Below, piece by piece: positions 1 to 64,000 of a DNA stretch of 64,000 nucleotides (the first letter of the stretch is position 1; every line of letters begins with the position of its first letter). The DNA is taken from positions 1-64,000 of the forward strand of contig CALXSE010000010.1 in the NCBI GenBank assembly GCA_944391085.1, in the 5' to 3' direction. Below the pieces are notes generated by a model. It saw only the letters and a program-made list of their open reading frames with translations. It searched no databases and had not been told where the DNA came from. Both the position numbers and the translations under genes were made by a program. The stretch is from an uncultured Kiritimatiellota bacterium. Lineage in GTDB: Bacteria > Verrucomicrobiota > Kiritimatiellia > RFP12 > DVOR01.

Positions 1-47
1 ACACAGTGCTTTTTCAACTACATTTTTCAGAACATCTGATAGGCTGA

Positions 48-1142
48 TGTAGCCTACTGTCAAAGGAAATTGCTTACATTGTGATCGACGAAGCTTCAAT
101 GATCCCTATTGCAAACATTATATTTCCGCTATATAAAAAGACGCCTAGGAAATTTATCATTGCAGGCGATCCGTTCCAAATCGAGCCTATTACCTCTATT
201 GAACTTTGGAAAAACGAAAACATTTACACCATGGTGGAGCTAAATTCGTTTACAAACCCTAACACGAAGCCGCACCAATACAAGGTTGAACTGTTAACCA
301 CACAATATCGAAGTGTTCCTACTATTGGCAATATCTTTAGTAATTTCGTATACGCAGGAGTCTTGAAACATCATCGTACTGCGGACAGCCAGCATCAACT
401 CAATATCGGCGAAGATCTTGGAGTTAAAACATTAAATCTCATCAAATATCCTGTAAGTAGATATGAAAGTATTTACAGGGCAAAACGCTTACAACACAGC
501 AGTGCCTATCAGGTATACTCTGCCCTATTCACTTTTGAATACGTTTGTTATTTATCCCGAGCAATTTCCAGAAACAATCCTGGGAGCTTGTTTAGGATTG
601 GAATAATTGCGCCATACCGTGCGCAGGCAGACATCATTGACAAACTCCTTGCCTCGAGGGAACTACCGCCTGAGGTTGACGTCCAGACAGGGACAATTCA
701 TGGATTCCAGGGAGATGAATGCGATATAATTTTTGCCGTGTTCAACACTCCTCCAACGATTTCTTGTTCAAAAGAAATGTTCTTGAATAAATGTAACATA
801 ATCAACGTTTCTATCAGCCGAGCGAGAGATTATTTGTTCATAGTGATGCCAGATGACGATACAGAAGGCATTTCCAATCTTCGCCTTGTGAAAAAAGTTG
901 AAAGGCTAATCAAAAATACAGACGAGTGGAATGAGTTCCTTTCGCCAGAGCTTGAAAAGCTAATGTTTTCCGACCCAAATTACCTGGAAAACAACACATT
1001 CTCCACGAGCCATCAGAGTGTAAATGTTTATGGTCTGCCAGAAAAATGTTATGAAGTCCGCACCGAGGACAATGCCGTCGATGTCCAGATACACAGAGGT
1101 GCGCCAAAGGCAAGTGTACCGTTGACAGTAGGACAGAAATGA
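48..1142 (+). CDS. Superfamily 1 (Upf1-like) helicase, C-terminal part, 5' end missing
   Basis: This is the C-terminal half of an ATP-dependent superfamily 1 helicase. Visible motifs are Walker B (VIDEASM, from base 81), the GDPFQIEPI motif III, TQYRS (motif IV-like), HGFQGDECDIIF (motif V) and NVSISRARDYLF (motif VI), the set typical of AAA_12/Upf1-type helicases. Walker A would lie left of the window. The frame is closed by TGA at 45-47, while the neighbouring frame is open from base 2 to 49 and reads helicase-like residues (STTFFRTSDRL), so a frameshift near base 48 or a broken gene is likely. Base composition is about 40% GC against about 68% to the right, a strong sign of horizontal transfer. 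The target and pathway are unknown; a defence role is possible but unproven. Confidence 0.75.
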   Translation, partial: CSLLSKEIAYIVIDEASMIPIANIIFPLYKKTPRKFIIAGDPFQIEPITSIELWKNENIYTMVELNSFTNPNTKPHQYKVELLTTQYRSVPTIGNIFSNFVYAGVLKHHRTADSQHQLNIGEDLGVKTLNLIKYPVSRYESIYRAKRLQHSSAYQVYSALFTFEYVCYLSRAISRNNPGSLFRIGIIAPYRAQADIIDKLLASRELPPEVDVQTGTIHGFQGDECDIIFAVFNTPPTISCSKEMFLNKCNIINVSISRARDYLFIVMPDDDTEGISNLRLVKKVERLIKNTDEWNEFLSPELEKLMFSDPNYLENNTFSTSHQSVNVYGLPEKCYEVRTEDNAVDVQIHRGAPKASVPLTVGQK

Positions 1143-1244
1143 AAGCGTTTTACACAGGACAACGAAACAACGTGCCCCTCACATTTCTGGAGCGCACCTA
1201 GGCGGGTTGTTTACAGGGAAGGACGGATTTGATAAGGTAGGAAT

Positions 1245-4200
1245 ATGAAGAAGTTACTTTCCATCTGCGCACTTGTGCTCTCCGGCACCGCCTTGGCGCA
1301 AGGGCCGGACGACCTCATCGCTCAATTGCCGGGCTTCCCCAAGCACTGGAACCAGGCACATCTCTACAACCAGGTTGTCCGCGACGAGTACGGCAACGGC
1401 GCCCCTGCCGGGTGCGTGGCCGTCGCGGGCGCGGCCTGCATGGAGTGGTTCCGCCATCCCGCCGCCTTCGGCGAGCGGGCGTATGTCTCCGACAAGCGCG
1501 AACTGCGGACGGAGGCCCTCGATTGGGCGCGGCTGTCTCCCGAGCCGCTTGACGCGCGTGGGCGCCGCACGGCCCAGACGATCCTTTACAATCTCGGGTT
1601 GCTCACCCAGATCCATTACGAGGAAGGCGGCTCCTCCACCACGCCGCTCGTCAACCTCGCCGCCGCGCTGAAGGCCCCGCAGACAGGCTACGCCAGCGCC
1701 TACTACGTGGAGCTCGGCGAGGGCACGACGGACGCGGACGTGGCGGCCGCCGTCTGGGCCTCGCTCCGATGCGGCTCGCCCGTGGCGATGAGCATCGAGC
1801 GCGACGGCGGCGGCCACGCCGTCGTCGCCACCGGGTGCGGCACCGCCGCAAGCGGCGCCCCGCTCACGCAGGTCTTCGGCGGCTACGGCGCCGCCCCCAC
1901 GTGGATGGACGTGCCCACCGAGATGCCCATCCCCGGCGGCTACACCTACAAACGGCTCGCCTCCGTGGTCACCGGCATCGTGCCTGCCGCGCCCGAGGGC
2001 ATCACTTCCGACGCCGCCCTCCCCGTCCTCGGCACCGTCGTGGACGCGGCGGGGAACCCCGTCCCCTTCGCCACCGTCACCCTCTCCATCAACGGCCAGG
2101 AGGTCGCCAAGACCGCCACCGACCTCCAGGGCCGTTATGGACTCTGGGGTTGGTTCGGCACTCCCATGACCGTCACGTGCGAAAAGACCTCCGCCGAACT
2201 CCCCGCCCAACAGCATTCCGGCACCAGCAGCGACGCCGTCCCCGGGCTCCCCGCGCTCCGCGTCCCAATCGCCGCCTTGCGCGAGGCCATCGACAATTGC
2301 CAACGGCGGCTTGAACTCCCCTCCACCCTCCCCACGCCCACCATCCACACAGACCTCAAGGCCGCAAAGGCCGCCGCCGACACCGCCGGCAACGACATCC
2401 TCTGCCTCCACAGCGACAACCCGGAGTATTCGGCCTGGTTCCTCAAAAAGGCGGACTCATGCACCCTCTTCTTCGCGGACCCACGCCTGGATTCCGGCCC
2501 CGCAGACCTTACGGTCCACCCGGAGGCGCCCTTCCTTGTCTTTTCCTCGGACGAGACGTTGAAGGGGTTTTGTGCAGGAAACCCGTCATACAATACTTTC
2601 AATAAACTGATTACAGCCCCTTCCTTTCCAACCCCCGACAAACTAACAGGAAATACCGCAGATATCGGCGCCAGCGTCCACGGCAAATACCTGACGGTTG
2701 GGAACGACGTCACGGCCACCGTCACGGCCGACGTCCGCGTGGACACCCTGACCGTCAACGAACCCCTCACGCTCGTGAGAGAGCACAGCTTCACCTGGGT
2801 CACGCTCAAGCAATACGCCCCCATCACGTTCGACGGCCCGAACCTCCGCTATGTGCCGCCAAAGGTCGGGGACGGCTCAGACTCCGCCTTCCCGCGCGAC
2901 TTCACCGTCCGGGGCGGCGCGGAGCTCCACTTCGCCAACGGCGACGTCTCGGGCTATGGGCTCACCGCCGGCACCCTCACCATCGGGCCCGGCGGGGTCT
3001 TGTGCGCGGCCAAGCGCGACACGCTCCGGCGGCCGCTCGTCCTCGCCGGCGGCACCGTCCAGCTCGGCGACAAGGACGGGAACTTCGGCTCGCTCGACCT
3101 CTTCTCCACGCCCGTCTCCGTGACGGCGGATTCCACCGTCGAGGCCCTCTCCGGCGCAGTCAACCCCCGGCTCACGATACGCCAGGCGGCGAGCGCCCGG
3201 ACGACGACCTTCACCTTCAAGAACGACGTCCGCCTCGACGTCCGCGTCCCCGTCTCCGCCGCCGAGGGCGCCTCCCTCCTGATCACGGGCACGGGCACGG
3301 CGGCCTTCCACGACACCGTCTCCGCGCCCACCGCCGTCGACGCCGGCATCCGCCTGGAGGGCGGCGTCTTCACCGGCGGGCTCTCCCTCCTCTCCGGCGC
3401 GCGGCTGACCCCAGACGCGCCCATCACTGTCTCGGGAACGTTCTCCGCCGGTAGCGAGATCATCGTCGAGGGCGAGCGCTCCGGCCTCCTCGTGAAGGGC
3501 GTCACCGCCCTGCCCGAAGGCGTGACCTTCAAGGTTCCGGAAGGCTTCGCCGTGGAGCCGACCGCGGACGGCCTGCGCCTCGTGGCCAGCCACGCCACCG
3601 CCCCCGACCTCTACGTGGGCGGCGCGCCCGCCGAGGCGCTCCCCGACACGCCGGACGGCAACCTGCTCGTCCTCACCACCACCGACCGCAAGGAAAGCGG
3701 CCTCTGGGAAGCCTACGCCGCCTTCCGTTCCTCCCCCGAAGGCGGCGGCTGGAACGTCATGGTCGCCGCCCTCGGCAACCTCGGCAAGGGCCAAACCGCC
3801 GCCGACTACATCGCCCAGGCCGGATGCAGCCACGTGCTTCTCGGCCTCTCCGCCGACGAGCTCCCGCCCCTCGACGGTTCCTCCGACCGCCTCGCGGGAT
3901 TCCACGTCGGCCGCCTTCCCCTCCGCGAGACCGTCTCCATGGGCACGGTGGTCGACGTCGGCAAAACGGGCGGCACACAGCAATACGAAGACGTAACCGA
4001 CCTCGCCTGCCTGCAGGGCTACGTCGCCAAACTCCGCCGCGCCGGGCTCCGCCATGCGCCGGGCGACCTCATCCTGATGGGCGAGTCCTTCGGCACGCAA
4101 GAGACCTATGACAACAGCACGACGGCCTATGGCTTCCCCGAATGGACTTTCTACTACACGACGCAAAGCCGGGGCACCACGCTCTATGCCCTCTGCGAGC

Positions 4201-5237
4201 GGTACACGCACTTCACCGACGCCAACGCGAAAGCCTTCCCGGACATCCTGCTTTACAGCAACGGCGCCGCCCCCGCGGGAGGCACCGCGCCGGAGCGTGG
4301 CGACATCGCGGGCGCAAACGCCGCGCTCCTCTGGGCGGAAGGCGCGGGAAGCCCGGATCTGGGCATCATCGTCGCCGGCGGCGACAGCGCCAAACTCACC
4401 GCGGACTGCGTCCCCATGCTCTGTTCCCTGACGCTTGCGCCCATCGGGGAGAGCGGGGCCCTGTCACGCGGCAAGGAGACGCCGAGCGTGGGGGAACTGC
4501 TGGTGCTCAACCCGAATGGCGGGACGCTGGCGGCCATTTTGCCCACGGAAAGCTACACGCCCACGATCGGCGCGAACGGCATCCCAAGCGGCACGCTCCA
4601 TGACGCCTGTGGCGCGGTCGCGGAGGCCCTCGTCAAAGACCCGTCCCTGACGGTCGGCGAGGCCTTCTCCCAAGCCGCGGGCGACACGTCGCTGACGCTC
4701 CTGGGCGACCCGACGGTGCGCATCGCGCCGTTCGCCGGGCAGGCGGCGGGGCCGGAGCTGGTCTTCCCGGATGCGGAGGAGGGGGCCGCGCCGACGCTCT
4801 CGGCGCAGGCGACGGCGGCCATCCTCGGCGCCATCGAGGAGGCGGGGCTGACGGGGCCCGTCGAGGTGGTGGCGCGGTCGGCCGACGGCGGCCAAAAGAG
4901 GCCGACGGCGGAGCTGAGCGACGCGCTGGCGTGCTTCGAGGGGCTGAAGCCGACCGTGAAGGAGGGCCGGGTGGTGGTGGCCTATGACTTCGGGATCTCG
5001 GACATCCGCTGGGACGGGACCGAGGTCGTGGCAACGCTGGCCGTGCGCGGCGGGGACGGACAAACGCCGACCTTCGCCGAAGGCAACGCCTACACGGTCG
5101 TGCAGGAGTCCGCGGCGCGGCGGGGCCCGCTTGCGGCCAGGGCCGAGGGCGCCGGGGGCGGCACGGTGACGGTGCGCTTTTCTCCCCCCGCGGAGGAGAC
5201 CTTCCTCTTCCACTTCTCCGTCTCGCCCGGGCAATAA
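1245..5237 (+). CDS. Secreted C10 (streptopain-like) peptidase with C-terminal C25-like domain
   Basis: A 1330-residue exported protein. Residues 1-18 form a signal peptide (MKKLLSICALVLSGTALA). Residues 30-245 resemble C10 cysteine peptidases: Cys57 lies in GCVAVAGAACMEW and His191 in GGGHAVVATGCG, followed by a GGYG segment, giving a plausible Cys-His dyad. Residues about 258-315 look like a carboxypeptidase regulatory (CarboxypepD_reg) beta-sandwich. The middle (about 460-780) is repetitive and beta-rich. Residues about 783-1160 resemble gingipain-type C25 domains (HVGRLPLR, LLGDPTVRI), but the expected catalytic His and Cys positions read SNG (near 1006) and AGGDS (near 1044-1048), so this domain looks inactive. 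No sorting signal is visible at the C terminus. Likely an extracellular or periplasmic protein-degrading enzyme. A strong hairpin terminator follows. Confidence 0.75.
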   Translation: MKKLLSICALVLSGTALAQGPDDLIAQLPGFPKHWNQAHLYNQVVRDEYGNGAPAGCVAVAGAACMEWFRHPAAFGERAYVSDKRELRTEALDWARLSPEPLDARGRRTAQTILYNLGLLTQIHYEEGGSSTTPLVNLAAALKAPQTGYASAYYVELGEGTTDADVAAAVWASLRCGSPVAMSIERDGGGHAVVATGCGTAASGAPLTQVFGGYGAAPTWMDVPTEMPIPGGYTYKRLASVVTGIVPAAPEGITSDAALPVLGTVVDAAGNPVPFATVTLSINGQEVAKTATDLQGRYGLWGWFGTPMTVTCEKTSAELPAQQHSGTSSDAVPGLPALRVPIAALREAIDNCQRRLELPSTLPTPTIHTDLKAAKAAADTAGNDILCLHSDNPEYSAWFLKKADSCTLFFADPRLDSGPADLTVHPEAPFLVFSSDETLKGFCAGNPSYNTFNKLITAPSFPTPDKLTGNTADIGASVHGKYLTVGNDVTATVTADVRVDTLTVNEPLTLVREHSFTWVTLKQYAPITFDGPNLRYVPPKVGDGSDSAFPRDFTVRGGAELHFANGDVSGYGLTAGTLTIGPGGVLCAAKRDTLRRPLVLAGGTVQLGDKDGNFGSLDLFSTPVSVTADSTVEALSGAVNPRLTIRQAASARTTTFTFKNDVRLDVRVPVSAAEGASLLITGTGTAAFHDTVSAPTAVDAGIRLEGGVFTGGLSLLSGARLTPDAPITVSGTFSAGSEIIVEGERSGLLVKGVTALPEGVTFKVPEGFAVEPTADGLRLVASHATAPDLYVGGAPAEALPDTPDGNLLVLTTTDRKESGLWEAYAAFRSSPEGGGWNVMVAALGNLGKGQTAADYIAQAGCSHVLLGLSADELPPLDGSSDRLAGFHVGRLPLRETVSMGTVVDVGKTGGTQQYEDVTDLACLQGYVAKLRRAGLRHAPGDLILMGESFGTQETYDNSTTAYGFPEWTFYYTTQSRGTTLYALCERYTHFTDANAKAFPDILLYSNGAAPAGGTAPERGDIAGANAALLWAEGAGSPDLGIIVAGGDSAKLTADCVPMLCSLTLAPIGESGALSRGKETPSVGELLVLNPNGGTLAAILPTESYTPTIGANGIPSGTLHDACGAVAEALVKDPSLTVGEAFSQAAGDTSLTLLGDPTVRIAPFAGQAAGPELVFPDAEEGAAPTLSAQATAAILGAIEEAGLTGPVEVVARSADGGQKRPTAELSDALACFEGLKPTVKEGRVVVAYDFGISDIRWDGTEVVATLAVRGGDGQTPTFAEGNAYTVVQESAARRGPLAARAEGAGGGTVTVRFSPPAEETFLFHFSVSPGQ

Positions 5238-5238
5238 G

Positions 5239-5271
5239 CAAAAGGCCCCGGCCGGACGGCCGGGGCCTTTT
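5239..5271. terminator. Intrinsic terminator after the C10 peptidase
   Basis: A GC-rich inverted repeat (GGCCCCGGCCG, GAC loop, CGGCCGGGGCC-like) is flanked by AAA on the left and TTTT on the right, directly after the peptidase stop. It faces the end of the convergent perR gene and could work in both directions. Confidence 0.85.
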
Positions 5272-5286
5272 CGCGCCGCCCGACGC

Positions 5287-5709
5287 TCAGTCGGCACACT
5301 TGGGGCAGAGGCCCCAGAAGGTGACGGCGGCGGCCTGGGCACGGCAGGCCGCGGGCAGGCCGACGCGCCTGGCGAGGTTGCCGGGGACCCCTCCCAAATC
5401 CAGGATGGCGCCGCAGCGCGTGCACTTGAAGTGCGCGTGGGGAGCGGCGCAGCCGTCGTAACGCAGCTCGAGATCCTCGGTGCGCACCTTGGCGGCCAGG
5501 CCGTGCCCCACGAAGGCGTGGAGGACGTTGTAGACCGTGGTGCGCGAGAGGCTCCTCATCGTGGGATGGAGGGCGCGGTAAATCTCGTCGATCGTCGGGT
5601 GCTCGGGATGGTCGAGGAGCCACCGCAGGATGGCCAGGCGCGGCGCGGAGGGCGAAAGCCCATGCGCGCGGAGCGTCGCGGCGAGATCCTGGGTGGCCGG
5701 GTCGGTCAT
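5287..5709 (-). CDS. perR: Fur-family peroxide-responsive repressor (PerR-like)
   Basis: A 140-residue Fur-family metalloregulator. The N-terminal winged helix includes APRLAILRWLL and SRTTVYNVLHAF. The regulatory metal site is PerR-like: His in HPTIDEIY, Asp in LRYDG, HAH, and Asp in AILDL where Fur usually has Glu. Two CxxC pairs (CTRC and the C-terminal CPKC) should hold structural zinc. The start at 5709 (MTDPATQ) is chosen because the longer frame overlaps rbr with a proline/arginine-rich, shadow-like stretch. It sits 8 bases downstream of rbr, so the two are probably co-transcribed. It is inferred to repress rbr, and possibly itself, until peroxide oxidises the regulator. Confidence 0.85.
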   Translation of the reverse strand: MTDPATQDLAATLRAHGLSPSAPRLAILRWLLDHPEHPTIDEIYRALHPTMRSLSRTTVYNVLHAFVGHGLAAKVRTEDLELRYDGCAAPHAHFKCTRCGAILDLGGVPGNLARRVGLPAACRAQAAAVTFWGLCPKCAD

Positions 5710-5717
5710 CGGGGCGC

Positions 5718-6266
5718 TCACGCGAAGAGGCGCTTCAGGAGGCCCTCGAAGCCGGCGCCGTGGCGGGCCTCGTCCTTGCACATCTCGTGGACGGTGTCGT
5801 GGATGGCGTCCAGGCCCAGCTGCTTGGCCTTCTTGGCCAGGTCAAGCTTGCCGGCGCAGGCGCCCTGCTCGGCGGCGGCGCGGAGCTCGAGGTTCTTCTT
5901 GGTGGAGTCGGTGACGACCTCGCCGAGGAGCTCGGCGAACTTGGCGGCGTGCTCGGCCTCTTCCCAGGCGGCCTGCTGGTAGAAGGCGGCGACCTCGGGG
6001 TAGCCCTCGCGGGTGGCGACGCGGGCCATGGCCAGGTACATCCCCACCTCGGTGCACTCGCCGGTGAAGTTCATGCGCAGGCCCTCGAGGATCTCGGGGT
6101 CGACGCCCTTGGCGACGCCCACGCGATGCTCATCGGCCCACTCCATCTTGCCGTCGGCGACCTTCTCGATGAACTTGGCGCCGGCGCAACCGCACTGCGG
6201 GCACTTCTCGGGCGGGGTGTCGCCCACATGGACGTAACCGCAGATGGGGCAAACGTACTTCTTCAT
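5718..6266 (-). CDS. rbr: Reverse rubrerythrin (peroxide reductase)
   Basis: A 182-residue non-haem di-iron peroxidase of the cytoplasm. The order of domains is reversed relative to classical rubrerythrin: an N-terminal rubredoxin-like Fe(SCys)4 site (CPICGY...CPQCG, residues 4-25) precedes a four-helix ferritin-like domain with the di-iron ligands ECTE, AWEEAEH and DEARH. It reduces hydrogen peroxide with electrons from rubredoxin or NAD(P)H systems, typical of anaerobes. The start is supported by AAAGGAGAGAG about 6 bases upstream. It leads a two-gene unit with perR and is preceded by a good promoter overlapped by an inverted repeat. Confidence 0.93.
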
Positions 6267-6298
6267 GTCTCTCTCCTTTTGGGTTGTGGAAACGGCAT

Positions 6299-6329
6299 GG
6301 ATTGTAACAAATCCAATCCGCGAGTGCAA
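6299..6329 (-). promoter_or_regulatory. rbr-perR promoter with candidate PerR operator
   Basis: On the minus strand TTGCAC (6324-6329) and TACAAT (6301-6306) are separated by exactly 17 bases, with TG one base before the -10. An inverted repeat with arms GGATT/AATCC (6299-6314) covers the -10 box, where a repressor would block polymerase. That PerR binds it is inferred from the neighbouring gene. Confidence 0.6.
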
Positions 6330-6350
6330 GCCTCCCCCGCCGGCGGGCGG

Positions 6351-6379
6351 TTGGAGCGGCGGCAGGGATGTGGTATACT
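6351..6379 (+). promoter_or_regulatory. pyrE promoter
   Basis: TTGGAG (6351-6356), a 17-base spacer and TATACT (6374-6379) preceded by TGG form an extended -10 promoter 25 bases before the pyrE start codon. Confidence 0.75.
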
Positions 6380-6404
6380 TGCGGCATCAGTGAAAGGGAC
6401 GTCC

Positions 6405-6980
6405 ATGACAGACGATGAAGTGCTTGCCGTTTTCAAAGAGACGAAGGCGTTGCTTGAGGGCCATTTCGAGCTCCGCTCCAAGCTCCATTCCAACCGCTAT
6501 TTCCAGTGCGCGGAGGTCCTGCGCTGGCCGCGCCACGCCCAAACCCTCTGCTCCGAGCTCGTGCGCCGCATGAAGGCCGAGGCCGACATCGGCCCCGTGG
6601 ACGGCGTCATCTCCCCCGCCCTCGGCGGCATCCTCGTGGGCCACGAGGTGGCCAAGGCCCTCGGCACGCAGTGCGTCTTCGCCGAGAAAAACGCCGAGGG
6701 CGCCCTCACCATGCGCCGCTTCAAGCTCCTCCCCGGCCAGCGCTACGTCGTCGCCGAGGACGTCATCACCCGCGGCGGCCGCGTCCAGGAGACCATCGAC
6801 ATCGTCAAGGCCGCCGGCGCAGAGGTCGCCGCCGTCCTCGTCCTCGTCGACCGTTCCGGCGGCAAGGCCAGGTTCGACTACCCCACCTTCGCGCTCCTCC
6901 ACATCGAGCCGGTGACCTGGGAACCCGCCGAGTGCCCGCTCTGCAAGGCCGGCGAACCCTTCGTCCACCCCGGCTCGTAA
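6405..6980 (+). CDS. pyrE: Orotate phosphoribosyltransferase
   Basis: A 191-residue cytoplasmic type I phosphoribosyltransferase that joins orotate to PRPP to make orotidine 5'-monophosphate in pyrimidine synthesis. The PRPP loop is visible as VVAEDVITRGGRVQET (residues about 117-132), and VISPALGGILVGHEVAKAL is the upstream flexible region. Its length and short C-terminal CPLCKAG tail fit the Thermus-type PyrE subgroup. The start at 6405 follows a GAAAGGGA ribosome-binding site and the promoter at 6351-6379. It is apparently a single-gene unit. A general purine or orotate PRTase cannot be fully excluded from sequence alone. Confidence 0.85.
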   Translation: MTDDEVLAVFKETKALLEGHFELRSKLHSNRYFQCAEVLRWPRHAQTLCSELVRRMKAEADIGPVDGVISPALGGILVGHEVAKALGTQCVFAEKNAEGALTMRRFKLLPGQRYVVAEDVITRGGRVQETIDIVKAAGAEVAAVLVLVDRSGGKARFDYPTFALLHIEPVTWEPAECPLCKAGEPFVHPGS

Positions 6981-7076
6981 GGCAGCGGGCGGGGGCGCAC
7001 GGCAGGGGGGCAGGCCGCGGCCGCCCGCCCGGCAGGCATTCCGCCCCCCACGCCCCCACCCCGCCCTCCTTCCCCC

Positions 7077-8150
<1,074 letters not shown>

Positions 8151-8158
8151 CCCCGGGG

Positions 8159-10896
8159 CTACACGCCCAGGGCGCCGTGCAGGGCCAGGGGGGTGGCGGA
8201 CATCACGCGGGCGGCGCGCCAGCGGCCGAAGTCGTGGAGCGCGGTGACGGCGTCGCACCAGCGTTTCAGCGCCTCGTGCTTGTCCCGCGCCGTCCGGTCG
8301 TCCTGCCCCTTGACCTCCAGCACCACCGTCTCGCCGGTCGCCAGGCGCACGACGAAGTCCGGGATGTAAAGCCGCGCGAGCCCCTGCGAGACGTAGCGGA
8401 CGCGCAGCCCCACGTGGCGGTCGTTGCGGACATAGGCCCGCACGGCCTCCATGCCCGCCAACCGCTCGGCCACGCTCCGCTCCCACGGGCTGTCATAGAC
8501 CGCCGCGTCGATCTGGCTCTTCGGGCCCGTGGGCACGGGCTCCCGGGTGGTGTGCCAGGTGCGCATCCTGGCGGTGGAGAGCGTCGGCGCGCGGCTGTCC
8601 CGCACGACGGAGAGCACCTGCCGCTCCTTCGGCGTCAGGTGGGCGAGCAGGTGCCGCACCACCACGCCCAGTTGGTAGGCGTAGGCCAAGCGCGCCTCCG
8701 GGGTGTCGAGGTCGACCTTCTGCCAGAAGAGGTTCTCGCCCCAGTGGCACTTCTCCGACGCCAGGAAGTCCCCGGCCAGCCGCACCAACGCGGCGAAGAG
8801 CCGCGGCACGGCCATCGCCCGCCGCTTCGCCTCGAACGCCGGGCTCTCCAGCAGCGCCTTCGCCATCGTGAAGAGCAGCGTCTGCCGGCGCGGCGCCATC
8901 GCGGCGATGTCCAGCCTGTACAGGTCGCCCGGCTCCACCTTCATCCACTCGCCGAGGGTCTGCGCCATCTGCGCGGAGACCGTGAGGGTCGGCTCGAGCG
9001 TCAGTTCCCCCACGTTGTCCAGCGTCAGCTCCGGGTCGTCGACCGCGTCGATGCGGACGATGTTGGGCCAGGCGATCTCGGCGGCCTCGCGCCCCGGCGC
9101 CACGGCGATGGGATAGGTCGGCCTCGGCGGCTCGCCCCCGCCGTCGCCCTCCGAGGGTAGGAAGCGGAACGGCACGCCGACGACCTGCACATACTCCGGC
9201 CGGAGCAGCCCCGTCCCCGGGTCGACGTCGTAGCTCACGCGGCGCAGGCCGCGCCCGATGACCTGCTCGCAGAGCAACTGGCTGGTGAAGGCCCGCAGGC
9301 CCAGGATGTGCGTCACGGTGCGCGCGTCCCATCCCTCCGAGAGCATCGCCACGGAGACAAGGTTCGCCACGTCCGCGCCCGGCTCGCCCCGCTTGCCCAC
9401 GGTGGCGACGCGCCGCCGCAGGGCCTCGCCCGCCGCGCCGGCCTTCTCCAGCGCCTTGGAGTCGATGCGCAGGAGCCGCCCCGGGTCGCACAGTTCCCCC
9501 GCCTCCCCCAGCGTCGCGTTGCCGCCGGACCTGAAGTGGGCCTCGACGCGCGCGGCCGTGCGGGTGTTGTTCACCACGCTGATGAGCACCGGCGGCTGGG
9601 GGATGCCGCGCGCCTTCCATGCGTCCGCGGTCTTGCGCCAATCCGCCGCCAGCAGGGAATAGGCGTTGCCAGGACCGGCGGCAGGGGCGCGGACTCGTCG
9701 ACGTCCTCGGCGATGGCCTCCTTGACGCCCCTGGCCTCGTAGAGGTCGTAAAGCTCGGGCAGGCCCGTCTCCGGGGCGATGGGCCCGGCGGCGTCGTAGG
9801 GCATCCGCGGGGTCTTGACCAGCCCCGCCTCGATGCCGTCGTTCAGGCCGAAGTCGCTGACGATCCACCCGAAGAGGAAGTCGTCCTTGCCCATCTTGCC
9901 CGAGGGGATGAAGGGCGTGGCCGAGAAGTCGTGGCACCGCAGGATGGGGACGACCCGGTGGATGCGGTCCAGCCCGCCCACCCAGACGGTGTGCTCGTCC
10001 TTCTCCTCGCCCACGGCCCGGTAGTCCCCGGCCTTGGCCTTTGGCGGCAGGCGCCAGGCGTGGTGGGCCTCGTCGTTGAGGACCAGGATGCGCGGGGCCT
10101 TGGCAAGCTCCGGCCCCAGCGCCGCGCGGGCATAGGCGCGGTCGCTCAGCGCCCCGCGCCTGTCCACGCCGCGCCTCTTCTTAATCTTCTCCGCGTCCTC
10201 CCACTGCAGGGCCTGCCAGTTGAGGATGCGCACATGGGCCTGCGACAGCGCCCCTTCCAGCTCCGCCGGCACCAGGCTCCCGCCATACTCGCCGCCCCCC
10301 GCGGCGGGGTCCAGCCCCGCCAAACGGTCGCGCACCGTCAGGTTCGGCGCCACGACCAGGAAGTCCCGGCAGAACCGTTTGTCCTGCGGGTAGCTCGCCT
10401 TGTTGCAGGCGTGCCAGGCGATGAGCATGGCCATCACCTTCGTCTTGCCGCCGCCCGTGCAGAGCTTGGTGCAGACCCGCTCGAAGGGCCCGCCGTCGCC
10501 CCGCAGCCGCCCCTCGAACTCGCCCCAGAGCCCCTGCCGGTCGGCCTCCGCGCCCTCCGTCAGCCAAATCAGGGTCTCGATGGCCTCCAGCTGGCAGAAG
10601 AAGGGGCGCGGCTCCATCACCCCCTCCTCCTCCCCCGCCCCGTGCCACCGCTCCAGCAGGCGGCGGGTGATGGGCGTCACGCCGGGCCACCCCGCCCCGC
10701 GCCACGCCCGCACCCGCCCGCGGATGACCTCCACCGCCCCAAGCGGCACGAAGAGGCCGTCGCCCCGGCTCTTGGTGTTGAACTTGGTGTAGCCCGGCGC
10801 CCGCCGCCCCTCGGCCCTCGCCAGCGAGAGCGTCCCCGCCCGGTGCTCCCAATGCAGCGTCGGCTCCGCGTAGGGGCTGTTCAGGATCAGGCTCAT
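8159..10896 (-). pseudogene. res: Type III restriction enzyme subunit Res, frameshifted
   Basis: The helicase-nuclease subunit of a type III restriction system, split over two frames. The first part (10896 to about 9670) has Walker A CTGGGKTKVMAM and a DEAHH box; the second part has helicase motif VI (QVIGRGLRR) and the PD-ExK nuclease signature PDFVVRLATGE...LEVKG. Residues run through SAPLPPVL in frame one and resume as GNAYSLLAADW in frame two, so one missing base between 9670 and 9671 explains the break exactly. No homopolymer or short repeat lies there. Either the restriction activity is lost while the methylase remains, or this is a base error. The ATG overlaps the mod stop (ATGA), so expression is translationally coupled. 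Confidence 0.85.
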
Positions 10897-13439
10897 GGCG
10901 CGGACTCCCCGCGGGGCCGCCCCGCCTCGGTCAGGGCGAAGACGCGGAGGCTCTCAAAGCCCTTGTCGTCGATGATCTTCACCGCCACCCTCAGGTTCTC
11001 CCCCGGCTTGAAGGGCAGGCTCCGCGTCCCCCGACAGGCCTCCAGCCGCTCGGGCGCGAGGGTTCCCTTCAGCGTCGCCTCCAGCCGCTTCCAGACGTCC
11101 GCCCCCGGGAAGAAGCACTGCTGCGGGTTCACGCACCGCCCGTCGTAGTTGCCGTCCACCATCCACATGGCGATGCGCTCGGGCCCGCCGGAGGTCATGG
11201 TCTGCCTCACGGGGTCGTAATAGTCGAAGCCCAGCACCTCCGCCGTCAGCCGGCCGTCCGCCCCCACCGCCAGCCGCACGTCGGGCTGGCCCACCAGGAT
11301 GAAGCTCTGGTTGCGGGACTGCCGCTTCAGCAGGTCGACCATCTGCAGGTCGGTGTTCATCTGCACGGCCAGGACCCGCGCGTACGCCACCCGGCACTGC
11401 GCGATGAGCGCCGCCGCCTCCGCCGTGAACTGGAAGGCCGCGAAGACCAGCAGCCCCGGCCTGGGATACACCAGCTCCGCCTCGTCCAACGCGCCGCGCA
11501 CGATGGCCGGGCTCAGCGGCGCCGAGGCGCTCCCCATGCAGACCAGCGCCTCCCGCCCGTCCTCCGTCACCCCCCGCGCGTGGAACCACGTGTGCGCCCC
11601 CGAGACCTCCAGCGAGCTGAAGCGCAGCCGCTCCCCCTGCGCGCCCGTCTGGATGCCCGCCGTCCGCAGCTCCGCCACCCACGCCTCCAGGCTCTTCCCC
11701 GCGGCCATCCCCGCCTCGGGGGTCGCCTCCCGCAGCGGCTCGACCACCGGCTCGGGCAGCGCCTCCACCGTGAAGGGCCCCGTCACCCGCACCTTCCCCT
11801 TCTCCACCAGCGGGCGATCCCACAGCGTCTCCTCCCGCGGGGGCGCGCCGTTGGCGATGTCGCCCAGCCTCACGTGCGGCACCGTCCTGTAGACCAGCCC
11901 GCCGTCCACGCCCAGCCCCTCGTCCGCCAGTTTGTACCACGGGTAGACCTGCGTGATCAGCCGGCGCTTCGCCAGCGCCAACGCCACCCGGCTCGTGTCG
12001 ATCGTGATCCAACGCCGCCCCCACTCCTCCGCCACCACCGCCGTCGTCCCGCTCCCGCACGTCGGGTCCAGCACCAAGTCCCCCGGCTCCGTCGTCATCA
12101 GAATGCAACGCTCGATGACCTTCGGCGACGTCTGAACCACGTAGACCTTATCCCCCGGCCGCCCCGCAATCCCCGTGTCAGACCAGGTATTGGTGTACCG
12201 CATGACGGGAAAATCATCAAAATACCGGATGTAACGCAACGAGTTCGCTCGTGCCTCAACGCGCTTCGCCTCGACAAGCCGTCTCATCCCCTCCGGATAA
12301 TTTGCCTTCCAATGATTGCCATTCCCGGGCAAATAGGTCTTCCCCTCAAACTCAAAGGGTTGCGTCTCGTTTGCCGAGCCTTGGGATGTCAGGTCGGCGA
12401 GCGTATACGCTCGACAACCTGACCGTTTCAGGTCGGCGTCCGTAACCGGGCGCCCAAATTCCTTTTCCCACTCCGTGAGCGTTATCCGTCGCCCATCGGG
12501 AAGCTCCACACGTTTATAGTCGCTCGCCCCATCACCGCCAAGAACCTTTTCTTTATAGAGTTTGTGAACCTTGACGGCGGAGATGTCCTTGGCATACCAA
12601 AGAATGTAATCCCCTGTACGGTCAAGCGTCGTCGATTCAAGCCCGCTGGTGGTGGCGTAGGTGATCATGGAGACGCAGTTGTCGGGGCCGAAGACCTCGT
12701 CGAGGAGGCAACGGACGCGGTGGACGTTGTCCATGGAGATTTGGAGGAAAAGGGAGCCGCTGGGCGCGAGGAGGTCGCGCATGAGGATCAGGCGGTCGCG
12801 GAGGTAGGAGAGGTAGCTGTGGATGCCGTATTGCCAGGTGTCGCGGAAGGCGGTGACCATCTGCACCTCGGCGGTCATGTCCTCGTCCTTGCCGTCCCTC
12901 ACGTCGCGCCTGTGGATGGTGGGCATGAAGTTGGAGCCGAAGCGGATGCCGTAGGGCGGGTCCATGTAGACGCACTGCACCTGCCCGGCCAGCCGCTCGT
13001 GCTGGAGCAGGGCGTTCATCACCAGCAGGGAATCGCCCGCAATCATGCGGTTCGTCCACTGCGTGGCGTGGTTGTAGGCGTAGATCTCCTCCGCGCGCAG
13101 GCGGCGGCGGTCGGCCTCGGGCAGGCCGAAGAGATCCAGCTGCACCGGCAGTTGGCCGTCGTCGCGCCGGAGGGCCCCAAGGATGCGCAGGGGGTTCACG
13201 GCCTCGTGCTGGTGGATGGTGAAGGTGGGCACCTCCACGCGGTCCCCGCCCTTTTGGTACCACCACAGGCGCGGGATGTCGTGCGGGTCGATCTCATAGG
13301 CCGCGGGCGGCTCGGCCTCGTGGAGGCTGCTGCTCTCGTTCGCCGAGGGGAGGAGGGGGCGCTTGTGCGCCGCGTGCAAATAGGTGTCCGCCTCGGCGCC
13401 CTGCGGCCCGGCGGCATCGACGTTCTTCCTGCGTGGCAT
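10893..13439 (-). CDS. mod: Type III restriction-modification DNA adenine methyltransferase Mod
   Basis: An 848-residue beta-class N6-adenine methyltransferase that methylates one strand of its site and provides DNA recognition for the Res complex. DPPYGIRFG is catalytic motif IV (residues about 158-166) and LDPTCGSGTTAVVAEEW is the S-adenosylmethionine-binding motif I, in the expected IV-then-I order. The region between them (12190-12660) holds the target recognition domain and is clearly AT-richer than the rest, suggesting an exchanged specificity module. The start at 13439 (MPRRKNVDAAG) has GGAGG 8-12 bases upstream. Further upstream, the frame runs into a structured leader, so the longer reading is rejected. 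It is the first gene of the mod-res operon. Confidence 0.9.
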   Translation of the reverse strand: MPRRKNVDAAGPQGAEADTYLHAAHKRPLLPSANESSSLHEAEPPAAYEIDPHDIPRLWWYQKGGDRVEVPTFTIHQHEAVNPLRILGALRRDDGQLPVQLDLFGLPEADRRRLRAEEIYAYNHATQWTNRMIAGDSLLVMNALLQHERLAGQVQCVYMDPPYGIRFGSNFMPTIHRRDVRDGKDEDMTAEVQMVTAFRDTWQYGIHSYLSYLRDRLILMRDLLAPSGSLFLQISMDNVHRVRCLLDEVFGPDNCVSMITYATTSGLESTTLDRTGDYILWYAKDISAVKVHKLYKEKVLGGDGASDYKRVELPDGRRITLTEWEKEFGRPVTDADLKRSGCRAYTLADLTSQGSANETQPFEFEGKTYLPGNGNHWKANYPEGMRRLVEAKRVEARANSLRYIRYFDDFPVMRYTNTWSDTGIAGRPGDKVYVVQTSPKVIERCILMTTEPGDLVLDPTCGSGTTAVVAEEWGRRWITIDTSRVALALAKRRLITQVYPWYKLADEGLGVDGGLVYRTVPHVRLGDIANGAPPREETLWDRPLVEKGKVRVTGPFTVEALPEPVVEPLREATPEAGMAAGKSLEAWVAELRTAGIQTGAQGERLRFSSLEVSGAHTWFHARGVTEDGREALVCMGSASAPLSPAIVRGALDEAELVYPRPGLLVFAAFQFTAEAAALIAQCRVAYARVLAVQMNTDLQMVDLLKRQSRNQSFILVGQPDVRLAVGADGRLTAEVLGFDYYDPVRQTMTSGGPERIAMWMVDGNYDGRCVNPQQCFFPGADVWKRLEATLKGTLAPERLEACRGTRSLPFKPGENLRVAVKIIDDKGFESLRVFALTEAGRPRGESAP

Positions 13440-13462
13440 AAAGGCGCCCTCCTCGTCTGTTC

Positions 13463-13629
13463 CGAAGGTGCCGTCCGCCAGGAGGGCATGAGAGAAACAG
13501 ACGGGAGGGCATACGTATCCACGCATGCCACACCCGAACGTTTGCTCTCTCATTTAGTCTGGCGGACTTTCCTTCGAGCAAATCATTCGTGCGTGCTGCA
13601 CGTTGACCCCTGCGGCTCTCCCGCAGGGG
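13463..13629 (-). ncRNA. Structured leader RNA, copy C (upstream of mod)
   Basis: Read on the minus strand this leader starts with a 9-bp hairpin CCCCTGCGG/CCGCAGGGG with loop GAGAG (13607-13629) and a small CGTGC/GCACG hairpin. A long arm follows: P1 13463-13468/13571-13576, P2 13473-13481/13559-13567, P3 13488-13495/13546-13553 and tip P5 13510-13516/13521-13527, which contains a G-U pair. Internal loop J1/2 reads AAA/GGCA. The order of helices matches the copies at 33868 and 56189, though J2/3 (ACTAA/GCCCTC) differs, so this is a diverged member. It ends 23 bases before the mod start codon. Its function is unknown; leader control of mod is an inference. Confidence 0.6.
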
Positions 13630-13638
13630 ATGGGCCAT

Positions 13639-13644
13639 ACTATA
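13639..13644 (-). promoter_or_regulatory. -10 box of the mod leader transcript
   Basis: TATAGT on the minus strand lies 9 bases upstream of the first hairpin of the leader, placing the transcription start at the RNA's 5' edge. No clear -35 box is seen. Confidence 0.5.
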
Positions 13645-13710
13645 CCGCTTCCCCCACCCCCCCGTCAAACGCGCCTGTCCGCGGCGGGGCGCGCCCAGGC
13701 GGAGGAATTG

Positions 13711-13719
13711 TGCTATACT
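13711..13719 (+). promoter_or_regulatory. Extended -10 promoter of rubredoxin
   Basis: TGCTATACT lies 33 bases before the rubredoxin ATG. No recognisable -35 sequence is present, as expected for an extended -10 promoter. Confidence 0.65.
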
Positions 13720-13752
13720 GGGCCCAACCCACAACCCGAAAGGAACCCACCC

Positions 13753-13890
13753 ATGAAGTATGTCTGCCAAGTGTGCGGCTATGTGTACGACCCCGCCGAG
13801 AACGACGGCGTCCCCTTCGAGCAGCTCCCCGATGACTGGGTCTGCCCCACCTGCGGCGTCGGCAAGGCCGATTTCGCCCCCGCGGAGTGA
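13753..13890 (+). CDS. rub: Rubredoxin
   Basis: A 45-residue cytoplasmic electron carrier with one iron held by four cysteines: CQVCGY near the N terminus and [11 protein letters not shown] near the C terminus. The loop between them is shorter than in the common 52-54 residue rubredoxins, giving one of the short-loop forms. It probably donates electrons to the rubrerythrin encoded at 5718-6266, although the two genes are 7 kb apart. It is preceded by an extended -10 promoter and an AAAGGAA ribosome-binding site and followed by a strong terminator, so it is a single-gene unit. Confidence 0.95.
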
Positions 13891-13908
13891 CCCGCCCGCA
13901 CACCGGAG

Positions 13909-13933
13909 AGGCCCCCATCCGGGGGCCTTTTTC
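13909..13933 (+). terminator. Rubredoxin terminator
   Basis: AGGCCCCC, an ATCC loop, then GGGGGCCT running into TTTTT, 19 bases after the rubredoxin stop codon. Confidence 0.9.
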
Positions 13934-14001
13934 GTTTTCGGGCATCGCGGGGGAGGCGGCGCCCCTGCCGCGGCCGGGCGCGCGGGGGCGGGCGCGGCGC
14001 G

Positions 14002-17000
14002 TCAGGCCCCCTTGCGGGTGAGGATGAGGTAGGCCGCGGGGATGAAGTAGAGGGCCATGAGGGAGGAGAGGATGATGCCGCCGACCGAGCCGATGCCGAT
14101 GGAGGCGCGGAGCTCGGAGCCCAGCCCGGTGCCGGTGGCCATGGGCAGCATGCCGAAGAGGGCGGCGACGCAGCTCATGAGGATGGGGCGGAACTTGCGC
14201 TTGGCGGCGCGGATGAGGGCGATGTGCTTGGGGGTGCCGAAGGCGCGGCGGATGATGTTGATCTCGTCGATGAGCAGGATGGCGGCGTTGACGACGACGC
14301 CCACGAGCATGACGCCGGCCAGCAGGCCGAACATGGACATGCTCTCGCCGGTGAGCCAGAGGGCGATGTAGAGCCCGAGGTAGGAGAAGGGGACGGTGAG
14401 GAGGATGATGAAGGGCTGCATCCAGGATTCCATCATGGCGCAGAGGAGCAGGTAGGTGAGGACGATGGCGACGAAGGTGACGGTGGCGAACTCGGCGAAG
14501 GTCTCGTTCATCTTCTCGGCCATGCCGCCGATGGAGGCGGTGCAGCCGGGGGGCAGGTTCTCGCGGATGTCCTCCGCCTGGTGGGCGAGGGCGGTGCCCA
14601 TGCCGTGGCCGCGGGAGGCGTTGGCGTAGAGGACGACGGTGCGGGATTTGTCGTAGCGGTTGATGATGGTGGGCTGGAGGCCCTCCCGGAGCTCGGCGAC
14701 GGCGCCGACGGCGAAGGGGAGGCCGTCCGGGCCGGGGAGGTTCATGGCGGCGAGCTGCCCCTCGCCGTCGAGCTGCCTGTAGCGGACGCGGATGTCGTAG
14801 GAGCGGTCGCCGCGCTTGTAGACGGTCTCCTCGAGGCCGGCGACGTTGGCGCGGAGGGATTGGCCGAGGGTGGCGGCGGGCAGGGAGAGGTCGTGGAGGA
14901 CGGCGCGGTCCGGGAGGAAGCGCACCTCGGGGCGGCCGGGGCGGATGGAGGAGGCGACGTCGGTGTTGACGGGGTCGGCGGCGAAGGCCTTCTGCATCTT
15001 GAGCCCGGCCTGGTCGAGCACCTCAAGGTCGGGGCCCTTGACGTATTGGACGATGTCCTGGCTGGCGCCGCCGGCGGCGGAGGGGATGAGGACGGAGTAG
15101 ATGCAGTCGGGCTCGTCGAGCAACAGCGTGCGGAGGCGGGCGCGGATGGCGCCGATGGGGTCGTCCGGGCGCTCGGTCATGGGGGTGAGGCGGAGGTTGA
15201 TCTCGGCGAGGTACGGGCCCTCGGAGACGGTGCCCATCTGGCCCTGGACCTTGCCGCAGTTGATGTTGGAGTGGGTGACGGCGGGCTCGGCGGCGAGGAT
15301 GCGGCGGGCGATGGCGGTGGTGCGCTCGACGCTCCGTTGCAGATTGTAGTCCGCGGGATATTCGAGGCGGACGGTGACGTCGCCCTGGTCGATCTCCGAG
15401 ACGAAGTCCATCTCGACGTGCCTGGGGAAGTAGGCGAAGCCCAGGACGGTGAGGGCGGTCGCGCCGCCGAGGAAGGCCCAGGGGGCGCGGGCGACCCACT
15501 TGATGGATTTGACGTAGGCGCGCTCCATGCGGCGGTAGCACCAATCCCAGGGGCGGAGGCAGCGGGCGAGGGCGGGGTTGACCCACCGTTGGCCCCACCT
15601 CACGGTGACCATCGCCAGGATGGGCGTGAGCGTGAAGGAGATGAGCAGCGAGGCGAAGGTGGCCACCGTCACCACCACGGCGAAGGGCGAGAGGAACTTG
15701 CCCGCGAGGGAGGACATCGTGGCGATGGGCAGGAAGACGACCACGTTGGTGAGGGCCGAGGCCGCGACGGCCAGGGCGACGTAGGAGGTGGCGGAGGCGA
15801 CGACGAGGCCGACCTCGTACTTCGTGCCGCGGCGCCTGGCGAACTCCGCGCCGATGTTCTCGAGCACGACGATGGAGTTCGCCACCAGGATGCCCACCGA
15901 GATGCCCACGGCGCACATGGTGATGACGTTGAAGGTGTAGCCGAAGAGCGGGAAGACGCCGGCCGTCACCAGCATCGTCACGGGGATGGAGACGAAGGCC
16001 GCGAAGGCGGTGCGGACGTCGGCCAGGAAGAGCAGGAGTACCAGGCCCGTGAGGAGGACGCCCTGCCAGACGGAGACGAAGCCGTCGCGGACCGTGGCGT
16101 TGATGTAGGTGCCGTCGTCGCGGAACCAGACCAGCTCCATGCCGCCGGGGAGGGCGCCCTCAAGCGCCTTGGCGACGCGCTCGACCTCGGCGACGACCTG
16201 CGTGCCGTTGGCGTCGCCCTTCTTCGTCACCTTCATGGTGACGCAGGGCTCGCCGTCGTAGAAGGAGCGGGAGGTGACGCGCTCGGTGCCGAAGCGGAAG
16301 TCGGCGACGTCGCGGAGGTAGACGCGCTGGCCCTGGACGACGCCCACCTGGATGTCGCCGAGCCCCTCGGGCTCGTCGGGCTCGCCGTCGAAGGTAAGGG
16401 AGATCTCGCGGTCGCCGGCGTCGATCTGGCCCATGGGGATCTTGACGTTGCCCTGCCCGACGGCCTGGACGACGTCGGCCATGGAGAGCCCGCGGCCGGC
16501 GAGCTTGTCGCGGTCGACGTCCACGAGCACCTCGCGCTCCATGCCGCCGATGAGGTCGACGCTGGCCACGCCGGCCAGGGAGGAGAAACGGTCGGAGAGC
16601 TTGTCGTCGGCGTAGTCGTAGAGCTCGTCGATGAACTCCGCCGTCTGCACCGGGGTCGCGCCCTTGAGCGTGTCGCCCTTGGCCTTGAGGACCATCGTGA
16701 CGACGGGGGTGGCGTTGATGTCGTACTTGAGGATCTCCGGCTCCTCGGCGTCCTCGGGGAGGTCGTCAAGGATCAGGTCGATCTTCTCGCGGACGTCGGT
16801 GGCCGCGACGTCGACGTCGCGGTCGAGCTCGAACTCGATAAGCACCTGGGTGAAGTTGTTGAGGCAGGTGGAGGTGATGTGCTTGATGCCCTCGACCTGG
16901 GAGATGGCGTCCTCGATCTTGCGGGTGATGGAGGTCTCGATCTCGTCGGGCGAGGCGCCGGAATAGGTGACGGAGATGGTGACGTAAGGGATGTCGACGG

Positions 17001-17115
17001 TGGGCAGCAGGTCGTTGCCCAGGCTGCGAAGGGACATCACGCCCAGGAACGAGAGCATGATGATGAGCACGCTCATCGCGATGGGCCGCTTGACCGATGC
17101 GTCTGCGAGAAACAT
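14002..17115 (-). CDS. RND-family inner-membrane efflux transporter (AcrB/HAE1-like)
   Basis: A 1037-residue resistance-nodulation-division pump with the usual two-fold repeat: an N-terminal membrane helix (ISVLIIML-type, residues 12-32), a large periplasmic loop, a helix block, and the same again. It would export drugs, detergents or lipids with the adaptor and channel encoded upstream. The helix-4 motif that carries the proton-relay aspartates in AcrB (407/408) here reads ILVANSIVVLENI with Ala412-Asn413, and the helix-10 Lys position reads GVVVNAAILLIDEI. Coupling by the canonical Asp/Lys relay therefore looks impossible. AGGAGG precedes the ATG. The gene is the last in the operon, 22 bases after the adaptor gene. 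Confidence 0.9.
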   Translation of the reverse strand: MFLADASVKRPIAMSVLIIMLSFLGVMSLRSLGNDLLPTVDIPYVTISVTYSGASPDEIETSITRKIEDAISQVEGIKHITSTCLNNFTQVLIEFELDRDVDVAATDVREKIDLILDDLPEDAEEPEILKYDINATPVVTMVLKAKGDTLKGATPVQTAEFIDELYDYADDKLSDRFSSLAGVASVDLIGGMEREVLVDVDRDKLAGRGLSMADVVQAVGQGNVKIPMGQIDAGDREISLTFDGEPDEPEGLGDIQVGVVQGQRVYLRDVADFRFGTERVTSRSFYDGEPCVTMKVTKKGDANGTQVVAEVERVAKALEGALPGGMELVWFRDDGTYINATVRDGFVSVWQGVLLTGLVLLLFLADVRTAFAAFVSIPVTMLVTAGVFPLFGYTFNVITMCAVGISVGILVANSIVVLENIGAEFARRRGTKYEVGLVVASATSYVALAVAASALTNVVVFLPIATMSSLAGKFLSPFAVVVTVATFASLLISFTLTPILAMVTVRWGQRWVNPALARCLRPWDWCYRRMERAYVKSIKWVARAPWAFLGGATALTVLGFAYFPRHVEMDFVSEIDQGDVTVRLEYPADYNLQRSVERTTAIARRILAAEPAVTHSNINCGKVQGQMGTVSEGPYLAEINLRLTPMTERPDDPIGAIRARLRTLLLDEPDCIYSVLIPSAAGGASQDIVQYVKGPDLEVLDQAGLKMQKAFAADPVNTDVASSIRPGRPEVRFLPDRAVLHDLSLPAATLGQSLRANVAGLEETVYKRGDRSYDIRVRYRQLDGEGQLAAMNLPGPDGLPFAVGAVAELREGLQPTIINRYDKSRTVVLYANASRGHGMGTALAHQAEDIRENLPPGCTASIGGMAEKMNETFAEFATVTFVAIVLTYLLLCAMMESWMQPFIILLTVPFSYLGLYIALWLTGESMSMFGLLAGVMLVGVVVNAAILLIDEINIIRRAFGTPKHIALIRAAKRKFRPILMSCVAALFGMLPMATGTGLGSELRASIGIGSVGGIILSSLMALYFIPAAYLILTRKGA

Positions 17116-17137
17116 GTCGCCCTCCTTCCTGCCGCGC

Positions 17138-18313
17138 TCACTCGACGGCCTTGACGACGTCGCCGGGGTTCAGCAGGAGCATCCCCTCGGCCACGACGCG
17201 CTTGCCCTCGAAGGCCTCGGGGTTGAGCACCTCGACCATGGCGCCCGCCGTCGCGCCCTTCCGGACCTCGACCGAGGCGATCTCCCCGCCCTCCCCGACG
17301 ACGAAGGCGACCTCGCGCCCGCCGCGCAGGGCCACCGCGCCCGCGGGCAGGCCGAAGCCCGTGCGCCGCGCGAAGACGATGCGCGCCCCGCACAGCATCC
17401 CCGGCGCGACGGCTGGATCCGGCTTGATGACGGCGCGGAGCTCGAAGGTGCGCGTCACCGGGTTCACGGTGGGCGATTTGTAGGTCACGGGCAGCTCCTG
17501 CCCGAAATCCGCCGCCACCACAGTCCTGCCCACGGCCACGTCGGCATAGCGGTCGGCGGTCAGCGTCAGGCAAAGCTCGCGGACGCGCGGGTCGTCGAGC
17601 ATGAAGATGGGGGTGCCGGCGCCCACGTAGTCGCCGCGGTCCTGGAGCTTCTGCGTGACGACGCCGTCGAAGGGCGCCAGCCCGCGCGAGTCCGCGAGGT
17701 TCTTCTCGGCGATGCGCAGGGCCGTGTCGGCCTGCTGGATCTTGGCGTCGGCGGAGGCGACGGCGGCCCGGGCGCGGGCGAGCGCGGCCGCGGCGGAACG
17801 CAACTGGAGCTCGGCCTTCTCCCAGGCGTCCTTGGTGACGGAGCGGCTGTCGTTGTAAAGGCGGCGGAAGCGCTCGGCGTCGGTCTGCGCCTTGGCGTGG
17901 GCGGCCTCGGCCTCGGCCTGGGCGGCGAGGGCCTCCTCCCGCGCGGCCCGGGTGACGGCCTGGTCGTCCTTCGCGATGGCGACCTGGTTCTCGAGGTTCA
18001 CGCGGTCGACCTGAAAGAGGGGCTGCCCGGCCTTCACCACGTCGCCCTCGTCCGCCAAGACCTCGTCGACGGTGCCGGGCAGGCGCGAGGCGACGGCGGC
18101 GGTGAACTTCGTGCGGACGGAGCCCTGCACCACCGCGTAGTCCTCAAAGGCCACCCCCGGCGTAAGGGCGCACACCCTCACCCGCGGGCGGGCGTCGGCC
18201 TGCGGCGCGGCCTCTTCCTGCCGGCAGCCGGCCAGCAGGAGGGCAAGGGGCAGGAAGCAGGCCATGCGGCGGCAAAGCCCCGCGGGGACACGGCAAAGGC
18301 GGTTCTTATTCAT
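17138..18313 (-). CDS. RND periplasmic adaptor (membrane fusion) lipoprotein
   Basis: A 391-residue adaptor linking the inner-membrane pump to the outer-membrane channel. The lipobox LLLAGC follows a short hydrophobic signal, predicting lipid attachment to the membrane. A split biotinyl-lipoyl domain (VDEVLADEGDVVKAGQPLFQV and the later GLAPFDGVVTQKLQDRGDYV) brackets an alanine/glutamate-rich coiled-coil hairpin at roughly residues 110-200. A beta-barrel and a membrane-proximal domain follow. The start overlaps the end of the channel gene by 8 bases, so the two are translationally coupled. An internal Met at residue 18 (MACFLPLALLL) is an alternative start that would give a more standard signal peptide. 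Confidence 0.9.
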   Translation of the reverse strand: MNKNRLCRVPAGLCRRMACFLPLALLLAGCRQEEAAPQADARPRVRVCALTPGVAFEDYAVVQGSVRTKFTAAVASRLPGTVDEVLADEGDVVKAGQPLFQVDRVNLENQVAIAKDDQAVTRAAREEALAAQAEAEAAHAKAQTDAERFRRLYNDSRSVTKDAWEKAELQLRSAAAALARARAAVASADAKIQQADTALRIAEKNLADSRGLAPFDGVVTQKLQDRGDYVGAGTPIFMLDDPRVRELCLTLTADRYADVAVGRTVVAADFGQELPVTYKSPTVNPVTRTFELRAVIKPDPAVAPGMLCGARIVFARRTGFGLPAGAVALRGGREVAFVVGEGGEIASVEVRKGATAGAMVEVLNPEAFEGKRVVAEGMLLLNPGDVVKAVE

Positions 18314-19799
18314 TGGGCACCTCCAAATCCTTCAGCAGCGGGCCGTTCCCGGAGGCGGGCACCGCGTCCCCCCAGCCCAGGCCGACGGTGTCCCGGAAGA
18401 CATACTCGGCCAGCGCGTCGGCGTACTCCGAGGCGATGGCGTCGATGCGGGCCTGCTCGAGCGCGGAGAACTTGTCGAGCAGCTCCGAGAGCGTCTCCTG
18501 GTCGTTCTCGTAGCGCGCCCTGGTCTCGGCGTAGTCGATCTCGGCGGCCTCGCGCGCGGCGGCGGCGACGGCCTTGAGGTCGCGCGCCTGGCGCCAATTC
18601 ACCCACGCCTGCCAGACCGAGACCATGAGCGTGGCGGCGGCGTCCTCGCGCAGGGCGTAGGCGGCCTCCTCGCGGGCGCGGGCACTTTGGTAGTCGGCGA
18701 TGGAGCGCAGGCCGTCGAAGACGCTCATCACGCCGCCCACCGCGCCGGTCAGGTAATTGTGCGGCGCCAGGAAGTCGCTGCCGTTGTAGGCCACGCCGCC
18801 GTTGAGCGACAGGGTCGGCAGGAAGTGGGCGAGCGCGGCGAGGGCCTCGACCTTGCGCAGGGAGATGGCCAGGTCGCCGGCCCACATCTCCTTGCGGGCC
18901 ACGAGGGCCGTCCAAAGCCACTCCTCCAGCGGCGCGGCGAGGGCCTCGGCGCGGCTCCGCGGGGCCCAGGCGCCGTCCGCGCCCATCACGCCCCAGGGGA
19001 GCGCGCGCACCTGCAGGAGCGAGTCGCCGTCAAGCGCCGGCGCCGCGCCGGAGAGCGGGTGGAGGTTCAGCAGATCCAGCAGGTTCGCCTTGGCGGCGAA
19101 GGCGTTGTCGCGGGCGACCCGGGCGTTGTAGCGGTCGCTGGCGTGGAAGGCGCGGGCGCGGGCCTCCTCGCCGCGCAGGGCCATCCCCTCCCCGGCGAGC
19201 GCGCCCACCTGGCGGAGCAGCTCGGCGGAGGCCTCGGCCTGGGCCTCGTAGGCGGCGACGGTGCGCCCGGCGACGGCGGCCTGGTAGAAGAGCGTGGCCA
19301 CCTGGACGTCGAGCATCTCCTCGTTGCGGGCCGCCGTGAGGGCCTGCAGCTCCGCGCCGCGGCGGGCGGCCAGCCAGAGCAGCCAGGCGTTGGGGGCGAA
19401 GACCGGCTGGCTGATGGTGAGGGCGGATTCCGTCACCCACCTGTCCTGCATCTGCATGGTCAGGCCCAGGGAGGCGACCTTGGTGCGGAGCGTCGAGTCC
19501 GTGCCGCTGCGGCCATAGGTCAGCTCCACCTGCGGCAGGAAGGCCGAGAAGGCCGCCGTGCCCTGGATCTCGGCGAGGTGGGCGTCGAGGCGCGCCTGCG
19601 TCAGCTTCAGCGTGCGCCCGTGGGCCCAGCCCCGGCACTCGGACAGGGTCAGCGGCCCGTCGTGCTCGCGGAAGAAGGCCTCCGTCTCCGCGGCCTTGCC
19701 GTCGGCGTAAGCCCGGGCCGAGCCGAGGCGCTCCCCCAGGCCCGGCGCGCACGCCGTGAGCCCGGACAGCGCCAGCAATGCGAACGGGGCCATCCTCAT
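18306..19799 (-). CDS. Outer-membrane efflux channel (TolC/NodT family lipoprotein)
   Basis: A 497-residue member of the outer-membrane efflux family. The N terminus MRMAPFALLALSGLTACAPG carries a lipobox-like LTAC. The rest is alpha-helical with two similar halves (for example WAHGRTLKLTQARLDAHLAEI and the later FLPTLSLNGGVAYN), typical of TolC-type trimers that form a beta-barrel and a periplasmic tunnel. It is expected to complete the tripartite pump with the adaptor and RND transporter downstream. The ATG overlaps the stop of the preceding HU-like gene (ATGA). Confidence 0.88.
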   Translation of the reverse strand: MRMAPFALLALSGLTACAPGLGERLGSARAYADGKAAETEAFFREHDGPLTLSECRGWAHGRTLKLTQARLDAHLAEIQGTAAFSAFLPQVELTYGRSGTDSTLRTKVASLGLTMQMQDRWVTESALTISQPVFAPNAWLLWLAARRGAELQALTAARNEEMLDVQVATLFYQAAVAGRTVAAYEAQAEASAELLRQVGALAGEGMALRGEEARARAFHASDRYNARVARDNAFAAKANLLDLLNLHPLSGAAPALDGDSLLQVRALPWGVMGADGAWAPRSRAEALAAPLEEWLWTALVARKEMWAGDLAISLRKVEALAALAHFLPTLSLNGGVAYNGSDFLAPHNYLTGAVGGVMSVFDGLRSIADYQSARAREEAAYALREDAAATLMVSVWQAWVNWRQARDLKAVAAAAREAAEIDYAETRARYENDQETLSELLDKFSALEQARIDAIASEYADALAEYVFRDTVGLGWGDAVPASGNGPLLKDLEVPNE

Positions 19800-20227
19800 G
19801 GCGCGGCCTCCTTGGGCACAAAGGAGATGCCCTTGTTGAGTTCCTTGATGAAGGCCGGCGCGATGCGCACGCGCGGCTTGAGCACGTTCCCCCTCTCCGG
19901 GTCGGGCGCGCCGCCCTCCTCGAACGTCCCGGAGATGGAAAGCTGCATCGTGAAGAGGTTCTGGAAGGCCACGCTGTCGCCCTGCCGCAGGATCTCCTTC
20001 ACCGCCTCATGGACCTCCTGCTGCACGAACATCACCGTCGCTGCGTTCAGCAACGGCGACCGCGCCGCCACATACGCCGCCAGTTCCTCTTGCGAATAGG
20101 TCTTGCGCGTCACCGGGTGGGCGCACCACTGCCGCCGCCCCTGCGCGTCCGGCGGCGTCGGGTGCACCACGTAGCGCACGCCGGCCGGCGCCTCCCGATT
20201 GCCCTGCTTGTTCCGTTCTTCGGCCAT
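19796..20227 (-). CDS. HU/IHF-like DNA-binding domain protein (tentative)
   Basis: A 143-residue protein that I recognise only at fold level. Residues about 42-110 (YSQEELAAYVAAR, then EVHEAVKEILRQGDSVAFQNLFTMQLSISG) resemble the HU-like domain found in many Bacteroidetes and PVC proteins, in which a two-helix dimer unit precedes a beta-arm. The N terminus (RRQWCAHPVTRKTYS) is unlike HU. It could be a nucleoid or regulatory protein. It is the first gene of the efflux operon and overlaps the channel gene by ATGA. The start at 20227 is chosen because the longer frame begins inside the promoter region. Confidence 0.5.
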   Translation of the reverse strand: MAEERNKQGNREAPAGVRYVVHPTPPDAQGRRQWCAHPVTRKTYSQEELAAYVAARSPLLNAATVMFVQQEVHEAVKEILRQGDSVAFQNLFTMQLSISGTFEEGGAPDPERGNVLKPRVRIAPAFIKELNKGISFVPKEAAP

Positions 20228-20251
20228 GGCCAATCCTCGATTTCTGGCGCC

Positions 20252-20257
20252 AGTATA
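20252..20257 (-). promoter_or_regulatory. -10 box of the efflux operon
   Basis: TATACT on the minus strand lies 24 bases before the HU-like start codon, so the leader would be about 18 bases. Confidence 0.5.
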
Positions 20258-20294
20258 ACCCCCGCCCCATCCGCCTGTCAACCCCCTTTTCCGC

Positions 20295-20309
20295 TTAGAG
20301 CCGCTCTAA
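20295..20309. promoter_or_regulatory. Palindromic candidate operator in the divergent promoter region
   Basis: TTAGAGC-C-GCTCTAA is a perfect 7-1-7 inverted repeat between the efflux operon and the GT2 gene. A half-site GCTCTAA recurs at 20347-20353. It is shaped like a site for a dimeric repressor, but no regulator gene identifies the binding protein. Confidence 0.4.
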
Positions 20310-20419
20310 TGGCGTCTACAGTCCGCTGATGGCAGCCGTTACACCCGCTCTAACCCTGCGGGCGTCAGGAGGCACTGCCGCGGCGGCGGCGCGGGGCGGG
20401 GGACAACGCGGGCCGTTTT

Positions 20420-20428
20420 TGGTATAGT
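20420..20428 (+). promoter_or_regulatory. Extended -10 promoter of the GT2-ftsH-purN unit
   Basis: TGGTATAGT lies 35 bases before the GT2 ATG. An AGGAG ribosome-binding site follows in the leader. Confidence 0.65.
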
Positions 20429-20463
20429 GGAGGTTTCAACAGTGAGATTTCCAGGAGATCGCC

Positions 20464-21399
20464 ATGCCGAAAGTCGCCATCCTGTTGCCGTGCTACAACG
20501 AATCGCTCACCATCGAGAAGGTGGTGAGGGACTTCCGCGCCCAGTTGCCGGACGCGGACATCTGGGTCTACGACAACAACAGCACGGACGGCTCCGGCGA
20601 CCTGGCCCGCGCCGCCGGCGCGAAGGTCCGCCGCGTCGTCCAGCAGGGCAAAGGCCACGTGGTGCGCCGCATGTTCCAGGAGATCGAGGCCGACGTCTAC
20701 GTGATGGTCGACGCCGACGACACCTACCCCGCCGACGAGGTGCAGAAGCTCATCCAGCCCATCCTCGACGGCGAGGCCGACATGGTCAACGGCGACCGCC
20801 TCTCCTCCACCTACATGACCGAGAACAAGCGCCCCGGGCACAACTTCGGCAACACGCTCGTCTGCACCCTCATCCGCCTGCTGTGGGGCCAGCGCGTGCA
20901 CGACGTGATGACCGGCTACCGCGCCTTCTCGCGCATGTTCGTCAAAAGTTGCCCCGTCCTCGCCAACGGCTTCGAGATCGAGACGGAGATGACCCTGCAC
21001 ACCCTCGACAAGCGCATGAGCCTCATCGAGGTGCCCGTGCAGTACCGCGACCGCCCGGCGGGCTCCTTCTCCAAGCTCAACACGGTGCGCGACGGCATCC
21101 GCGTGCTGCTGACGATTTTCAACCTCTTCCGCTTCTACCGCCCCGAGCTCTTCTTCGGGACGGTCGGGCTGGTGCTGCTCCTGGCCTCCGCGGGCCTCTT
21201 CGTCCCCGTGCTGGCCGAGTACTTCGACACCGGCCTGGTGCCGCGCATCCCCACGCAGATCTTCTCGGGCTTCCTGGCCATCGCCGGCCTGCTCTCCTTT
21301 GGCGTGGGCCTCATCCTGGGCGCGTGCAAGAAGCAGTCCGACCAGATGTTCGAGATCCTCGTGTCCCAGGAACGCGGGCGCGACGTGCAGAGGAGCTAA
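20464..21399 (+). CDS. GT2 glycosyltransferase, polyprenyl-phosphate mannosyltransferase-like
   Basis: A 311-residue family 2 glycosyltransferase. Residues 1-220 form the GT-A fold with LLPCYNES near the N terminus, the nucleotide-binding DADD motif (MVDADDTYPADEV, about residues 82-94) and a conserved FEIETEM segment. Two C-terminal membrane helices (about 230-255 and 262-285) resemble those of dolichol/polyprenyl-phosphate mannose synthases and GtrB. It probably loads a sugar from a nucleotide donor onto polyprenyl phosphate on the cytoplasmic face of the inner membrane. The acceptor and sugar are not determined by the sequence. It starts a plus-strand unit that includes ftsH-cmk, 6 bases downstream. 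Confidence 0.85.
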   Translation: MPKVAILLPCYNESLTIEKVVRDFRAQLPDADIWVYDNNSTDGSGDLARAAGAKVRRVVQQGKGHVVRRMFQEIEADVYVMVDADDTYPADEVQKLIQPILDGEADMVNGDRLSSTYMTENKRPGHNFGNTLVCTLIRLLWGQRVHDVMTGYRAFSRMFVKSCPVLANGFEIETEMTLHTLDKRMSLIEVPVQYRDRPAGSFSKLNTVRDGIRVLLTIFNLFRFYRPELFFGTVGLVLLLASAGLFVPVLAEYFDTGLVPRIPTQIFSGFLAIAGLLSFGVGLILGACKKQSDQMFEILVSQERGRDVQRS

Positions 21400-21405
21400 G
21401 CCCAA

Positions 21406-24133
<2,728 letters not shown>

Positions 24134-24141
<8 letters not shown>

Positions 24142-24748
24142 ACTCCGCCTCGCCGTCCTCGGCTCCGGCTCCGGCTCCAACATGCAGTCCATCCTCGACG
24201 CCATCCGCGCCGGGACGCTCGACGCCGAGGTCGTCTGCGTCCTGGCCGACGTCGAGGGCGCCTTCATCCTCGAACGCGCCCGCCGCGCCGGCATCCCCGC
24301 CCGCTTCCTCTCCGCCGCCCCCTTCAAGACCAAGCTCGAGGGCCCCGCCGAGGACGCCTACATCCACGCCATCCGCGAGGCCGGCGCCGACACCGTCGTC
24401 CTCGCCGGCTTCATGCGCATCGTCAAGCCCGGCCTCCTCGCCGCCTTCCCCGGCCGCGTCCTCAACATCCACCCCGCCCTCCTCCCGGCCTTCCCCGGCC
24501 TCCACTCCTGGAAGCAGGCCCTCGACTACGGCGCCAAGGTCGCCGGCTGCACCGTCCACTTCGTCGACGCCGGCACCGACAGCGGCCCCATCATCGTCCA
24601 GCGCGCCGTCCCCATCCTCGAAGGCGACACCCCGGAGACCCTCCACGCCCGCATCCAGGAACAGGAACACCTCGCCTACCCCGAGGCGCTCCGCCTCCTC
24701 GCCGCCGGCCGCCTCACCCTCTCCGGCCGCCGCGTGGCCGTCCAATGA
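24134..24748 (+). CDS. purN: Phosphoribosylglycinamide formyltransferase
   Basis: A 204-residue cytoplasmic enzyme that transfers the formyl group of 10-formyltetrahydrofolate to glycinamide ribonucleotide in purine synthesis. The N-terminal Rossmann-like loop [14 protein letters not shown], the catalytic segment [18 protein letters not shown] (His in the HPALLP motif) and the folate-site Asp in [13 protein letters not shown] are all present. Length is normal for PurN. The ATG overlaps the ftsH-cmk stop by 8 bases, so the two are translationally coupled, placing pyrimidine and purine nucleotide enzymes together. Confidence 0.95.
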
Positions 24749-24763
24749 GCGGCGCGCCCACGC

Positions 24764-24795
24764 AAAGCCCGCGCCGCCGCGGCGGCGCGGGCTTT
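24764..24795 (+). terminator. purN terminator
   Basis: A near-perfect inverted repeat AAAGCCCGCGCCGCC/GGCGGCGCGGGCTTT ends in a short T stretch 15 bases after purN. It abuts the -10 box of the next gene, so terminator and promoter share sequence. Confidence 0.75.
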
Positions 24796-24796
24796 G

Positions 24797-24805
24797 TGCT
24801 ATACT
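24797..24805 (+). promoter_or_regulatory. Extended -10 promoter of the nucleotide-sugar dehydrogenase
   Basis: TGCTATACT lies 30 bases before the ATG, directly after the purN terminator stem. Confidence 0.7.
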
Positions 24806-24835
24806 AACGGCAACGTTGCTGAAAGGATCGCGCAC

Positions 24836-26125
24836 ATGGACAAGATCGCCGTCGTTGGATTGGGTTACGTTGGGCTGCCGCTCTGCCTGCAATTCTCCCG
24901 CTCGGGCGTGGACGTCACGGGCATCGACGTCGACCGCCGCAAGGTCGACGCCGTGAACGCCGGGCAAAGCTACATCAAGCACATCCCCGCCGAAAGCATC
25001 GCCGAACAGATCCAAGAAGGCCACTTCCGCGCCACCGACGACTTCGCGGCCTGCGACGGCGTGGACGCCGTCATCATCTGCGTGCCCACGCCCCTCAACA
25101 AAAACCGCGAGCCCGACATCTCCTACATCACCGACACCGGCAAGGCCATCGCCCCCCACCTCCACAAGGGGATGCTCGTCTGCCTCGAATCCACCACCTA
25201 CCCCGGCACCACCGACGGCGAGCTCCGCGCCGTCCTCGAGCAGGGCAGCGGCCTCAAGGCCGGCACGGACTTCCACCTCGCCTTCAGCCCCGAACGCGAA
25301 GACCCCGGCAACCCCCACAGCGTCGTCGCCTCCATCCCCAAGGTCGTCGGCGGCTACACCCCCGCCTGCCTCGAGGCCGTCACCAAGCTCTACGCCAAGG
25401 CCATCCACACCCTCGTGCCCGTCTCCAGCTGCCGCGCCGCCGAGGCCGCCAAGATCACCGAGAACACCTTCCGCTGCGTGAACATCGCCCTCGTGAACGA
25501 GCTCAAGCAGGTCTACCAGGCCATGGGCATCGACGTCTGGGAGGTCATCGCCGCCGCCGCCACCAAGCCCTTCGGCTTCATGGCCTTCTACCCCGGCCCC
25601 GGCCTCGGCGGCCACTGCATCCCCATCGACCCCTTCTACCTCACCTGGAAGGCCCGCGAGTTCGGCCAGTACACCAAGTTCATCGAGCTCGCAGGCGAGG
25701 TCAACACCGCCATGCCCGACTGGGTCGTCGACCGCGTCGCCGAGGCCCTCAACGACCGCGCCAAGGCCGTCAAAGGCTCCAAAATCCTCATCCTCGGCCT
25801 CTCCTACAAGGCCAACGTCGACGACGACCGCGAGTCCCCCACCTACATCCTCATGGAAAAGCTCGAGGCCCGCGGCGCCACGGTGGACTACCACGACGAC
25901 TACCTCCCCACCATCCGCGAGACCCGCGAGCACCCCCACTTCGCCGGCCGCAAGTCCGTCCCCCTCACCCCCGAGACCCTCGCCGGCTACGACTGCGTCC
26001 TCATCGCCACCGCCCACAAAGACGTCGACTACGCCCTCGTCGCCGCCCATGCCGACCTCATCGTCGACACCCGCAACGCCATGGCCGCCCTCCCCACCAG
26101 GCCCGGACAGGTCTGGAAGGCCTGA
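24836..26125 (+). CDS. UDP-sugar 6-dehydrogenase (UDP-GlcNAc/WbpA-like)
   Basis: A 429-residue NAD-dependent dehydrogenase that oxidises C6 of a UDP-sugar to a uronic acid. The N-terminal Rossmann fold starts with VVGLGYVGLPLCLQF. The substrate-binding segment and catalytic cysteine are in PGPGLGGHCIPIDPFYLTWKA (Cys in GGHCIP), and the C-terminal NAD/sugar domain begins near ILILGLSYKANVDD. The GGHCIPIDPFYL form fits the UDP-N-acetylglucosamine dehydrogenase (WbpA/TviB) subgroup better than UDP-glucose dehydrogenase, but substrate choice is inferred. The start at 24836 has GAAAGGA upstream; the longer frame begins in the promoter. It supplies precursors for surface polysaccharide made by nearby glycosyltransferases. 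Confidence 0.9.
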   Translation: MDKIAVVGLGYVGLPLCLQFSRSGVDVTGIDVDRRKVDAVNAGQSYIKHIPAESIAEQIQEGHFRATDDFAACDGVDAVIICVPTPLNKNREPDISYITDTGKAIAPHLHKGMLVCLESTTYPGTTDGELRAVLEQGSGLKAGTDFHLAFSPEREDPGNPHSVVASIPKVVGGYTPACLEAVTKLYAKAIHTLVPVSSCRAAEAAKITENTFRCVNIALVNELKQVYQAMGIDVWEVIAAAATKPFGFMAFYPGPGLGGHCIPIDPFYLTWKAREFGQYTKFIELAGEVNTAMPDWVVDRVAEALNDRAKAVKGSKILILGLSYKANVDDDRESPTYILMEKLEARGATVDYHDDYLPTIRETREHPHFAGRKSVPLTPETLAGYDCVLIATAHKDVDYALVAAHADLIVDTRNAMAALPTRPGQVWKA

Positions 26126-26137
26126 CCCCGCACGCCC

Positions 26138-26184
26138 GGCGGTTTGGCGGCGGGCCGGCCTGGCACGCGGGCGCGCCAACCGCC
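26138..26184 (+). terminator. Possible terminator hairpin after the UDP-sugar dehydrogenase
   Basis: Arms GGCGGTTtGGCG and CGCCAACCGCC pair over 11 bases with one bulge. There is no T-run, so it may instead be a processing or stabilising hairpin. Confidence 0.35.
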
Positions 26185-26221
26185 CAGGCCCCCTCCCCCT
26201 CGTGACCGAAAGGAGCACTCC

Positions 26222-27826
26222 ATGAAGATCGTCATCATCGGCGGCGTGGCCGCGGGGGCGAGCGCCGCGGCCAGGCTCAGAAGGCTCGACGAGACCGCCG
26301 AGGTCACGCTGATCGAACGGGGGCCGGCGATCTCCTACGCCAACTGCGGCCTGCCCTACCACGTGGGGGGCGTCATTCCGGACCGGGACGACCTGCTCGT
26401 GATGTCGGCCTCGGGCTTCCGCAAACGCTTCGACGTGGACGTGCGCGTGGGCTGCGAGGCCACGGCCATCGACCGCGCGTCCAAGACCGTCGCCGTGCGC
26501 GGCGCAGACGGCGTGGAGGAAGCGTTGCCCTACGACCGCCTGCTCCTGGCCACCGGCGCGTTGCCCATCCAAATCCCCCTCCCCGGCCTGCCGGACGAAC
26601 GCCGCTTCCCGCTGCTCTCGCTCGCGGACATGGATCGCCTCATCGCCGCCGCGCGGGGCGCAAGGTCCGCCCTCGTCGTCGGCGGCGGGGCCATCGGCGT
26701 GGAGACGGCGGAGAACCTGGCCCGCCGCGGCCTCAAGACCTCCCTCGTGGAGAAGGCCCCGGGCCTCCTCCCCGCGATGCTCGACCCCGAGATGGCCACC
26801 TGGGCCGAAGACGCCCTCCGCGCCGCGGGCGTGGACGTCCACGCCGGCCGCACCGCCGCGGCCTGGGCGGATGGCGCCGCGACGCTCGACGACGGGACCG
26901 CCCTCCCCGCCGACCTCGTCGTCATGGCCCTTGGCGTGCGCCCGAACAGCGCCCTCGCCGAAGCCGCCGGGCTCGCCCTCGGCCCGCGCGGCCACATCGC
27001 GGTGGACGCCTGCCTGCGTACCTCCGACCCGGACATCCTCGCCGCCGGCGACGCGGCGGCGGTAGCGGGCGCCGCCATCGCCCTCGCCGGCCCCGCGAAC
27101 AAGCAGGGGCGCGTCGCGGCGGCCAACCTGCTCGGCGGCTCCGTCGCCTACGGCGGCGCCCAGGGCGCGGCCATCGTGAAGCTCGGCGCGCAAGGCGCCG
27201 CGGCGGTGGGGCAGACCGAGCGCGCAGCCAGGGCCGCCGGCACGCCCTGCGCCGTGCTTTACGCCCACCCGCTGAACCACGCGGGCTACTATCCCGGCGC
27301 CGCGCCCCTGCACCTCAAGCTCGTCATCGGCGCGGCTGGGGAAATCCTTGGCGCGCAGGCCGTCGGCCCGGAGGGGGCGGACAAGCGCATCGACGTCATC
27401 GCCACGGCCATGCGCCTGGGGCTGCCCGCCGCCGCGCTCGCCGGGCTCGACCTCTGTTACGCCCCTCCCTTCGGCGCGGCCAAAGACCCCGTGAACATCC
27501 TCGGGATGCTCGCCGGGAACGCCGCCGAAGGCCTCACCCGCCCCATCACGCCCGGGGAGATCCCCGAGGGCGCCTTCCTGCTGGACGTGCGCGAGCCGGC
27601 GGAGTTCGCGGCGGGGACGATCCCCGGCGCGGTGAACATCCCCCTCGGCGACCTGCGCGGCAGGCTCGGCGAGCTGCCCGGGGGCCGGCCCATCGCCGTC
27701 TTCTGCAAGGTCGGGCAGCGCGGCTACTTCGCCGAACGCATCCTGGCCCAACGGGGCTTCGACGTCCGCAACCTCTCCGGCGGCTACACCACGTGGCTCG
27801 CCTGCAAGCAGGCGGGGCTCCTGTGA
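26222..27826 (+). CDS. CoA-disulfide reductase with C-terminal rhodanese domain
   Basis: A 534-residue flavoprotein. The N-terminal FAD site (IVIIGGVAAGASAAARLRR), redox Cys in SYANCGLPYHVGG, the NAD(P)H site VVGGGAIGVETAENLARRG and the FAD motif DILAAGDAAAV identify a CoA-disulfide reductase or polysulfide reductase of the pyridine-nucleotide disulfide family. The last about 90 residues are a rhodanese domain with active-site Cys in VFCKVGQRGYFAERIL. The fusion is known to reduce CoA persulfide or polysulfide and so links thiol balance to sulfur metabolism. GAAAGGAG precedes the ATG. The downstream GT4 starts at a GTG that overlaps this stop codon. Confidence 0.9.
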   Translation: MKIVIIGGVAAGASAAARLRRLDETAEVTLIERGPAISYANCGLPYHVGGVIPDRDDLLVMSASGFRKRFDVDVRVGCEATAIDRASKTVAVRGADGVEEALPYDRLLLATGALPIQIPLPGLPDERRFPLLSLADMDRLIAAARGARSALVVGGGAIGVETAENLARRGLKTSLVEKAPGLLPAMLDPEMATWAEDALRAAGVDVHAGRTAAAWADGAATLDDGTALPADLVVMALGVRPNSALAEAAGLALGPRGHIAVDACLRTSDPDILAAGDAAAVAGAAIALAGPANKQGRVAAANLLGGSVAYGGAQGAAIVKLGAQGAAAVGQTERAARAAGTPCAVLYAHPLNHAGYYPGAAPLHLKLVIGAAGEILGAQAVGPEGADKRIDVIATAMRLGLPAAALAGLDLCYAPPFGAAKDPVNILGMLAGNAAEGLTRPITPGEIPEGAFLLDVREPAEFAAGTIPGAVNIPLGDLRGRLGELPGGRPIAVFCKVGQRGYFAERILAQRGFDVRNLSGGYTTWLACKQAGLL

Positions 27827-28926
27827 GAATCGTCCAGATCCTGCCCTCGCTCAACGACGGCGGCGTGGAGCGCGGCGTGGTGGACAGCAACCGCCTCTAC
27901 GTCCGCGCGGGCCACGAGAGCGTCGTGATCTCCGCCGGCGGCCGGCGCGTCGCCCAGATCGAGGCCGACGGCGGCCGGCACGTCGCGCTCGACGTCCGCT
28001 CCAAGAACCCGCTCACCGCCCCCTTCCGCGCCTGGGCCCTCCGCCGCGCCCTCCGCGCGATCCGCCCCGACCTCGTCCACTTCCGCAGCCGCGTCCCCGG
28101 CTGGCTCACGCTCTGGGCCAACCGCCCGCTCGGCCTCCCCACCGTCTCCACGATGCACGGGCTGAACCACCCCGGGCCCTACAGCAGCGTGATGGTGCGG
28201 GCCGACCGCGTCATCTGCGTCTCCACCGCCGGGCGCGCCTTCGTCCGCGAGCACTACCCGTGGGTGCCCGAGGCGCGCCTTTCCGTCATCCCCCGCGGCG
28301 TCGACCTGGAGACCTTCGACCCCGCCCGGCTCGACGCCGCGTGGCAGGCCGCCTTCCGCAGGCGGTGGGGGCTGGAGGGCAGGTTCGTCGCCCTCGTCGT
28401 CGGGCGCGTCTCCCGCCTCAAGGGCGTGGACGTCCTCATCCGCGCCGTGGCCGAGCTCAAGGACGCCTGGCCCGAGCTCGCCGCCCTCGTCGTCGGCGGC
28501 CCGCAGAAGCACCAGGAAGGCTATCTCGACGAGCTCCGGGCCCTCGCCCGCGACCTCGGCGTGGGGGATCGCGTCGTCTTCGCCGGCAGCCAAAGCCACA
28601 TCCCCGAGATCGACGCGCTGGCCGACGTCCTCTGCTCCTGCAACGTCAGCAAGCCCGAGAGCTTCGGACGCACCGTCGCCGAGGCCCTCGCCATGGAGAC
28701 CCCCGTCGTCGCCGCGGCCCACGGCGGCGTCCTCGACATCGTGCGCGACGGCCTGGACGGCTTCCTCGTGCCGCCCGGCGACCCCCACGCCCTGGCCCAG
28801 GCCCTGCTCCGCATCCGCGGCGCGTCCTTCGGCCCCCTGCGCCCCCACATCGCCGAGCGCTTCACCGCCGAACGCATGGCCGCCGACACCCTCGCCCTCT
28901 ACGCCGACCTCCTCGCCGCGCGCTAG
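27823..28926 (+). CDS. GT4 glycosyltransferase
   Basis: A 367-residue GT-B glycosyltransferase of family 4. The N-terminal half starts at VRIVQILPSLNDGGVERGV and carries SRVPGWLTLWANRP. The nucleotide-sugar domain holds IPRGVDLETFDP, VVGRVSRLKGVDVLIRAV and the E-x7-E region in SFGRTVAEALAMETPVVAA. It adds a sugar to a growing surface polysaccharide or lipid-linked oligosaccharide at the inner membrane. No donor can be read from the sequence. I chose the GTG at 27823, which overlaps the previous stop (GTGA), because upstream residues in this frame lie inside the CoA-disulfide reductase gene. Confidence 0.85.
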   Translation: MRIVQILPSLNDGGVERGVVDSNRLYVRAGHESVVISAGGRRVAQIEADGGRHVALDVRSKNPLTAPFRAWALRRALRAIRPDLVHFRSRVPGWLTLWANRPLGLPTVSTMHGLNHPGPYSSVMVRADRVICVSTAGRAFVREHYPWVPEARLSVIPRGVDLETFDPARLDAAWQAAFRRRWGLEGRFVALVVGRVSRLKGVDVLIRAVAELKDAWPELAALVVGGPQKHQEGYLDELRALARDLGVGDRVVFAGSQSHIPEIDALADVLCSCNVSKPESFGRTVAEALAMETPVVAAAHGGVLDIVRDGLDGFLVPPGDPHALAQALLRIRGASFGPLRPHIAERFTAERMAADTLALYADLLAAR

Positions 28927-28956
28927 TTGCAACCACCGCCGAAAGTATGGCATACT
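28927..28956 (+). promoter_or_regulatory. Promoter of the DUF3332 pair
   Basis: TTGCAA (28927-28932), an 18-base spacer and CATACT preceded by TGG (28948-28956) form a promoter 42 bases before the first lipoprotein gene. Confidence 0.65.
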
Positions 28957-28998
28957 AATGGCGTTTTGCGAGACCCACCCGCAGAAAGGAAAAGAGAA

Positions 28999-29448
28999 AT
29001 GAAGAAGATGGTTTATGGCGCGGCCGCCGCGCTCGTCCTCATGGCCACCGGCTGCACCGGCTCCTTCCAGCTCGTCCAGGCCGTCCACCGCTGGCACACC
29101 GACTTCGAGAACCCCTGGACCGACGAAGTCTGCTACCTCGTCGCCTGCATCCTCCCCATCTACGCCGCCGCCTGGGTCGTCGACACCGTCTTCCTCAACT
29201 CCGTCGAGTTCTGGATCGGCCAGAACCCCATCTCCGTCAAGACCGCCGACGCCACCCTCACCCGCACCGGCGAGAACACTGCCCTCCTCGCCAGCGACGC
29301 CACCGGCGAGACCTACACCCTCACCCGCACCGGCGACAACGCCTACACCCTCACCGATGCCCAGGGCAACACCCTCGACTGCACCGTCCAGGGCTCCCTC
29401 CTCACCATGACCGACGCCAACGGCTTCAGCCGCACCGTCCTGCTCTGA
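28999..29448 (+). CDS. DUF3332 lipoprotein, first copy
   Basis: A 149-residue lipoprotein of unknown function. The signal sequence ends in a lipobox (ATGC, Cys19). It has the family pattern of CTGSF, a tryptophan/asparagine stretch (WHTDFENPWTDEV), a hydrophobic helix (LVACILPIYAAAWVVDTVF), then NSVEFWIGQNP. A threonine-rich beta C-terminal region follows (TLTRTGENTALLASDATGETY). I recognise it as DUF3332-like. It is likely held in a membrane facing the periplasm. The adjacent gene encodes a paralogue, and a stable hairpin lies between them. GAAAGGAAAAGAG precedes the ATG. Confidence 0.75.
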   Translation: MKKMVYGAAAALVLMATGCTGSFQLVQAVHRWHTDFENPWTDEVCYLVACILPIYAAAWVVDTVFLNSVEFWIGQNPISVKTADATLTRTGENTALLASDATGETYTLTRTGDNAYTLTDAQGNTLDCTVQGSLLTMTDANGFSRTVLL

Positions 29449-29459
29449 GCCTGCCCCCC

Positions 29460-29488
29460 TTCGGGCCGGGGCCACCCCCCGGCCCGAA
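29460..29488 (+). other. Stable intergenic hairpin between the two DUF3332 genes
   Basis: TTCGGGCCGGGG, a CCACC loop, then CCCCGGCCCGAA make a perfect 12-bp stem. There is no T-run, so it is more likely an mRNA stability or processing element, or a leaky terminator, than a strong terminator. Confidence 0.5.
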
Positions 29489-29510
29489 CAACGACACGAA
29501 AGGCAACGAC

Positions 29511-29990
29511 ATGAAAAAAGCCGCATTCCTCACCCTCGCCGCCCTCACCCTCGGCCTCTCCACCGTCGGCTGCATCGGCGACAAGAACACCTTCTGCCTC
29601 TTCAACGGCGTCCTCAAGTGGAACAAGACCGCCAGCGACGAGATCTGGATCAACGAGCTCATCTTCCTGGGCCTCTGCATCATCCCCGTCTACCCCATCT
29701 GCCTCTTCGCCGACTCCCTCATCTTCAACTCCATCGACTTCTGGACCGGCGAGAACCCCATGTCCCAGCTCGTCGCCGGCACCGACGGCAACGGCAACGC
29801 CTATGCCATCACCCCCAACGGCGACGGCACCGCCACCTTCACCTACGGCGACCAGGTCTGCCTCCTCACCCCCACCGCCCAGGGCGTCACCCTCTCCCAG
29901 GACGGCGTCACCCTCGGCACCTACACCCAGAACGGCTCCCTCGTCACCTTCACCGCCGCCGACGGCACCACCCGCACCATCCTCCGCTGA
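29511..29990 (+). CDS. DUF3332 lipoprotein, second copy
   Basis: A 159-residue paralogue of the preceding gene. The signal ends at TVGC (Cys20), followed by LFNGVLKWN, the acidic segment DEIWINELIFLGLCIIPVYP, a hydrophobic stretch and NSIDFWTGENPMS. The C-terminal half (GNGNAYAITPNGDGTATFTY, then GTYTQNGSLVTF) is a repetitive beta region of about 70 residues shared with copy one in pattern but not in sequence. Function is unknown. The pair is probably co-transcribed and ends at the bidirectional terminator just downstream. Copy two keeps the family sequence more canonically than copy one. Confidence 0.78.
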   Translation: MKKAAFLTLAALTLGLSTVGCIGDKNTFCLFNGVLKWNKTASDEIWINELIFLGLCIIPVYPICLFADSLIFNSIDFWTGENPMSQLVAGTDGNGNAYAITPNGDGTATFTYGDQVCLLTPTAQGVTLSQDGVTLGTYTQNGSLVTFTAADGTTRTILR

Positions 29991-30012
29991 GCGAAGGCCC
30001 CGCGCCCAAACG

Positions 30013-30041
30013 AAAAGGCCGCCCCCACGGGCGGCCTTTTT
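30013..30041. terminator. Bidirectional terminator between DUF3332 and PHP genes
   Basis: AAAAGGCCGCCC, a CCAC loop, then GGGCGGCCTTTTT. A-run and T-run flank the stem, so it can end transcripts from both converging genes. Confidence 0.88.
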
Positions 30042-30042
30042 C

Positions 30043-31059
30043 TCACGGGCTCAGGCAATCCCCCGGCGAAAGCCCCAGCTCCGCCAACGTCCGCAGATGG
30101 GGCCGCAAGTCCGCGATATCCCGCGTCACATGCGCGTCCGTCCCCAGCGAGATCCCCGCCCCCTCCTCCAGGCACGCCCGGAAGAACTCAAGCTCGAACG
30201 GGTTTTTGTGGTGGTTGATCTCCGCCGCCACCCCCGCCTGCGCCAACAGCCGCGCCACCGGCCTGTACAACCCCCGCGGCACCGGCCGCCCCGCCCACGG
30301 GAAATAGCGGAACGGATGCGCCAGGATCCGGATCGGCTGCCGCAGCAATCGCTCCACGTCCCGCATCCACGCGCGCTCCACCTCCGCCTGCGTCGCCCCC
30401 GGCGAAAGCCCCTCCACCTCGTGGATCGCCCCGATCAGGTAATCCCACCCCTGCCAGTCCTCCGGCGCCAGGCAGAAGCGCCCGCCCCCGAACAGATCCA
30501 CCTCCAGCCCGAAGCGCACCCGCGGCCCAAGCAACGCCCGCAGCCCCTCCACCCACGCCCGATACGCCGCCATCCGCCCGCGCCCGGCCGTCGCCCACAC
30601 CCGCTCCACAAACCCCGCATCCCCCTGCCACCGGAACTTCAGCGCGTCCGACGGGAAATAGAGCGCGAAGGCGTGCTCCGAAAACCCCTGCGACGCCACC
30701 CCCAACGCCAGCGACAACGCCGCCGCGTCCATCAGGTCGATCCCCCGCCCGCAATAGGCGAACTGCGTGTGCGCGTGCCAATCGTGCAATCCCCCCGGCA
30801 CCCGGAGATCCACGGGCCGCTCCCCCAGGAACGCCGTGAACGCATCCGCGCACCCAGGCGTCGCCCCCTCCCCGCACGGCAACCTCTGCCGCGCCGCCTC
30901 GGCCGCGAAACGGCACCGCAACCGCGGCTCCATCCCGCGCGGCACCGTCACCCCGGAAACCTCCGCCCCCGCAAGACGCGCCGCCTTCACGGCCTTGTCC
31001 AACAGCAAAACCCCGAACGGCGACCCCACCAGCGCTTCCGTCAAAACGATTCTGTCCAT
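30043..31059 (-). CDS. PHP-domain phosphoesterase (histidinol-phosphatase-like)
   Basis: A 338-residue protein whose residues about 90-330 form a PHP metal-dependent phosphoesterase. Metal ligands appear in order: DWHAHTQF, FSEHAF, GLEVDLF, GAIHEVEG, ILAHPFRYF, INHHK and GTDAH. This matches trinuclear histidinol-phosphate phosphatases and related enzymes, so a histidine-pathway or general phosphomonoesterase role is likely. The first 85 residues (MDRIVLTEALVGSPFG onward) are an extension I do not recognise. The promoter's -10 box ends only 6 bases before the ATG, so the mRNA is predicted to be leaderless. Confidence 0.8.
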   Translation of the reverse strand: MDRIVLTEALVGSPFGVLLLDKAVKAARLAGAEVSGVTVPRGMEPRLRCRFAAEAARQRLPCGEGATPGCADAFTAFLGERPVDLRVPGGLHDWHAHTQFAYCGRGIDLMDAAALSLALGVASQGFSEHAFALYFPSDALKFRWQGDAGFVERVWATAGRGRMAAYRAWVEGLRALLGPRVRFGLEVDLFGGGRFCLAPEDWQGWDYLIGAIHEVEGLSPGATQAEVERAWMRDVERLLRQPIRILAHPFRYFPWAGRPVPRGLYRPVARLLAQAGVAAEINHHKNPFELEFFRACLEEGAGISLGTDAHVTRDIADLRPHLRTLAELGLSPGDCLSP

Positions 31060-31065
31060 GCCCCC

Positions 31066-31074
31066 ATTATACCA
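31066..31074 (-). promoter_or_regulatory. Extended -10 promoter of the PHP gene
   Basis: TGGTATAAT on the minus strand ends 6 bases upstream of the start codon, placing the transcription start at or next to the ATG. Confidence 0.7.
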
Positions 31075-31217
31075 CGCCCCACGTACCCGGGAAACGCCGC
31101 GCCCCGCGAAGGCGCAGGGACGAGCGGCGAAACCCGCCGCAGGGAAGGCTTCCCTTTACGGTGTTTGCCCCGTCCCGCCGGGCGCCCGCAGATTCCCTTG
31201 ACGCCTCCGCCCGCGGC

Positions 31218-32192
31218 TCATGGCCTCCGCCAGAACCGCCCCGACATCAGCCAGCGGTTGCGGCGCGTGGCGAAGCGGGCACGAAGGTTGGGGAACCGGC
31301 GGCGGACGGATGGGACGAGGCTCAGGAGGGGGGACAAGGCCGCAATGTAGCGGCTGAGCAGGCGCCCCGCCAGCCACTTCCATCCGGGAATACCCGTGCT
31401 CCAGCGCCGAGGAATGCCAAACAGCACCTCACAACACCGCACCCAGACGCACGCGGCGTCGGAATAACCGACATACCACCGAAAGCGCAGGGCCCACGGC
31501 AATTCCCCGGCATAATGGATGCACCCGGGCCGCGTCAACGCCAACGCCGCGCCGCTGAAGACGCCCCAGGCATCGGGGAGCACACCCACCAGCCCGGCGC
31601 AGAGGATGTTGAGCGCGTCTTGGTCGGGAAAGGGGGCGTCGGGATGCTCGCACAGAAACCCGAGGCACCATCGCACGGCATCATGCGCACGCATCCAGGA
31701 GAGGTTGAGAAGCAAGAATCCTGCGCAGACATAATGCGCCCAGTCCTGCGCGAAGGCGTGCCGGGCGAACCATTCCGGCTGTGTGGTGAGGCTCGTGGCG
31801 TGGCCCTGCATGGCGCAGGCCTCGTCAAAGAGCGATTCCAACTTGAACGGGTCGTCCGTAAAGAGCGTGTCACCGTCGGCATAGACGCACCACGGCACGT
31901 CCGGGAGCAAGTCCGGCAGGCAAAGGCGCGCGTAAGTCGCCAGACTGCCGTGCCATTCGCGGAATCCTCCGAAACGGTTCAAGTCGATGGGGTGGCGGAA
32001 GAAGGCGGCTTCCCCGCCGTTCCAGACCGAGGCGAGGAACGGTTCCCACTCTTCATCAGGAATACCGCAATCCAACACATGGATGACCAAATCCTGCGGC
32101 CGGCTGGCCTGTGCGATGGCACTGCTTGCCGCGACCCGAAGCGGGAAGAGGTAATTCGCGTCGGCGGCGTAGACAAGGTGGAGTTTGCTCAT
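31218..32192 (-). CDS. GT8 glycosyltransferase (LPS glucosyl/galactosyltransferase-like)
   Basis: A 324-residue family 8 retaining glycosyltransferase. The N terminus LHLVYAADANYLFPLRVAASS is the family's nucleotide-binding strand, and the metal-binding DxD lies in VYADGDTLFTDD (about residues 97-108). LLLNLSWMR and the later PDQDALNILCAG match the acceptor region of WaaJ/RfaJ-type enzymes. It probably transfers a hexose from a UDP-sugar onto lipopolysaccharide or exopolysaccharide. The ATG overlaps the acetyltransferase stop (ATGA). The basic C-terminal tail may bind the membrane. Base composition is somewhat lower in GC than the two genes before it. Confidence 0.85.
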   Translation of the reverse strand: MSKLHLVYAADANYLFPLRVAASSAIAQASRPQDLVIHVLDCGIPDEEWEPFLASVWNGGEAAFFRHPIDLNRFGGFREWHGSLATYARLCLPDLLPDVPWCVYADGDTLFTDDPFKLESLFDEACAMQGHATSLTTQPEWFARHAFAQDWAHYVCAGFLLLNLSWMRAHDAVRWCLGFLCEHPDAPFPDQDALNILCAGLVGVLPDAWGVFSGAALALTRPGCIHYAGELPWALRFRWYVGYSDAACVWVRCCEVLFGIPRRWSTGIPGWKWLAGRLLSRYIAALSPLLSLVPSVRRRFPNLRARFATRRNRWLMSGRFWRRP

Positions 32193-32719
32193 GGCTCGGT
32201 CCTGATGACACGGGTTTTGACGGGGCGGGCGGGGTTGCCGGCGACGACGGCAAGGGGCGGGACGGGGCGGGTAACGACGGTGCCAAGGCCGGCGACGGCC
32301 CCGTCGCCGAGGGTAACGCCGGGGAGAATCGCGGCGCGGGCGGCGACCCAGCACCCGTTGCCGACGACGATCGGCGCAGTCGTGAGCGCCATGGTCGGGG
32401 AGGCGAGGTCGTGCGTGGCGGTGCAGAGGTAGGCGCCCTGGGAAATCACGGCGTTGTCGCCGAGGGCGATGGGGGCCTTGCAGTAGAGCTCCACGCCGGG
32501 GCCGACGCAGGAGAGGTTGCCCACGCGCAGGTTCCACGGGGCGTAGACACGCACGGAGCGGTAGAAGAGGCTTTGCCCGACGTGCGCCCCGAAGGCCCGC
32601 AGGAGCCAGCGCCGCCCGCCGGCGGGCAGAAGGGGGAAGAGCGTGGCGTTGAGCGCGCGCCAGAGCGCCAGGCGAAGGCGGCGGGGCTTGGGCTCGCGGT
32701 AGCGGGAGAGGTCAATCAT
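32189..32719 (-). CDS. Left-handed beta-helix acetyltransferase (WcaF-like)
   Basis: A 176-residue hexapeptide-repeat acetyltransferase. The helical N terminus (RLALWRALNATLFPLLPAG) precedes repeats such as VGNLSCVGPGVELYCKAPIALGD and VGNGCWVAARAAILPGVTLGDGAV; the His in YLCTATHDL is the likely catalytic base. Proteins of this type O-acetylate sugars of colanic-acid-like polysaccharide using acetyl-CoA. It sits between two glycosyltransferases and overlaps both (8 bases with the GT4, ATGA with the GT8), so it probably modifies the same polymer. Confidence 0.88.
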   Translation of the reverse strand: MIDLSRYREPKPRRLRLALWRALNATLFPLLPAGGRRWLLRAFGAHVGQSLFYRSVRVYAPWNLRVGNLSCVGPGVELYCKAPIALGDNAVISQGAYLCTATHDLASPTMALTTAPIVVGNGCWVAARAAILPGVTLGDGAVAGLGTVVTRPVPPLAVVAGNPARPVKTRVIRTEP

Positions 32720-33845
32720 GAGCCACCTCCCTGAACAAGGCCTCCCAGCGGTCGGCGACGGCGTCGAGGGCGTAGGCGCGGGCGTCGGCCTGGGCGACGC
32801 CCGCCATGCCGTCGAGGACCGCCGGCGCGGCCATGAGGTCGCCCACCACCCGCGCGAAGCCCTCGGCCTCGAAGGGCGGGGCCACGACCACGCCGTTGGT
32901 GCCGCGCACGACGTCGTAGACCGCCGGATAGGTGCCGAGCGCGACGGGCACGCAACCGGCGGCCATCACCTCGGGCAAAACCAGCGGGAAGCCCTCGAAG
33001 TCGGAGGTCAGGAGGAGGAGTCTGGCCTTGGCGTAGAAGGGCGCGGGGTCGCGGAAGCCGTGGAAGGCCACACGCGGCAGGTCGGCGGCCTGCGCCTCCA
33101 GCGCCGCGCGGTCGGGGCCGTCGCCCACGATCTCCAGCCGCCACCCGGGGAAGCGCGGGGCCAGGAGCCGCCACGCGCCGAGCACGCGCGAGACGCGCTT
33201 CTGCGTCTCCTCCAGCCGCCCCACGTAGAGCAGGACGTCTTCCTTGGGGGCGGGCGCGGGCGCGAGGGTGAGCGGGTTGCCGATGGTGCGCAGCCGCGGC
33301 GTGAACGCCAGCCCCGTCATCCGCCGGAAGATCGGCTCGAAACGCTTCGAGAGCACCACGAAGGCGTCGCTTTGCCCGTAGACCAAGCGCAGGCTCAACC
33401 CCGAAAGCAGCCTCCAGAGCCACCGCCGTAACCCCGTCGCGGCGGCGATGCGTCCATTGTTGTCCGGGATGTTGTGCAGCACGGAAACGAGCCCGACGCC
33501 CAACCCGCGCCCGGCCCGCCGCAGGAGGCGCGTCACGCCCCACGGCAGGCCCCACTGGTTCACCACCACCCCCACCTCCCGCGCCAGGAAGAGCGCGCGC
33601 AGCGCCTTCGCGTTCTCCGCCGTGGTCGCGGGAAAGGCGAGCGCCTTCACCATGACCTCCGGCGCGAGCCCCTCCAGCAACGCCCGGTCATCGAAACGGA
33701 ACGCCACAATCGTCACCCGCCACCCCCGCGCCGCGAGGGCGTTCGCCAACGTCACCGTCACGCGCTCCACCCCGCCGACGCCCCAGACGCCCAGCAGGAA
33801 CAGCACGCTCCCCCTTCTCTCTTTCGCCTCATCGGCCGCAACCAT
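32712..33845 (-). CDS. GT4 glycosyltransferase
   Basis: A 377-residue GT-B family 4 enzyme. The N-terminal loop is LFLLGVWGVGGVERVTVTLA. The C-terminal nucleotide-sugar domain carries LLYVGRLEETQKRVSRVL, RLEIVGDGPDRAALEA and the signature SDFEGFPLVLPEVMAAGCVPVA, with Glu residues expected to contact the donor. It is the first gene of a three-gene polysaccharide operon. The ATG is preceded by GAGAAGGAG. Its 5' leader contains structured RNA copy A, which ends 22 bases upstream, so this gene is the most direct candidate for control by that element. Confidence 0.88.
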   Translation of the reverse strand: MVAADEAKERRGSVLFLLGVWGVGGVERVTVTLANALAARGWRVTIVAFRFDDRALLEGLAPEVMVKALAFPATTAENAKALRALFLAREVGVVVNQWGLPWGVTRLLRRAGRGLGVGLVSVLHNIPDNNGRIAAATGLRRWLWRLLSGLSLRLVYGQSDAFVVLSKRFEPIFRRMTGLAFTPRLRTIGNPLTLAPAPAPKEDVLLYVGRLEETQKRVSRVLGAWRLLAPRFPGWRLEIVGDGPDRAALEAQAADLPRVAFHGFRDPAPFYAKARLLLLTSDFEGFPLVLPEVMAAGCVPVALGTYPAVYDVVRGTNGVVVAPPFEAEGFARVVGDLMAAPAVLDGMAGVAQADARAYALDAVADRWEALFREVAHD

Positions 33846-33867
33846 AAAACACGCTCCTTCTCACATC

Positions 33868-34025
33868 CCTCGACGAGGCCCTGCGAGGCCCTTGCATGGT
33901 ACGTGAAAAGGAGCGTGCCAAATCCGGCACGCCCGCCAAACACGTTGCCCATGCAATGAAGTTCGCAGGTTTCGTCGAGGACAACTTGTTTGCGCAAAGC
34001 GCAATGAACGACGGCTTTCCCATCG
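33868..34025 (-). ncRNA. Structured leader RNA, copy A (upstream of GT4)
   Basis: On the minus strand: hairpin CGATGG-GAAAG-CCGTCG (34009-34025, one U-G wobble), hairpin TTGCGC-TTT-GCGCAA (33990-34004), then a long arm. P1 pairs 33868-33876 with 33972-33980 (9 bp), P2 33880-33886 with 33963-33969, P3 33892-33899 with 33949-33956, P4 33901-33905 with 33941-33945, and tip P5 33913-33919 with 33926-33932. Loops are J1/2 AA/GCC and J2/3 ACTTCA/GGGCC. Every helix is perfect Watson-Crick apart from the wobble, which would be a C-A mismatch on the other strand. The same architecture recurs at 56189 with different helix sequences. No known family was recognised. Confidence 0.75.
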
Positions 34026-34034
34026 CGTGCCCGT

Positions 34035-34043
34035 ATGATAGCA
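34035..34043 (-). promoter_or_regulatory. Extended -10 promoter of RNA copy A
   Basis: TGCTATCAT on the minus strand lies 9 bases before the first hairpin of the RNA. It directly follows the T-run of the arsP terminator, so the leader has its own start. Confidence 0.6.
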
Positions 34044-34071
34044 AAAAGCGGGGAGCGCTTTCCCCGCTTTT
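34043..34071 (-). terminator. Terminator of the ArsP-like permease unit
   Basis: Read on the minus strand, AAAAGCGGGG, a short loop, then CCCCGCTTTTT. It lies 18 bases after the permease stop codon. Confidence 0.85.
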
Positions 34072-34089
34072 CACATCGTGCCCCGACAA

Positions 34090-35160
34090 TCAGCGGGCAG
34101 GACGGTGGATGCGGAAAAGGCCGTTGAGGAGGAGAAGGGCCAGGGGGACGAGGAAAACAAAACCGAAGGCGTGGGCGTGCGCGTGGGCGTGGCCGGCGAG
34201 GCCGGGGACGCGCACGAAGCCGGCAAGCGGGAAATCGATGGCCAGCCCGACCAGCACGGCCACTGCGACGACGGCGGCGACGAAGGCGCCCACCGTGCGC
34301 CAGCCGAACGCCCGCCCCAGCACCAGCAGCGCGGCGACGTGCGTGGTCGGGGCGCAGGCCATGAAGACGAAGGCCGCGCCGGGGGACAGCCCGGCGGCGA
34401 TGAGCCCGGCGGCGACGGGGACGATGGCCAGCGAGCAGGCGTAGGTGGGGATGCCGATGAGCACGGCCAGGAGGTAGGCCACGGGGAGCGGGAGCCCGGC
34501 GAACGCGTCCCCGGGGATCAGCGCGCCGAGGGCCGCGGCGACGGCGACGCCCACGAAGAGCAGGCCGGCGAGTTCGCCGGGGAGGTGGACGAAGGCGTAG
34601 CGGGCGGCGTCGCGCAGGCGGGAAGGGAGGTCGGCGTGTTCGTGGTGGTGCGGCTCGCCCGGATGGTGCGGGTGGCCGGGGTCGTGGTGGTGGCAGGCGC
34701 AGAGCCCGGCGCAGTCGGCCTCAAGGTCGGGCGTCTCGTGGGGGGGCGGCTGGGCCACGCCGAACCAGCGCACGAAGGCGCCGGCCGCCAGCCCCGCAAG
34801 CACCGCGCCGGCGAAGCGCACGAGGGTGAGGAAGGGGCCGAGGATGGGCCAGCTGACGAGCAGCGCGTCGGTGCCGGCCTGGGGGGTGGAGGCGAGGAAG
34901 GCGCAGACGGGGGCCTTGCGCGCGCCGTTCCGGCGCAGGGCCAGCCCCACCACAAGCACGCCGCACGAGCAGATGGGCAACGGCAACCCCAGGAGCGAGG
35001 CCTTGAGGATGGGCCGCCACCCGGGGCCGCCGAGATGCCGCCGCATCCGCCCCTCGTTGAGGAAGACGGAGATGAGAAAGGCCAGCGCAAAGCCCACGAG
35101 CAGCCACGGGGCCATGTCCAGCCAGATATCCAGAAACTGATGGAAGAAAGCGTGAAGCAT
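34090..35160 (-). CDS. ArsP/SO_0444-type membrane permease with His-rich loop
   Basis: A 356-residue polytopic inner-membrane permease of the DUF318/ArsP family (about eight helices). The conserved half-repeat motifs are LPLPICSCGVLVVGLALRR and IGIPTYACSLAIVPVAAGL; the cysteine in CSCG is a family landmark. A central cytoplasmic or periplasmic loop is very rich in metal-binding residues (CAGLCACHHHDPGHPHH, then EPHHHEHAD). Such proteins export metals or organo-arsenicals; the His/Cys loop suggests zinc, copper or nickel. It is co-transcribed with the MurC-like gene (11-base gap). The start MLHAFFHQF at 35160 is the only Met fitting the membrane topology. Confidence 0.82.
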   Translation of the reverse strand: MLHAFFHQFLDIWLDMAPWLLVGFALAFLISVFLNEGRMRRHLGGPGWRPILKASLLGLPLPICSCGVLVVGLALRRNGARKAPVCAFLASTPQAGTDALLVSWPILGPFLTLVRFAGAVLAGLAAGAFVRWFGVAQPPPHETPDLEADCAGLCACHHHDPGHPHHPGEPHHHEHADLPSRLRDAARYAFVHLPGELAGLLFVGVAVAAALGALIPGDAFAGLPLPVAYLLAVLIGIPTYACSLAIVPVAAGLIAAGLSPGAAFVFMACAPTTHVAALLVLGRAFGWRTVGAFVAAVVAVAVLVGLAIDFPLAGFVRVPGLAGHAHAHAHAFGFVFLVPLALLLLNGLFRIHRPAR

Positions 35161-35171
35161 AACACAACTCG

Positions 35172-36461
35172 TCAGGCAGGCAGACCGGCGAGGCGGCGGG
35201 CCAGCGCGGGAAGGCCGGGATCGCGCGCGCCGAAGGTGACGAGCGCCGTGCCGGGGCGCGCCAACGCACGGAGGCGGGCCTCGGCGGCGGCGAGGTCGGG
35301 GACCAGTTCGGCGGGGCAGGAGAGGCGCACCAGGAGCGCATCGCTGTTGAGGGAACGGTCGGTGGTGCCGCCGGCGTCGTAGACGGGCAGGAGGAGGAGG
35401 CGGTCGCAGGGGCGCACGGCGGCGTCGAACATCACCGCAAGGTCGTCCAAGAGCTTGCGCAGGGGCGCGTAGCCATGCGGCCGCCAGACGGCGAAGACGC
35501 CCGCGGGGAAGGCCTCGGCCAGGGTGGCCCAGGCGGCGGCGAGCTTCTCCACGTTGTGCGCGTAGTCGTCCACCACGCACGCGCCGGCGCAGTCGCCCAC
35601 GCGCTCCAGGCGGCGGCGAACGCCGCGGAAGGAGCCCAGCGCCGCGGCCAGCGCCTCCTCGCCGCACCCCAGCGCAAGGGCCATCTCGAGGGCGGCCTTG
35701 GCGTTGGCGACGTTGTGCGCGCCGGGCAGGGGCAGGGCCCAGGCGCGGCCGCGCCACGCAAAGCGCGCGCCCCACCCCTCCGTACGCGCCGGGCCCGGGA
35801 TGTCGCCGGCGGGGGCGACGACGACGCCGGGGGCTTTGGCCGTGAAGGCGGCGAAGAGGGCCTCGGCCTCGGCTTTCGGGAAGTGGTCGCTCGAGGCGTT
35901 GGTGACGATGACGTGCGTGGGCGAGAGGGCCAAGAGCGACTTGTCTGACTCGTCGGCCTCGACCACCATCAGGCCATGCGGGTCGGCCGAGGGGCGGACG
36001 GAGCCGACGCGCGCGCCGCCGGCGTCCCACCCGATGGTCTCCGCGCCGTTGACAACGAAGGGGTCGCGCCCGCACGCCGCCAGCAGGTGGCCCAGGAGCG
36101 CGGTGACGGAGGATTTGCCGCAGGTGCCCGTGACGGCGACGAGCTCGTGGCCCGCCGCCAGCGCCGCCAGCGCCTCGCTGCGGTGGAGCGTGCGCAGGCC
36201 CAGCGCGCGGGCCCGGGCAAGGTCCGGGTTGTCAGGCTCGATGGCGGTGGAGTAGACGACGGTCATGCCGGGGCCGACGCCGCTGCCGTCCTGCGGGAAG
36301 AGCGCCGCCCCCCCGCGCCGGAGGGTGGCGAGCGTCGGCGTCTCCTGCCCCATGCCCAGGAGGCGGTCGGAGCCGCCCACGCGCCAGCCCTTGTCCAGGA
36401 AGGCCTGCGCCAGGGCGCTCATGCCCACGCCGCCGATGCCGATGAGATAGATGCTTTCCAT
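35172..36461 (-). CDS. MurC-like Mur ligase (UDP-MurNAc-L-alanine ligase family)
   Basis: A 429-residue Mur ligase. The N-terminal UDP-binding loop is YLIGIGGVGMSALAQAFL, the ATP loop VTGTCGKSSVTALLGHLL, the carbamate-lysine region ADESDKSLLALSPTHVIVTN, and the third domain includes DDYAHNVEKLAAAW and WRPHGYAPLRKLL. MurC adds L-alanine to UDP-N-acetylmuramate in peptidoglycan synthesis. It is somewhat shorter than typical MurC (450-490), reads DDYAHN where MurC usually has DDYGHHP, and lies outside a cell-wall cluster next to a metal permease. It could be the genuine MurC, a recycling ligase (Mpl-like) or a specialised relative. The -10 box ends 7 bases before the ATG, implying an almost leaderless mRNA. 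Confidence 0.75.
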   Translation of the reverse strand: MESIYLIGIGGVGMSALAQAFLDKGWRVGGSDRLLGMGQETPTLATLRRGGAALFPQDGSGVGPGMTVVYSTAIEPDNPDLARARALGLRTLHRSEALAALAAGHELVAVTGTCGKSSVTALLGHLLAACGRDPFVVNGAETIGWDAGGARVGSVRPSADPHGLMVVEADESDKSLLALSPTHVIVTNASSDHFPKAEAEALFAAFTAKAPGVVVAPAGDIPGPARTEGWGARFAWRGRAWALPLPGAHNVANAKAALEMALALGCGEEALAAALGSFRGVRRRLERVGDCAGACVVDDYAHNVEKLAAAWATLAEAFPAGVFAVWRPHGYAPLRKLLDDLAVMFDAAVRPCDRLLLLPVYDAGGTTDRSLNSDALLVRLSCPAELVPDLAAAEARLRALARPGTALVTFGARDPGLPALARRLAGLPA

Positions 36462-36468
36462 GGGGCAG

Positions 36469-36477
36469 ATTATACCA
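36469..36477 (-). promoter_or_regulatory. Extended -10 promoter of the MurC-like gene
   Basis: TGGTATAAT on the minus strand ends 7 bases before the start codon. Confidence 0.7.
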
Positions 36478-36488
36478 CGCCGACGCCC

Positions 36489-37139
36489 TCAGGCGAACAG
36501 CCAGCGGCGGACGGGCCTGAACAGAGGCACCAGCCAGCGCAGGCAAAGCCCCACGGCAAAGGCCGCCAGCACCGTCCCCTCGCGCAGGCCGCGCACGGCG
36601 CGCAGCACGGCCAGAGAGAGGAGCAGCGCAGACGCCACGAGGCTGACGTCAAAGCCCATCTTCGTCCAGGCGAAGCGGGCGTGGGTGACGCGGCAAAGGG
36701 CCTTGACCACCCCCTCGCCGGGATTGAACAGAAGGTTGGCATGGATTTGCAGGGCGATGCCCGCGGCCAGGACGGCGCTGCCCGCCAGCACCTCCGCCAC
36801 GCGCCCCCAGTACGCCTCCGGCACCCACAGCTCGCCCACCCACATCCCCAGGTCGATGAACACCCCGAAGAGGAGCACCACGCCCAGCTGCGCGTACTGA
36901 AGGGGCGGGAAGCCCCGCCCCAAGAGCGCCACCTGCCCCAACACAAAGAGGATGTTCACCGCGAAGGTCGCCATCCCGAAGGTAAGCGGCGTGAAGAAGG
37001 TGAGCACGTAGGGGAGCGAGGAGATGGGCGAGGTGCCCAGCCCCGCGCACGTCGTGAGGGCGACGCCCAGCCCCGCAAGGGCCAGCCCGCCCGTCAGCAA
37101 CAGGCATTGGCGCATGAGGTTCGGATGGTAACGGCGCAT
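36489..37139 (-). CDS. YczE/YitT-like integral membrane protein
   Basis: A 216-residue membrane protein with about five helices. The N-terminal half contains LLTGGLALAGLGVALTTCAGLGTSPISSLPYVL and TFGMATFAVNILFVLGQVALL, typical of the DUF6198/YczE group within the YitT superfamily. A helix pair around LCRVTHARFAWTKMGFDVSLV follows. No transport or enzymatic role is established for this family, so function is unknown. The start at 37139 is preceded by GAAAGGA; an upstream Met 24 bases earlier falls in the promoter region. It is a single-gene unit reading toward the MurC-like gene. Confidence 0.7.
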   Translation of the reverse strand: MRRYHPNLMRQCLLLTGGLALAGLGVALTTCAGLGTSPISSLPYVLTFFTPLTFGMATFAVNILFVLGQVALLGRGFPPLQYAQLGVVLLFGVFIDLGMWVGELWVPEAYWGRVAEVLAGSAVLAAGIALQIHANLLFNPGEGVVKALCRVTHARFAWTKMGFDVSLVASALLLSLAVLRAVRGLREGTVLAAFAVGLCLRWLVPLFRPVRRWLFA

Positions 37140-37161
37140 GGAGGTTCCTTTCGGCCCGCGC

Positions 37162-37170
37162 ATTTTACCA
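37162..37170 (-). promoter_or_regulatory. Extended -10 promoter of the YczE-like gene
   Basis: TGGTAAAAT on the minus strand lies 22 bases before the start codon and inside the remnant acyltransferase frame of the opposite strand. Confidence 0.5.
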
Positions 37171-37471
37171 CCGCGCCGACAAAACGCAAGCCGCCTACTT
37201 CGTGACGCTCGCGGGCGTCTGGGCCATTCTCCCGGCGAGGCCGTGGCCGCGCTGGCTCACCGGCTCCGCGTTCCCGCTCTACCTGCTCCACCTCTTTTTC
37301 AACGAGACGCTCACTTCCCTCATTTCCCGGTTCGCCCCCGAGGCCTTCCCCGGCTCCGTGGCGAACTATCTGGGCGTCTGGGCGGTCGCCGCCGCCGCGT
37401 CCATCTGCACGGCGCAGGCCCTGCGGCGATGGACGCCGCGGACGGCCAGGGTGCTCTTCGGCGGGAGGTAA
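37163..37471 (+). pseudogene. Remnant of a membrane acyltransferase (C-terminal end)
   Basis: About 100 residues resembling the last part of an acyltransferase-3 (OafA-like) membrane enzyme: ADKTQAAYFVTLAGVWAIL, FPLYLLHLFFNETLTS, a second helix with LGVWAVAAAASICTAQ and a basic C-terminal tail. Such proteins O-acylate polysaccharides. The N-terminal nine or so helices are absent; the frame runs left into the promoter of the divergent YczE-like gene, so this is a 5'-truncated relic, not a functional gene. A GTG at 37202 gives an 89-residue frame but has no ribosome-binding site. It ends 12 bases before the convergent uvrA stop. Confidence 0.65.
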
Positions 37472-37483
37472 GGGCGGGGCGGC

Positions 37484-40345
37484 TCAGCACTGGGGGTGGA
37501 GGAGGGGCGCAAGGAAACGGCCGGTGTGGGAGGCCGGGACTTGGGCGACGGCCTCGGGCGCGCCTTCGGCGACGAGGGTGCCGCCGCGGTCGCCGCCCTC
37601 GGGGCCAAGGTCAAGGATCCAGTCGGCGGACTTGATGACGTCGAGGTTGTGCTCGATGACGACGACGGTGTTGCCCTGGTCGCGGAGGCGCAGCAGGAGG
37701 GAGAGGAGCTTGTGGACGTCGGCGAAGTGGAGGCCGGTGGTGGGCTCGTCGAGGATATAGAGCGTTTTGCCGGTGGCGCGTTTGGAGAGCTCGGCGGCGA
37801 GCTTGATGCGCTGGGCCTCGCCGCCGGAGAGGGTGGTGGCGGATTGGCCGAGCTTGATGTAGCCCAGGCCGACCTCGGCGATGGTGGCGAGCTTGTTGGC
37901 GATGGCGGGGATGGGGGCGAAGAAGTCCAGCGCCTCCGAGACGGTCATGTCCAGGACGTCGGCGATGGTCTTGCCCTTGTAGCGCACCTCGAGCGTCTCG
38001 CGGTTGTAGCGCGCGCCGCCGCACTGCTCGCAGGGGACGTAGACGTCCGGCAGGAAGTGCATCTCCAGGCGCTTCATGCCGTCGCCCTGGCAGACCTCGC
38101 AGCGGCCGCCCTTGACGTTGAAGGAGAAGCGGCCGGGCTTGTAGCCGCGCATCTTGGCGGCGGGGGTCTGGGCGAAGAGCTCGCGGATGGCGGTGAAGCA
38201 GCCGGTGTAGGTGACGGGGTTGGAACGGGGCGTGCGGCCGATGGGCGACTGGTCGATCTCGATCATCTTGTCGAGGTGCTTGAGGCCAAGGATGCGGCGG
38301 TGGCGCCCGGCAGGCTCGCGCGAGCCGTAGAAATGGTGCGCGAGCGCGCGCTTGAGGATGTCGTCGACGAGGGTGGACTTGCCGGAGCCCGAGACGCCCG
38401 TGACGCAAACGAAGCACCCCAGCGGCAGGCGCACGGTAAGGTTGCGCAGGTTGTTCTGCGTGCAGCCTTCAAGGGTCAGCCAGGCCTTGCCGGGCCTGCG
38501 GCGCTCGGGAATGGGCACGGCCTTGCGCCCGGTGAGGTAATCGGCGGTGAGCGAGCCCCTGCACCTGGGGAGCCCCTTGGCGGGGCCCTGGTAGACCACC
38601 TGGCCACCCTGCGAGCCCGCGCCGGGGCCGATGTCGACGATGTAGTCCGCGCGGCGGATCATCTCCTCGTCATGCTCCACGACGACGACGGTGTTGCCGC
38701 GGCGCTGAAGGCGGTGGAGCATGTCGATGAGGCGCTCGTTGTCGCGCGGGTGCAGGCCGATGGTCGGTTCGTCGAGCACGTAAAGCACGCCCACGAGGCC
38801 CGAGCCGATCTGCGAGGCCAGGCGGATGCGTTGCATCTCGCCGCCGGAAAGGGTTGAGCTCTCGCGGTCGAGCGAGAGGTAATCCAGCCCGACGTCCACC
38901 AGGAAGGCGATGCGCCTGCGGATTTCCTTGAGGATGTCCGCGGCGACGGTGCGCTCGTGCGGGGAGAGCGGCTCGGGGACGAGCGGGCCGCCGCCGCCCT
39001 CGGCCAGCGCGTCGAAGAAGGCCAGCGCGTCCCGCGCGGGCAGGTGCATCACCTCCGGCAACGTCCGCCCGCCGACGGTCGCCACGCGGCTCTCCGGGCG
39101 GAGGCGGGCGCCGGCGCAGTCGGGGCAGCGCTGGGGGGCGAGGAACTGGCTGAGCGTCTCGCGCGTCTCGTCGTTGTCGCACTCGGCGTAACGGCGGCGG
39201 AGGTTGGGGAGGACGCCCTCGAAGGGCTTGTCGGTGTGGTTGAGCACGCCCTTGATGACGTAGGCGAGCTGGACGCTGCGCGCGCCGGTGCCGTTCATCA
39301 GCTCGTCGCGAAACGTCCGCGGGAGCTTCTCGAAGGGCGTGTCGAGGTCGACGCCGCAGTACTCCGCGAAGGCGTAGAGCAGCCAGTTGTAGTACATCAG
39401 CAGGTGGTGCCCGCCGCGGCGCCAGCCCACGATGGCCTCGCGCAGGGGCTTGGACTTGTCGGGCACCACGAGATCCTCGTCGAAGACCATCAGCGCGCCG
39501 AGGCCCGAGCAGGTGGGGCACGCGCCGTAAGGGGAGTTGAACGAGAAGGAGCGCGGCTTGAGCGCCTCGAAGGAGATGCCGCAGTCGGCGCAGGCGTTCT
39601 TCTCGGAGTACAGCGTGCTTTCCCCGCCGACGACCTGCGCCTCCACCAGGCCGTCGGCCACACGCAGGGCCTGCTCCACGCTGTCGGTGAGGCGGCCGCG
39701 CAGGCCCTCCTTGAGGACGACGCGGTCGATCACCGCGTCGATGCGGTGGGGGCACTTCTTGTCGAGCTCGGGCCAGCCCTCCTCCACCTCCACCATCTGC
39801 CCGTCCACCCGGGCGCGGGCGTAGCCCTGGCGGAGCATCAGTTCGCGCACCTCCTCGTGGCGGCCCTTGCGGCCGCGGACGATGGGCGCCAGGAGGATGA
39901 GTTTCGTGCCCACGGGCAACCCCAACAGGCGGTCGACGATCTGCTCGGCGCTCTGGGGGTGGACCTCCTTGCCGCACTTGGGGCAGTGGGCGTGGGCGAC
40001 GTTGCCCCACAGCAGGCGCAGGTAATCGTGCGTCTCGGTGACGGTGGCGACGATGGAGCGCGGGTTGCTGCCGCTGGCGCGCTGCTCGATGGAGATGGCC
40101 GGCGAGAGGCCCTCGATGCGCTCCACGTCGGGCTTCTGCAGCTGGTCGAGGAACTGCCGCGCGTAGGCCGAGAGGCTCTCGACATAGCGCCGCTGGCCCT
40201 CGGCGTAAAGCGTGTCGAAGGCCAGCGAGCTCTTGCCCGAGCCGGAGAGGCCCGTGATGACGGTCAGCGAGTTGCGCGGGATGCGCACGTCGATGTCCTT
40301 CAGGTTGTTCTGCCGCGCCCCGGTGATGACGATGTCGTCTGCCAT
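37484..40345 (-). CDS. uvrA: UvrABC excinuclease ATPase subunit A
   Basis: A 953-residue damage-recognition subunit of nucleotide excision repair. Two ABC modules are present: Walker A ITGLSGSGKSSLAF near the N terminus and VTGVSGSGKSTLVDDI in the second half. Their signature segments are STLSGGEMQRIRLASQIGS and TTLSGGEAQRIKLAAELSK. Zinc-finger cysteines appear as CPKC, CADC, CPTC, CPDC, CEVC and CEQC. It finds distorted DNA as a dimer and loads UvrB. It is 12 bases downstream of epmA and probably shares its promoter. Length matches typical UvrA. Confidence 0.98.
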   Translation of the reverse strand: MADDIVITGARQNNLKDIDVRIPRNSLTVITGLSGSGKSSLAFDTLYAEGQRRYVESLSAYARQFLDQLQKPDVERIEGLSPAISIEQRASGSNPRSIVATVTETHDYLRLLWGNVAHAHCPKCGKEVHPQSAEQIVDRLLGLPVGTKLILLAPIVRGRKGRHEEVRELMLRQGYARARVDGQMVEVEEGWPELDKKCPHRIDAVIDRVVLKEGLRGRLTDSVEQALRVADGLVEAQVVGGESTLYSEKNACADCGISFEALKPRSFSFNSPYGACPTCSGLGALMVFDEDLVVPDKSKPLREAIVGWRRGGHHLLMYYNWLLYAFAEYCGVDLDTPFEKLPRTFRDELMNGTGARSVQLAYVIKGVLNHTDKPFEGVLPNLRRRYAECDNDETRETLSQFLAPQRCPDCAGARLRPESRVATVGGRTLPEVMHLPARDALAFFDALAEGGGGPLVPEPLSPHERTVAADILKEIRRRIAFLVDVGLDYLSLDRESSTLSGGEMQRIRLASQIGSGLVGVLYVLDEPTIGLHPRDNERLIDMLHRLQRRGNTVVVVEHDEEMIRRADYIVDIGPGAGSQGGQVVYQGPAKGLPRCRGSLTADYLTGRKAVPIPERRRPGKAWLTLEGCTQNNLRNLTVRLPLGCFVCVTGVSGSGKSTLVDDILKRALAHHFYGSREPAGRHRRILGLKHLDKMIEIDQSPIGRTPRSNPVTYTGCFTAIRELFAQTPAAKMRGYKPGRFSFNVKGGRCEVCQGDGMKRLEMHFLPDVYVPCEQCGGARYNRETLEVRYKGKTIADVLDMTVSEALDFFAPIPAIANKLATIAEVGLGYIKLGQSATTLSGGEAQRIKLAAELSKRATGKTLYILDEPTTGLHFADVHKLLSLLLRLRDQGNTVVVIEHNLDVIKSADWILDLGPEGGDRGGTLVAEGAPEAVAQVPASHTGRFLAPLLHPQC

Positions 40346-40357
40346 AAAAGAATCTCC

Positions 40358-41215
40358 TCAACGGTCGCAGAAAGGCCGCACCTGCGCGATGTCCGTGGCG
40401 CCCGCGGCCACCATCGCCAGGCGGTCGACGCCCAGCGCGATGCCCGCCGTGGGCGGCAGGCGGGGCAGGGCCTCCAGGAAAGGCTCGTCGAGCGGATAGG
40501 TGGGCAGGCTGCGCGCCCGGCGCATGGCGATCGTCGCCTCGAAGCGCCGCCGCTGTTCGGCCGCGTCGGTCAGCTCGCCGTAGCCGTTGGCGATCTCCAT
40601 GCCGCCGAGGTAGGCCTCGAAGCGCTCGGCCACGCGCGGGTCGGCGGGGTCCAGGCGGGCCAGCGCCGCGGCGGGGGCGGGGTAGTCGACGAGGTAGACA
40701 AGACCCTCGCGGGGGAGCGCGGGCTCGATCTTCAGCGCCATGTCCTCGTCAAAGCGATCCTCGTCCCAGGCCTCGAGGGGATCCCAGCCGGCGACCTCGC
40801 GGTAGAGGTCGGTCACGCGGAAGACGCGCGGGGCGTGGGCCCTGCCGAGGACGGCGGAGACCAGGTCCGCCACGTCCCGGTAGAGCGCCGCGATGTCGGC
40901 ATTCGGGCGATACCACTCCAGCAGGGTGAACTCCGGGTTGTGCCGGCGGCCGCGCTCGTTCGCGCGGAAGCAGGGGCCCATCTGGTAAATCGGGCCCGAG
41001 CCGGCGGCAAGCAGACGCTTCATGTGCAGCTCGGGCGAGGTGCGCAGCCAGCGCCCGCCCGAGGGCGGGGGCTCCAGGAAGGCCTCGTTCGCCGGGGCGG
41101 GGATGCGCACGGGGGTCTCCACCTCCAGGAACCCCCGCGCGTCGAAGAAGTCCCGGATGGCGCGCGCCACCCGCGCCCGCCCCCGCAGCAGCTCCCAATC
41201 GAAAGTCTCACTCAT
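40358..41215 (-). CDS. epmA: Elongation factor P (R)-beta-lysine ligase
   Basis: A 285-residue truncated class II lysyl-tRNA synthetase paralogue that has lost the anticodon-binding domain. Motif 1 lies in FLEVETPVRIP, motif 2 in FRANERGRRHNPEFTLLEWY and motif 3 in GIALGVDRLAMV. EpmA/GenX attaches beta-lysine to a lysine of elongation factor P, which relieves ribosome stalling at proline stretches. EpmB (the aminomutase) and EF-P are not in this window. An extended -10 promoter lies 10 bases upstream, and uvrA follows directly. Confidence 0.88.
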   Translation of the reverse strand: MSETFDWELLRGRARVARAIRDFFDARGFLEVETPVRIPAPANEAFLEPPPSGGRWLRTSPELHMKRLLAAGSGPIYQMGPCFRANERGRRHNPEFTLLEWYRPNADIAALYRDVADLVSAVLGRAHAPRVFRVTDLYREVAGWDPLEAWDEDRFDEDMALKIEPALPREGLVYLVDYPAPAAALARLDPADPRVAERFEAYLGGMEIANGYGELTDAAEQRRRFEATIAMRRARSLPTYPLDEPFLEALPRLPPTAGIALGVDRLAMVAAGATDIAQVRPFCDR

Positions 41216-41225
41216 AGGGCCGGGA

Positions 41226-41234
41226 ATTATAGCA
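41226..41234 (-). promoter_or_regulatory. Extended -10 promoter of epmA-uvrA
   Basis: TGCTATAAT on the minus strand ends 10 bases before the epmA start codon, giving a leader of only a few bases. Confidence 0.7.
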
Positions 41235-41315
41235 CAACCCCGGCCGACGCCCTTCCGGGAGAGTGGCCCGTCCCCCCGCGTCCATCAGGGGGGAGGGGCA
41301 GGGACGGAGGGTTTG

Positions 41316-41324
41316 TGGTATGCT
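41316..41324 (+). promoter_or_regulatory. Extended -10 promoter of ybeY
   Basis: TGGTATGCT lies 19 bases before the ybeY ATG, with GGAAAAGGAG following as ribosome-binding site. Confidence 0.6.
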
Positions 41325-41343
41325 GGGGGGAAAAGGAGCAAAG

Positions 41344-41808
41344 ATGGCGGACATCGTTTTGGATTGCGCGGGCGTGCGCCTGCCCACGGGGCTGACGCGC
41401 GCGGCGCTCATGCGCGCGGCGGGACGCTGCGCGGCGGCCGCGGAGCGCCTGGCGGGGCCGGACGCGCCGTGGCGCGAGATCACCATCCACATCACGCACG
41501 ACGCGGCGAACCGGGAGATGAACCGCCGCATCCTGGGCCACGACTACCCCACGGACGTCATCACCCAGCGCTACGAGCCCTTCCCCTTCGAGCCGCCGGG
41601 GCTGGTGGCGGAGCTCTTCGTGAACGTCGACGAGGCGCGGCGCAACGCCGAGCGCCTGGGACGCACGTCCTGGGCCGAGGAACTCGTGCTCTACGTGGCC
41701 CACGGCTGCGACCACCTCACGGGCGCGGACGACGCGACGCCGGAAGGGCGGCGGGCGATGCGCCGCCGCGACCTGCGCTGGATGCGCGCCGCGCTCAAAG
41801 GGGGATGA
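41344..41808 (+). CDS. ybeY: Endoribonuclease YbeY
   Basis: A 154-residue metal-dependent RNase acting in 16S rRNA 3'-end maturation and ribosome quality control. The conserved core appears as HDAANREMNRRILGHDYPTDVI and the zinc site HGCDHLTGADDATPEG, which supplies two histidines. The third ligand, His in many YbeY proteins, is Asp here, as in some other bacterial groups. The start at 41344 (MADIVLDC) is supported by AAAAGGAG. It ends 14 bases inside the 3' end of the convergent WecA-type gene. Confidence 0.85.
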   Translation: MADIVLDCAGVRLPTGLTRAALMRAAGRCAAAAERLAGPDAPWREITIHITHDAANREMNRRILGHDYPTDVITQRYEPFPFEPPGLVAELFVNVDEARRNAERLGRTSWAEELVLYVAHGCDHLTGADDATPEGRRAMRRRDLRWMRAALKGG

Positions 41809-43714
41809 CGGCCTCCTCGATGGCGACCCGGGCCAGGGTGATGCCATGGGCCTTGCAGAAGGCCTTGATGTCGGCCAGCCGCCCAGGGCCGATGGCGGGG
41901 GTGGTGACGATGAGGCGCGTGGGCTGAAGTTTGGCCAGGACGTCGTCGGTGAGGGCCTCGAGGGGGCCAATGATGGGAAGGTCGCGGAAAATGCGCCCGC
42001 GGAGGCCCGGATTGTCGTCGAGGACGCCGATGAGGGCGACGTTGTTGCGCGTGACGTTGGTCTCAAAGAGGGTGATGTAGGCGCGCAGGCTCACGCCCGC
42101 GCCGTAGAAAAGGACGCGGGGGATGGAAGGCGTGGTGAGGGAGCGCCGGCAAAGCCGCGCGTTCTCGCTGGCGGCAAGCCATTGGAGAAAGGCCGTCTTG
42201 GCCAGACGCATGCCAAGGAGAGGGAGAGGGAGCGCGGCGGCCCAAATGATGTGGACCTCGGCCAAGGGCTCGGCCAGATCGCGCACCAAATAGGCCAGGC
42301 AGAGATGGGAGACCAGCGAGCCGAAGGCCACGGCGAAGAGGATCAGGAACGAATCCTTGCGCGTGGAGCGGCCCCAGATGCGCGTGTACGCGCGCACCGC
42401 CACCAGGCAGATGAGCACGGGGACCGTCCAGGCCAGGAAAAAGTTCGCCAGCCTCTGCCAGGCGTAACCCGGGAGGATGTCGCGGAAAAGCCAGAGGACG
42501 GCCGCGTAAAGCGCCGCCATGGAGACAAGGTCGCCCACCAGATAGAGGATGGACGTGACGGAACGGCGGCCGCACCGGGCGCCCGGCCGGGCCAACAGGC
42601 GCCCCGCGTCCCACAGCTCCACGGCGGTCATGGCGCGGACGACGACGACCGCGCAGGCGCCAAAGCCGATGATGAAGACCGTCGCCTTGGCCTCGCGCAG
42701 GGCCAGCGTGGCGAAGGCCACCGCGAGGAGCGCCACGGCCAGGGCGTAAAGCCCCAGGACGGCGCGGCGCTGGTTGCCGTGCGCCAGGGAAAGGAAACGG
42801 TGGTGGATGTGGTCGCGATCGGCCGTCATCACGGCGGAGGAGTGCGCGCCCCCGCCCAGCCCGGCGGCCTCCGGCTCGGCGCGGCGCAGGATGCGGCGGA
42901 GCGTGCGGCGCAGGATGGCCAGGCAGGTGTCGATGAGCGGCACGCCCAGGCAAAGGACGGGGACGACGATCGAGACCAGGAAGGCGTCGCTGCGGCGCGA
43001 AACCAACGCCGTCGTCGCCAGCGTAAGCCCCACGAACAGGCTCCCCGAGTCGCCAAGGAAGACCGAGGCCGGGTTGTAGTTGTAACGCAAGAAGCCCAGA
43101 AGCGCGCCGACGAAGACCGCCGCGACGACCGGCGTCATCCCGGGCATGACGAAGAAGGACGCACCAACCATGCCCACGGTGGCAATGATGGCCAGCCCGG
43201 AGGAAAGCCCGTCAAGCCCGTCGATGAGGTTGAAGGCATTGACGACGCCGATGTACCAGCACAGCGTGAGCGGGACGTAGACCCACGCCGAGCCCCCCCA
43301 GTCGCCCCACGCCGCCGGCAGCGTCAGGCGCGCGCCCGCCCAGCACAGGAGCGCCGCCGCGGCGACCTGCGCGGCAAGCTTGAGCAGGGGCGGCACGCCG
43401 AAGCGGTCATCCACGAACCCAACGCCCACCAGAAGCAGCGAGGCGGCCACGAAGGACGGGAAGATGGGCGCGAAGGCCGAGGCCGCCAACGTCTGCGGCC
43501 AAAGAAGCCACCCCACCGCGAGCGCCCCGTAAAAGGCCGCCACCACCCCGATGCCGCCGCCGCGCGGGATGGGCACGCGGTTGATGCGCCGCGCGTCGGG
43601 TTGGTCGACCGCGCCGATGCGGCGCATCAACCCGCGCGCCAACGGCGTCAGACACAGCGAGAAAACCAAAGCCACGGCGCCCAACACGGCGCATTGCCAC
43701 AGCCGTTCCATCAC
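41795..43714 (-). CDS. WecA-type phosphoglycosyltransferase fused to a C-terminal Rossmann domain
   Basis: A 639-residue membrane protein. Residues 1-330 form a polyprenyl-phosphate N-acetylhexosamine-1-phosphate transferase with the family motifs FVDDRFGVPP, NAFNLIDGLDGLSSG, FLGDSGSLF and DRDHIHHRF. It would load a sugar phosphate onto undecaprenyl phosphate, the first step of a surface polymer. Residues about 335-500 add four or more helices like the membrane part of FlaA1/CapD-type proteins, and the end (VLFYGAGVSLRAYITLFE onward) is a nucleotide-binding Rossmann domain. This looks like a fusion of a WecA enzyme with the N-terminal half of a polysaccharide epimerase. It ends an operon with the aminotransferase, overlapping by ATGA. 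Confidence 0.85.
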   Translation of the reverse strand: MMERLWQCAVLGAVALVFSLCLTPLARGLMRRIGAVDQPDARRINRVPIPRGGGIGVVAAFYGALAVGWLLWPQTLAASAFAPIFPSFVAASLLLVGVGFVDDRFGVPPLLKLAAQVAAAALLCWAGARLTLPAAWGDWGGSAWVYVPLTLCWYIGVVNAFNLIDGLDGLSSGLAIIATVGMVGASFFVMPGMTPVVAAVFVGALLGFLRYNYNPASVFLGDSGSLFVGLTLATTALVSRRSDAFLVSIVVPVLCLGVPLIDTCLAILRRTLRRILRRAEPEAAGLGGGAHSSAVMTADRDHIHHRFLSLAHGNQRRAVLGLYALAVALLAVAFATLALREAKATVFIIGFGACAVVVVRAMTAVELWDAGRLLARPGARCGRRSVTSILYLVGDLVSMAALYAAVLWLFRDILPGYAWQRLANFFLAWTVPVLICLVAVRAYTRIWGRSTRKDSFLILFAVAFGSLVSHLCLAYLVRDLAEPLAEVHIIWAAALPLPLLGMRLAKTAFLQWLAASENARLCRRSLTTPSIPRVLFYGAGVSLRAYITLFETNVTRNNVALIGVLDDNPGLRGRIFRDLPIIGPLEALTDDVLAKLQPTRLIVTTPAIGPGRLADIKAFCKAHGITLARVAIEEAVIPL

Positions 43715-44799
43715 AGAGCCTCCAAGATTGAGAGGGCTTCATCCATCAAGCCGGGCGACAGACCACGCCCGGAGGGAAGACACAGACCCCGCGCAAACAA
43801 TCCCTCGCCCACGCCGCCAAGCACCGCGGGCGCGCCGCGGAAGACCGGCTGCAGGTGCATCGGCTTCCACACGGGGCGCGCCTCCAGCCCGGCGGCGGTG
43901 AGGGCCTCGACGGCGCGGAGCGGGTCGCGGCCCTCGAGGGTGACAACGGTCAGCCAATGGTTCGGCTCGCCATAGGGCGCGACGGGCATGGGCGCGGCCC
44001 AGGAAGGCAGGCGCGAGAGCCAATCCGCCCACACGCGCCTTTTGTCGCGCAACGCATCGCCCAAATGGCGGAACTGCGCCAGGGCGATGGCCGCGGGGAC
44101 GTTGCCCAGGCGGCCGTGCGTGCCCAGGGCGCGATGCTCGTACCAGGGCACGGGCTCACGCGCCTGCCCGGCGAGCTTGCGGCAGCGGGCCAGCAGGTCA
44201 AGGTCGTCCGTCAGGAGCAACCCGCCGCCGCCGGCGGTGATGATCTTATTGCCGTTGAGGGAGTGGACGGCGGCCCAGGCGCCCTTGCCCGCGGCGCGGC
44301 CGCGGTAGGTGGCGCCGAGGGATTCGGCGGCGTCGACGACGAGGTAGACGCCGCGGGCGGCGCAAAGGTCGATGAGCGCGTCAAGGTCGCAGGATTGGCC
44401 GTAAAGGTCGGTGGCGACGAGGACGCGGGCGCGGGGGTGTTCCTCAAGGGCGCGCGCCGCGAGCGCCACGTCCATGCACCATGTGGCCGGGTCGGCGTCG
44501 ACGAGGATGGGCGTCGCGCCGCGGTCGGCGAAGGGGGCGACGGAGGCGATGAAGGTAAGATCGCTGACGACGACCTCGTCGCCGGGGCGGATGTCAAGGG
44601 CACGGGCGAGGAGCTCCAGGGCCATCGTCCCGGAGACGGTGGCGAGCGCGCCGCCGAAGCCGAGGCGGGCCGCGGCCTCGCGCTCGAGGGCGTCGACCAT
44701 GGGCCCGCAGGGGGCGATATAGTTGGAGTCCAGCGCCTCGGCGACGAGGTCGCGCTCGTCGTTCCCGTTCAGGAAGGGCGGGGAAAGGAAGGCTCTCAT
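43711..44799 (-). CDS. DegT/DnrJ/EryC1 sugar aminotransferase
   Basis: A 362-residue PLP enzyme that aminates keto-sugars bound to a nucleotide. The N terminus FLSPPFLNGNDERDLVAEALDSN and the cofactor-binding region GTMALELLARALDI are typical. The Lys for the Schiff base lies in SLNGNKIITAGGGGLLL. The family supplies amino sugars such as perosamine, UDP-bacillosamine or QuiNAc4N for O-antigen or glycan synthesis. Its place directly before the WecA-type transferase suggests it makes the sugar that enzyme transfers, which is an inference. Start 44799 overlaps the YdcF-like stop by ATGA. Confidence 0.9.
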   Translation of the reverse strand: MRAFLSPPFLNGNDERDLVAEALDSNYIAPCGPMVDALEREAAARLGFGGALATVSGTMALELLARALDIRPGDEVVVSDLTFIASVAPFADRGATPILVDADPATWCMDVALAARALEEHPRARVLVATDLYGQSCDLDALIDLCAARGVYLVVDAAESLGATYRGRAAGKGAWAAVHSLNGNKIITAGGGGLLLTDDLDLLARCRKLAGQAREPVPWYEHRALGTHGRLGNVPAAIALAQFRHLGDALRDKRRVWADWLSRLPSWAAPMPVAPYGEPNHWLTVVTLEGRDPLRAVEALTAAGLEARPVWKPMHLQPVFRGAPAVLGGVGEGLFARGLCLPSGRGLSPGLMDEALSILEAL

Positions 44800-45602
44800 G
44801 CCTTGTCGCCGGAAGCCTCGTCGGCCTCGGCCTCCAATGGCGGCTTGCGGAAGGAATAGAAAAGGATGCCAAGCCACTCTTTGGCGTAATAGGCGAGGCG
44901 CCCGGCAGACTCCGGGTTGGGCAGCATCATCCAAAACGGGAGACTGCGTTCCTTGGCGTTGGTGACCATGAGCGTGCCCTCGTAATCGCAGCCCACGGGG
45001 ATGAACTCCATCCCCGGCGCGCCCTTGAAGAGCATCATCGCGCGGGGCATGTGCCAGGCGGAGGTGACGACGAGCACCTTCTTGCAGCCGCGCTGCTTGA
45101 GGAGGGCGAAGGTCTTGGTGGCGTTGGTGGCGGTGTCGACCGCCTCGTTCTCGCAAAGAATCGACGCGCTGGGCACGCCGAGCGACTCCAGGAGGGGCTT
45201 CTCCGCCCGGATGGCGCCGGAGCCGGTGGGAACGATGAGCGGGGCCTTGCCGGCACGGAAAAGGCGCACGGCCATGATCGCGCGGTCGGCGCTCCAAAAC
45301 AGCTCGGGATAGGGGACCGCCTCGGTGGCCGAGGAGACGCCGCCGCCGAGGACGACGATCGCGTCGGCGTTTGGGATGGCCTCCAGGGGCGTGGGCGGGA
45401 ACTTGCGCTCCAGCGCGTACCCCGCCGCGGCGGAGACGGCCGGCAGGCCGGAAACAACGAGCACAACGTCCAGGAGCAGCACGCAGAGCGCGGGCCGGAA
45501 GGCCCTGCGCCACAGCAGCCACGCGGTCGCCAAGGCCAACCCGACGATGACGATCGAATAGGGCATACACAGCCACGTCAAGTACTTAAAGAGCGTGAAC
45601 AT
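44796..45602 (-). CDS. YdcF-like (DUF218) membrane protein
   Basis: A 268-residue protein with two N-terminal helices (LCMPYSIVIVGLALATAWLL and PALCVLLLDVVLVVSGLP) and a DUF218 domain: ADAIVVLGGGVS, a central YPELFWSADRA segment, and CKKVLVVTSAWHMPRAMMLF. ElyC/YdcF/SanA-type proteins affect envelope polysaccharide and peptidoglycan synthesis through lipid-carrier metabolism. The gene lies immediately before an aminotransferase and a WecA-type transferase, which fits such a role. The start at 45602 has GGGAGGTG upstream and overlaps the rex stop (TGATG). Confidence 0.82.
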   Translation of the reverse strand: MFTLFKYLTWLCMPYSIVIVGLALATAWLLWRRAFRPALCVLLLDVVLVVSGLPAVSAAAGYALERKFPPTPLEAIPNADAIVVLGGGVSSATEAVPYPELFWSADRAIMAVRLFRAGKAPLIVPTGSGAIRAEKPLLESLGVPSASILCENEAVDTATNATKTFALLKQRGCKKVLVVTSAWHMPRAMMLFKGAPGMEFIPVGCDYEGTLMVTNAKERSLPFWMMLPNPESAGRLAYYAKEWLGILFYSFRKPPLEAEADEASGDKA

Positions 45603-46228
45603 CACACCTCCCTTTCTTGTATGCGGTGCAGCAACACCGCCAGACTCACAGCCAAATCCTCGCGCTGCACCAGCACTTCGTCCGGCACTTCCAATCGCGC
45701 GGGGGTAAAGTTCCAAATGGCGCGGATGCCGCCGGCGACCATCTGCTCGGCCACGCGCTGGGCGCGCTCGGCGGGGACGGTCAGGATGCCCAGCGGCACG
45801 CCCAGGCGCATGACCATCTCGGTGATCGCACCCGCGGAGAAGACGGGCGTGCCGGAGAGGACAAGGTTGCACCGTTCCGGCGCCGCGTCAAAGGCCGCCA
45901 CGATCCGCAGCCCCTGCTTCCGAAACCCCGGATACCCCAGGAGCGCCGACCCCAGGCGCCCCACCCCGGCGAGCACCGCGGTCTGCTCGGAGGCCGCCCC
46001 CGTGAGGCGCTCCAGCTCCGCGACGAGCTCGGCGATGGGGAAGCCCACGCGCGGCGTGCCGCGCACGCCCGTGCGGGCCAGATCCTTGCGCACGAGGATG
46101 GGGTCGAGCCCCAACGCGGCCGCAAGCACGGCGCCAGAGGCGTGGCTACGCCCCTCCCGCCCCCATTCGCGCAGCACGCGCAGGTAGAGCGGCAGACGGT
46201 GCAGGGCCTTGGTGCCGAACGCGGCCAT
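45602..46228 (-). CDS. rex: Redox-sensing repressor Rex
   Basis: A 208-residue NADH-sensing transcriptional repressor. The winged helix (HRLPLYLRVLREWGREG, then LVRKDLARTGVRGTPRVGF) is at residues about 10-75, followed by a Rossmann domain with the dinucleotide loop VLAGVGRLGSALLGYPGF and the conserved PAERAQRVAEQMVAGGIRAIWNFTP. It releases DNA when the NADH/NAD ratio rises, switching on fermentative genes in anaerobes. It is embedded between a methyltransferase and polysaccharide genes, with TGATG overlaps on both sides, so it is co-translated with them. No convincing Rex operator was found here. Confidence 0.88.
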   Translation of the reverse strand: MAAFGTKALHRLPLYLRVLREWGREGRSHASGAVLAAALGLDPILVRKDLARTGVRGTPRVGFPIAELVAELERLTGAASEQTAVLAGVGRLGSALLGYPGFRKQGLRIVAAFDAAPERCNLVLSGTPVFSAGAITEMVMRLGVPLGILTVPAERAQRVAEQMVAGGIRAIWNFTPARLEVPDEVLVQREDLAVSLAVLLHRIQEREV

Positions 46229-47796
46229 CACGCCTCCGTTCCGCTTTCCGTCAGGGGCGGCTCAGCCTCCGGCGCGGGCGGGGCCTCCGGCGGCGGCTCC
46301 TCCTCGCGGGGGCCGTGGACGTCGTAACTGATGAGGCGGCAATCCAGCGGGCCGTTCTTGAAGTCCAGGATGTCCCTGTGCCGCAGGCGGATCTTCAGCG
46401 AGAGCGGCCGCGAGGAGGTGAACACCCAGGCCGTCCAGCCGGCGGGGACGGCGTCATGCAGCCAGTTGCCGATGCCCTCATACAGCGGCACGAGGGCCTC
46501 CTCGGCCTCCAGGCGCTCGCCGTAGGGCGGGTTCATGAAGAGGATGCCGGGGGTCTTGGGCAACGGCGTGTCCGTGAAGTCCTCCACGAAGAAGTCGACG
46601 TTCTGCCCCACGCCGGCGGCGTTCGCGTTGCGGTCGGCGATATCGACGGCCCCCTCCTCCCAGTCCACCCCGATGATTTTGGGGAGGTCGGGGTCGTCGA
46701 AGGGGCGTTCGGCGGCCTTGGCCTGCGCCACCATCTCGCGCCAGATCTCGTGCGGGGTGGCGCCGAAGCGCTTGCGGACGCTGACGCCGGCGCGCTCGCC
46801 GGGGATGACGCTGTCCCACCCCTTCAGGTGCATGAAGGCGAAGTCGGAGCGGAAGGTTCCCGGGGCGATGCCGCGGGCCCAGAGCGCGGCCTCGATGGCC
46901 GGCGTGCCCGAGCCGCTGAAGGGGACGACGAAGGGGGCCTTGCGGTCCCATCCCGTGGCCATGACGCAGGCGGCGGCGAGGGCCTCCTGCATGGGCGCGA
47001 GCCAGCCTTCCTTGCGGTAGCCGCGGCGCGAGAGCGAGCCGCCGGAGGTGTCCAGGTAGATCTTTGCGTGGCTGCCCTCCCACCAAAGGAAGACGGCCGC
47101 GCCGGGGGTCCCTTCCGTCAGGCGCGTGCCGAAGGTGCGCTCGTAGCGGCGCTTGAGGGTCTGGAAGTCGATCCGGGAGACGGGCAGCTCGCCGGACATC
47201 AGGTCGTAGCCGTCCACCTCCACCAGGAGCTCGGCGCGCTCCTGCTCCGCGGGCAGCCCGGCGATCCAATCCTCGAGGGCGGCGCGCACCAGGCGCATGG
47301 CGCCGCGCAGGGGGGCGTGGCGGTCCAGCAGCTCCTTGCCGTCGGCCTCGACGCGCACGGGCACATAGTCGCCCACGGTGGGGCGGCGGCCGCACTTGGC
47401 GCGCATCCGGTCGACGATCGCGTCCTTGAGGCGCAAGGTGGGCATCCGCGAGTCGCGGATGGCGTCCACGTTGGTCGTCGCGTTGCTGACGAAGAAGGGC
47501 TGGTCGACGTCGAGCACCTGCTCCCAGGGCGCGTAGTAGGCCAGGCGGTAGAGGTCGTCGAGCGTGCGGCAGCGCACGTCCTGCACAAAGGGCCAGAGCA
47601 CGCGCTGCGCCGTGCGCAGGCAGAGGTTCAGGCGCATGATGTCGCGGCAGGCGTTCTTCGCGCGGATGCCCACCATCGTCTCGTTGTCGCCGAGGATTTC
47701 GTAGCCCATTTCCTCCAGCTCCCGGCGCAGGAAGGGGACGATCCCCTTGCCGCAGGAGATGGCGAGCGTCGTCTTGTCCGTCCAAACGTTGCGCAT
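46228..47796 (-). CDS. THUMP-domain RNA methyltransferase (RlmL/RlmK-like)
   Basis: A 522-residue class I S-adenosylmethionine methyltransferase with an N-terminal ferredoxin-like plus THUMP region (LAISCGKGIVPFLRRELEEMGYE to about residue 160). The catalytic domain has the SAM-binding loop FVVPFSGSGTPAIEAALWARG and the adenine/guanine N-methylation motif ILFMNPPYGERLEAEE. The family modifies 23S rRNA (RlmL) or tRNA guanosines. The extra acidic tail (REEEPPPEAPPAPEAEPP) is unusual. The start at 47796 (MRNVWTDKTTLAI) replaces a longer frame that begins within the icd stop region. It is 11 bases downstream of icd. Confidence 0.82.
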   Translation of the reverse strand: MRNVWTDKTTLAISCGKGIVPFLRRELEEMGYEILGDNETMVGIRAKNACRDIMRLNLCLRTAQRVLWPFVQDVRCRTLDDLYRLAYYAPWEQVLDVDQPFFVSNATTNVDAIRDSRMPTLRLKDAIVDRMRAKCGRRPTVGDYVPVRVEADGKELLDRHAPLRGAMRLVRAALEDWIAGLPAEQERAELLVEVDGYDLMSGELPVSRIDFQTLKRRYERTFGTRLTEGTPGAAVFLWWEGSHAKIYLDTSGGSLSRRGYRKEGWLAPMQEALAAACVMATGWDRKAPFVVPFSGSGTPAIEAALWARGIAPGTFRSDFAFMHLKGWDSVIPGERAGVSVRKRFGATPHEIWREMVAQAKAAERPFDDPDLPKIIGVDWEEGAVDIADRNANAAGVGQNVDFFVEDFTDTPLPKTPGILFMNPPYGERLEAEEALVPLYEGIGNWLHDAVPAGWTAWVFTSSRPLSLKIRLRHRDILDFKNGPLDCRLISYDVHGPREEEPPPEAPPAPEAEPPLTESGTEA

Positions 47797-47807
47797 GTGC
47801 CGCCCCC

Positions 47808-49073
<1,266 letters not shown>

Positions 49074-49106
49074 AGCCGATACTTCCTCTCGAAAAACGAA
49101 AGCATG

Positions 49107-49115
49107 ATTATAGCA
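49107..49115 (-). promoter_or_regulatory. Extended -10 promoter of the icd operon
   Basis: TGCTATAAT on the minus strand, 33 bases before the icd start codon. No clear -35. Confidence 0.7.
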
Positions 49116-49224
49116 CATTCCCCCACCCCTCCGCCGGGCGGGCCCGGGGCACGGCACGGGCCCGCCCAACCCGCCAGGCCCTGCCCGCCATCCCCTACGG
49201 CCGCCCGGGACGGCCCGGCGGGGT

Positions 49225-49253
49225 TTGATTGGGGGGCGTGGATTTGGTAAAGT
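49225..49253 (+). promoter_or_regulatory. Promoter of the gspF operon
   Basis: TTGATT (49225-49230), a 17-base spacer and TAAAGT preceded by TGG (49245-49253). It ends 9 bases before the ATG, so the leader is about 3 bases. Confidence 0.6.
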
Positions 49254-49262
49254 GTGGGCGTT

Positions 49263-50501
49263 ATGGCGAGTTTTGGCTACGTGGCGCTGAATGGGCAGCG
49301 GGCGAAGGTGACGGGGTCTGTCGAGGCCGCGGACCGGCGCGGCGCGTTGCTGGCGCTGAAAGGCCAGGGGCTGACGCCGCTCTCCATCGCCGAACAGGCG
49401 CCGGCGAAGGGGGAAAAGAGCGCGAAGGGCTCGTTTTGGACGCTTTCCTCGGGGCCGGCCAAGAAGATGAAGCCGGCGGAGGTGCTCCTCTTCACGTCAG
49501 AGCTGGCCGACCTCATCGAGGCCGGGATGACGCTGGGCGCGGCGCTGAACTCCCTGGCGAACCAGGGCGACCCGAACAGCGGCGTCTGCGTGGTGGCGGC
49601 GGACCTGCGCGACCGGATCATGCGCGGCGAGGCCTTCTCCGACGCGGTGGGGGCGCACACGGAGACCTTCCCTGGGATTTACGGCAACATGGTGCGCGCG
49701 GGCGAGGCCTCGGGCGCGATGGTGGAGGTGCTCCACCGCCTGACGGAGCATTACGAGCGCAACCAGTCGATGCGCAGCAAAATCGTCTCGGCGCTGACGT
49801 ACCCGTGCATCGTGCTGGGGATGGGCGTGCTGGCGGTGATCTTCGCGATGATCAAGATCGTGCCGCAGTTCACCGAGCTCTTCGCCAGCATGGGCAAGGA
49901 GCTGCCCCTGCCCACGCGGATGCTGATGGGGATGAGCGAAGGCCTCCTGAAATACGGCATCCTGTACGCCATCGGCCTGGTGGCCGCGGTGGCGCTGCTG
50001 CGCAAATGGTGCAAGGGCCCGGGCCGGATGCGGTGGGACGCCTTCAAGCTGCGGATGCCCCTGGTGCGCGGGCTGGTGGCCAACGGCGCCTACGCCTCGC
50101 TGGCCTACACGATGCAGACGCTGCTCGCGAACGGCGTGAACGTGCTCCAGGCCCTGCGGATCTCCGAGGAGACCTGCGGGAACGCCGTCATCGGGGCGGA
50201 GCTCCGGAAGGCGCGCGAGCGCGTCACCGACGGCACCACCATCTCCGGCCCCCTGGCGCAAGGCGGGGTCTTCCCCCGCATGATGACCGACATGATGGCC
50301 CTGGGCGAGCAGACGGGCAACCTGCCCGGCGCCCTCGGCCACATCGGCAAACGCTACGAGGCGGAGCTGAACCGTAACATCAAGGTTTTCACCACCGCGC
50401 TGGAGCCCCTGCTGATTCTGCTGGTGGCGCTGGTGGTGGGGTTCGTGGCCATCGCCATCCTCTCGGCGGTCTTCTCGGCCACGTCGGCAATGGGCCAGTG
50501 A
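49263..50501 (+). CDS. gspF: Type II secretion / type IV pilus inner-membrane platform protein
   Basis: A 412-residue GspF/PilC-family protein anchoring the pseudopilus motor in the inner membrane. The cytoplasmic repeats are visible as [21 protein letters not shown] and [24 protein letters not shown], and the duplicated motifs [22 protein letters not shown] and [22 protein letters not shown] are diagnostic. Helices include [37 protein letters not shown] and the C-terminal [18 protein letters not shown]. The major pseudopilin gene follows 19 bases later. The secretin and ATPase genes are not in this window. Confidence 0.92.
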
Positions 50502-50520
50502 GCCCGGAAAGGACACGGAC

Positions 50521-50913
50521 ATGAGCAAGAACCGCAAAAACCGCCGCGCGGGCTTCACCCTGGTGGAACTGCTGCTGGTGATCACCATCCTGGGCATCCT
50601 CGGCACGGTGGTCGTCGTCAACTTCGGCGACGTGGGCGGACGCGCCCGCGCCGAGACCACCCGCCAATCCATCGCCGCCATCGCCCAGGCCTGCGAGATG
50701 TACCGCGTGCAGGTGGGCCGCGGCTATCCCAAGAGCCTCGAGGACCTCACCGTGGGCATCAACGACGAGGAGCCCCTCCTCAAAAGCAGCGACCTGAACG
50801 ACGGCTGGGGCGCCCCCTTCGAGTACAAGACCGAAAACGGCAACCGCAAGTACACCCTCCGCTCCGCCGGCCCCGACGGCCAGATGAACACCGAGGACGA
50901 CATCACCAACTGA
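50521..50913 (+). CDS. gspG: Major pseudopilin GspG
   Basis: A 130-residue type II secretion pseudopilin. The prepilin cleavage site RAGFTLVELLLVITILGIL (G-FTLVE, residues 10-16) precedes the hydrophobic pilus-core helix. The C-terminal globular part shows the GspG calcium-binding loop region with GWGAPFEYKTENG and a typical SAGPDGQMNTEDDITN ending. It would be processed by prepilin peptidase and polymerise into the pseudopilus. GAAAGGA precedes the ATG. It is transcribed with gspF and the kinase that follows 6 bases later. Confidence 0.93.
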   Translation: MSKNRKNRRAGFTLVELLLVITILGILGTVVVVNFGDVGGRARAETTRQSIAAIAQACEMYRVQVGRGYPKSLEDLTVGINDEEPLLKSSDLNDGWGAPFEYKTENGNRKYTLRSAGPDGQMNTEDDITN

Positions 50914-50919
50914 GGCCCC

Positions 50920-52593
50920 ATGACCCTGGACGACACCATCGAAGTGGCCGTCGCGGGCGAAGCGCGCGAGCGCGTCGTGCCCTACGGCACGCACCTGGGC
51001 GCCATCCTGCCCAAGGAGATGGGCGGCCTGCCGACCATCGCGGCGCTGGTGAACAACGACGTCCTCCCGCTGGACACCCCGATGGTGGTGGACGCCCGGA
51101 TCAGCCCCCTGACGCTGGCCGACGAGGAAGGCTGGCAGGTCTACCGCCGCACCCTCTGCTTCCTGCTGGCCAAGGTCCTGCACACGGCCTTCCCGGAGAC
51201 CCGGTGCCGGGTGCGCCAAAGCTTCGGCCACAACGCGCTCTTCTGGTCGTGGGACGTGCCCGAGGCCGAGCGCGAGGCCAAAGTGGCCGCCCTGCGCGGG
51301 CAGCTGGCCGCGCTCGTGGCGCGCGACGCGCCGATCGCCCACCGCGTGGTGGGCTACGAACAGATGCTCCAGGGCTTCCGCGAGCACGGCCAACGCGACA
51401 AGGCGCTCCTCCTGGAGCACCGCAACCCGCCCTATCTGGGCATGGCCGTCTGCGAAGGCTTCTACGACCTGCCCCAGGGCGTGCTGGCCACGCGCACCGG
51501 GGTCATCCGCCTCTTCGACATCCTCCCGCTGCGCGACGGCTTCGTGCTTGAGTTCCCCGACCACAGGACGCCCACGGAGCTCGACCCCATGCCGCCGTAC
51601 GACTTCCTCTTCGAGGTCTACGCCGAGCACCTGCGCTGGGGCGAGATCATCGGCATCCGCAACGCCGGCGAGCTCAACGCCGCCATCGCCGACGGCTCCG
51701 TGGCCGACGTCATCAACACCGTCGAGGCCCTGCACGAGAAGCGCCTCTCCGGCTTCGCCGACCGCATCGCCGCGCGCACGCCGCGGCCGCACGTCGTCCT
51801 CGTGGCCGGGCCCAGCTCCGCCGGCAAGACGACCTTCGCCATGCGCCTGTGCACCCACCTGCGCGTGCTGGGCCTGCGCCCCACCCTGCTCTCCACGGAC
51901 AACTACTTCGTGGGCGACAGCCGCAACCCGCGCGACGAGCACGGCAACCTGGACTACGAATGCCTCCAGGCCGTGGACGTGCCGCGCCTGAACGCCGACC
52001 TGCTCCGGCTCCTCGCCGGCGAGGCCATCCCCCTGCGCAAGTTTAACTTCCGCGAGCACGAAGGCTACGACTCCGACGAGACGCTGACGCTGGACCCCGC
52101 GCGCGGCGTCCTCGTCATCGAGGGCATCCACGCGCTGAACCCAGACCTCACCCCGGACATCCCGCGCGAGGAGAAGTTCCTCATCTACGTCAACGTCCTC
52201 ACCCAGGTGGCCATCGACAGCCACAACCGCGTCTCCACCCTCGACAACCGCCTCCTGCGCCGCATGGTGCGCGACGGCCAGTTCCGCGGCCGCAGCCCCC
52301 TCGAGACGCTCCGCCTCTGGCCCAGCGTGCGCGCCGGCGAGGACAAGTGGGTCACCCCCTTCCAGCACCATGCAGACGCCGCCTTCAACACCGCGCTCGA
52401 CTACGAGATCCCCGTGCTGAAGACCCTCGCCAGGCCCCTGCTCAACCAAATCAAGCCCCACCACCCCGAGTTCGTCGTCGCCCGGCGCCTCTCCTGCTTC
52501 CTGCAGAACTTCGCCTCCATGCCGATGTCCGACGTGCCCACGAACTCCATCCTGCGCGAGTACCTCGGCGCCTCGCGCCTCCGCTACAAGTAA
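50920..52593 (+). CDS. Nucleoside (uridine) kinase with N-terminal TGS/tRNA-synthetase-editing-like part
   Basis: A 557-residue protein. Residues 1-65 look like a TGS/ubiquitin-like fold (TIEVAVAGEARERVVPYGTHLGAIL), residues about 70-260 resemble the second additional domain of threonyl/alanyl-tRNA synthetases, and residues about 285-490 are a P-loop kinase with HVVLVAGPSSAGKTTFAMRL, TDNYFVGDSRNP and VLVIEGIHALNPDL. The same three-part layout is known in bacterial uridine/cytidine kinase-like proteins. Substrate specificity is not established. It lies between gspG and lpxC, with ribosome-binding sites close upstream, and appears co-transcribed with both. Confidence 0.8.
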   Translation: MTLDDTIEVAVAGEARERVVPYGTHLGAILPKEMGGLPTIAALVNNDVLPLDTPMVVDARISPLTLADEEGWQVYRRTLCFLLAKVLHTAFPETRCRVRQSFGHNALFWSWDVPEAEREAKVAALRGQLAALVARDAPIAHRVVGYEQMLQGFREHGQRDKALLLEHRNPPYLGMAVCEGFYDLPQGVLATRTGVIRLFDILPLRDGFVLEFPDHRTPTELDPMPPYDFLFEVYAEHLRWGEIIGIRNAGELNAAIADGSVADVINTVEALHEKRLSGFADRIAARTPRPHVVLVAGPSSAGKTTFAMRLCTHLRVLGLRPTLLSTDNYFVGDSRNPRDEHGNLDYECLQAVDVPRLNADLLRLLAGEAIPLRKFNFREHEGYDSDETLTLDPARGVLVIEGIHALNPDLTPDIPREEKFLIYVNVLTQVAIDSHNRVSTLDNRLLRRMVRDGQFRGRSPLETLRLWPSVRAGEDKWVTPFQHHADAAFNTALDYEIPVLKTLARPLLNQIKPHHPEFVVARRLSCFLQNFASMPMSDVPTNSILREYLGASRLRYK

Positions 52594-52602
52594 AGGAACG
52601 AC

Positions 52603-53631
52603 ATGGCAGAACCCATCATCGGACGTCTGGTCGCCGGCGAGGAGGCGCAGGTGCGCCGCGCCTACGCGCGCTTCGAGGCCCAGCCCGTCACCGAGCGCCG
52701 CCTCACCGACGACGCCTGCCCCTACGGCGAGGCCGAGACCACCCTCGCGGGCGAGGCCAGCGCCGAGGGCGTCGGCACCTTCGAGCGCAAGCGCCGCCCC
52801 GTCCTCACCTTCGGCCCCTCGGCCATCGGCGGCTGGTGGATCCACCGCTCCGACCTGCGCGAGCAGCTCGACGTCAAGGTCTCCGTCCGCAACGTCTGGA
52901 CCAGCGCCCGCAACATCGTCCTGCGCGCCGGCTCCCCGCACAACTACCTGCGCATGGTCGAGCACATCGTCGCCCTCCGCCTGGGCCTCGGCGTCGACAA
53001 CGTCCGCCTCGCCATCGCCGGCGGCGACCCGCCGCTCTTCGACCGCTCCAGCCTTGACCTCGTGGAGGCCGTCGAGCGCGCCCGCGTCGTCCCCACCGGC
53101 AAGCCCGCGCGCTACGTCACCGTCCGCGAGCCCGTCACCATCGGCGGCGCGCGCGGCGACTTCGTCACCCTCCTCCCCGCCGAGCCCGGCGACCGCCGCC
53201 TGCGCCTGGACGTGGCCATCTCCTGGGACACCGTCATCGGCGACCAGCGCATCCAGGTGGACCTCACGCCCGAGACCTTCACCCGCGGCGCCGGCGCCCG
53301 CACCAACGCCACCCAGGCCCAATACCTCCTCTCCAAGACCGTCGGCCGCCTCCTCGCCGAGACGCGCAACATGGGCTACACCCCCGACAACATCCTCATC
53401 CACGGCAGGCGCGGCTTCATCACCCAGCCCCGCCCCGAGTTCGACCTCGGCGAAGGCCGCAGCTGCGAGCCCGTCTGGCACCGCACGATGCTCGACCTTG
53501 TGGCCGCGCTCGCCCTCATCGACCGGGGCCGCTTCTGCGGCACCGTCAAATCGTACCGCGCCGGCCACACCCTCGACGTGCGCCTCATGACGCTCCTTTA
53601 CCTCCTCGACCTCCTGGAGCCCTTGCCATGA
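52603..53631 (+). CDS. lpxC: UDP-3-O-acyl-N-acetylglucosamine deacetylase (LpxC-like)
   Basis: A 342-residue zinc deacetylase that removes the acetyl group from UDP-3-O-acyl-GlcNAc, the committed step of lipid A synthesis. The first zinc His is in YLRMVEHIVALRLGLG, the second His and Asp in VWHRTMLDLVAALALIDRG, and the catalytic His in YRAGHTLDVRLM. It is longer at the N terminus and more divergent than classical LpxC, so an LpxC-like enzyme acting on a related substrate is possible. It follows the nucleoside kinase by 9 bases and overlaps the next gene by ATGA. Confidence 0.8.
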   Translation: MAEPIIGRLVAGEEAQVRRAYARFEAQPVTERRLTDDACPYGEAETTLAGEASAEGVGTFERKRRPVLTFGPSAIGGWWIHRSDLREQLDVKVSVRNVWTSARNIVLRAGSPHNYLRMVEHIVALRLGLGVDNVRLAIAGGDPPLFDRSSLDLVEAVERARVVPTGKPARYVTVREPVTIGGARGDFVTLLPAEPGDRRLRLDVAISWDTVIGDQRIQVDLTPETFTRGAGARTNATQAQYLLSKTVGRLLAETRNMGYTPDNILIHGRRGFITQPRPEFDLGEGRSCEPVWHRTMLDLVAALALIDRGRFCGTVKSYRAGHTLDVRLMTLLYLLDLLEPLP

Positions 53632-54704
53632 AGAAAACCGTCCTCTGGTGGGGCCGCTTCGACCCCGCCTACTCCCGCAACCGCGTCTACATCGCCCTCT
53701 TCAAGGAGCTCGGCTGGGACGTCCGCCTCTTCCCCGTCAAATACTGCTGCGCCCTCGGCGACCTGGAGTGGCTCATCCGCGGCGACAAGGCCCTGAGGCC
53801 AGACCTCGTCTGGGTGCCCGTCGCCCGCCAGCGCGACGCCGCCGCCGCCACCCGCTGGGCCCGCCGCCGCGGCATCCCCATCGCCTTCGACCCCATGATT
53901 TCCGCCTGGGACAAAAAGGTGCTCGAGCAGCGCAAATGGAAGGCCGAGGAACCCCGCGCCAGGCGCCTCCTCGCCTGGGAGACCAAGCTCTTCAACGGCG
54001 TCGACCGCATGATCTGCGACACCTCCTGCCACGCCGATTTCTTCCATGCCCACATGGGCGTCCCCCGCGACAAGCTCCGCGTCCTCTTCACCGGCACCGA
54101 CGAGCAGGTCTTCAAGCCCGCCGAACGCCCCGAGGACGACCCCCCGCACGACCCCAAGGCCCCCCTGCGCATCCTCTACCACGGCGCCTACCTTCCCCTC
54201 CACGGCACCGAGGTCATCGTCGAGGCCGCCCGCCGCACCCAACACCTCAACGTCCACTGGGACTTCCTCGGCTGGGGCGCCTACAAAGCCGCCACCGAGG
54301 AAAAGGCCAAAGGCATCGCCAACGTCACCTTCCTCGAAAAGGTCCCCTACGTCGACGTCCCCCGCGTCATCCGCACCGCGGACATCGTCCTCGGCGTCTT
54401 CGGCACCACTGAGAAAGCCTCCCGCGTCATCGGCAACAAAGTCTACGAGGCCATGGCCTGCTGCCGCCCCGTCATCAACGAATACTGCACCGGTTACCCG
54501 CCCGAGGCCAAGGACTGCCCCGCCATCACCTTCATCCCCCCGGGCGACCCTCAGGCCCTCGCCGACGCCGTCATCCCCTGGATCGACCGCCGCGACGAGC
54601 TCCACGCCCTCCGCCGAACCGCCCGCGACTTCTTCGAGCGGCACCTGTCCATGGCCGTCATCAAAAAACAGCTCGCCGACATCCTCGCCGACCTCGGCCT
54701 CTGA
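53628..54704 (+). CDS. GT4-like glycosyltransferase
   Basis: A 358-residue GT-B glycosyltransferase. The N terminus VLWWGRFDPAYSRNRVYIALF and the acceptor region (GIPIAFDPMISAWDKK) are followed by the nucleotide-sugar domain: LRILYHGAYLPLHGTEVIVEAA, VTFLEKVPYVDVPRVIRTADIVLGVF and NKVYEAMACCRPVINEY, whose Glu fits the family's donor-binding position. Context next to lpxC suggests lipid A or core sugar addition, but the sequence does not prove the substrate. The ATG overlaps the lpxC stop. It ends the plus-strand unit before a short gap. Confidence 0.82.
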   Translation: MKKTVLWWGRFDPAYSRNRVYIALFKELGWDVRLFPVKYCCALGDLEWLIRGDKALRPDLVWVPVARQRDAAAATRWARRRGIPIAFDPMISAWDKKVLEQRKWKAEEPRARRLLAWETKLFNGVDRMICDTSCHADFFHAHMGVPRDKLRVLFTGTDEQVFKPAERPEDDPPHDPKAPLRILYHGAYLPLHGTEVIVEAARRTQHLNVHWDFLGWGAYKAATEEKAKGIANVTFLEKVPYVDVPRVIRTADIVLGVFGTTEKASRVIGNKVYEAMACCRPVINEYCTGYPPEAKDCPAITFIPPGDPQALADAVIPWIDRRDELHALRRTARDFFERHLSMAVIKKQLADILADLGL

Positions 54705-54802
54705 CCGCCCCCACGCAAACGCCTTCCCCTGTCCACACCTAAGCCACCGCCTCCACCCACGATGACGGTTCGGGCTTCCTTTTGGAAAACGGAGACGCCC
54801 CC

Positions 54803-55303
54803 ATGAAAAGACGCCACCTAGCCACGCTCCTCGCGCTTCTCGCGGCCTTCGCGGCGCACGGCGGCGAGGTCGGCGCGGACGAAGCCAAGTGGCCCGCCGT
54901 CTACCTCGACAGGCTCCTGTGCGCCATCGAGAGCGAAGGGGAACTCTCCGCCCCGGAGGCCTATGAACGCATCGAGGACCTCGCCGCCTTCGGCTACACG
55001 TACAACGACAACCTCCTGAGCGCGCCCCTGCCCGAGCCGGCCATCGAGGTGACGGACGTCGCGCCCGGGGCCATGCGCTTCCGTCTGGTGGACGCAGGGG
55101 ATGCGGACGGCTCCGCCGCCGAACTCGCCACGCGCGACATCCCCGTCACCCTCGAAGTCGGCTCGACGCCCGGCACCCTCGAACCCGTGGAGGCAACGCC
55201 GACCCTCGTGGATAAGGCAACCGGCGTCTTCGAGGTGAACTTAAAAGAGAAAACATCCGCCCCCACGCGCTTCTTCCGCCTCCGCGCCCGCCCCAATCCA
55301 TGA
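54803..55303 (+). CDS. Small secreted protein of unknown function
   Basis: A 166-residue protein with a clear signal peptide (RRHLATLLALLAAFAAHGG). The mature part is acidic at first (EVGADEAKWPAVYLDRLLCAIE) and beta-rich later (EVTDVAPGAMRFRLVDAGD; ending KTSAPTRFFRLRARPNP). The ending resembles the tail of secreted repeat or fibronectin-like domains found in PVC bacteria, but I do not recognise the family. The start at 54803 has ACGGAG upstream; the frame's first ATG seven codons earlier lacks one. A strong terminator follows. Confidence 0.6.
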   Translation: MKRRHLATLLALLAAFAAHGGEVGADEAKWPAVYLDRLLCAIESEGELSAPEAYERIEDLAAFGYTYNDNLLSAPLPEPAIEVTDVAPGAMRFRLVDAGDADGSAAELATRDIPVTLEVGSTPGTLEPVEATPTLVDKATGVFEVNLKEKTSAPTRFFRLRARPNP

Positions 55304-55324
55304 CCGCGGCCCGCCGCGCCCCAC

Positions 55325-55365
55325 AAAAAAGCCCCCGGCCTCACAACGAGGCCGGGGGCTTTTTG
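55325..55365. terminator. Bidirectional terminator
   Basis: AAAAAGCCCCCGGCCTC, loop ACAAC, then GAGGCCGGGGGCTTTTT: a perfect 17-bp stem with A- and T-runs, placed between converging genes. Confidence 0.93.
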
Positions 55366-55381
55366 TTGCCGTCAGGCAGGC

Positions 55382-56029
55382 TTACGCCACGCGGCGGCGG
55401 AGCGCCACCCCCGCCACGCCCAGCGCCAGCAACGCCAGCGCCGTCGGTTCGGGAATATTCGTGATGGTTGCCGTGCCATACCCGACGTAAGGCGCCCAAC
55501 CGGTCTTTTCCGAGGTGCCTTGCATGACGGTAACGCCAGAAGTGCCGGCGCCCGCCGTGTTCGTCACGGCAATCACGAAGTTCACAGGCGTCCCCGCCGA
55601 ATCGACGACATGCAGCGTGAAGCCCGCTTGGAGCGACACCTCCTTCGTGAAGGCGAACTGGAGCACCTTGCCGTCGCCAGAGCCGTTCGTGGTAGAGGAG
55701 TATTCCGCGTCCGCCGTGACGACGAGCAAGGATTTCGCCACCTCCGAACCGGAAGCGTTCCGGATGCTGAGATAGACATCCGTGAAATCGACCGAACTGT
55801 TCAGGGCATTCTCGCAAGAGGCAATGCTGATGGCCGAAACGGCGCTCGAGGGCGCGCTCGACACCTTCAGGTAAACCTCTTTGTCGTTGCTCCCAGAAGT
55901 GTAGATGTTGCCCTTAATGTCCCCGGTGGGGAGCGTGGGCGAACTCGTCCAATCCCACTCGATTGTCACCGCCTGGGCGGCGCCGAGGGCCAGTGCGGCG
56001 AAGGCCGCTGTGAGAAATGTCTTCTTCAT
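55382..56029 (-). CDS. PEP-CTERM surface protein
   Basis: A 215-residue exported protein with signal peptide MKKTFLTAAFAALALGAAQA and a C-terminal sorting signal: IPEPTALALLALGVAGVALRRR, the PEP motif followed by a hydrophobic helix and a basic tail, as recognised by exosortase. The mature part is rich in serine, threonine, alanine and valine and looks beta-stranded. Such proteins are sorted to the cell surface or exopolysaccharide. No exosortase gene lies in the window. It has GAAGGAG 13 bases upstream and a long (about 320-base) leader containing structured RNA copy B. Confidence 0.9.
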   Translation of the reverse strand: MKKTFLTAAFAALALGAAQAVTIEWDWTSSPTLPTGDIKGNIYTSGSNDKEVYLKVSSAPSSAVSAISIASCENALNSSVDFTDVYLSIRNASGSEVAKSLLVVTADAEYSSTTNGSGDGKVLQFAFTKEVSLQAGFTLHVVDSAGTPVNFVIAVTNTAGAGTSGVTVMQGTSEKTGWAPYVGYGTATITNIPEPTALALLALGVAGVALRRRVA

Positions 56030-56161
56030 GTGTGTCGGTTCTCCTTCCCCGCCCGAGGGGTGGCCGAAGGAGGTCGGGGCGGGAAAGACGGGGGACCCCT
56101 TCGGTGTTGCGCCACGGACACGCGCCCGTGTGCGCCCGTTCCCGCCGCCCGACACAGCCAT

Positions 56162-56184
56162 ATAAAAAGACGCACCGCCTTTTT
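56162..56184 (-). terminator. Terminator-like hairpin between RNA copy B and the PEP-CTERM gene
   Basis: On the minus strand AAAAAGGCG, a GTG loop, then CGTCTTTTT pair over 9 bp with one G-U wobble, followed by ATAT. It lies 5 bases after the end of the RNA's P1, so transcription could be attenuated before the coding region. Confidence 0.45.
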
Positions 56185-56188
56185 ACGC

Positions 56189-56347
56189 TCTACTGAGGCC
56201 CTAGGAAAGCCCTGTCAAGAACGTGCAAAGAAAGTGCGCCAAATATGGCGCACTTTGCCGAACACGCTGTCTTGACATGAAGTTTCCTAGGTTTCAGTAG
56301 ACAGCTGTTTCGCGCAAAGCGCAAACGGAGCCGTGGCTTTCCCACGG
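56189..56347 (-). ncRNA. Structured leader RNA, copy B (upstream of PEP-CTERM gene)
   Basis: Minus-strand hairpin CCGTGG-GAAAG-CCACGG (56331-56347), a GCGC-TTT-GCGC hairpin (56312-56322), then the long arm: P1 56189-56196/56294-56301, P2 56200-56208/56283-56291 (9 bp), P3 56213-56220/56270-56277, P4 56222-56225/56263-56266, tip P5 56231-56240/56247-56256 (10 bp). Helix sequences differ from copy A at 33868, but loops J1/2 (AA/GCC) and J2/3 (CTTCA/GGGC), the GAAAG pentaloop, the GCGC hairpin and the spacing are the same. This is covariation, the standard sign of a functional RNA. A terminator-like hairpin follows. No known family is recognised. Confidence 0.78.
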
Positions 56348-56356
56348 CGTGCCAAT

Positions 56357-56365
56357 AGCATAGCA
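56357..56365 (-). promoter_or_regulatory. Extended -10 promoter of RNA copy B
   Basis: TGCTATGCT on the minus strand lies 9 bases before the first hairpin of the RNA, exactly the spacing seen at copy A. Confidence 0.6.
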
Positions 56366-56424
56366 CTGCAGGACGCAGGTGTGCAAGTCTTTTTTGGGAA
56401 CCCTTGCCGCGAGGTGCGCGGCTT

Positions 56425-56433
56425 TGCTAGACT
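56425..56433 (+). promoter_or_regulatory. Extended -10 promoter of the GH16 gene
   Basis: TGCTAGACT lies 76 bases before the GH16 lipoprotein start. This promoter is divergent from RNA copy B. Confidence 0.5.
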
Positions 56434-56509
56434 GCGGGCAAAGTCCTCTCTGGCGCGCCTTCGCCCAGGCCGCCGCCGCAAAGACGTTCCGTTCCCAAGG
56501 ATCGACCCC

Positions 56510-57331
56510 ATGAAGCTTCCCCTTCTCCTCCCCTGCCTCGCGCTCCTGACCGGCTGTGCCACCGAGCGGCTTGTCTTTTCGGACGAGTTCGACCGCGAGG
56601 GCCTGCCCGACCCCGCCGTCTGGCGCTACGAGGAGGGCTGGGTGCGCAACGAAGAGGCCCAATGGTATTCCAAGGCCGACCCCGCCAACACGTGGATTGA
56701 GGACGGCACCCTGCGCCTCACCGCGCGCGAACTCGAAGCGCCCCGCCCCAACCCCGCCGAGAACCCCGCCGGCCCGGGCCGCCCCTGGGGCCCCGCCCGC
56801 GACGCCATCCGCTATACCTCCGGCTCCATCGACACCAAAGGCCGCTTCGCCTTCCAATACGGCCGCGTCGAGGTCCGCGCCCGCCTCCCCAAAGGCAAAG
56901 GGCTCTGGCCGGCCATCTGGACCCTCGGCGTCTGGGGCCGCCATCCCGCCTGCGGCGAAATCGACATCATGGAATACGTCTGGTCCTCCCACGACCGCGT
57001 CTGGGCCACCCTCCACTTCCCCGGCCGCTACGAGATGCCCGCCGACAAACGCTCCGGCGCCTACGCCGGCCCCGAGGTCCAGGACGGCCGATTCCACCTC
57101 TACGGCATGGTCTGGGACGCCGAACGGATCACCTTCACCTTCGACGGCAAGCCTTACTACACCTTCGCCCTCGACCGCGTCAACCAGCCCGACGGCACCA
57201 ACCCCTTCCGCCAGCCGCACTACCTCAAGCTCAACCTTGCCCTTGGCACCGAGGCCAACTGGGGCGGCCCCCTCGACCCCGCAGTCCTCCCCGCCGCCTT
57301 CGAGGTCGATTACGTCCGCATCTACCAATGA
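56510..57331 (+). CDS. GH16 beta-glucanase lipoprotein
   Basis: A 273-residue lipoprotein (lipobox LLTGC, Cys16) of glycoside hydrolase family 16. The catalytic motif is GEIDIMEYV, with nucleophile and acid/base Glu in EIDIME. LVFSDEFDREGLPDPAVWRYE and the WPAIWTLG segment are family landmarks, and LNLALGTEANWGG closes the jellyroll. It probably cleaves beta-1,3- or beta-1,3-1,4-glucans (laminarin, lichenan) at the cell surface. The start at 56510 is chosen because it gives a proper lipoprotein signal; upstream residues in this frame are Arg-rich and unlikely to be coding. Confidence 0.92.
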   Translation: MKLPLLLPCLALLTGCATERLVFSDEFDREGLPDPAVWRYEEGWVRNEEAQWYSKADPANTWIEDGTLRLTARELEAPRPNPAENPAGPGRPWGPARDAIRYTSGSIDTKGRFAFQYGRVEVRARLPKGKGLWPAIWTLGVWGRHPACGEIDIMEYVWSSHDRVWATLHFPGRYEMPADKRSGAYAGPEVQDGRFHLYGMVWDAERITFTFDGKPYYTFALDRVNQPDGTNPFRQPHYLKLNLALGTEANWGGPLDPAVLPAAFEVDYVRIYQ

Positions 57332-57450
57332 GGCGAACGCCCCTCCCCGCCGGCTCGGCCCGCGTCCGGAGCGCACCGGGGCAGAGAGCCGCCTCGCGCC
57401 TTGGGAAGAGGCGAACAGGCGGGCCTGAAGCGCCGCGGCGGCCGGCTTTT

Positions 57451-57459
57451 TGATATACT
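57451..57459 (+). promoter_or_regulatory. Extended -10 promoter of lolC-lolD
   Basis: TGATATACT ends 6 bases before the lolC ATG, so transcription should start at the start codon itself (leaderless mRNA). Confidence 0.7.
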
Positions 57460-57465
57460 GCGCGT

Positions 57466-58704
57466 ATGTTTCCGCTCTTCCTCGCATTGAAATATCTTCG
57501 GCCCAAGCGGGGGGTGGCGTCCGTGGTGACGCTGCTTTCCGTGCTTGGGGTGACCATCGGCGTGGCGATCGTCATCATCGTGCGGGCGGTCTTCACCGGC
57601 TTCGGCGACACGTGGGAAAGCAAGATCCTGGCCTTCAAGCCGCACATCGTGGTGCAGCCGGCCTACCGCGGGGCCCTGGGGCAGGTGGACGCATTGTGCG
57701 AGGCCGCGGAGGCCCTGCCTGGGGTCGAGGCGGCCTCGCCGAGCATCGAGACGCGCGTGCTGGTGGAGTTCGACCGGCGCATCCTCGCGCCCATCCTGCT
57801 GGGGGTGGACGCGGCGCGGATCCAGCGGATGCTCCCGATCAGGATGTGGCAAGGGGACTTCGACCTCTCGGGCGACGGGGTGGTGATCGGCGTGGACATG
57901 GCGCGGCTCCTGGGGCTGGGCGTGGGCGACGAGCTGCTCGTCTACTCCCCGATGAACCTGATTGACAAGGACGAGATCTATTTCCCCGAGCGCCTGGCCG
58001 TGCGCGGGATCTACGAGACGGGCCAGGCGGAGTACGACGGCAACTTCGTCTTCGTCTCCCTGCCGGTGGCGCGGGATCTGGCGGGGCTCGACTTCGGCGC
58101 GAACAGCGTCAGCCTGCGCGTGGCAGAGCCTCAGGCGCTGCGCCCCGGCGAGGGGCTGGTGGAAGGCGTGCGCCGCGCCGCCGAGGCCCTCTACGGCCCG
58201 AACCGCTGCCGGGTGCGGACCTGGCAGGAGCTTGACAGCCTCATCTTCAATGCCGTCGCCACCGAGAAGAACATGATGACGCTCCTGCTGATCTTCATCA
58301 GCGTGGTGGCCGTCTTCTGCGTGGTGAACACCATCATCGTCATCACCGTGCAGAAGACCGACGAGATCGGCCTCCTGAAGTCGCTGGGCTTCTCGACCCG
58401 CCAGCTGACGATGACCTTCGTGCTCTACGGCTGGGTGCAGTGCATCCTCGGCACGGCGCTGGGCATCGGCCTGGCCTTCCTGGTGCTGCACAACCTCCAG
58501 AACTTGGTGGACCTGCTGGCGCGCCTGGGCGTGGAGGTCTTCCCCAAGGCCATCTACGGCCTGGACGCCCTGCCGTGGCGCGTGGTGCCGGCGGAGATCG
58601 CGCAGGTGGCCCTCCTGGTCGTGCTCTTCTGCGCGTTGGCCTCGCTGCTGCCCGCATGGCGCGCCGCCGCCCTGAACCCCGTCGAAGCCCTGCGCAAGGA
58701 GTGA
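57466..58704 (+). CDS. lolC: Lipoprotein-releasing ABC permease (LolC/LolE-like)
   Basis: A 412-residue inner-membrane permease that, with LolD, releases lipoproteins for transfer to the outer membrane. The N-terminal helix (TLLSVLGVTIGVAIVIIVRAV) is followed by a MacB-like periplasmic domain. The C-terminal FtsX domain has MMTLLLIFISVVAVFCVVNTI, LYGWVQCILGTALGIGLAFL and LVVLFCALASLLPAWRAAALNPVEALRKE. This arrangement and length fit LolC/E. The predicted leaderless start has no ribosome-binding site. lolD follows 3 bases later. Confidence 0.9.
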   Translation: MFPLFLALKYLRPKRGVASVVTLLSVLGVTIGVAIVIIVRAVFTGFGDTWESKILAFKPHIVVQPAYRGALGQVDALCEAAEALPGVEAASPSIETRVLVEFDRRILAPILLGVDAARIQRMLPIRMWQGDFDLSGDGVVIGVDMARLLGLGVGDELLVYSPMNLIDKDEIYFPERLAVRGIYETGQAEYDGNFVFVSLPVARDLAGLDFGANSVSLRVAEPQALRPGEGLVEGVRRAAEALYGPNRCRVRTWQELDSLIFNAVATEKNMMTLLLIFISVVAVFCVVNTIIVITVQKTDEIGLLKSLGFSTRQLTMTFVLYGWVQCILGTALGIGLAFLVLHNLQNLVDLLARLGVEVFPKAIYGLDALPWRVVPAEIAQVALLVVLFCALASLLPAWRAAALNPVEALRKE

Positions 58705-58707
58705 GCC

Positions 58708-59391
58708 ATGGACACCGCGCCCGCGCTCGAAGCCGCCGACCTCCACAAAGCCTACGCCCTCCACGGCAAACGCCTCGAGATCCTCCGCGGCGCCAGCCTC
58801 GCGGCCCGCCCCGGCGAGACGCTCGCCATCGTCGGCCGCAGCGGCGCGGGGAAATCGACCCTCCTGCACGTGCTCGGGGGGCTGGACAGGCCGGACGCCG
58901 GCGCCGTGCGCGTCCTTGGGCAAGACCTCTACGCCATCTCTGCGCGGCGGCGGACGCGCCTGCGCGCCACGGCCATCGGCTTCGTCTTCCAGGCCTACCA
59001 CCTCCTCCCCGAAATGGACATCACCGAGAACGTCATGCTCCCGGCCATGGCCCTGGGCAGGCTCTCGCGCCGCGCCATGCGTGCCCGCGCCGAGGGGCTC
59101 CTCGCCCGCGTCGGCCTCCAGGACCGCCTGCGCCACACGCCCCTCGAGCTCTCCGGCGGCGAACAGCAACGCGCCGCCATCGCCCGCGCCCTCATGAACG
59201 AGCCCGCCCTCCTCCTGGCCGATGAGCCGACCGGGAACCTCGACGCCGCGACCGGCGCGCAGGTGCTCGACCTGCTCTTTGAGCTCGCCCGCGAGCGCCA
59301 AGCCCTCCTCGTGATGATCACGCACAGCCCCGAGACCGCCGCCCGGTGCGCGCGGACGCTGCGCCTGGAAAACGGCATCCTCACGCCCTGA
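58708..59391 (+). CDS. lolD: Lipoprotein-releasing ABC ATPase LolD
   Basis: A 227-residue ABC ATPase. Walker A is AIVGRSGAGKSTLLHVLGGLD, Walker B PALLLADEPTGNLDAATG, and the signature ELSGGEQQRAAIARALMNE; the Q-loop (GFVFQAYHLLPEMDITENVML) and the switch His in MITHSPETA fit. The segment after the Q-loop matches LolD/MacB-type export ATPases. It powers lipoprotein release through the permease just upstream. It ends 5 bases before the convergent large permease gene. No terminator was seen between them. Confidence 0.94.
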   Translation: MDTAPALEAADLHKAYALHGKRLEILRGASLAARPGETLAIVGRSGAGKSTLLHVLGGLDRPDAGAVRVLGQDLYAISARRRTRLRATAIGFVFQAYHLLPEMDITENVMLPAMALGRLSRRAMRARAEGLLARVGLQDRLRHTPLELSGGEQQRAAIARALMNEPALLLADEPTGNLDAATGAQVLDLLFELARERQALLVMITHSPETAARCARTLRLENGILTP

Positions 59392-59396
59392 CCGCC

Positions 59397-62098
59397 TCAG
59401 CGCCGCAGCAGGGCGCGCAGCAGCAACCAGATGGGCAACGGCGTGACCGCGAGCGCCGCCGCGAAAAGCAACGCCGCCCCCAACCCTATCTGCCCCCACG
59501 GCACGGCCAGCACGGTCGGCAACCCGCCGAAGGGCATCCACGCCAGCGTCCACCCCGTGAACCCCCAGCCGACCGAAAGCCCAAGCGCCAGCGACAGCAC
59601 GGCCGCCGCCACGCAGAGCAGCAACGCCTGCGCCAACAGGAAGCGCCCCAGCTGCCCGCGCGTCATCCCCACGGCATGGAGCGTGCGCAGTTCGCCCGAC
59701 ATCGCGCGGACATTCGCCGACAAGAGCGAGACGAAGCCAAAGCAAAGGATGACCAGCGACCACAGCGGGATGCGCGCCAACCCGCCCAACAGCTCCGCGC
59801 TGTGCGCCAACGTGCCCTCGGCGATCTCATCGCGCAGATGGACCGCGGCGTTCGGGACGGCCACACCCGCCCCCGGGCCAACGCCGCGCCCGCGCCAAGG
59901 CTCAGGGTCGGCCTCGGCCAGCCGCTGAAGCCTGAGCTCAAGCCAATCCGCGGCGGAATAAAGCGCCTCTGCGTCAGACGCCGCCGGCAGCGCGTCGACC
60001 CAAAGGAAACGGACGCGCGCCGCGGCCTCGGGATCCCACGCCGCGGCGACGTCGCGCCCCACGAAGACCGGCCCAAGCGTGCCGAAGGGCGCGCCGTTGC
60101 GGGCGCGGAGCCCGGCACGGGCGGTGACGAGGTGCCAGTTGCAACGGACGATCCGGGTGATGGTGAGCGGGAGCGAATGGACGGCCCCCGCGGCATCCTT
60201 GCGCTGGATGGTGAAGGTGTCGCCGACGCGCAGGCGGCATTGGCGCGCGAACATCTCCGTGACGGCGACGCCCGCCTCCCCCTTGGTGCCGATGAGCAGG
60301 ACGTTGTTCTGGGCGGGCGTGCGGCCGGCGCGCGCGGCAAGGGCCTCGAAATCCGCGTCCGCCAGGCGGTACTGCTCGGCGAAGAAGGGCCGCAGGGGCA
60401 GGCCGGCCTCGCGGCGGATCCCCTCGGCGCAGGCGGGGCTCACGCCGTTGGGCAGGAGGGAGACGATCGCGGGCGGCAATTCGCGCGAGGGGATGAAGGG
60501 ATCGGTCAGCGAGGCGCCCCAGATGTGGATGGCGAAGAAAGCGCCGAGCCCCGTGGCAAGCGTCAGCGCCATGCGAGCGTTGCGATCCGCCGAGCGCGTC
60601 AGGACGCCGCGCAGAAGCTCGTGCCGCAGCCCCAACGCCGCCCCGAACGGACGGGCCAGCAGGCGTTCGCACAGCGCCAGCAGCGGGCGCGTCAGGGCGA
60701 TCAGCCCGAAGACGGCAAGCGGCAGCCCCGCCACGAGGAACCACGCGCTGCGAAGCCACGGGTTCGGCGTGAAGGGCAGCGGCGTGAGCGCCACGGGCGC
60801 CAGGCAGAGCACCGCCCAAACCCCGCGCCGCACCGGATGCGCCGCGCGCCAGGCCTCCGGGCGCACGCGCAGGTCGCAGGGGCTGAGCCGCGCGGCGCGG
60901 CGCAAGGGCACGCAGAGCGCGACGCCCGCCGAAAGCAGCAGCAACGCCGCAGTCGCCGCCGACGTGACCCACCCCACCGCCAGCCCGTCCGGAAAAGCCA
61001 ACGGGTGAGCCACCACGAAGGCCGCCAGCACCACCACCCCGACGAGAGCCCCGAGCACGCCCCCCACCTCGGCGAGGAAGGCGGCCTCGCACGCGACCAA
61101 CCCGGCCAGCTGCCGCGCCGTCATGCCGAGCGCGCGCAGACGGGCGTAGCGGACGCGGTTCTGCTCCAGCCCCATGCAGAGCGCGTTGACGATCATACAG
61201 AACGTGGCGACGCACGCCAGCGCCACGAGGAGCGGCAGTTGGAAAAGCAGGTTGTTCGTCGCGTCCGAGCGGAGCTGGCGAAGCAACCCCTGGCGCGTCA
61301 CGAGGGTGGCCGCGTCGTCATCCGGCGCGGCCGTTCGGACGGCCTCGGCCAGGGCGTCCGGCGAGCGGAAAGGCTTGAGGCGGATGAGCATCAGGTTGCA
61401 CCGTCCCCGGGTCTCGGCCAAGGCCGCGGCGTCGGCCAGCGCGTCGCTGGCGAACATCGTGGGGAAACCGCCGACGGGGCGGACGCGCTCGGACAGATAG
61501 CCGCAGATCGTGGCCTCGACGCGGCCCGCGGGCGTGACGACCGGCACCTTCGTGCCCACCGGCGGCGCACCGTCCAGCCCCCCCTCGCCAAAGGCGCGCG
61601 GGGAGATGGCGAACTCCGGCTCCGGCGCGTCGGCGCGCGGCCAGCGGCCCGCGGCCAGGCCGTCCGGATAGGGGCATTCGGGAAAGTCGCGAACAGGCGC
61701 GATGCCGCCGCCCACGCCCGGGCCCTGCGGGGGACGGCCCTCGGGGCGCCAGTCGATGCGGCAGCGGAAGACCGTGGTGGCAAGGACGCTCGCGACGTCG
61801 GGCGAGGCCTTGACGGCCTCGGCCACGGCGGGCGGGATCATCTTGACCGGCGAGCCGTGCGCGAGCGTCTGCATCCCGCTGCCCTTGGGCGCCGCGGCGG
61901 AGGCCCGCCCCGTGGCGACCCAGCAGTCGAAGGGGCGCCCCATGGCCTCGGCGAGCGGGCGGCATTGGGCGGCGGTCGTCTCGGCCAGGCCCACGGCCCA
62001 GGTCAGGAGCGCCACCGCGGCGGCCACGCCGAAGAGGGCGCAGGAGAGGCGCACGCGGTCGCGCCGCAGGACGTCCCGGAACAACAGGGAGAGCGCGC

Positions 62099-62102
<4 letters not shown>
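59397..62102 (-). CDS. Large FtsX-type ABC exporter permease
   Basis: A 901-residue permease with two FtsX-like modules, one in each half. The first has helices near residues 18-40 and 270-420 (LLVALACVATFCMIVNALCMGL; AAFLAEVGGVLGALVGVVVL), the second near residues 495-515 and the C terminus (WSLVILCFGFVSLLSANVRAM; LLLCVAAAVLSLALGLSVGWGF). Large periplasmic domains lie between them. This is the size and layout of MacB-like or YbbP-type exporters of lipids, peptides or antibiotics. The dedicated ATPase gene is immediately upstream and overlaps it by ATGA. The substrate is unknown. Confidence 0.85.
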
Positions 62103-62824
<722 letters not shown>

Positions 62825-62825
62825 G

Positions 62826-64000
62826 TCAGAAGCGATAGCGGAGCGAGAGCTCGAAGGTGCGGCCATCGTTGGCGAAGGCCTGGAGATTGCGGGCGGATTC
62901 GATGCCGCGCGAGTCGAAGAGGTTGCGCACGGCCAGCCCCAGCGTGAGGCGCTTGGAGAGGGGCAGGTCGAGCGAGACGTCGAAGGTGAGGAGGCGCTTG
63001 GCGATCTGATCCTCGCCGGCGGGCTGCCCGCGGAAGGTCATCATCCAACCGTCGCGCCAACGGCACCCAAGGCCGAGGACGGCGTCGTAGAGCCACGGGG
63101 CCTTGTAGCTGGTCCAGAGCGAGACGGCGTGCGGCGGGAAGCGGTCGAAGCGCAGCCCGTTGGTCTTGTCGTAATAGTCGATGTAGGCATAGGCCAGGTA
63201 GAGCGACCAGTTGTCGGTGATGTCGCCTGAGGCGGAAAGCTCCACGCCCTGCGAATAGGTCTTGCCGTCGTCGGCGTAGTAGCCCTCCCCGGTGAGGTCG
63301 TTGTCCATGGCGATGGGCGCGTTCGACTGGTCGATGCGGAAGAGCGTGGCCGCGAGCCACAGGCTGCCGGAGGGGTTCACGCGGATGCCGGCCTCTTTCT
63401 GCACGGCACGCCATGAACTGTCCAGGTAATCCGACTTCGCGGTGCCGGCGTTGCCGGGCCAGGCCTTGTAGTTGAAGTTCGGCGTCTCGGTGAGCGAGAC
63501 GTTGGCGAAGAGGATGGCCCGGCCGGCCTCGAGGATGTCATAGGACACGCCGAGGCGCGGGGAGAAGGTCCACTCATGCACGTGGTTCACGCTGTCGTGC
63601 CAATCCGCGCGCACGCCGGCGATAACGCTGAGGCCGCGCCACTCCAGCAGATCCTGCACGCTGAGGCCGACCTTCTGCTGGCGCGTGTCGGAATAGCCCG
63701 AGGCCTTGATCTTCTCGAGGTAGTTCTCCTCCGTGACGGTGCCGCCGCGCCCCGTCGAGACGAAGCCGCCCCACCCCTGGCCCTCCTTCACGGTGGTGCT
63801 CACCCCCACGAGGAGCTGGTGCGCCACGCCCCACGTGTCGAACTTGAAAATGGCGTCCTGCCCCGCGTAGAAGGTGCGGTACAGCCGATCCCCCGCGCCC
63901 CACTCATAGCGCTGGCCGCTTGCCGGGTCGGGGTCGAAGCCGGTGTTGGAGTAGGGCCCGCGGTAGTCATAGCGGTTCTCGTTCTGGAAGAAGGAGAGGC
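62826..64000 (-). CDS. TonB-dependent receptor, C-terminal part (continues beyond the window)
   Basis: About 390 residues of a TonB-dependent outer-membrane receptor; the frame is open to the right edge, so the plug domain and signal peptide lie outside. Alternating beta-strands typical of the 22-strand barrel are visible (RGLSVIAGVRADWHDSVN, WTFSPRLGVSYDILEAGRAI, LWLAATLFRIDQSNAP), and the end RNLQAFANDGRTFELSLRYRF finishes with the aromatic C-terminal residue required for barrel insertion. NLFDSRG is a common late-barrel motif of siderophore receptors. It should import a siderophore or similar ligand. It is translated just upstream of the ABC ATPase. Confidence 0.9.
   Translation of the reverse strand, partial: LSFFQNENRYDYRGPYSNTGFDPDPASGQRYEWGAGDRLYRTFYAGQDAIFKFDTWGVAHQLLVGVSTTVKEGQGWGGFVSTGRGGTVTEENYLEKIKASGYSDTRQQKVGLSVQDLLEWRGLSVIAGVRADWHDSVNHVHEWTFSPRLGVSYDILEAGRAILFANVSLTETPNFNYKAWPGNAGTAKSDYLDSSWRAVQKEAGIRVNPSGSLWLAATLFRIDQSNAPIAMDNDLTGEGYYADDGKTYSQGVELSASGDITDNWSLYLAYAYIDYYDKTNGLRFDRFPPHAVSLWTSYKAPWLYDAVLGLGCRWRDGWMMTFRGQPAGEDQIAKRLLTFDVSLDLPLSKRLTLGLAVRNLFDSRGIESARNLQAFANDGRTFELSLRYRF

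Follow-up and report, generated by a model that had tools for sequence, protein, structure and literature searches.

Two leader RNAs on the minus strand of the window

The window (the whole 64,000-nt stretch that was analysed) lies on contig C10 of the source assembly, which comprises 1.73 Mb in 30 contigs and is 89% complete. It contains two copies of a leader RNA on the minus strand, one directly before a gene for a GT4 family glycosyltransferase (copy A, full element 33846-34031, up to and including its T-run) and one upstream of a gene for a PEP-CTERM protein (copy B, full element 56164-56353, delimited in the same way). Both leaders had been placed here by a first-pass annotation, and the hairpins that they share, the long arm P1-P5, the sequences of the joints J1/2 and J2/3 and the -10 boxes are all as it described them. 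Each leader folds far better than its dinucleotide shuffles (z -5.6 and -9.0; 0/200 shuffles as good). The features of the two copies and their genes are as follows.

34035-34043, minus: copy A extended -10 box TGCTATCAT, separated from the element by 3 nt; the box is common to most of the genome copies
34026-34031, minus: copy A conserved 5' end, GGCACG; its complementarity to the tail sequence GCGTG could give a closing stem, P0
34008-34026, minus: copy A 5' hairpin H1 with GAAAG loop; covaries in the genus, where 6/6 pairs change on both sides
33990-34004, minus: copy A hairpin H2, TTGCGC-TTT-GCGCAA; covaries
33979-33985, minus: copy A 5' switch strand GTTGTCC, whose partner in the second fold is GGGCAAC (strand-fit test)
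33972-33980, minus: copy A P1 5' strand CCTCGACGA (covariation, strand-fit test)
33963-33969, minus: copy A P2 5' strand CCTGCGA, flanked by AA (J1/2) and CTTCA (J2/3)
33949-33956, minus: copy A P3 5' strand TTGCATGG (covariation, strand-fit test)
33944-33950, minus: copy A switch strand GGGCAAC, which pairs with GTTGTCC and overlaps the start of P4
33910-33937, minus: copy A P5 hairpin (putative antiterminator); its 3' strand doubles as the 5' arm of a terminator-like stem
33901-33905, minus: copy A P4 3' strand CACGT (covariation)
33868-33899, minus: copy A 3' strands of P3, P2 and P1, with joints GGGC and GCC
33850-33867, minus: copy A tail GATGTGAGAAGGAGCGTG, complementary to the P5/P4 3' strand GGCACGCTCCTTTTCACGT (strand-fit test)
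33846-33849, minus: copy A T-run, directly adjoined by the start codon
32712-33845, minus: GT4 family glycosyltransferase gene behind copy A (Pfam PF13692, PF00534, PF13439)
56357-56365, minus: copy B extended -10 box TGCTATGCT (promoter comparison over the genome copies)
56189-56353, minus: copy B core RNA, comprising the 5' end, H1, H2, the switch strands and P1-P5 (covariance model, covariation)
56164-56188, minus: copy B tail and T-run GCGTAAAAAGGCGGTGCGTCTTTTT (strand-fit test, T-run count)
56060-56165, minus: second stretch 3' of the T-run, identified by sequence likeness (also at L016 315-419 and L017 783-889)
55382-56029, minus: PEP-CTERM protein gene behind copy B, from MKKTFLTAAFAALALG to PEPTALALLALGVAGVALRRRVA (PEP-CTERM model matches)

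The second stretch listed for copy B, GTGTCYGTGGCGCAC.. CCGAAGGGG .. CCCTTCGGCCA, lies between the T-run and the start codon in PEP-CTERM-type copies and may represent another hairpin.

The element is repeated in the source genome and its long arm covaries

A blastn search with copy A located 13 places in the source genome, and these copies were used to build a covariance model (R1). Searching the genome with R1 recovered 29 clear copies (E 2e-33 to 6e-8), a count that leaves out a weak echo of copy B on the reverse strand (E 0.01). Most of these copies have an extended -10 box, TGNTATNNT, that ends 3-5 nt before the element, with weaker boxes in two or three, and nearly all are followed by a co-directional gene, which in one case encodes translation factor IF-1 at a distance of 268 nt. 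The fixed spacing of the -10 box, the co-directional genes and the T-run at the 3' end are consistent with transcription from the minus strand, as had been proposed from the two leaders.

Two neighbouring copies (L028 1501-1671 and L038 1501-1675, corresponding to G000:C4:2799-2969 and 4232-4406) are identical from the promoter through the 5' half as far as UUUC and diverge beyond it, and one of the two has a broken P1; gene conversion and an assembly chimera are candidate readings of the shared half. Behind a further copy (L049 1501-1664) the PEP-CTERM gene stops after 25 codons, a decayed target with its leader still in place.

The first-pass annotation had noted that the helices of copies A and B differ in sequence while remaining paired, and with 29 genome copies this is evidently no two-copy coincidence. 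In an alignment of 53 distinct sequences (A4), which was fitted to the structure by covariance model and so favours that structure, and in which kinship is ignored, 91.5% of cells were paired and 56/58 pairs carried changes on both sides. The covariation score of A4 was 0.633 compared with 0.227 for shuffled alignments (0/500), and it fell to 0.08-0.13 when partners were slid by 1-3 columns. An alignment of 46 mostly Bacteroidota sequences, subject to the same fitting and the same disregard of kinship, was 90.4% paired with 46/58 pairs doubly changed (covariation 0.513 versus 0.148 shuffled; 0/500). The margin over the shuffled and slid controls is large, and H2 covaries in both the genus-centred and the mostly Bacteroidota alignment. 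The joints J1/2 (AA/GCC) and J2/3 (UUUCA/RGGGC) are conserved across the two phyla; the sequence of P2 varies freely among elements that were located with the model and not with a pattern.

Distribution across two phyla

Within a scan of relatives R1 was positive in 44/59 genomes, the source genome included. A broader covariance model (R2), built from the 53 sequences, was positive in 123/288 genomes of the class, plus some other families of the phylum. We also searched a collection of 84,980 species with a pattern composed of two conserved core strands, for which less than one chance match was estimated. This yielded 90 stretches, and R2 confirmed 79/80 loci. The pattern-derived loci are mostly from Bacteroidota (Pedobacter, Mucilaginibacter, Lacibacter, Segatella, Xylanibacter, Alistipes and many rumen Bacteroidales), the rest being from Verrucomicrobiota. 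A covariance model had been suggested at first pass as a check on the RNA; once built and searched, it returned homologues in the genome, the class and Bacteroidota.

In a random sample of Bacteroidota the RNA is patchy, occurring in 16/296 species. The H1 hairpin is not kept outside the genus. Searches by blastn, a weak tool for this leader RNA, gave no match to copy A in phage records and none to a Bacteroidota copy in plasmid records. One locus (L159) is labelled Akkermansia muciniphila and belongs to a 7.3-Mb bin; Akkermansia genomes are smaller than 3 Mb, and the label therefore probably reflects a mis-binned contig.

A second fold shares strands with the arm

The arm drawn in the first-pass annotation is real, but it appears to be only one half of a two-state RNA, the fold of the tail (the approximately 20 nt following the arm) and the 5' segment having been missed. 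Support for this second fold comes from a strand-fit test, in which strands of the same element were compared with those of other elements and the pairs of the model were not used. Across 51 elements the tail paired with its own P5/P4 3' strand at -26.3 kcal/mol, compared with -17.5 kcal/mol for the strands of others; all 51/51 were above the row mean (0/5000 permutations). Likewise, the strand 5' of P1 fitted its own strand between P3 and P4 in 48/51 elements (0/5000), forming a helix that we call HA. The preference recurred in an independent set, 61 elements mainly from Bacteroidota, for 61/61 tail stems and 59/61 pairs of HA strands, and two control strand pairs showed no cognate preference. 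Preference of the 5' GGCACG end for its own tail was weak (32/5000 permutations). A pairing of GGCACG with P5a was dropped, own-element preference being absent (2533/5000 permutations).

The tail stem measures 14-20 bp (mean 17 pairs). The T-run that follows it has 5 or more T within 9 nt in 48/56 and 58/62 elements and is weak or absent in a few copies. The HA helix has 5-7 bp in the genus of the window and up to approximately 17 bp in Bacteroidota. In Bacteroidota, where TTTGCTATTTATTCGG with CCGGATAAGTCAGTGAA is an example, HA takes up the P4 5' strand and occupies the bases of P4 (GATAAGTC:GACTTATC), so that P4 is excluded. On this covariation evidence the RNA has two mutually exclusive folds, each covarying and each sharing strands with the other.

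The conserved joints are also complementary to each other, GAAA with UUUC and GGY with RCC. At the third pair of GGY:RCC we counted 52 C-G, 10 U-A, 4 U-G and 0 C-A (counts that ignore kinship), and the co-change from C-G to U-A supports a GGC:GCC inner stem. Together, the GAAA:UUUC and GGY:RCC stems would present the two strands of P2 as complementary loops. P2 (7-9 bp) would then be the helix common to both states, with the closed hairpins kissing only over a short helix.

In several rumen Bacteroidales (L135, L147, L149, L122 and others) the P4/tail motif GATAAGTC reappears immediately ahead of the start codon, approximately 45 nt past the T-run. Pairing of this repeat with the P4 3' strand is conceivable and might add another layer of control.

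Fold energies were calculated with a nested model, which takes in neither pseudoknots nor kissing loops and for which state II is not the predicted ground state. With the tail free or forced, the folds lay close in energy in Verrucomicrobiota, differing by 1.0 (sd 6.3) kcal/mol, and differed by 5.8 (sd 8.4) kcal/mol in the second set. When the tail was free to pair anywhere, it was on P5/P4 at nested equilibrium in only 4/56 and 1/62 copies, partly because in the genus of the window it can pair with the 5' GGCACG. Proof of bistability was thus not obtained from the energy ensemble, and the rarity of this pairing at equilibrium implies that state II must be helped by kinetics, by kissing or by a factor. 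We base the claim of a switch on covariation and not on the calculated energies.

Surface and DNA-modification genes lie behind the element

In the source genome about 15 of the 29 downstream genes encode PEP-CTERM proteins. Other targets there are GT4 and GT8 glycosyltransferase genes, two GtrA genes, two acyltransferase genes, one for an FrhB-type protein and several for membrane proteins, and DNA modification or defence is represented by an EcoRI-type methylase, an Mrr/ResIII restriction enzyme and an MmeI-type methylase. The first-pass annotation had linked the leaders to the cell surface; surface genes are indeed present, but restriction-modification enzymes and other DNA methyltransferases belong to the set as well. 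A tally of 60 genes from the source genome and its relatives comprised PEP-CTERM proteins (12-13), EcoRI methylase (6), acyltransferase (4), GT4 (4), N6 methylase (3), GtrA (3) and ResIII (3). Among 66 pattern-derived, mostly Bacteroidota genes were MmeI-type methylase domains (14), EcoRI methylase (9), N6/N4 methylase (7), ResIII (4) and single antiphage-type proteins.

The association was also approached from the protein side. In the class, the RNA lies directly upstream of 18/30 EcoRI-type methylase genes, leaving out a nineteenth match (L238) in which the RNA lies behind the gene. In random Bacteroidota, 0/23 EcoRI-methylase loci carry the RNA, indicating that the strong methylase link in the pattern-derived set mainly reflects gut Bacteroidales. 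The methylase link is therefore real in the class and in gut Bacteroidales and is not universal. Model-found copies in random Bacteroidota precede more varied genes, encoding an ECF sigma factor, a TonB receptor, lipoproteins, and secreted and small proteins. The target genes have no common metabolic pathway.

A candidate two-state transcription attenuator

The best reading of these sequences, and one that we consider probable, is that the element is a 5' leader acting in cis as a two-state transcription attenuator. In state I the arm P1-P2-P3-P4-P5 would form, with P5/P4 as the antiterminator; because P5/P4 hold the strand needed by the tail, no terminator would arise and RNA polymerase is proposed to read into the gene. 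In state II the HA hairpin would form from the strand 5' of P1 and the one between P3 and P4, freeing the P4/P5 3' strand for the tail and giving a 14-20 bp stem followed by T's, a putative terminator. In this state two small hairpins, with stems GAAA:UUUC and GGY:RCC, would carry the two P2 strands as loops that can kiss, and such a kiss would be a natural first contact for the passage from state II to state I during transcription. Sequence comparison shows the RNA family, both sets of pairs, their mutual exclusion, the T-run, the position of the promoter and the gene set; we infer that the tail stem terminates transcription, that the loops make contact, and which of the two states is ON. More broadly, the attenuator may hold genes for restriction-modification, surface modification and secreted proteins in an off or heterogeneous state until they are needed.

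Attenuation coupled to a leader peptide was considered and rejected: the best ATG column is occupied in 12/53 and 19/71 sequences, and no conserved leader ORF was seen. Control of translation, with a ribosome-binding site in the tail hidden by pairing between the tail and P5b, is improbable. It would suit a dozen genome copies in which ATG follows the T-run and GGAG or GGAAG stands 8-10 nt before it, and many tails in the genus contain a GGAG/GGAAG that might serve to bind ribosomes. However, the start codons of PEP-CTERM genes and of most Bacteroidota genes lie a further 45-160 nt downstream. Leaders with an immediate start codon and leaders whose start codon comes only after 70-160 nt retain the tail and T-run alike, which favours transcriptional over purely translational control. 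A repeat or mobile element at the DNA level (a cassette end or inverted repeat) has been largely refuted and seems to us very improbable. While 29 dispersed copies with differing genes behind them, and two adjacent copies with an identical 5' half, might suggest one, the helix sequences diverge with compensatory changes, many copies share only short alike patches, the orientation of promoter and gene is fixed, and in the class so many EcoRI-type methylase genes directly follow the RNA.

What would select between the two folds of the attenuator bears on the remaining alternatives. Folding kinetics may decide between them as the RNA is transcribed, perhaps with a bias from a common factor; this is plausible, if short of probable. 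We regard a small molecule as a less likely trigger, and the corresponding riboswitch, in which a ligand would bind the conserved core around P2 (J1/2 AA/GCC, J2/3 UUUCA/RGGGC) and select one fold, as a tentative possibility. The two-state design with its terminator-like stem, the many copies and the conservation of the joints across two phyla all speak for it. On the other hand, the joint letters that are most conserved are complementary to each other in state II (GAAA:UUUC, GGY:RCC), so a binding pocket is not needed to explain their conservation; in addition, P2 varies freely in the model-found set and the targets share no pathway. A dedicated RNA-binding protein is doubtful as the trigger. 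Recognition of the leader by an antiterminator or attenuator protein, such as a NusG paralog of the RfaH/UpxY/LoaP type acting on JUMPstart/ops leaders, was considered because of the tail, GGAAGCGTGCTTTTT, which we take to resemble the RfaH ops sequence, and because of the many polysaccharide genes among the targets; the small purine loop of H1 could also be read by a protein. H1, though, is not kept outside the genus, and a search of the genome (89% complete) found one NusG, a canonical one beside secE and rplK. The RfaH/ops idea was demoted on finding no paralog, and a protein-bound leader of this kind is rather unlikely.

A more far-reaching version of the attenuator, which we offer as speculation and think unlikely in full, is a gene-independent, self-switching leader RNA of two phyla. 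A kiss between the HA and terminator hairpins would start the exchange into the antiterminator arm, and a phase-variation-like regulon of restriction-modification, phage-receptor-modifying and surface-protein genes would be set by RNA folding, not DNA inversion.

Novelty and relation to known regulatory leaders

At curated gathering thresholds Rfam 15 identified only tRNA in the window, in 20 diverged loci and in 12 mostly Bacteroidota loci. Permissive scans produced only unrelated microRNA-type chance matches far below threshold for the two leaders, and nothing up to E 0.5 for seven loci. A published description of the leader RNA was not found in a search of mostly open literature, outside which an earlier unnamed listing is possible. 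With no Rfam match to the leader in the window or in these 32 diverged loci, covarying homologues at hand and promoters placed for minus-strand transcription, the first-pass claim of an undescribed structured leader RNA is upheld. We take it for a new RNA class, one that probably works as an attenuator.

A conserved RNA of approximately 190 nt, absent from Rfam and present in up to about 30 copies per small genome, would rank among the larger unassigned classes of regulatory RNA. The two phyla over which it is spread, Verrucomicrobiota and Bacteroidota, are both prominent in animal guts. Genes for restriction-modification and anti-phage methylases here share one RNA design with genes for surface polysaccharides and PEP-CTERM proteins, raising a testable question: by which common signal, or by what chance event of folding, are defence and surface genes switched? 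Moreover, the two covarying folds provide a ready-made system for studies of co-transcriptional strand exchange.

Three groups of known leaders invite comparison. JUMPstart/ops (RfaH) and LoaP/UpxY leaders likewise precede polysaccharide and other surface operons, and the 3' GCGTGCTTTTT of the leader RNA appears to resemble ops; here there is no Rfam match and no NusG paralog was found in the genome, whereas a long covarying two-state RNA is present and also stands before restriction-modification genes. Riboswitches likewise exchange strands between an upstream fold and a terminator stem; in the present RNA, by contrast, the conserved letters can be explained by alternative pairing and the targets lack a common pathway. 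Terminator-antiterminator leaders likewise lie 5' of the gene that they regulate and share the mutually exclusive hairpins and the stem with T's behind it. The element described here differs from them in having no conserved leader peptide, a conserved core of approximately 165 nt, and up to about 30 unrelated targets per genome.
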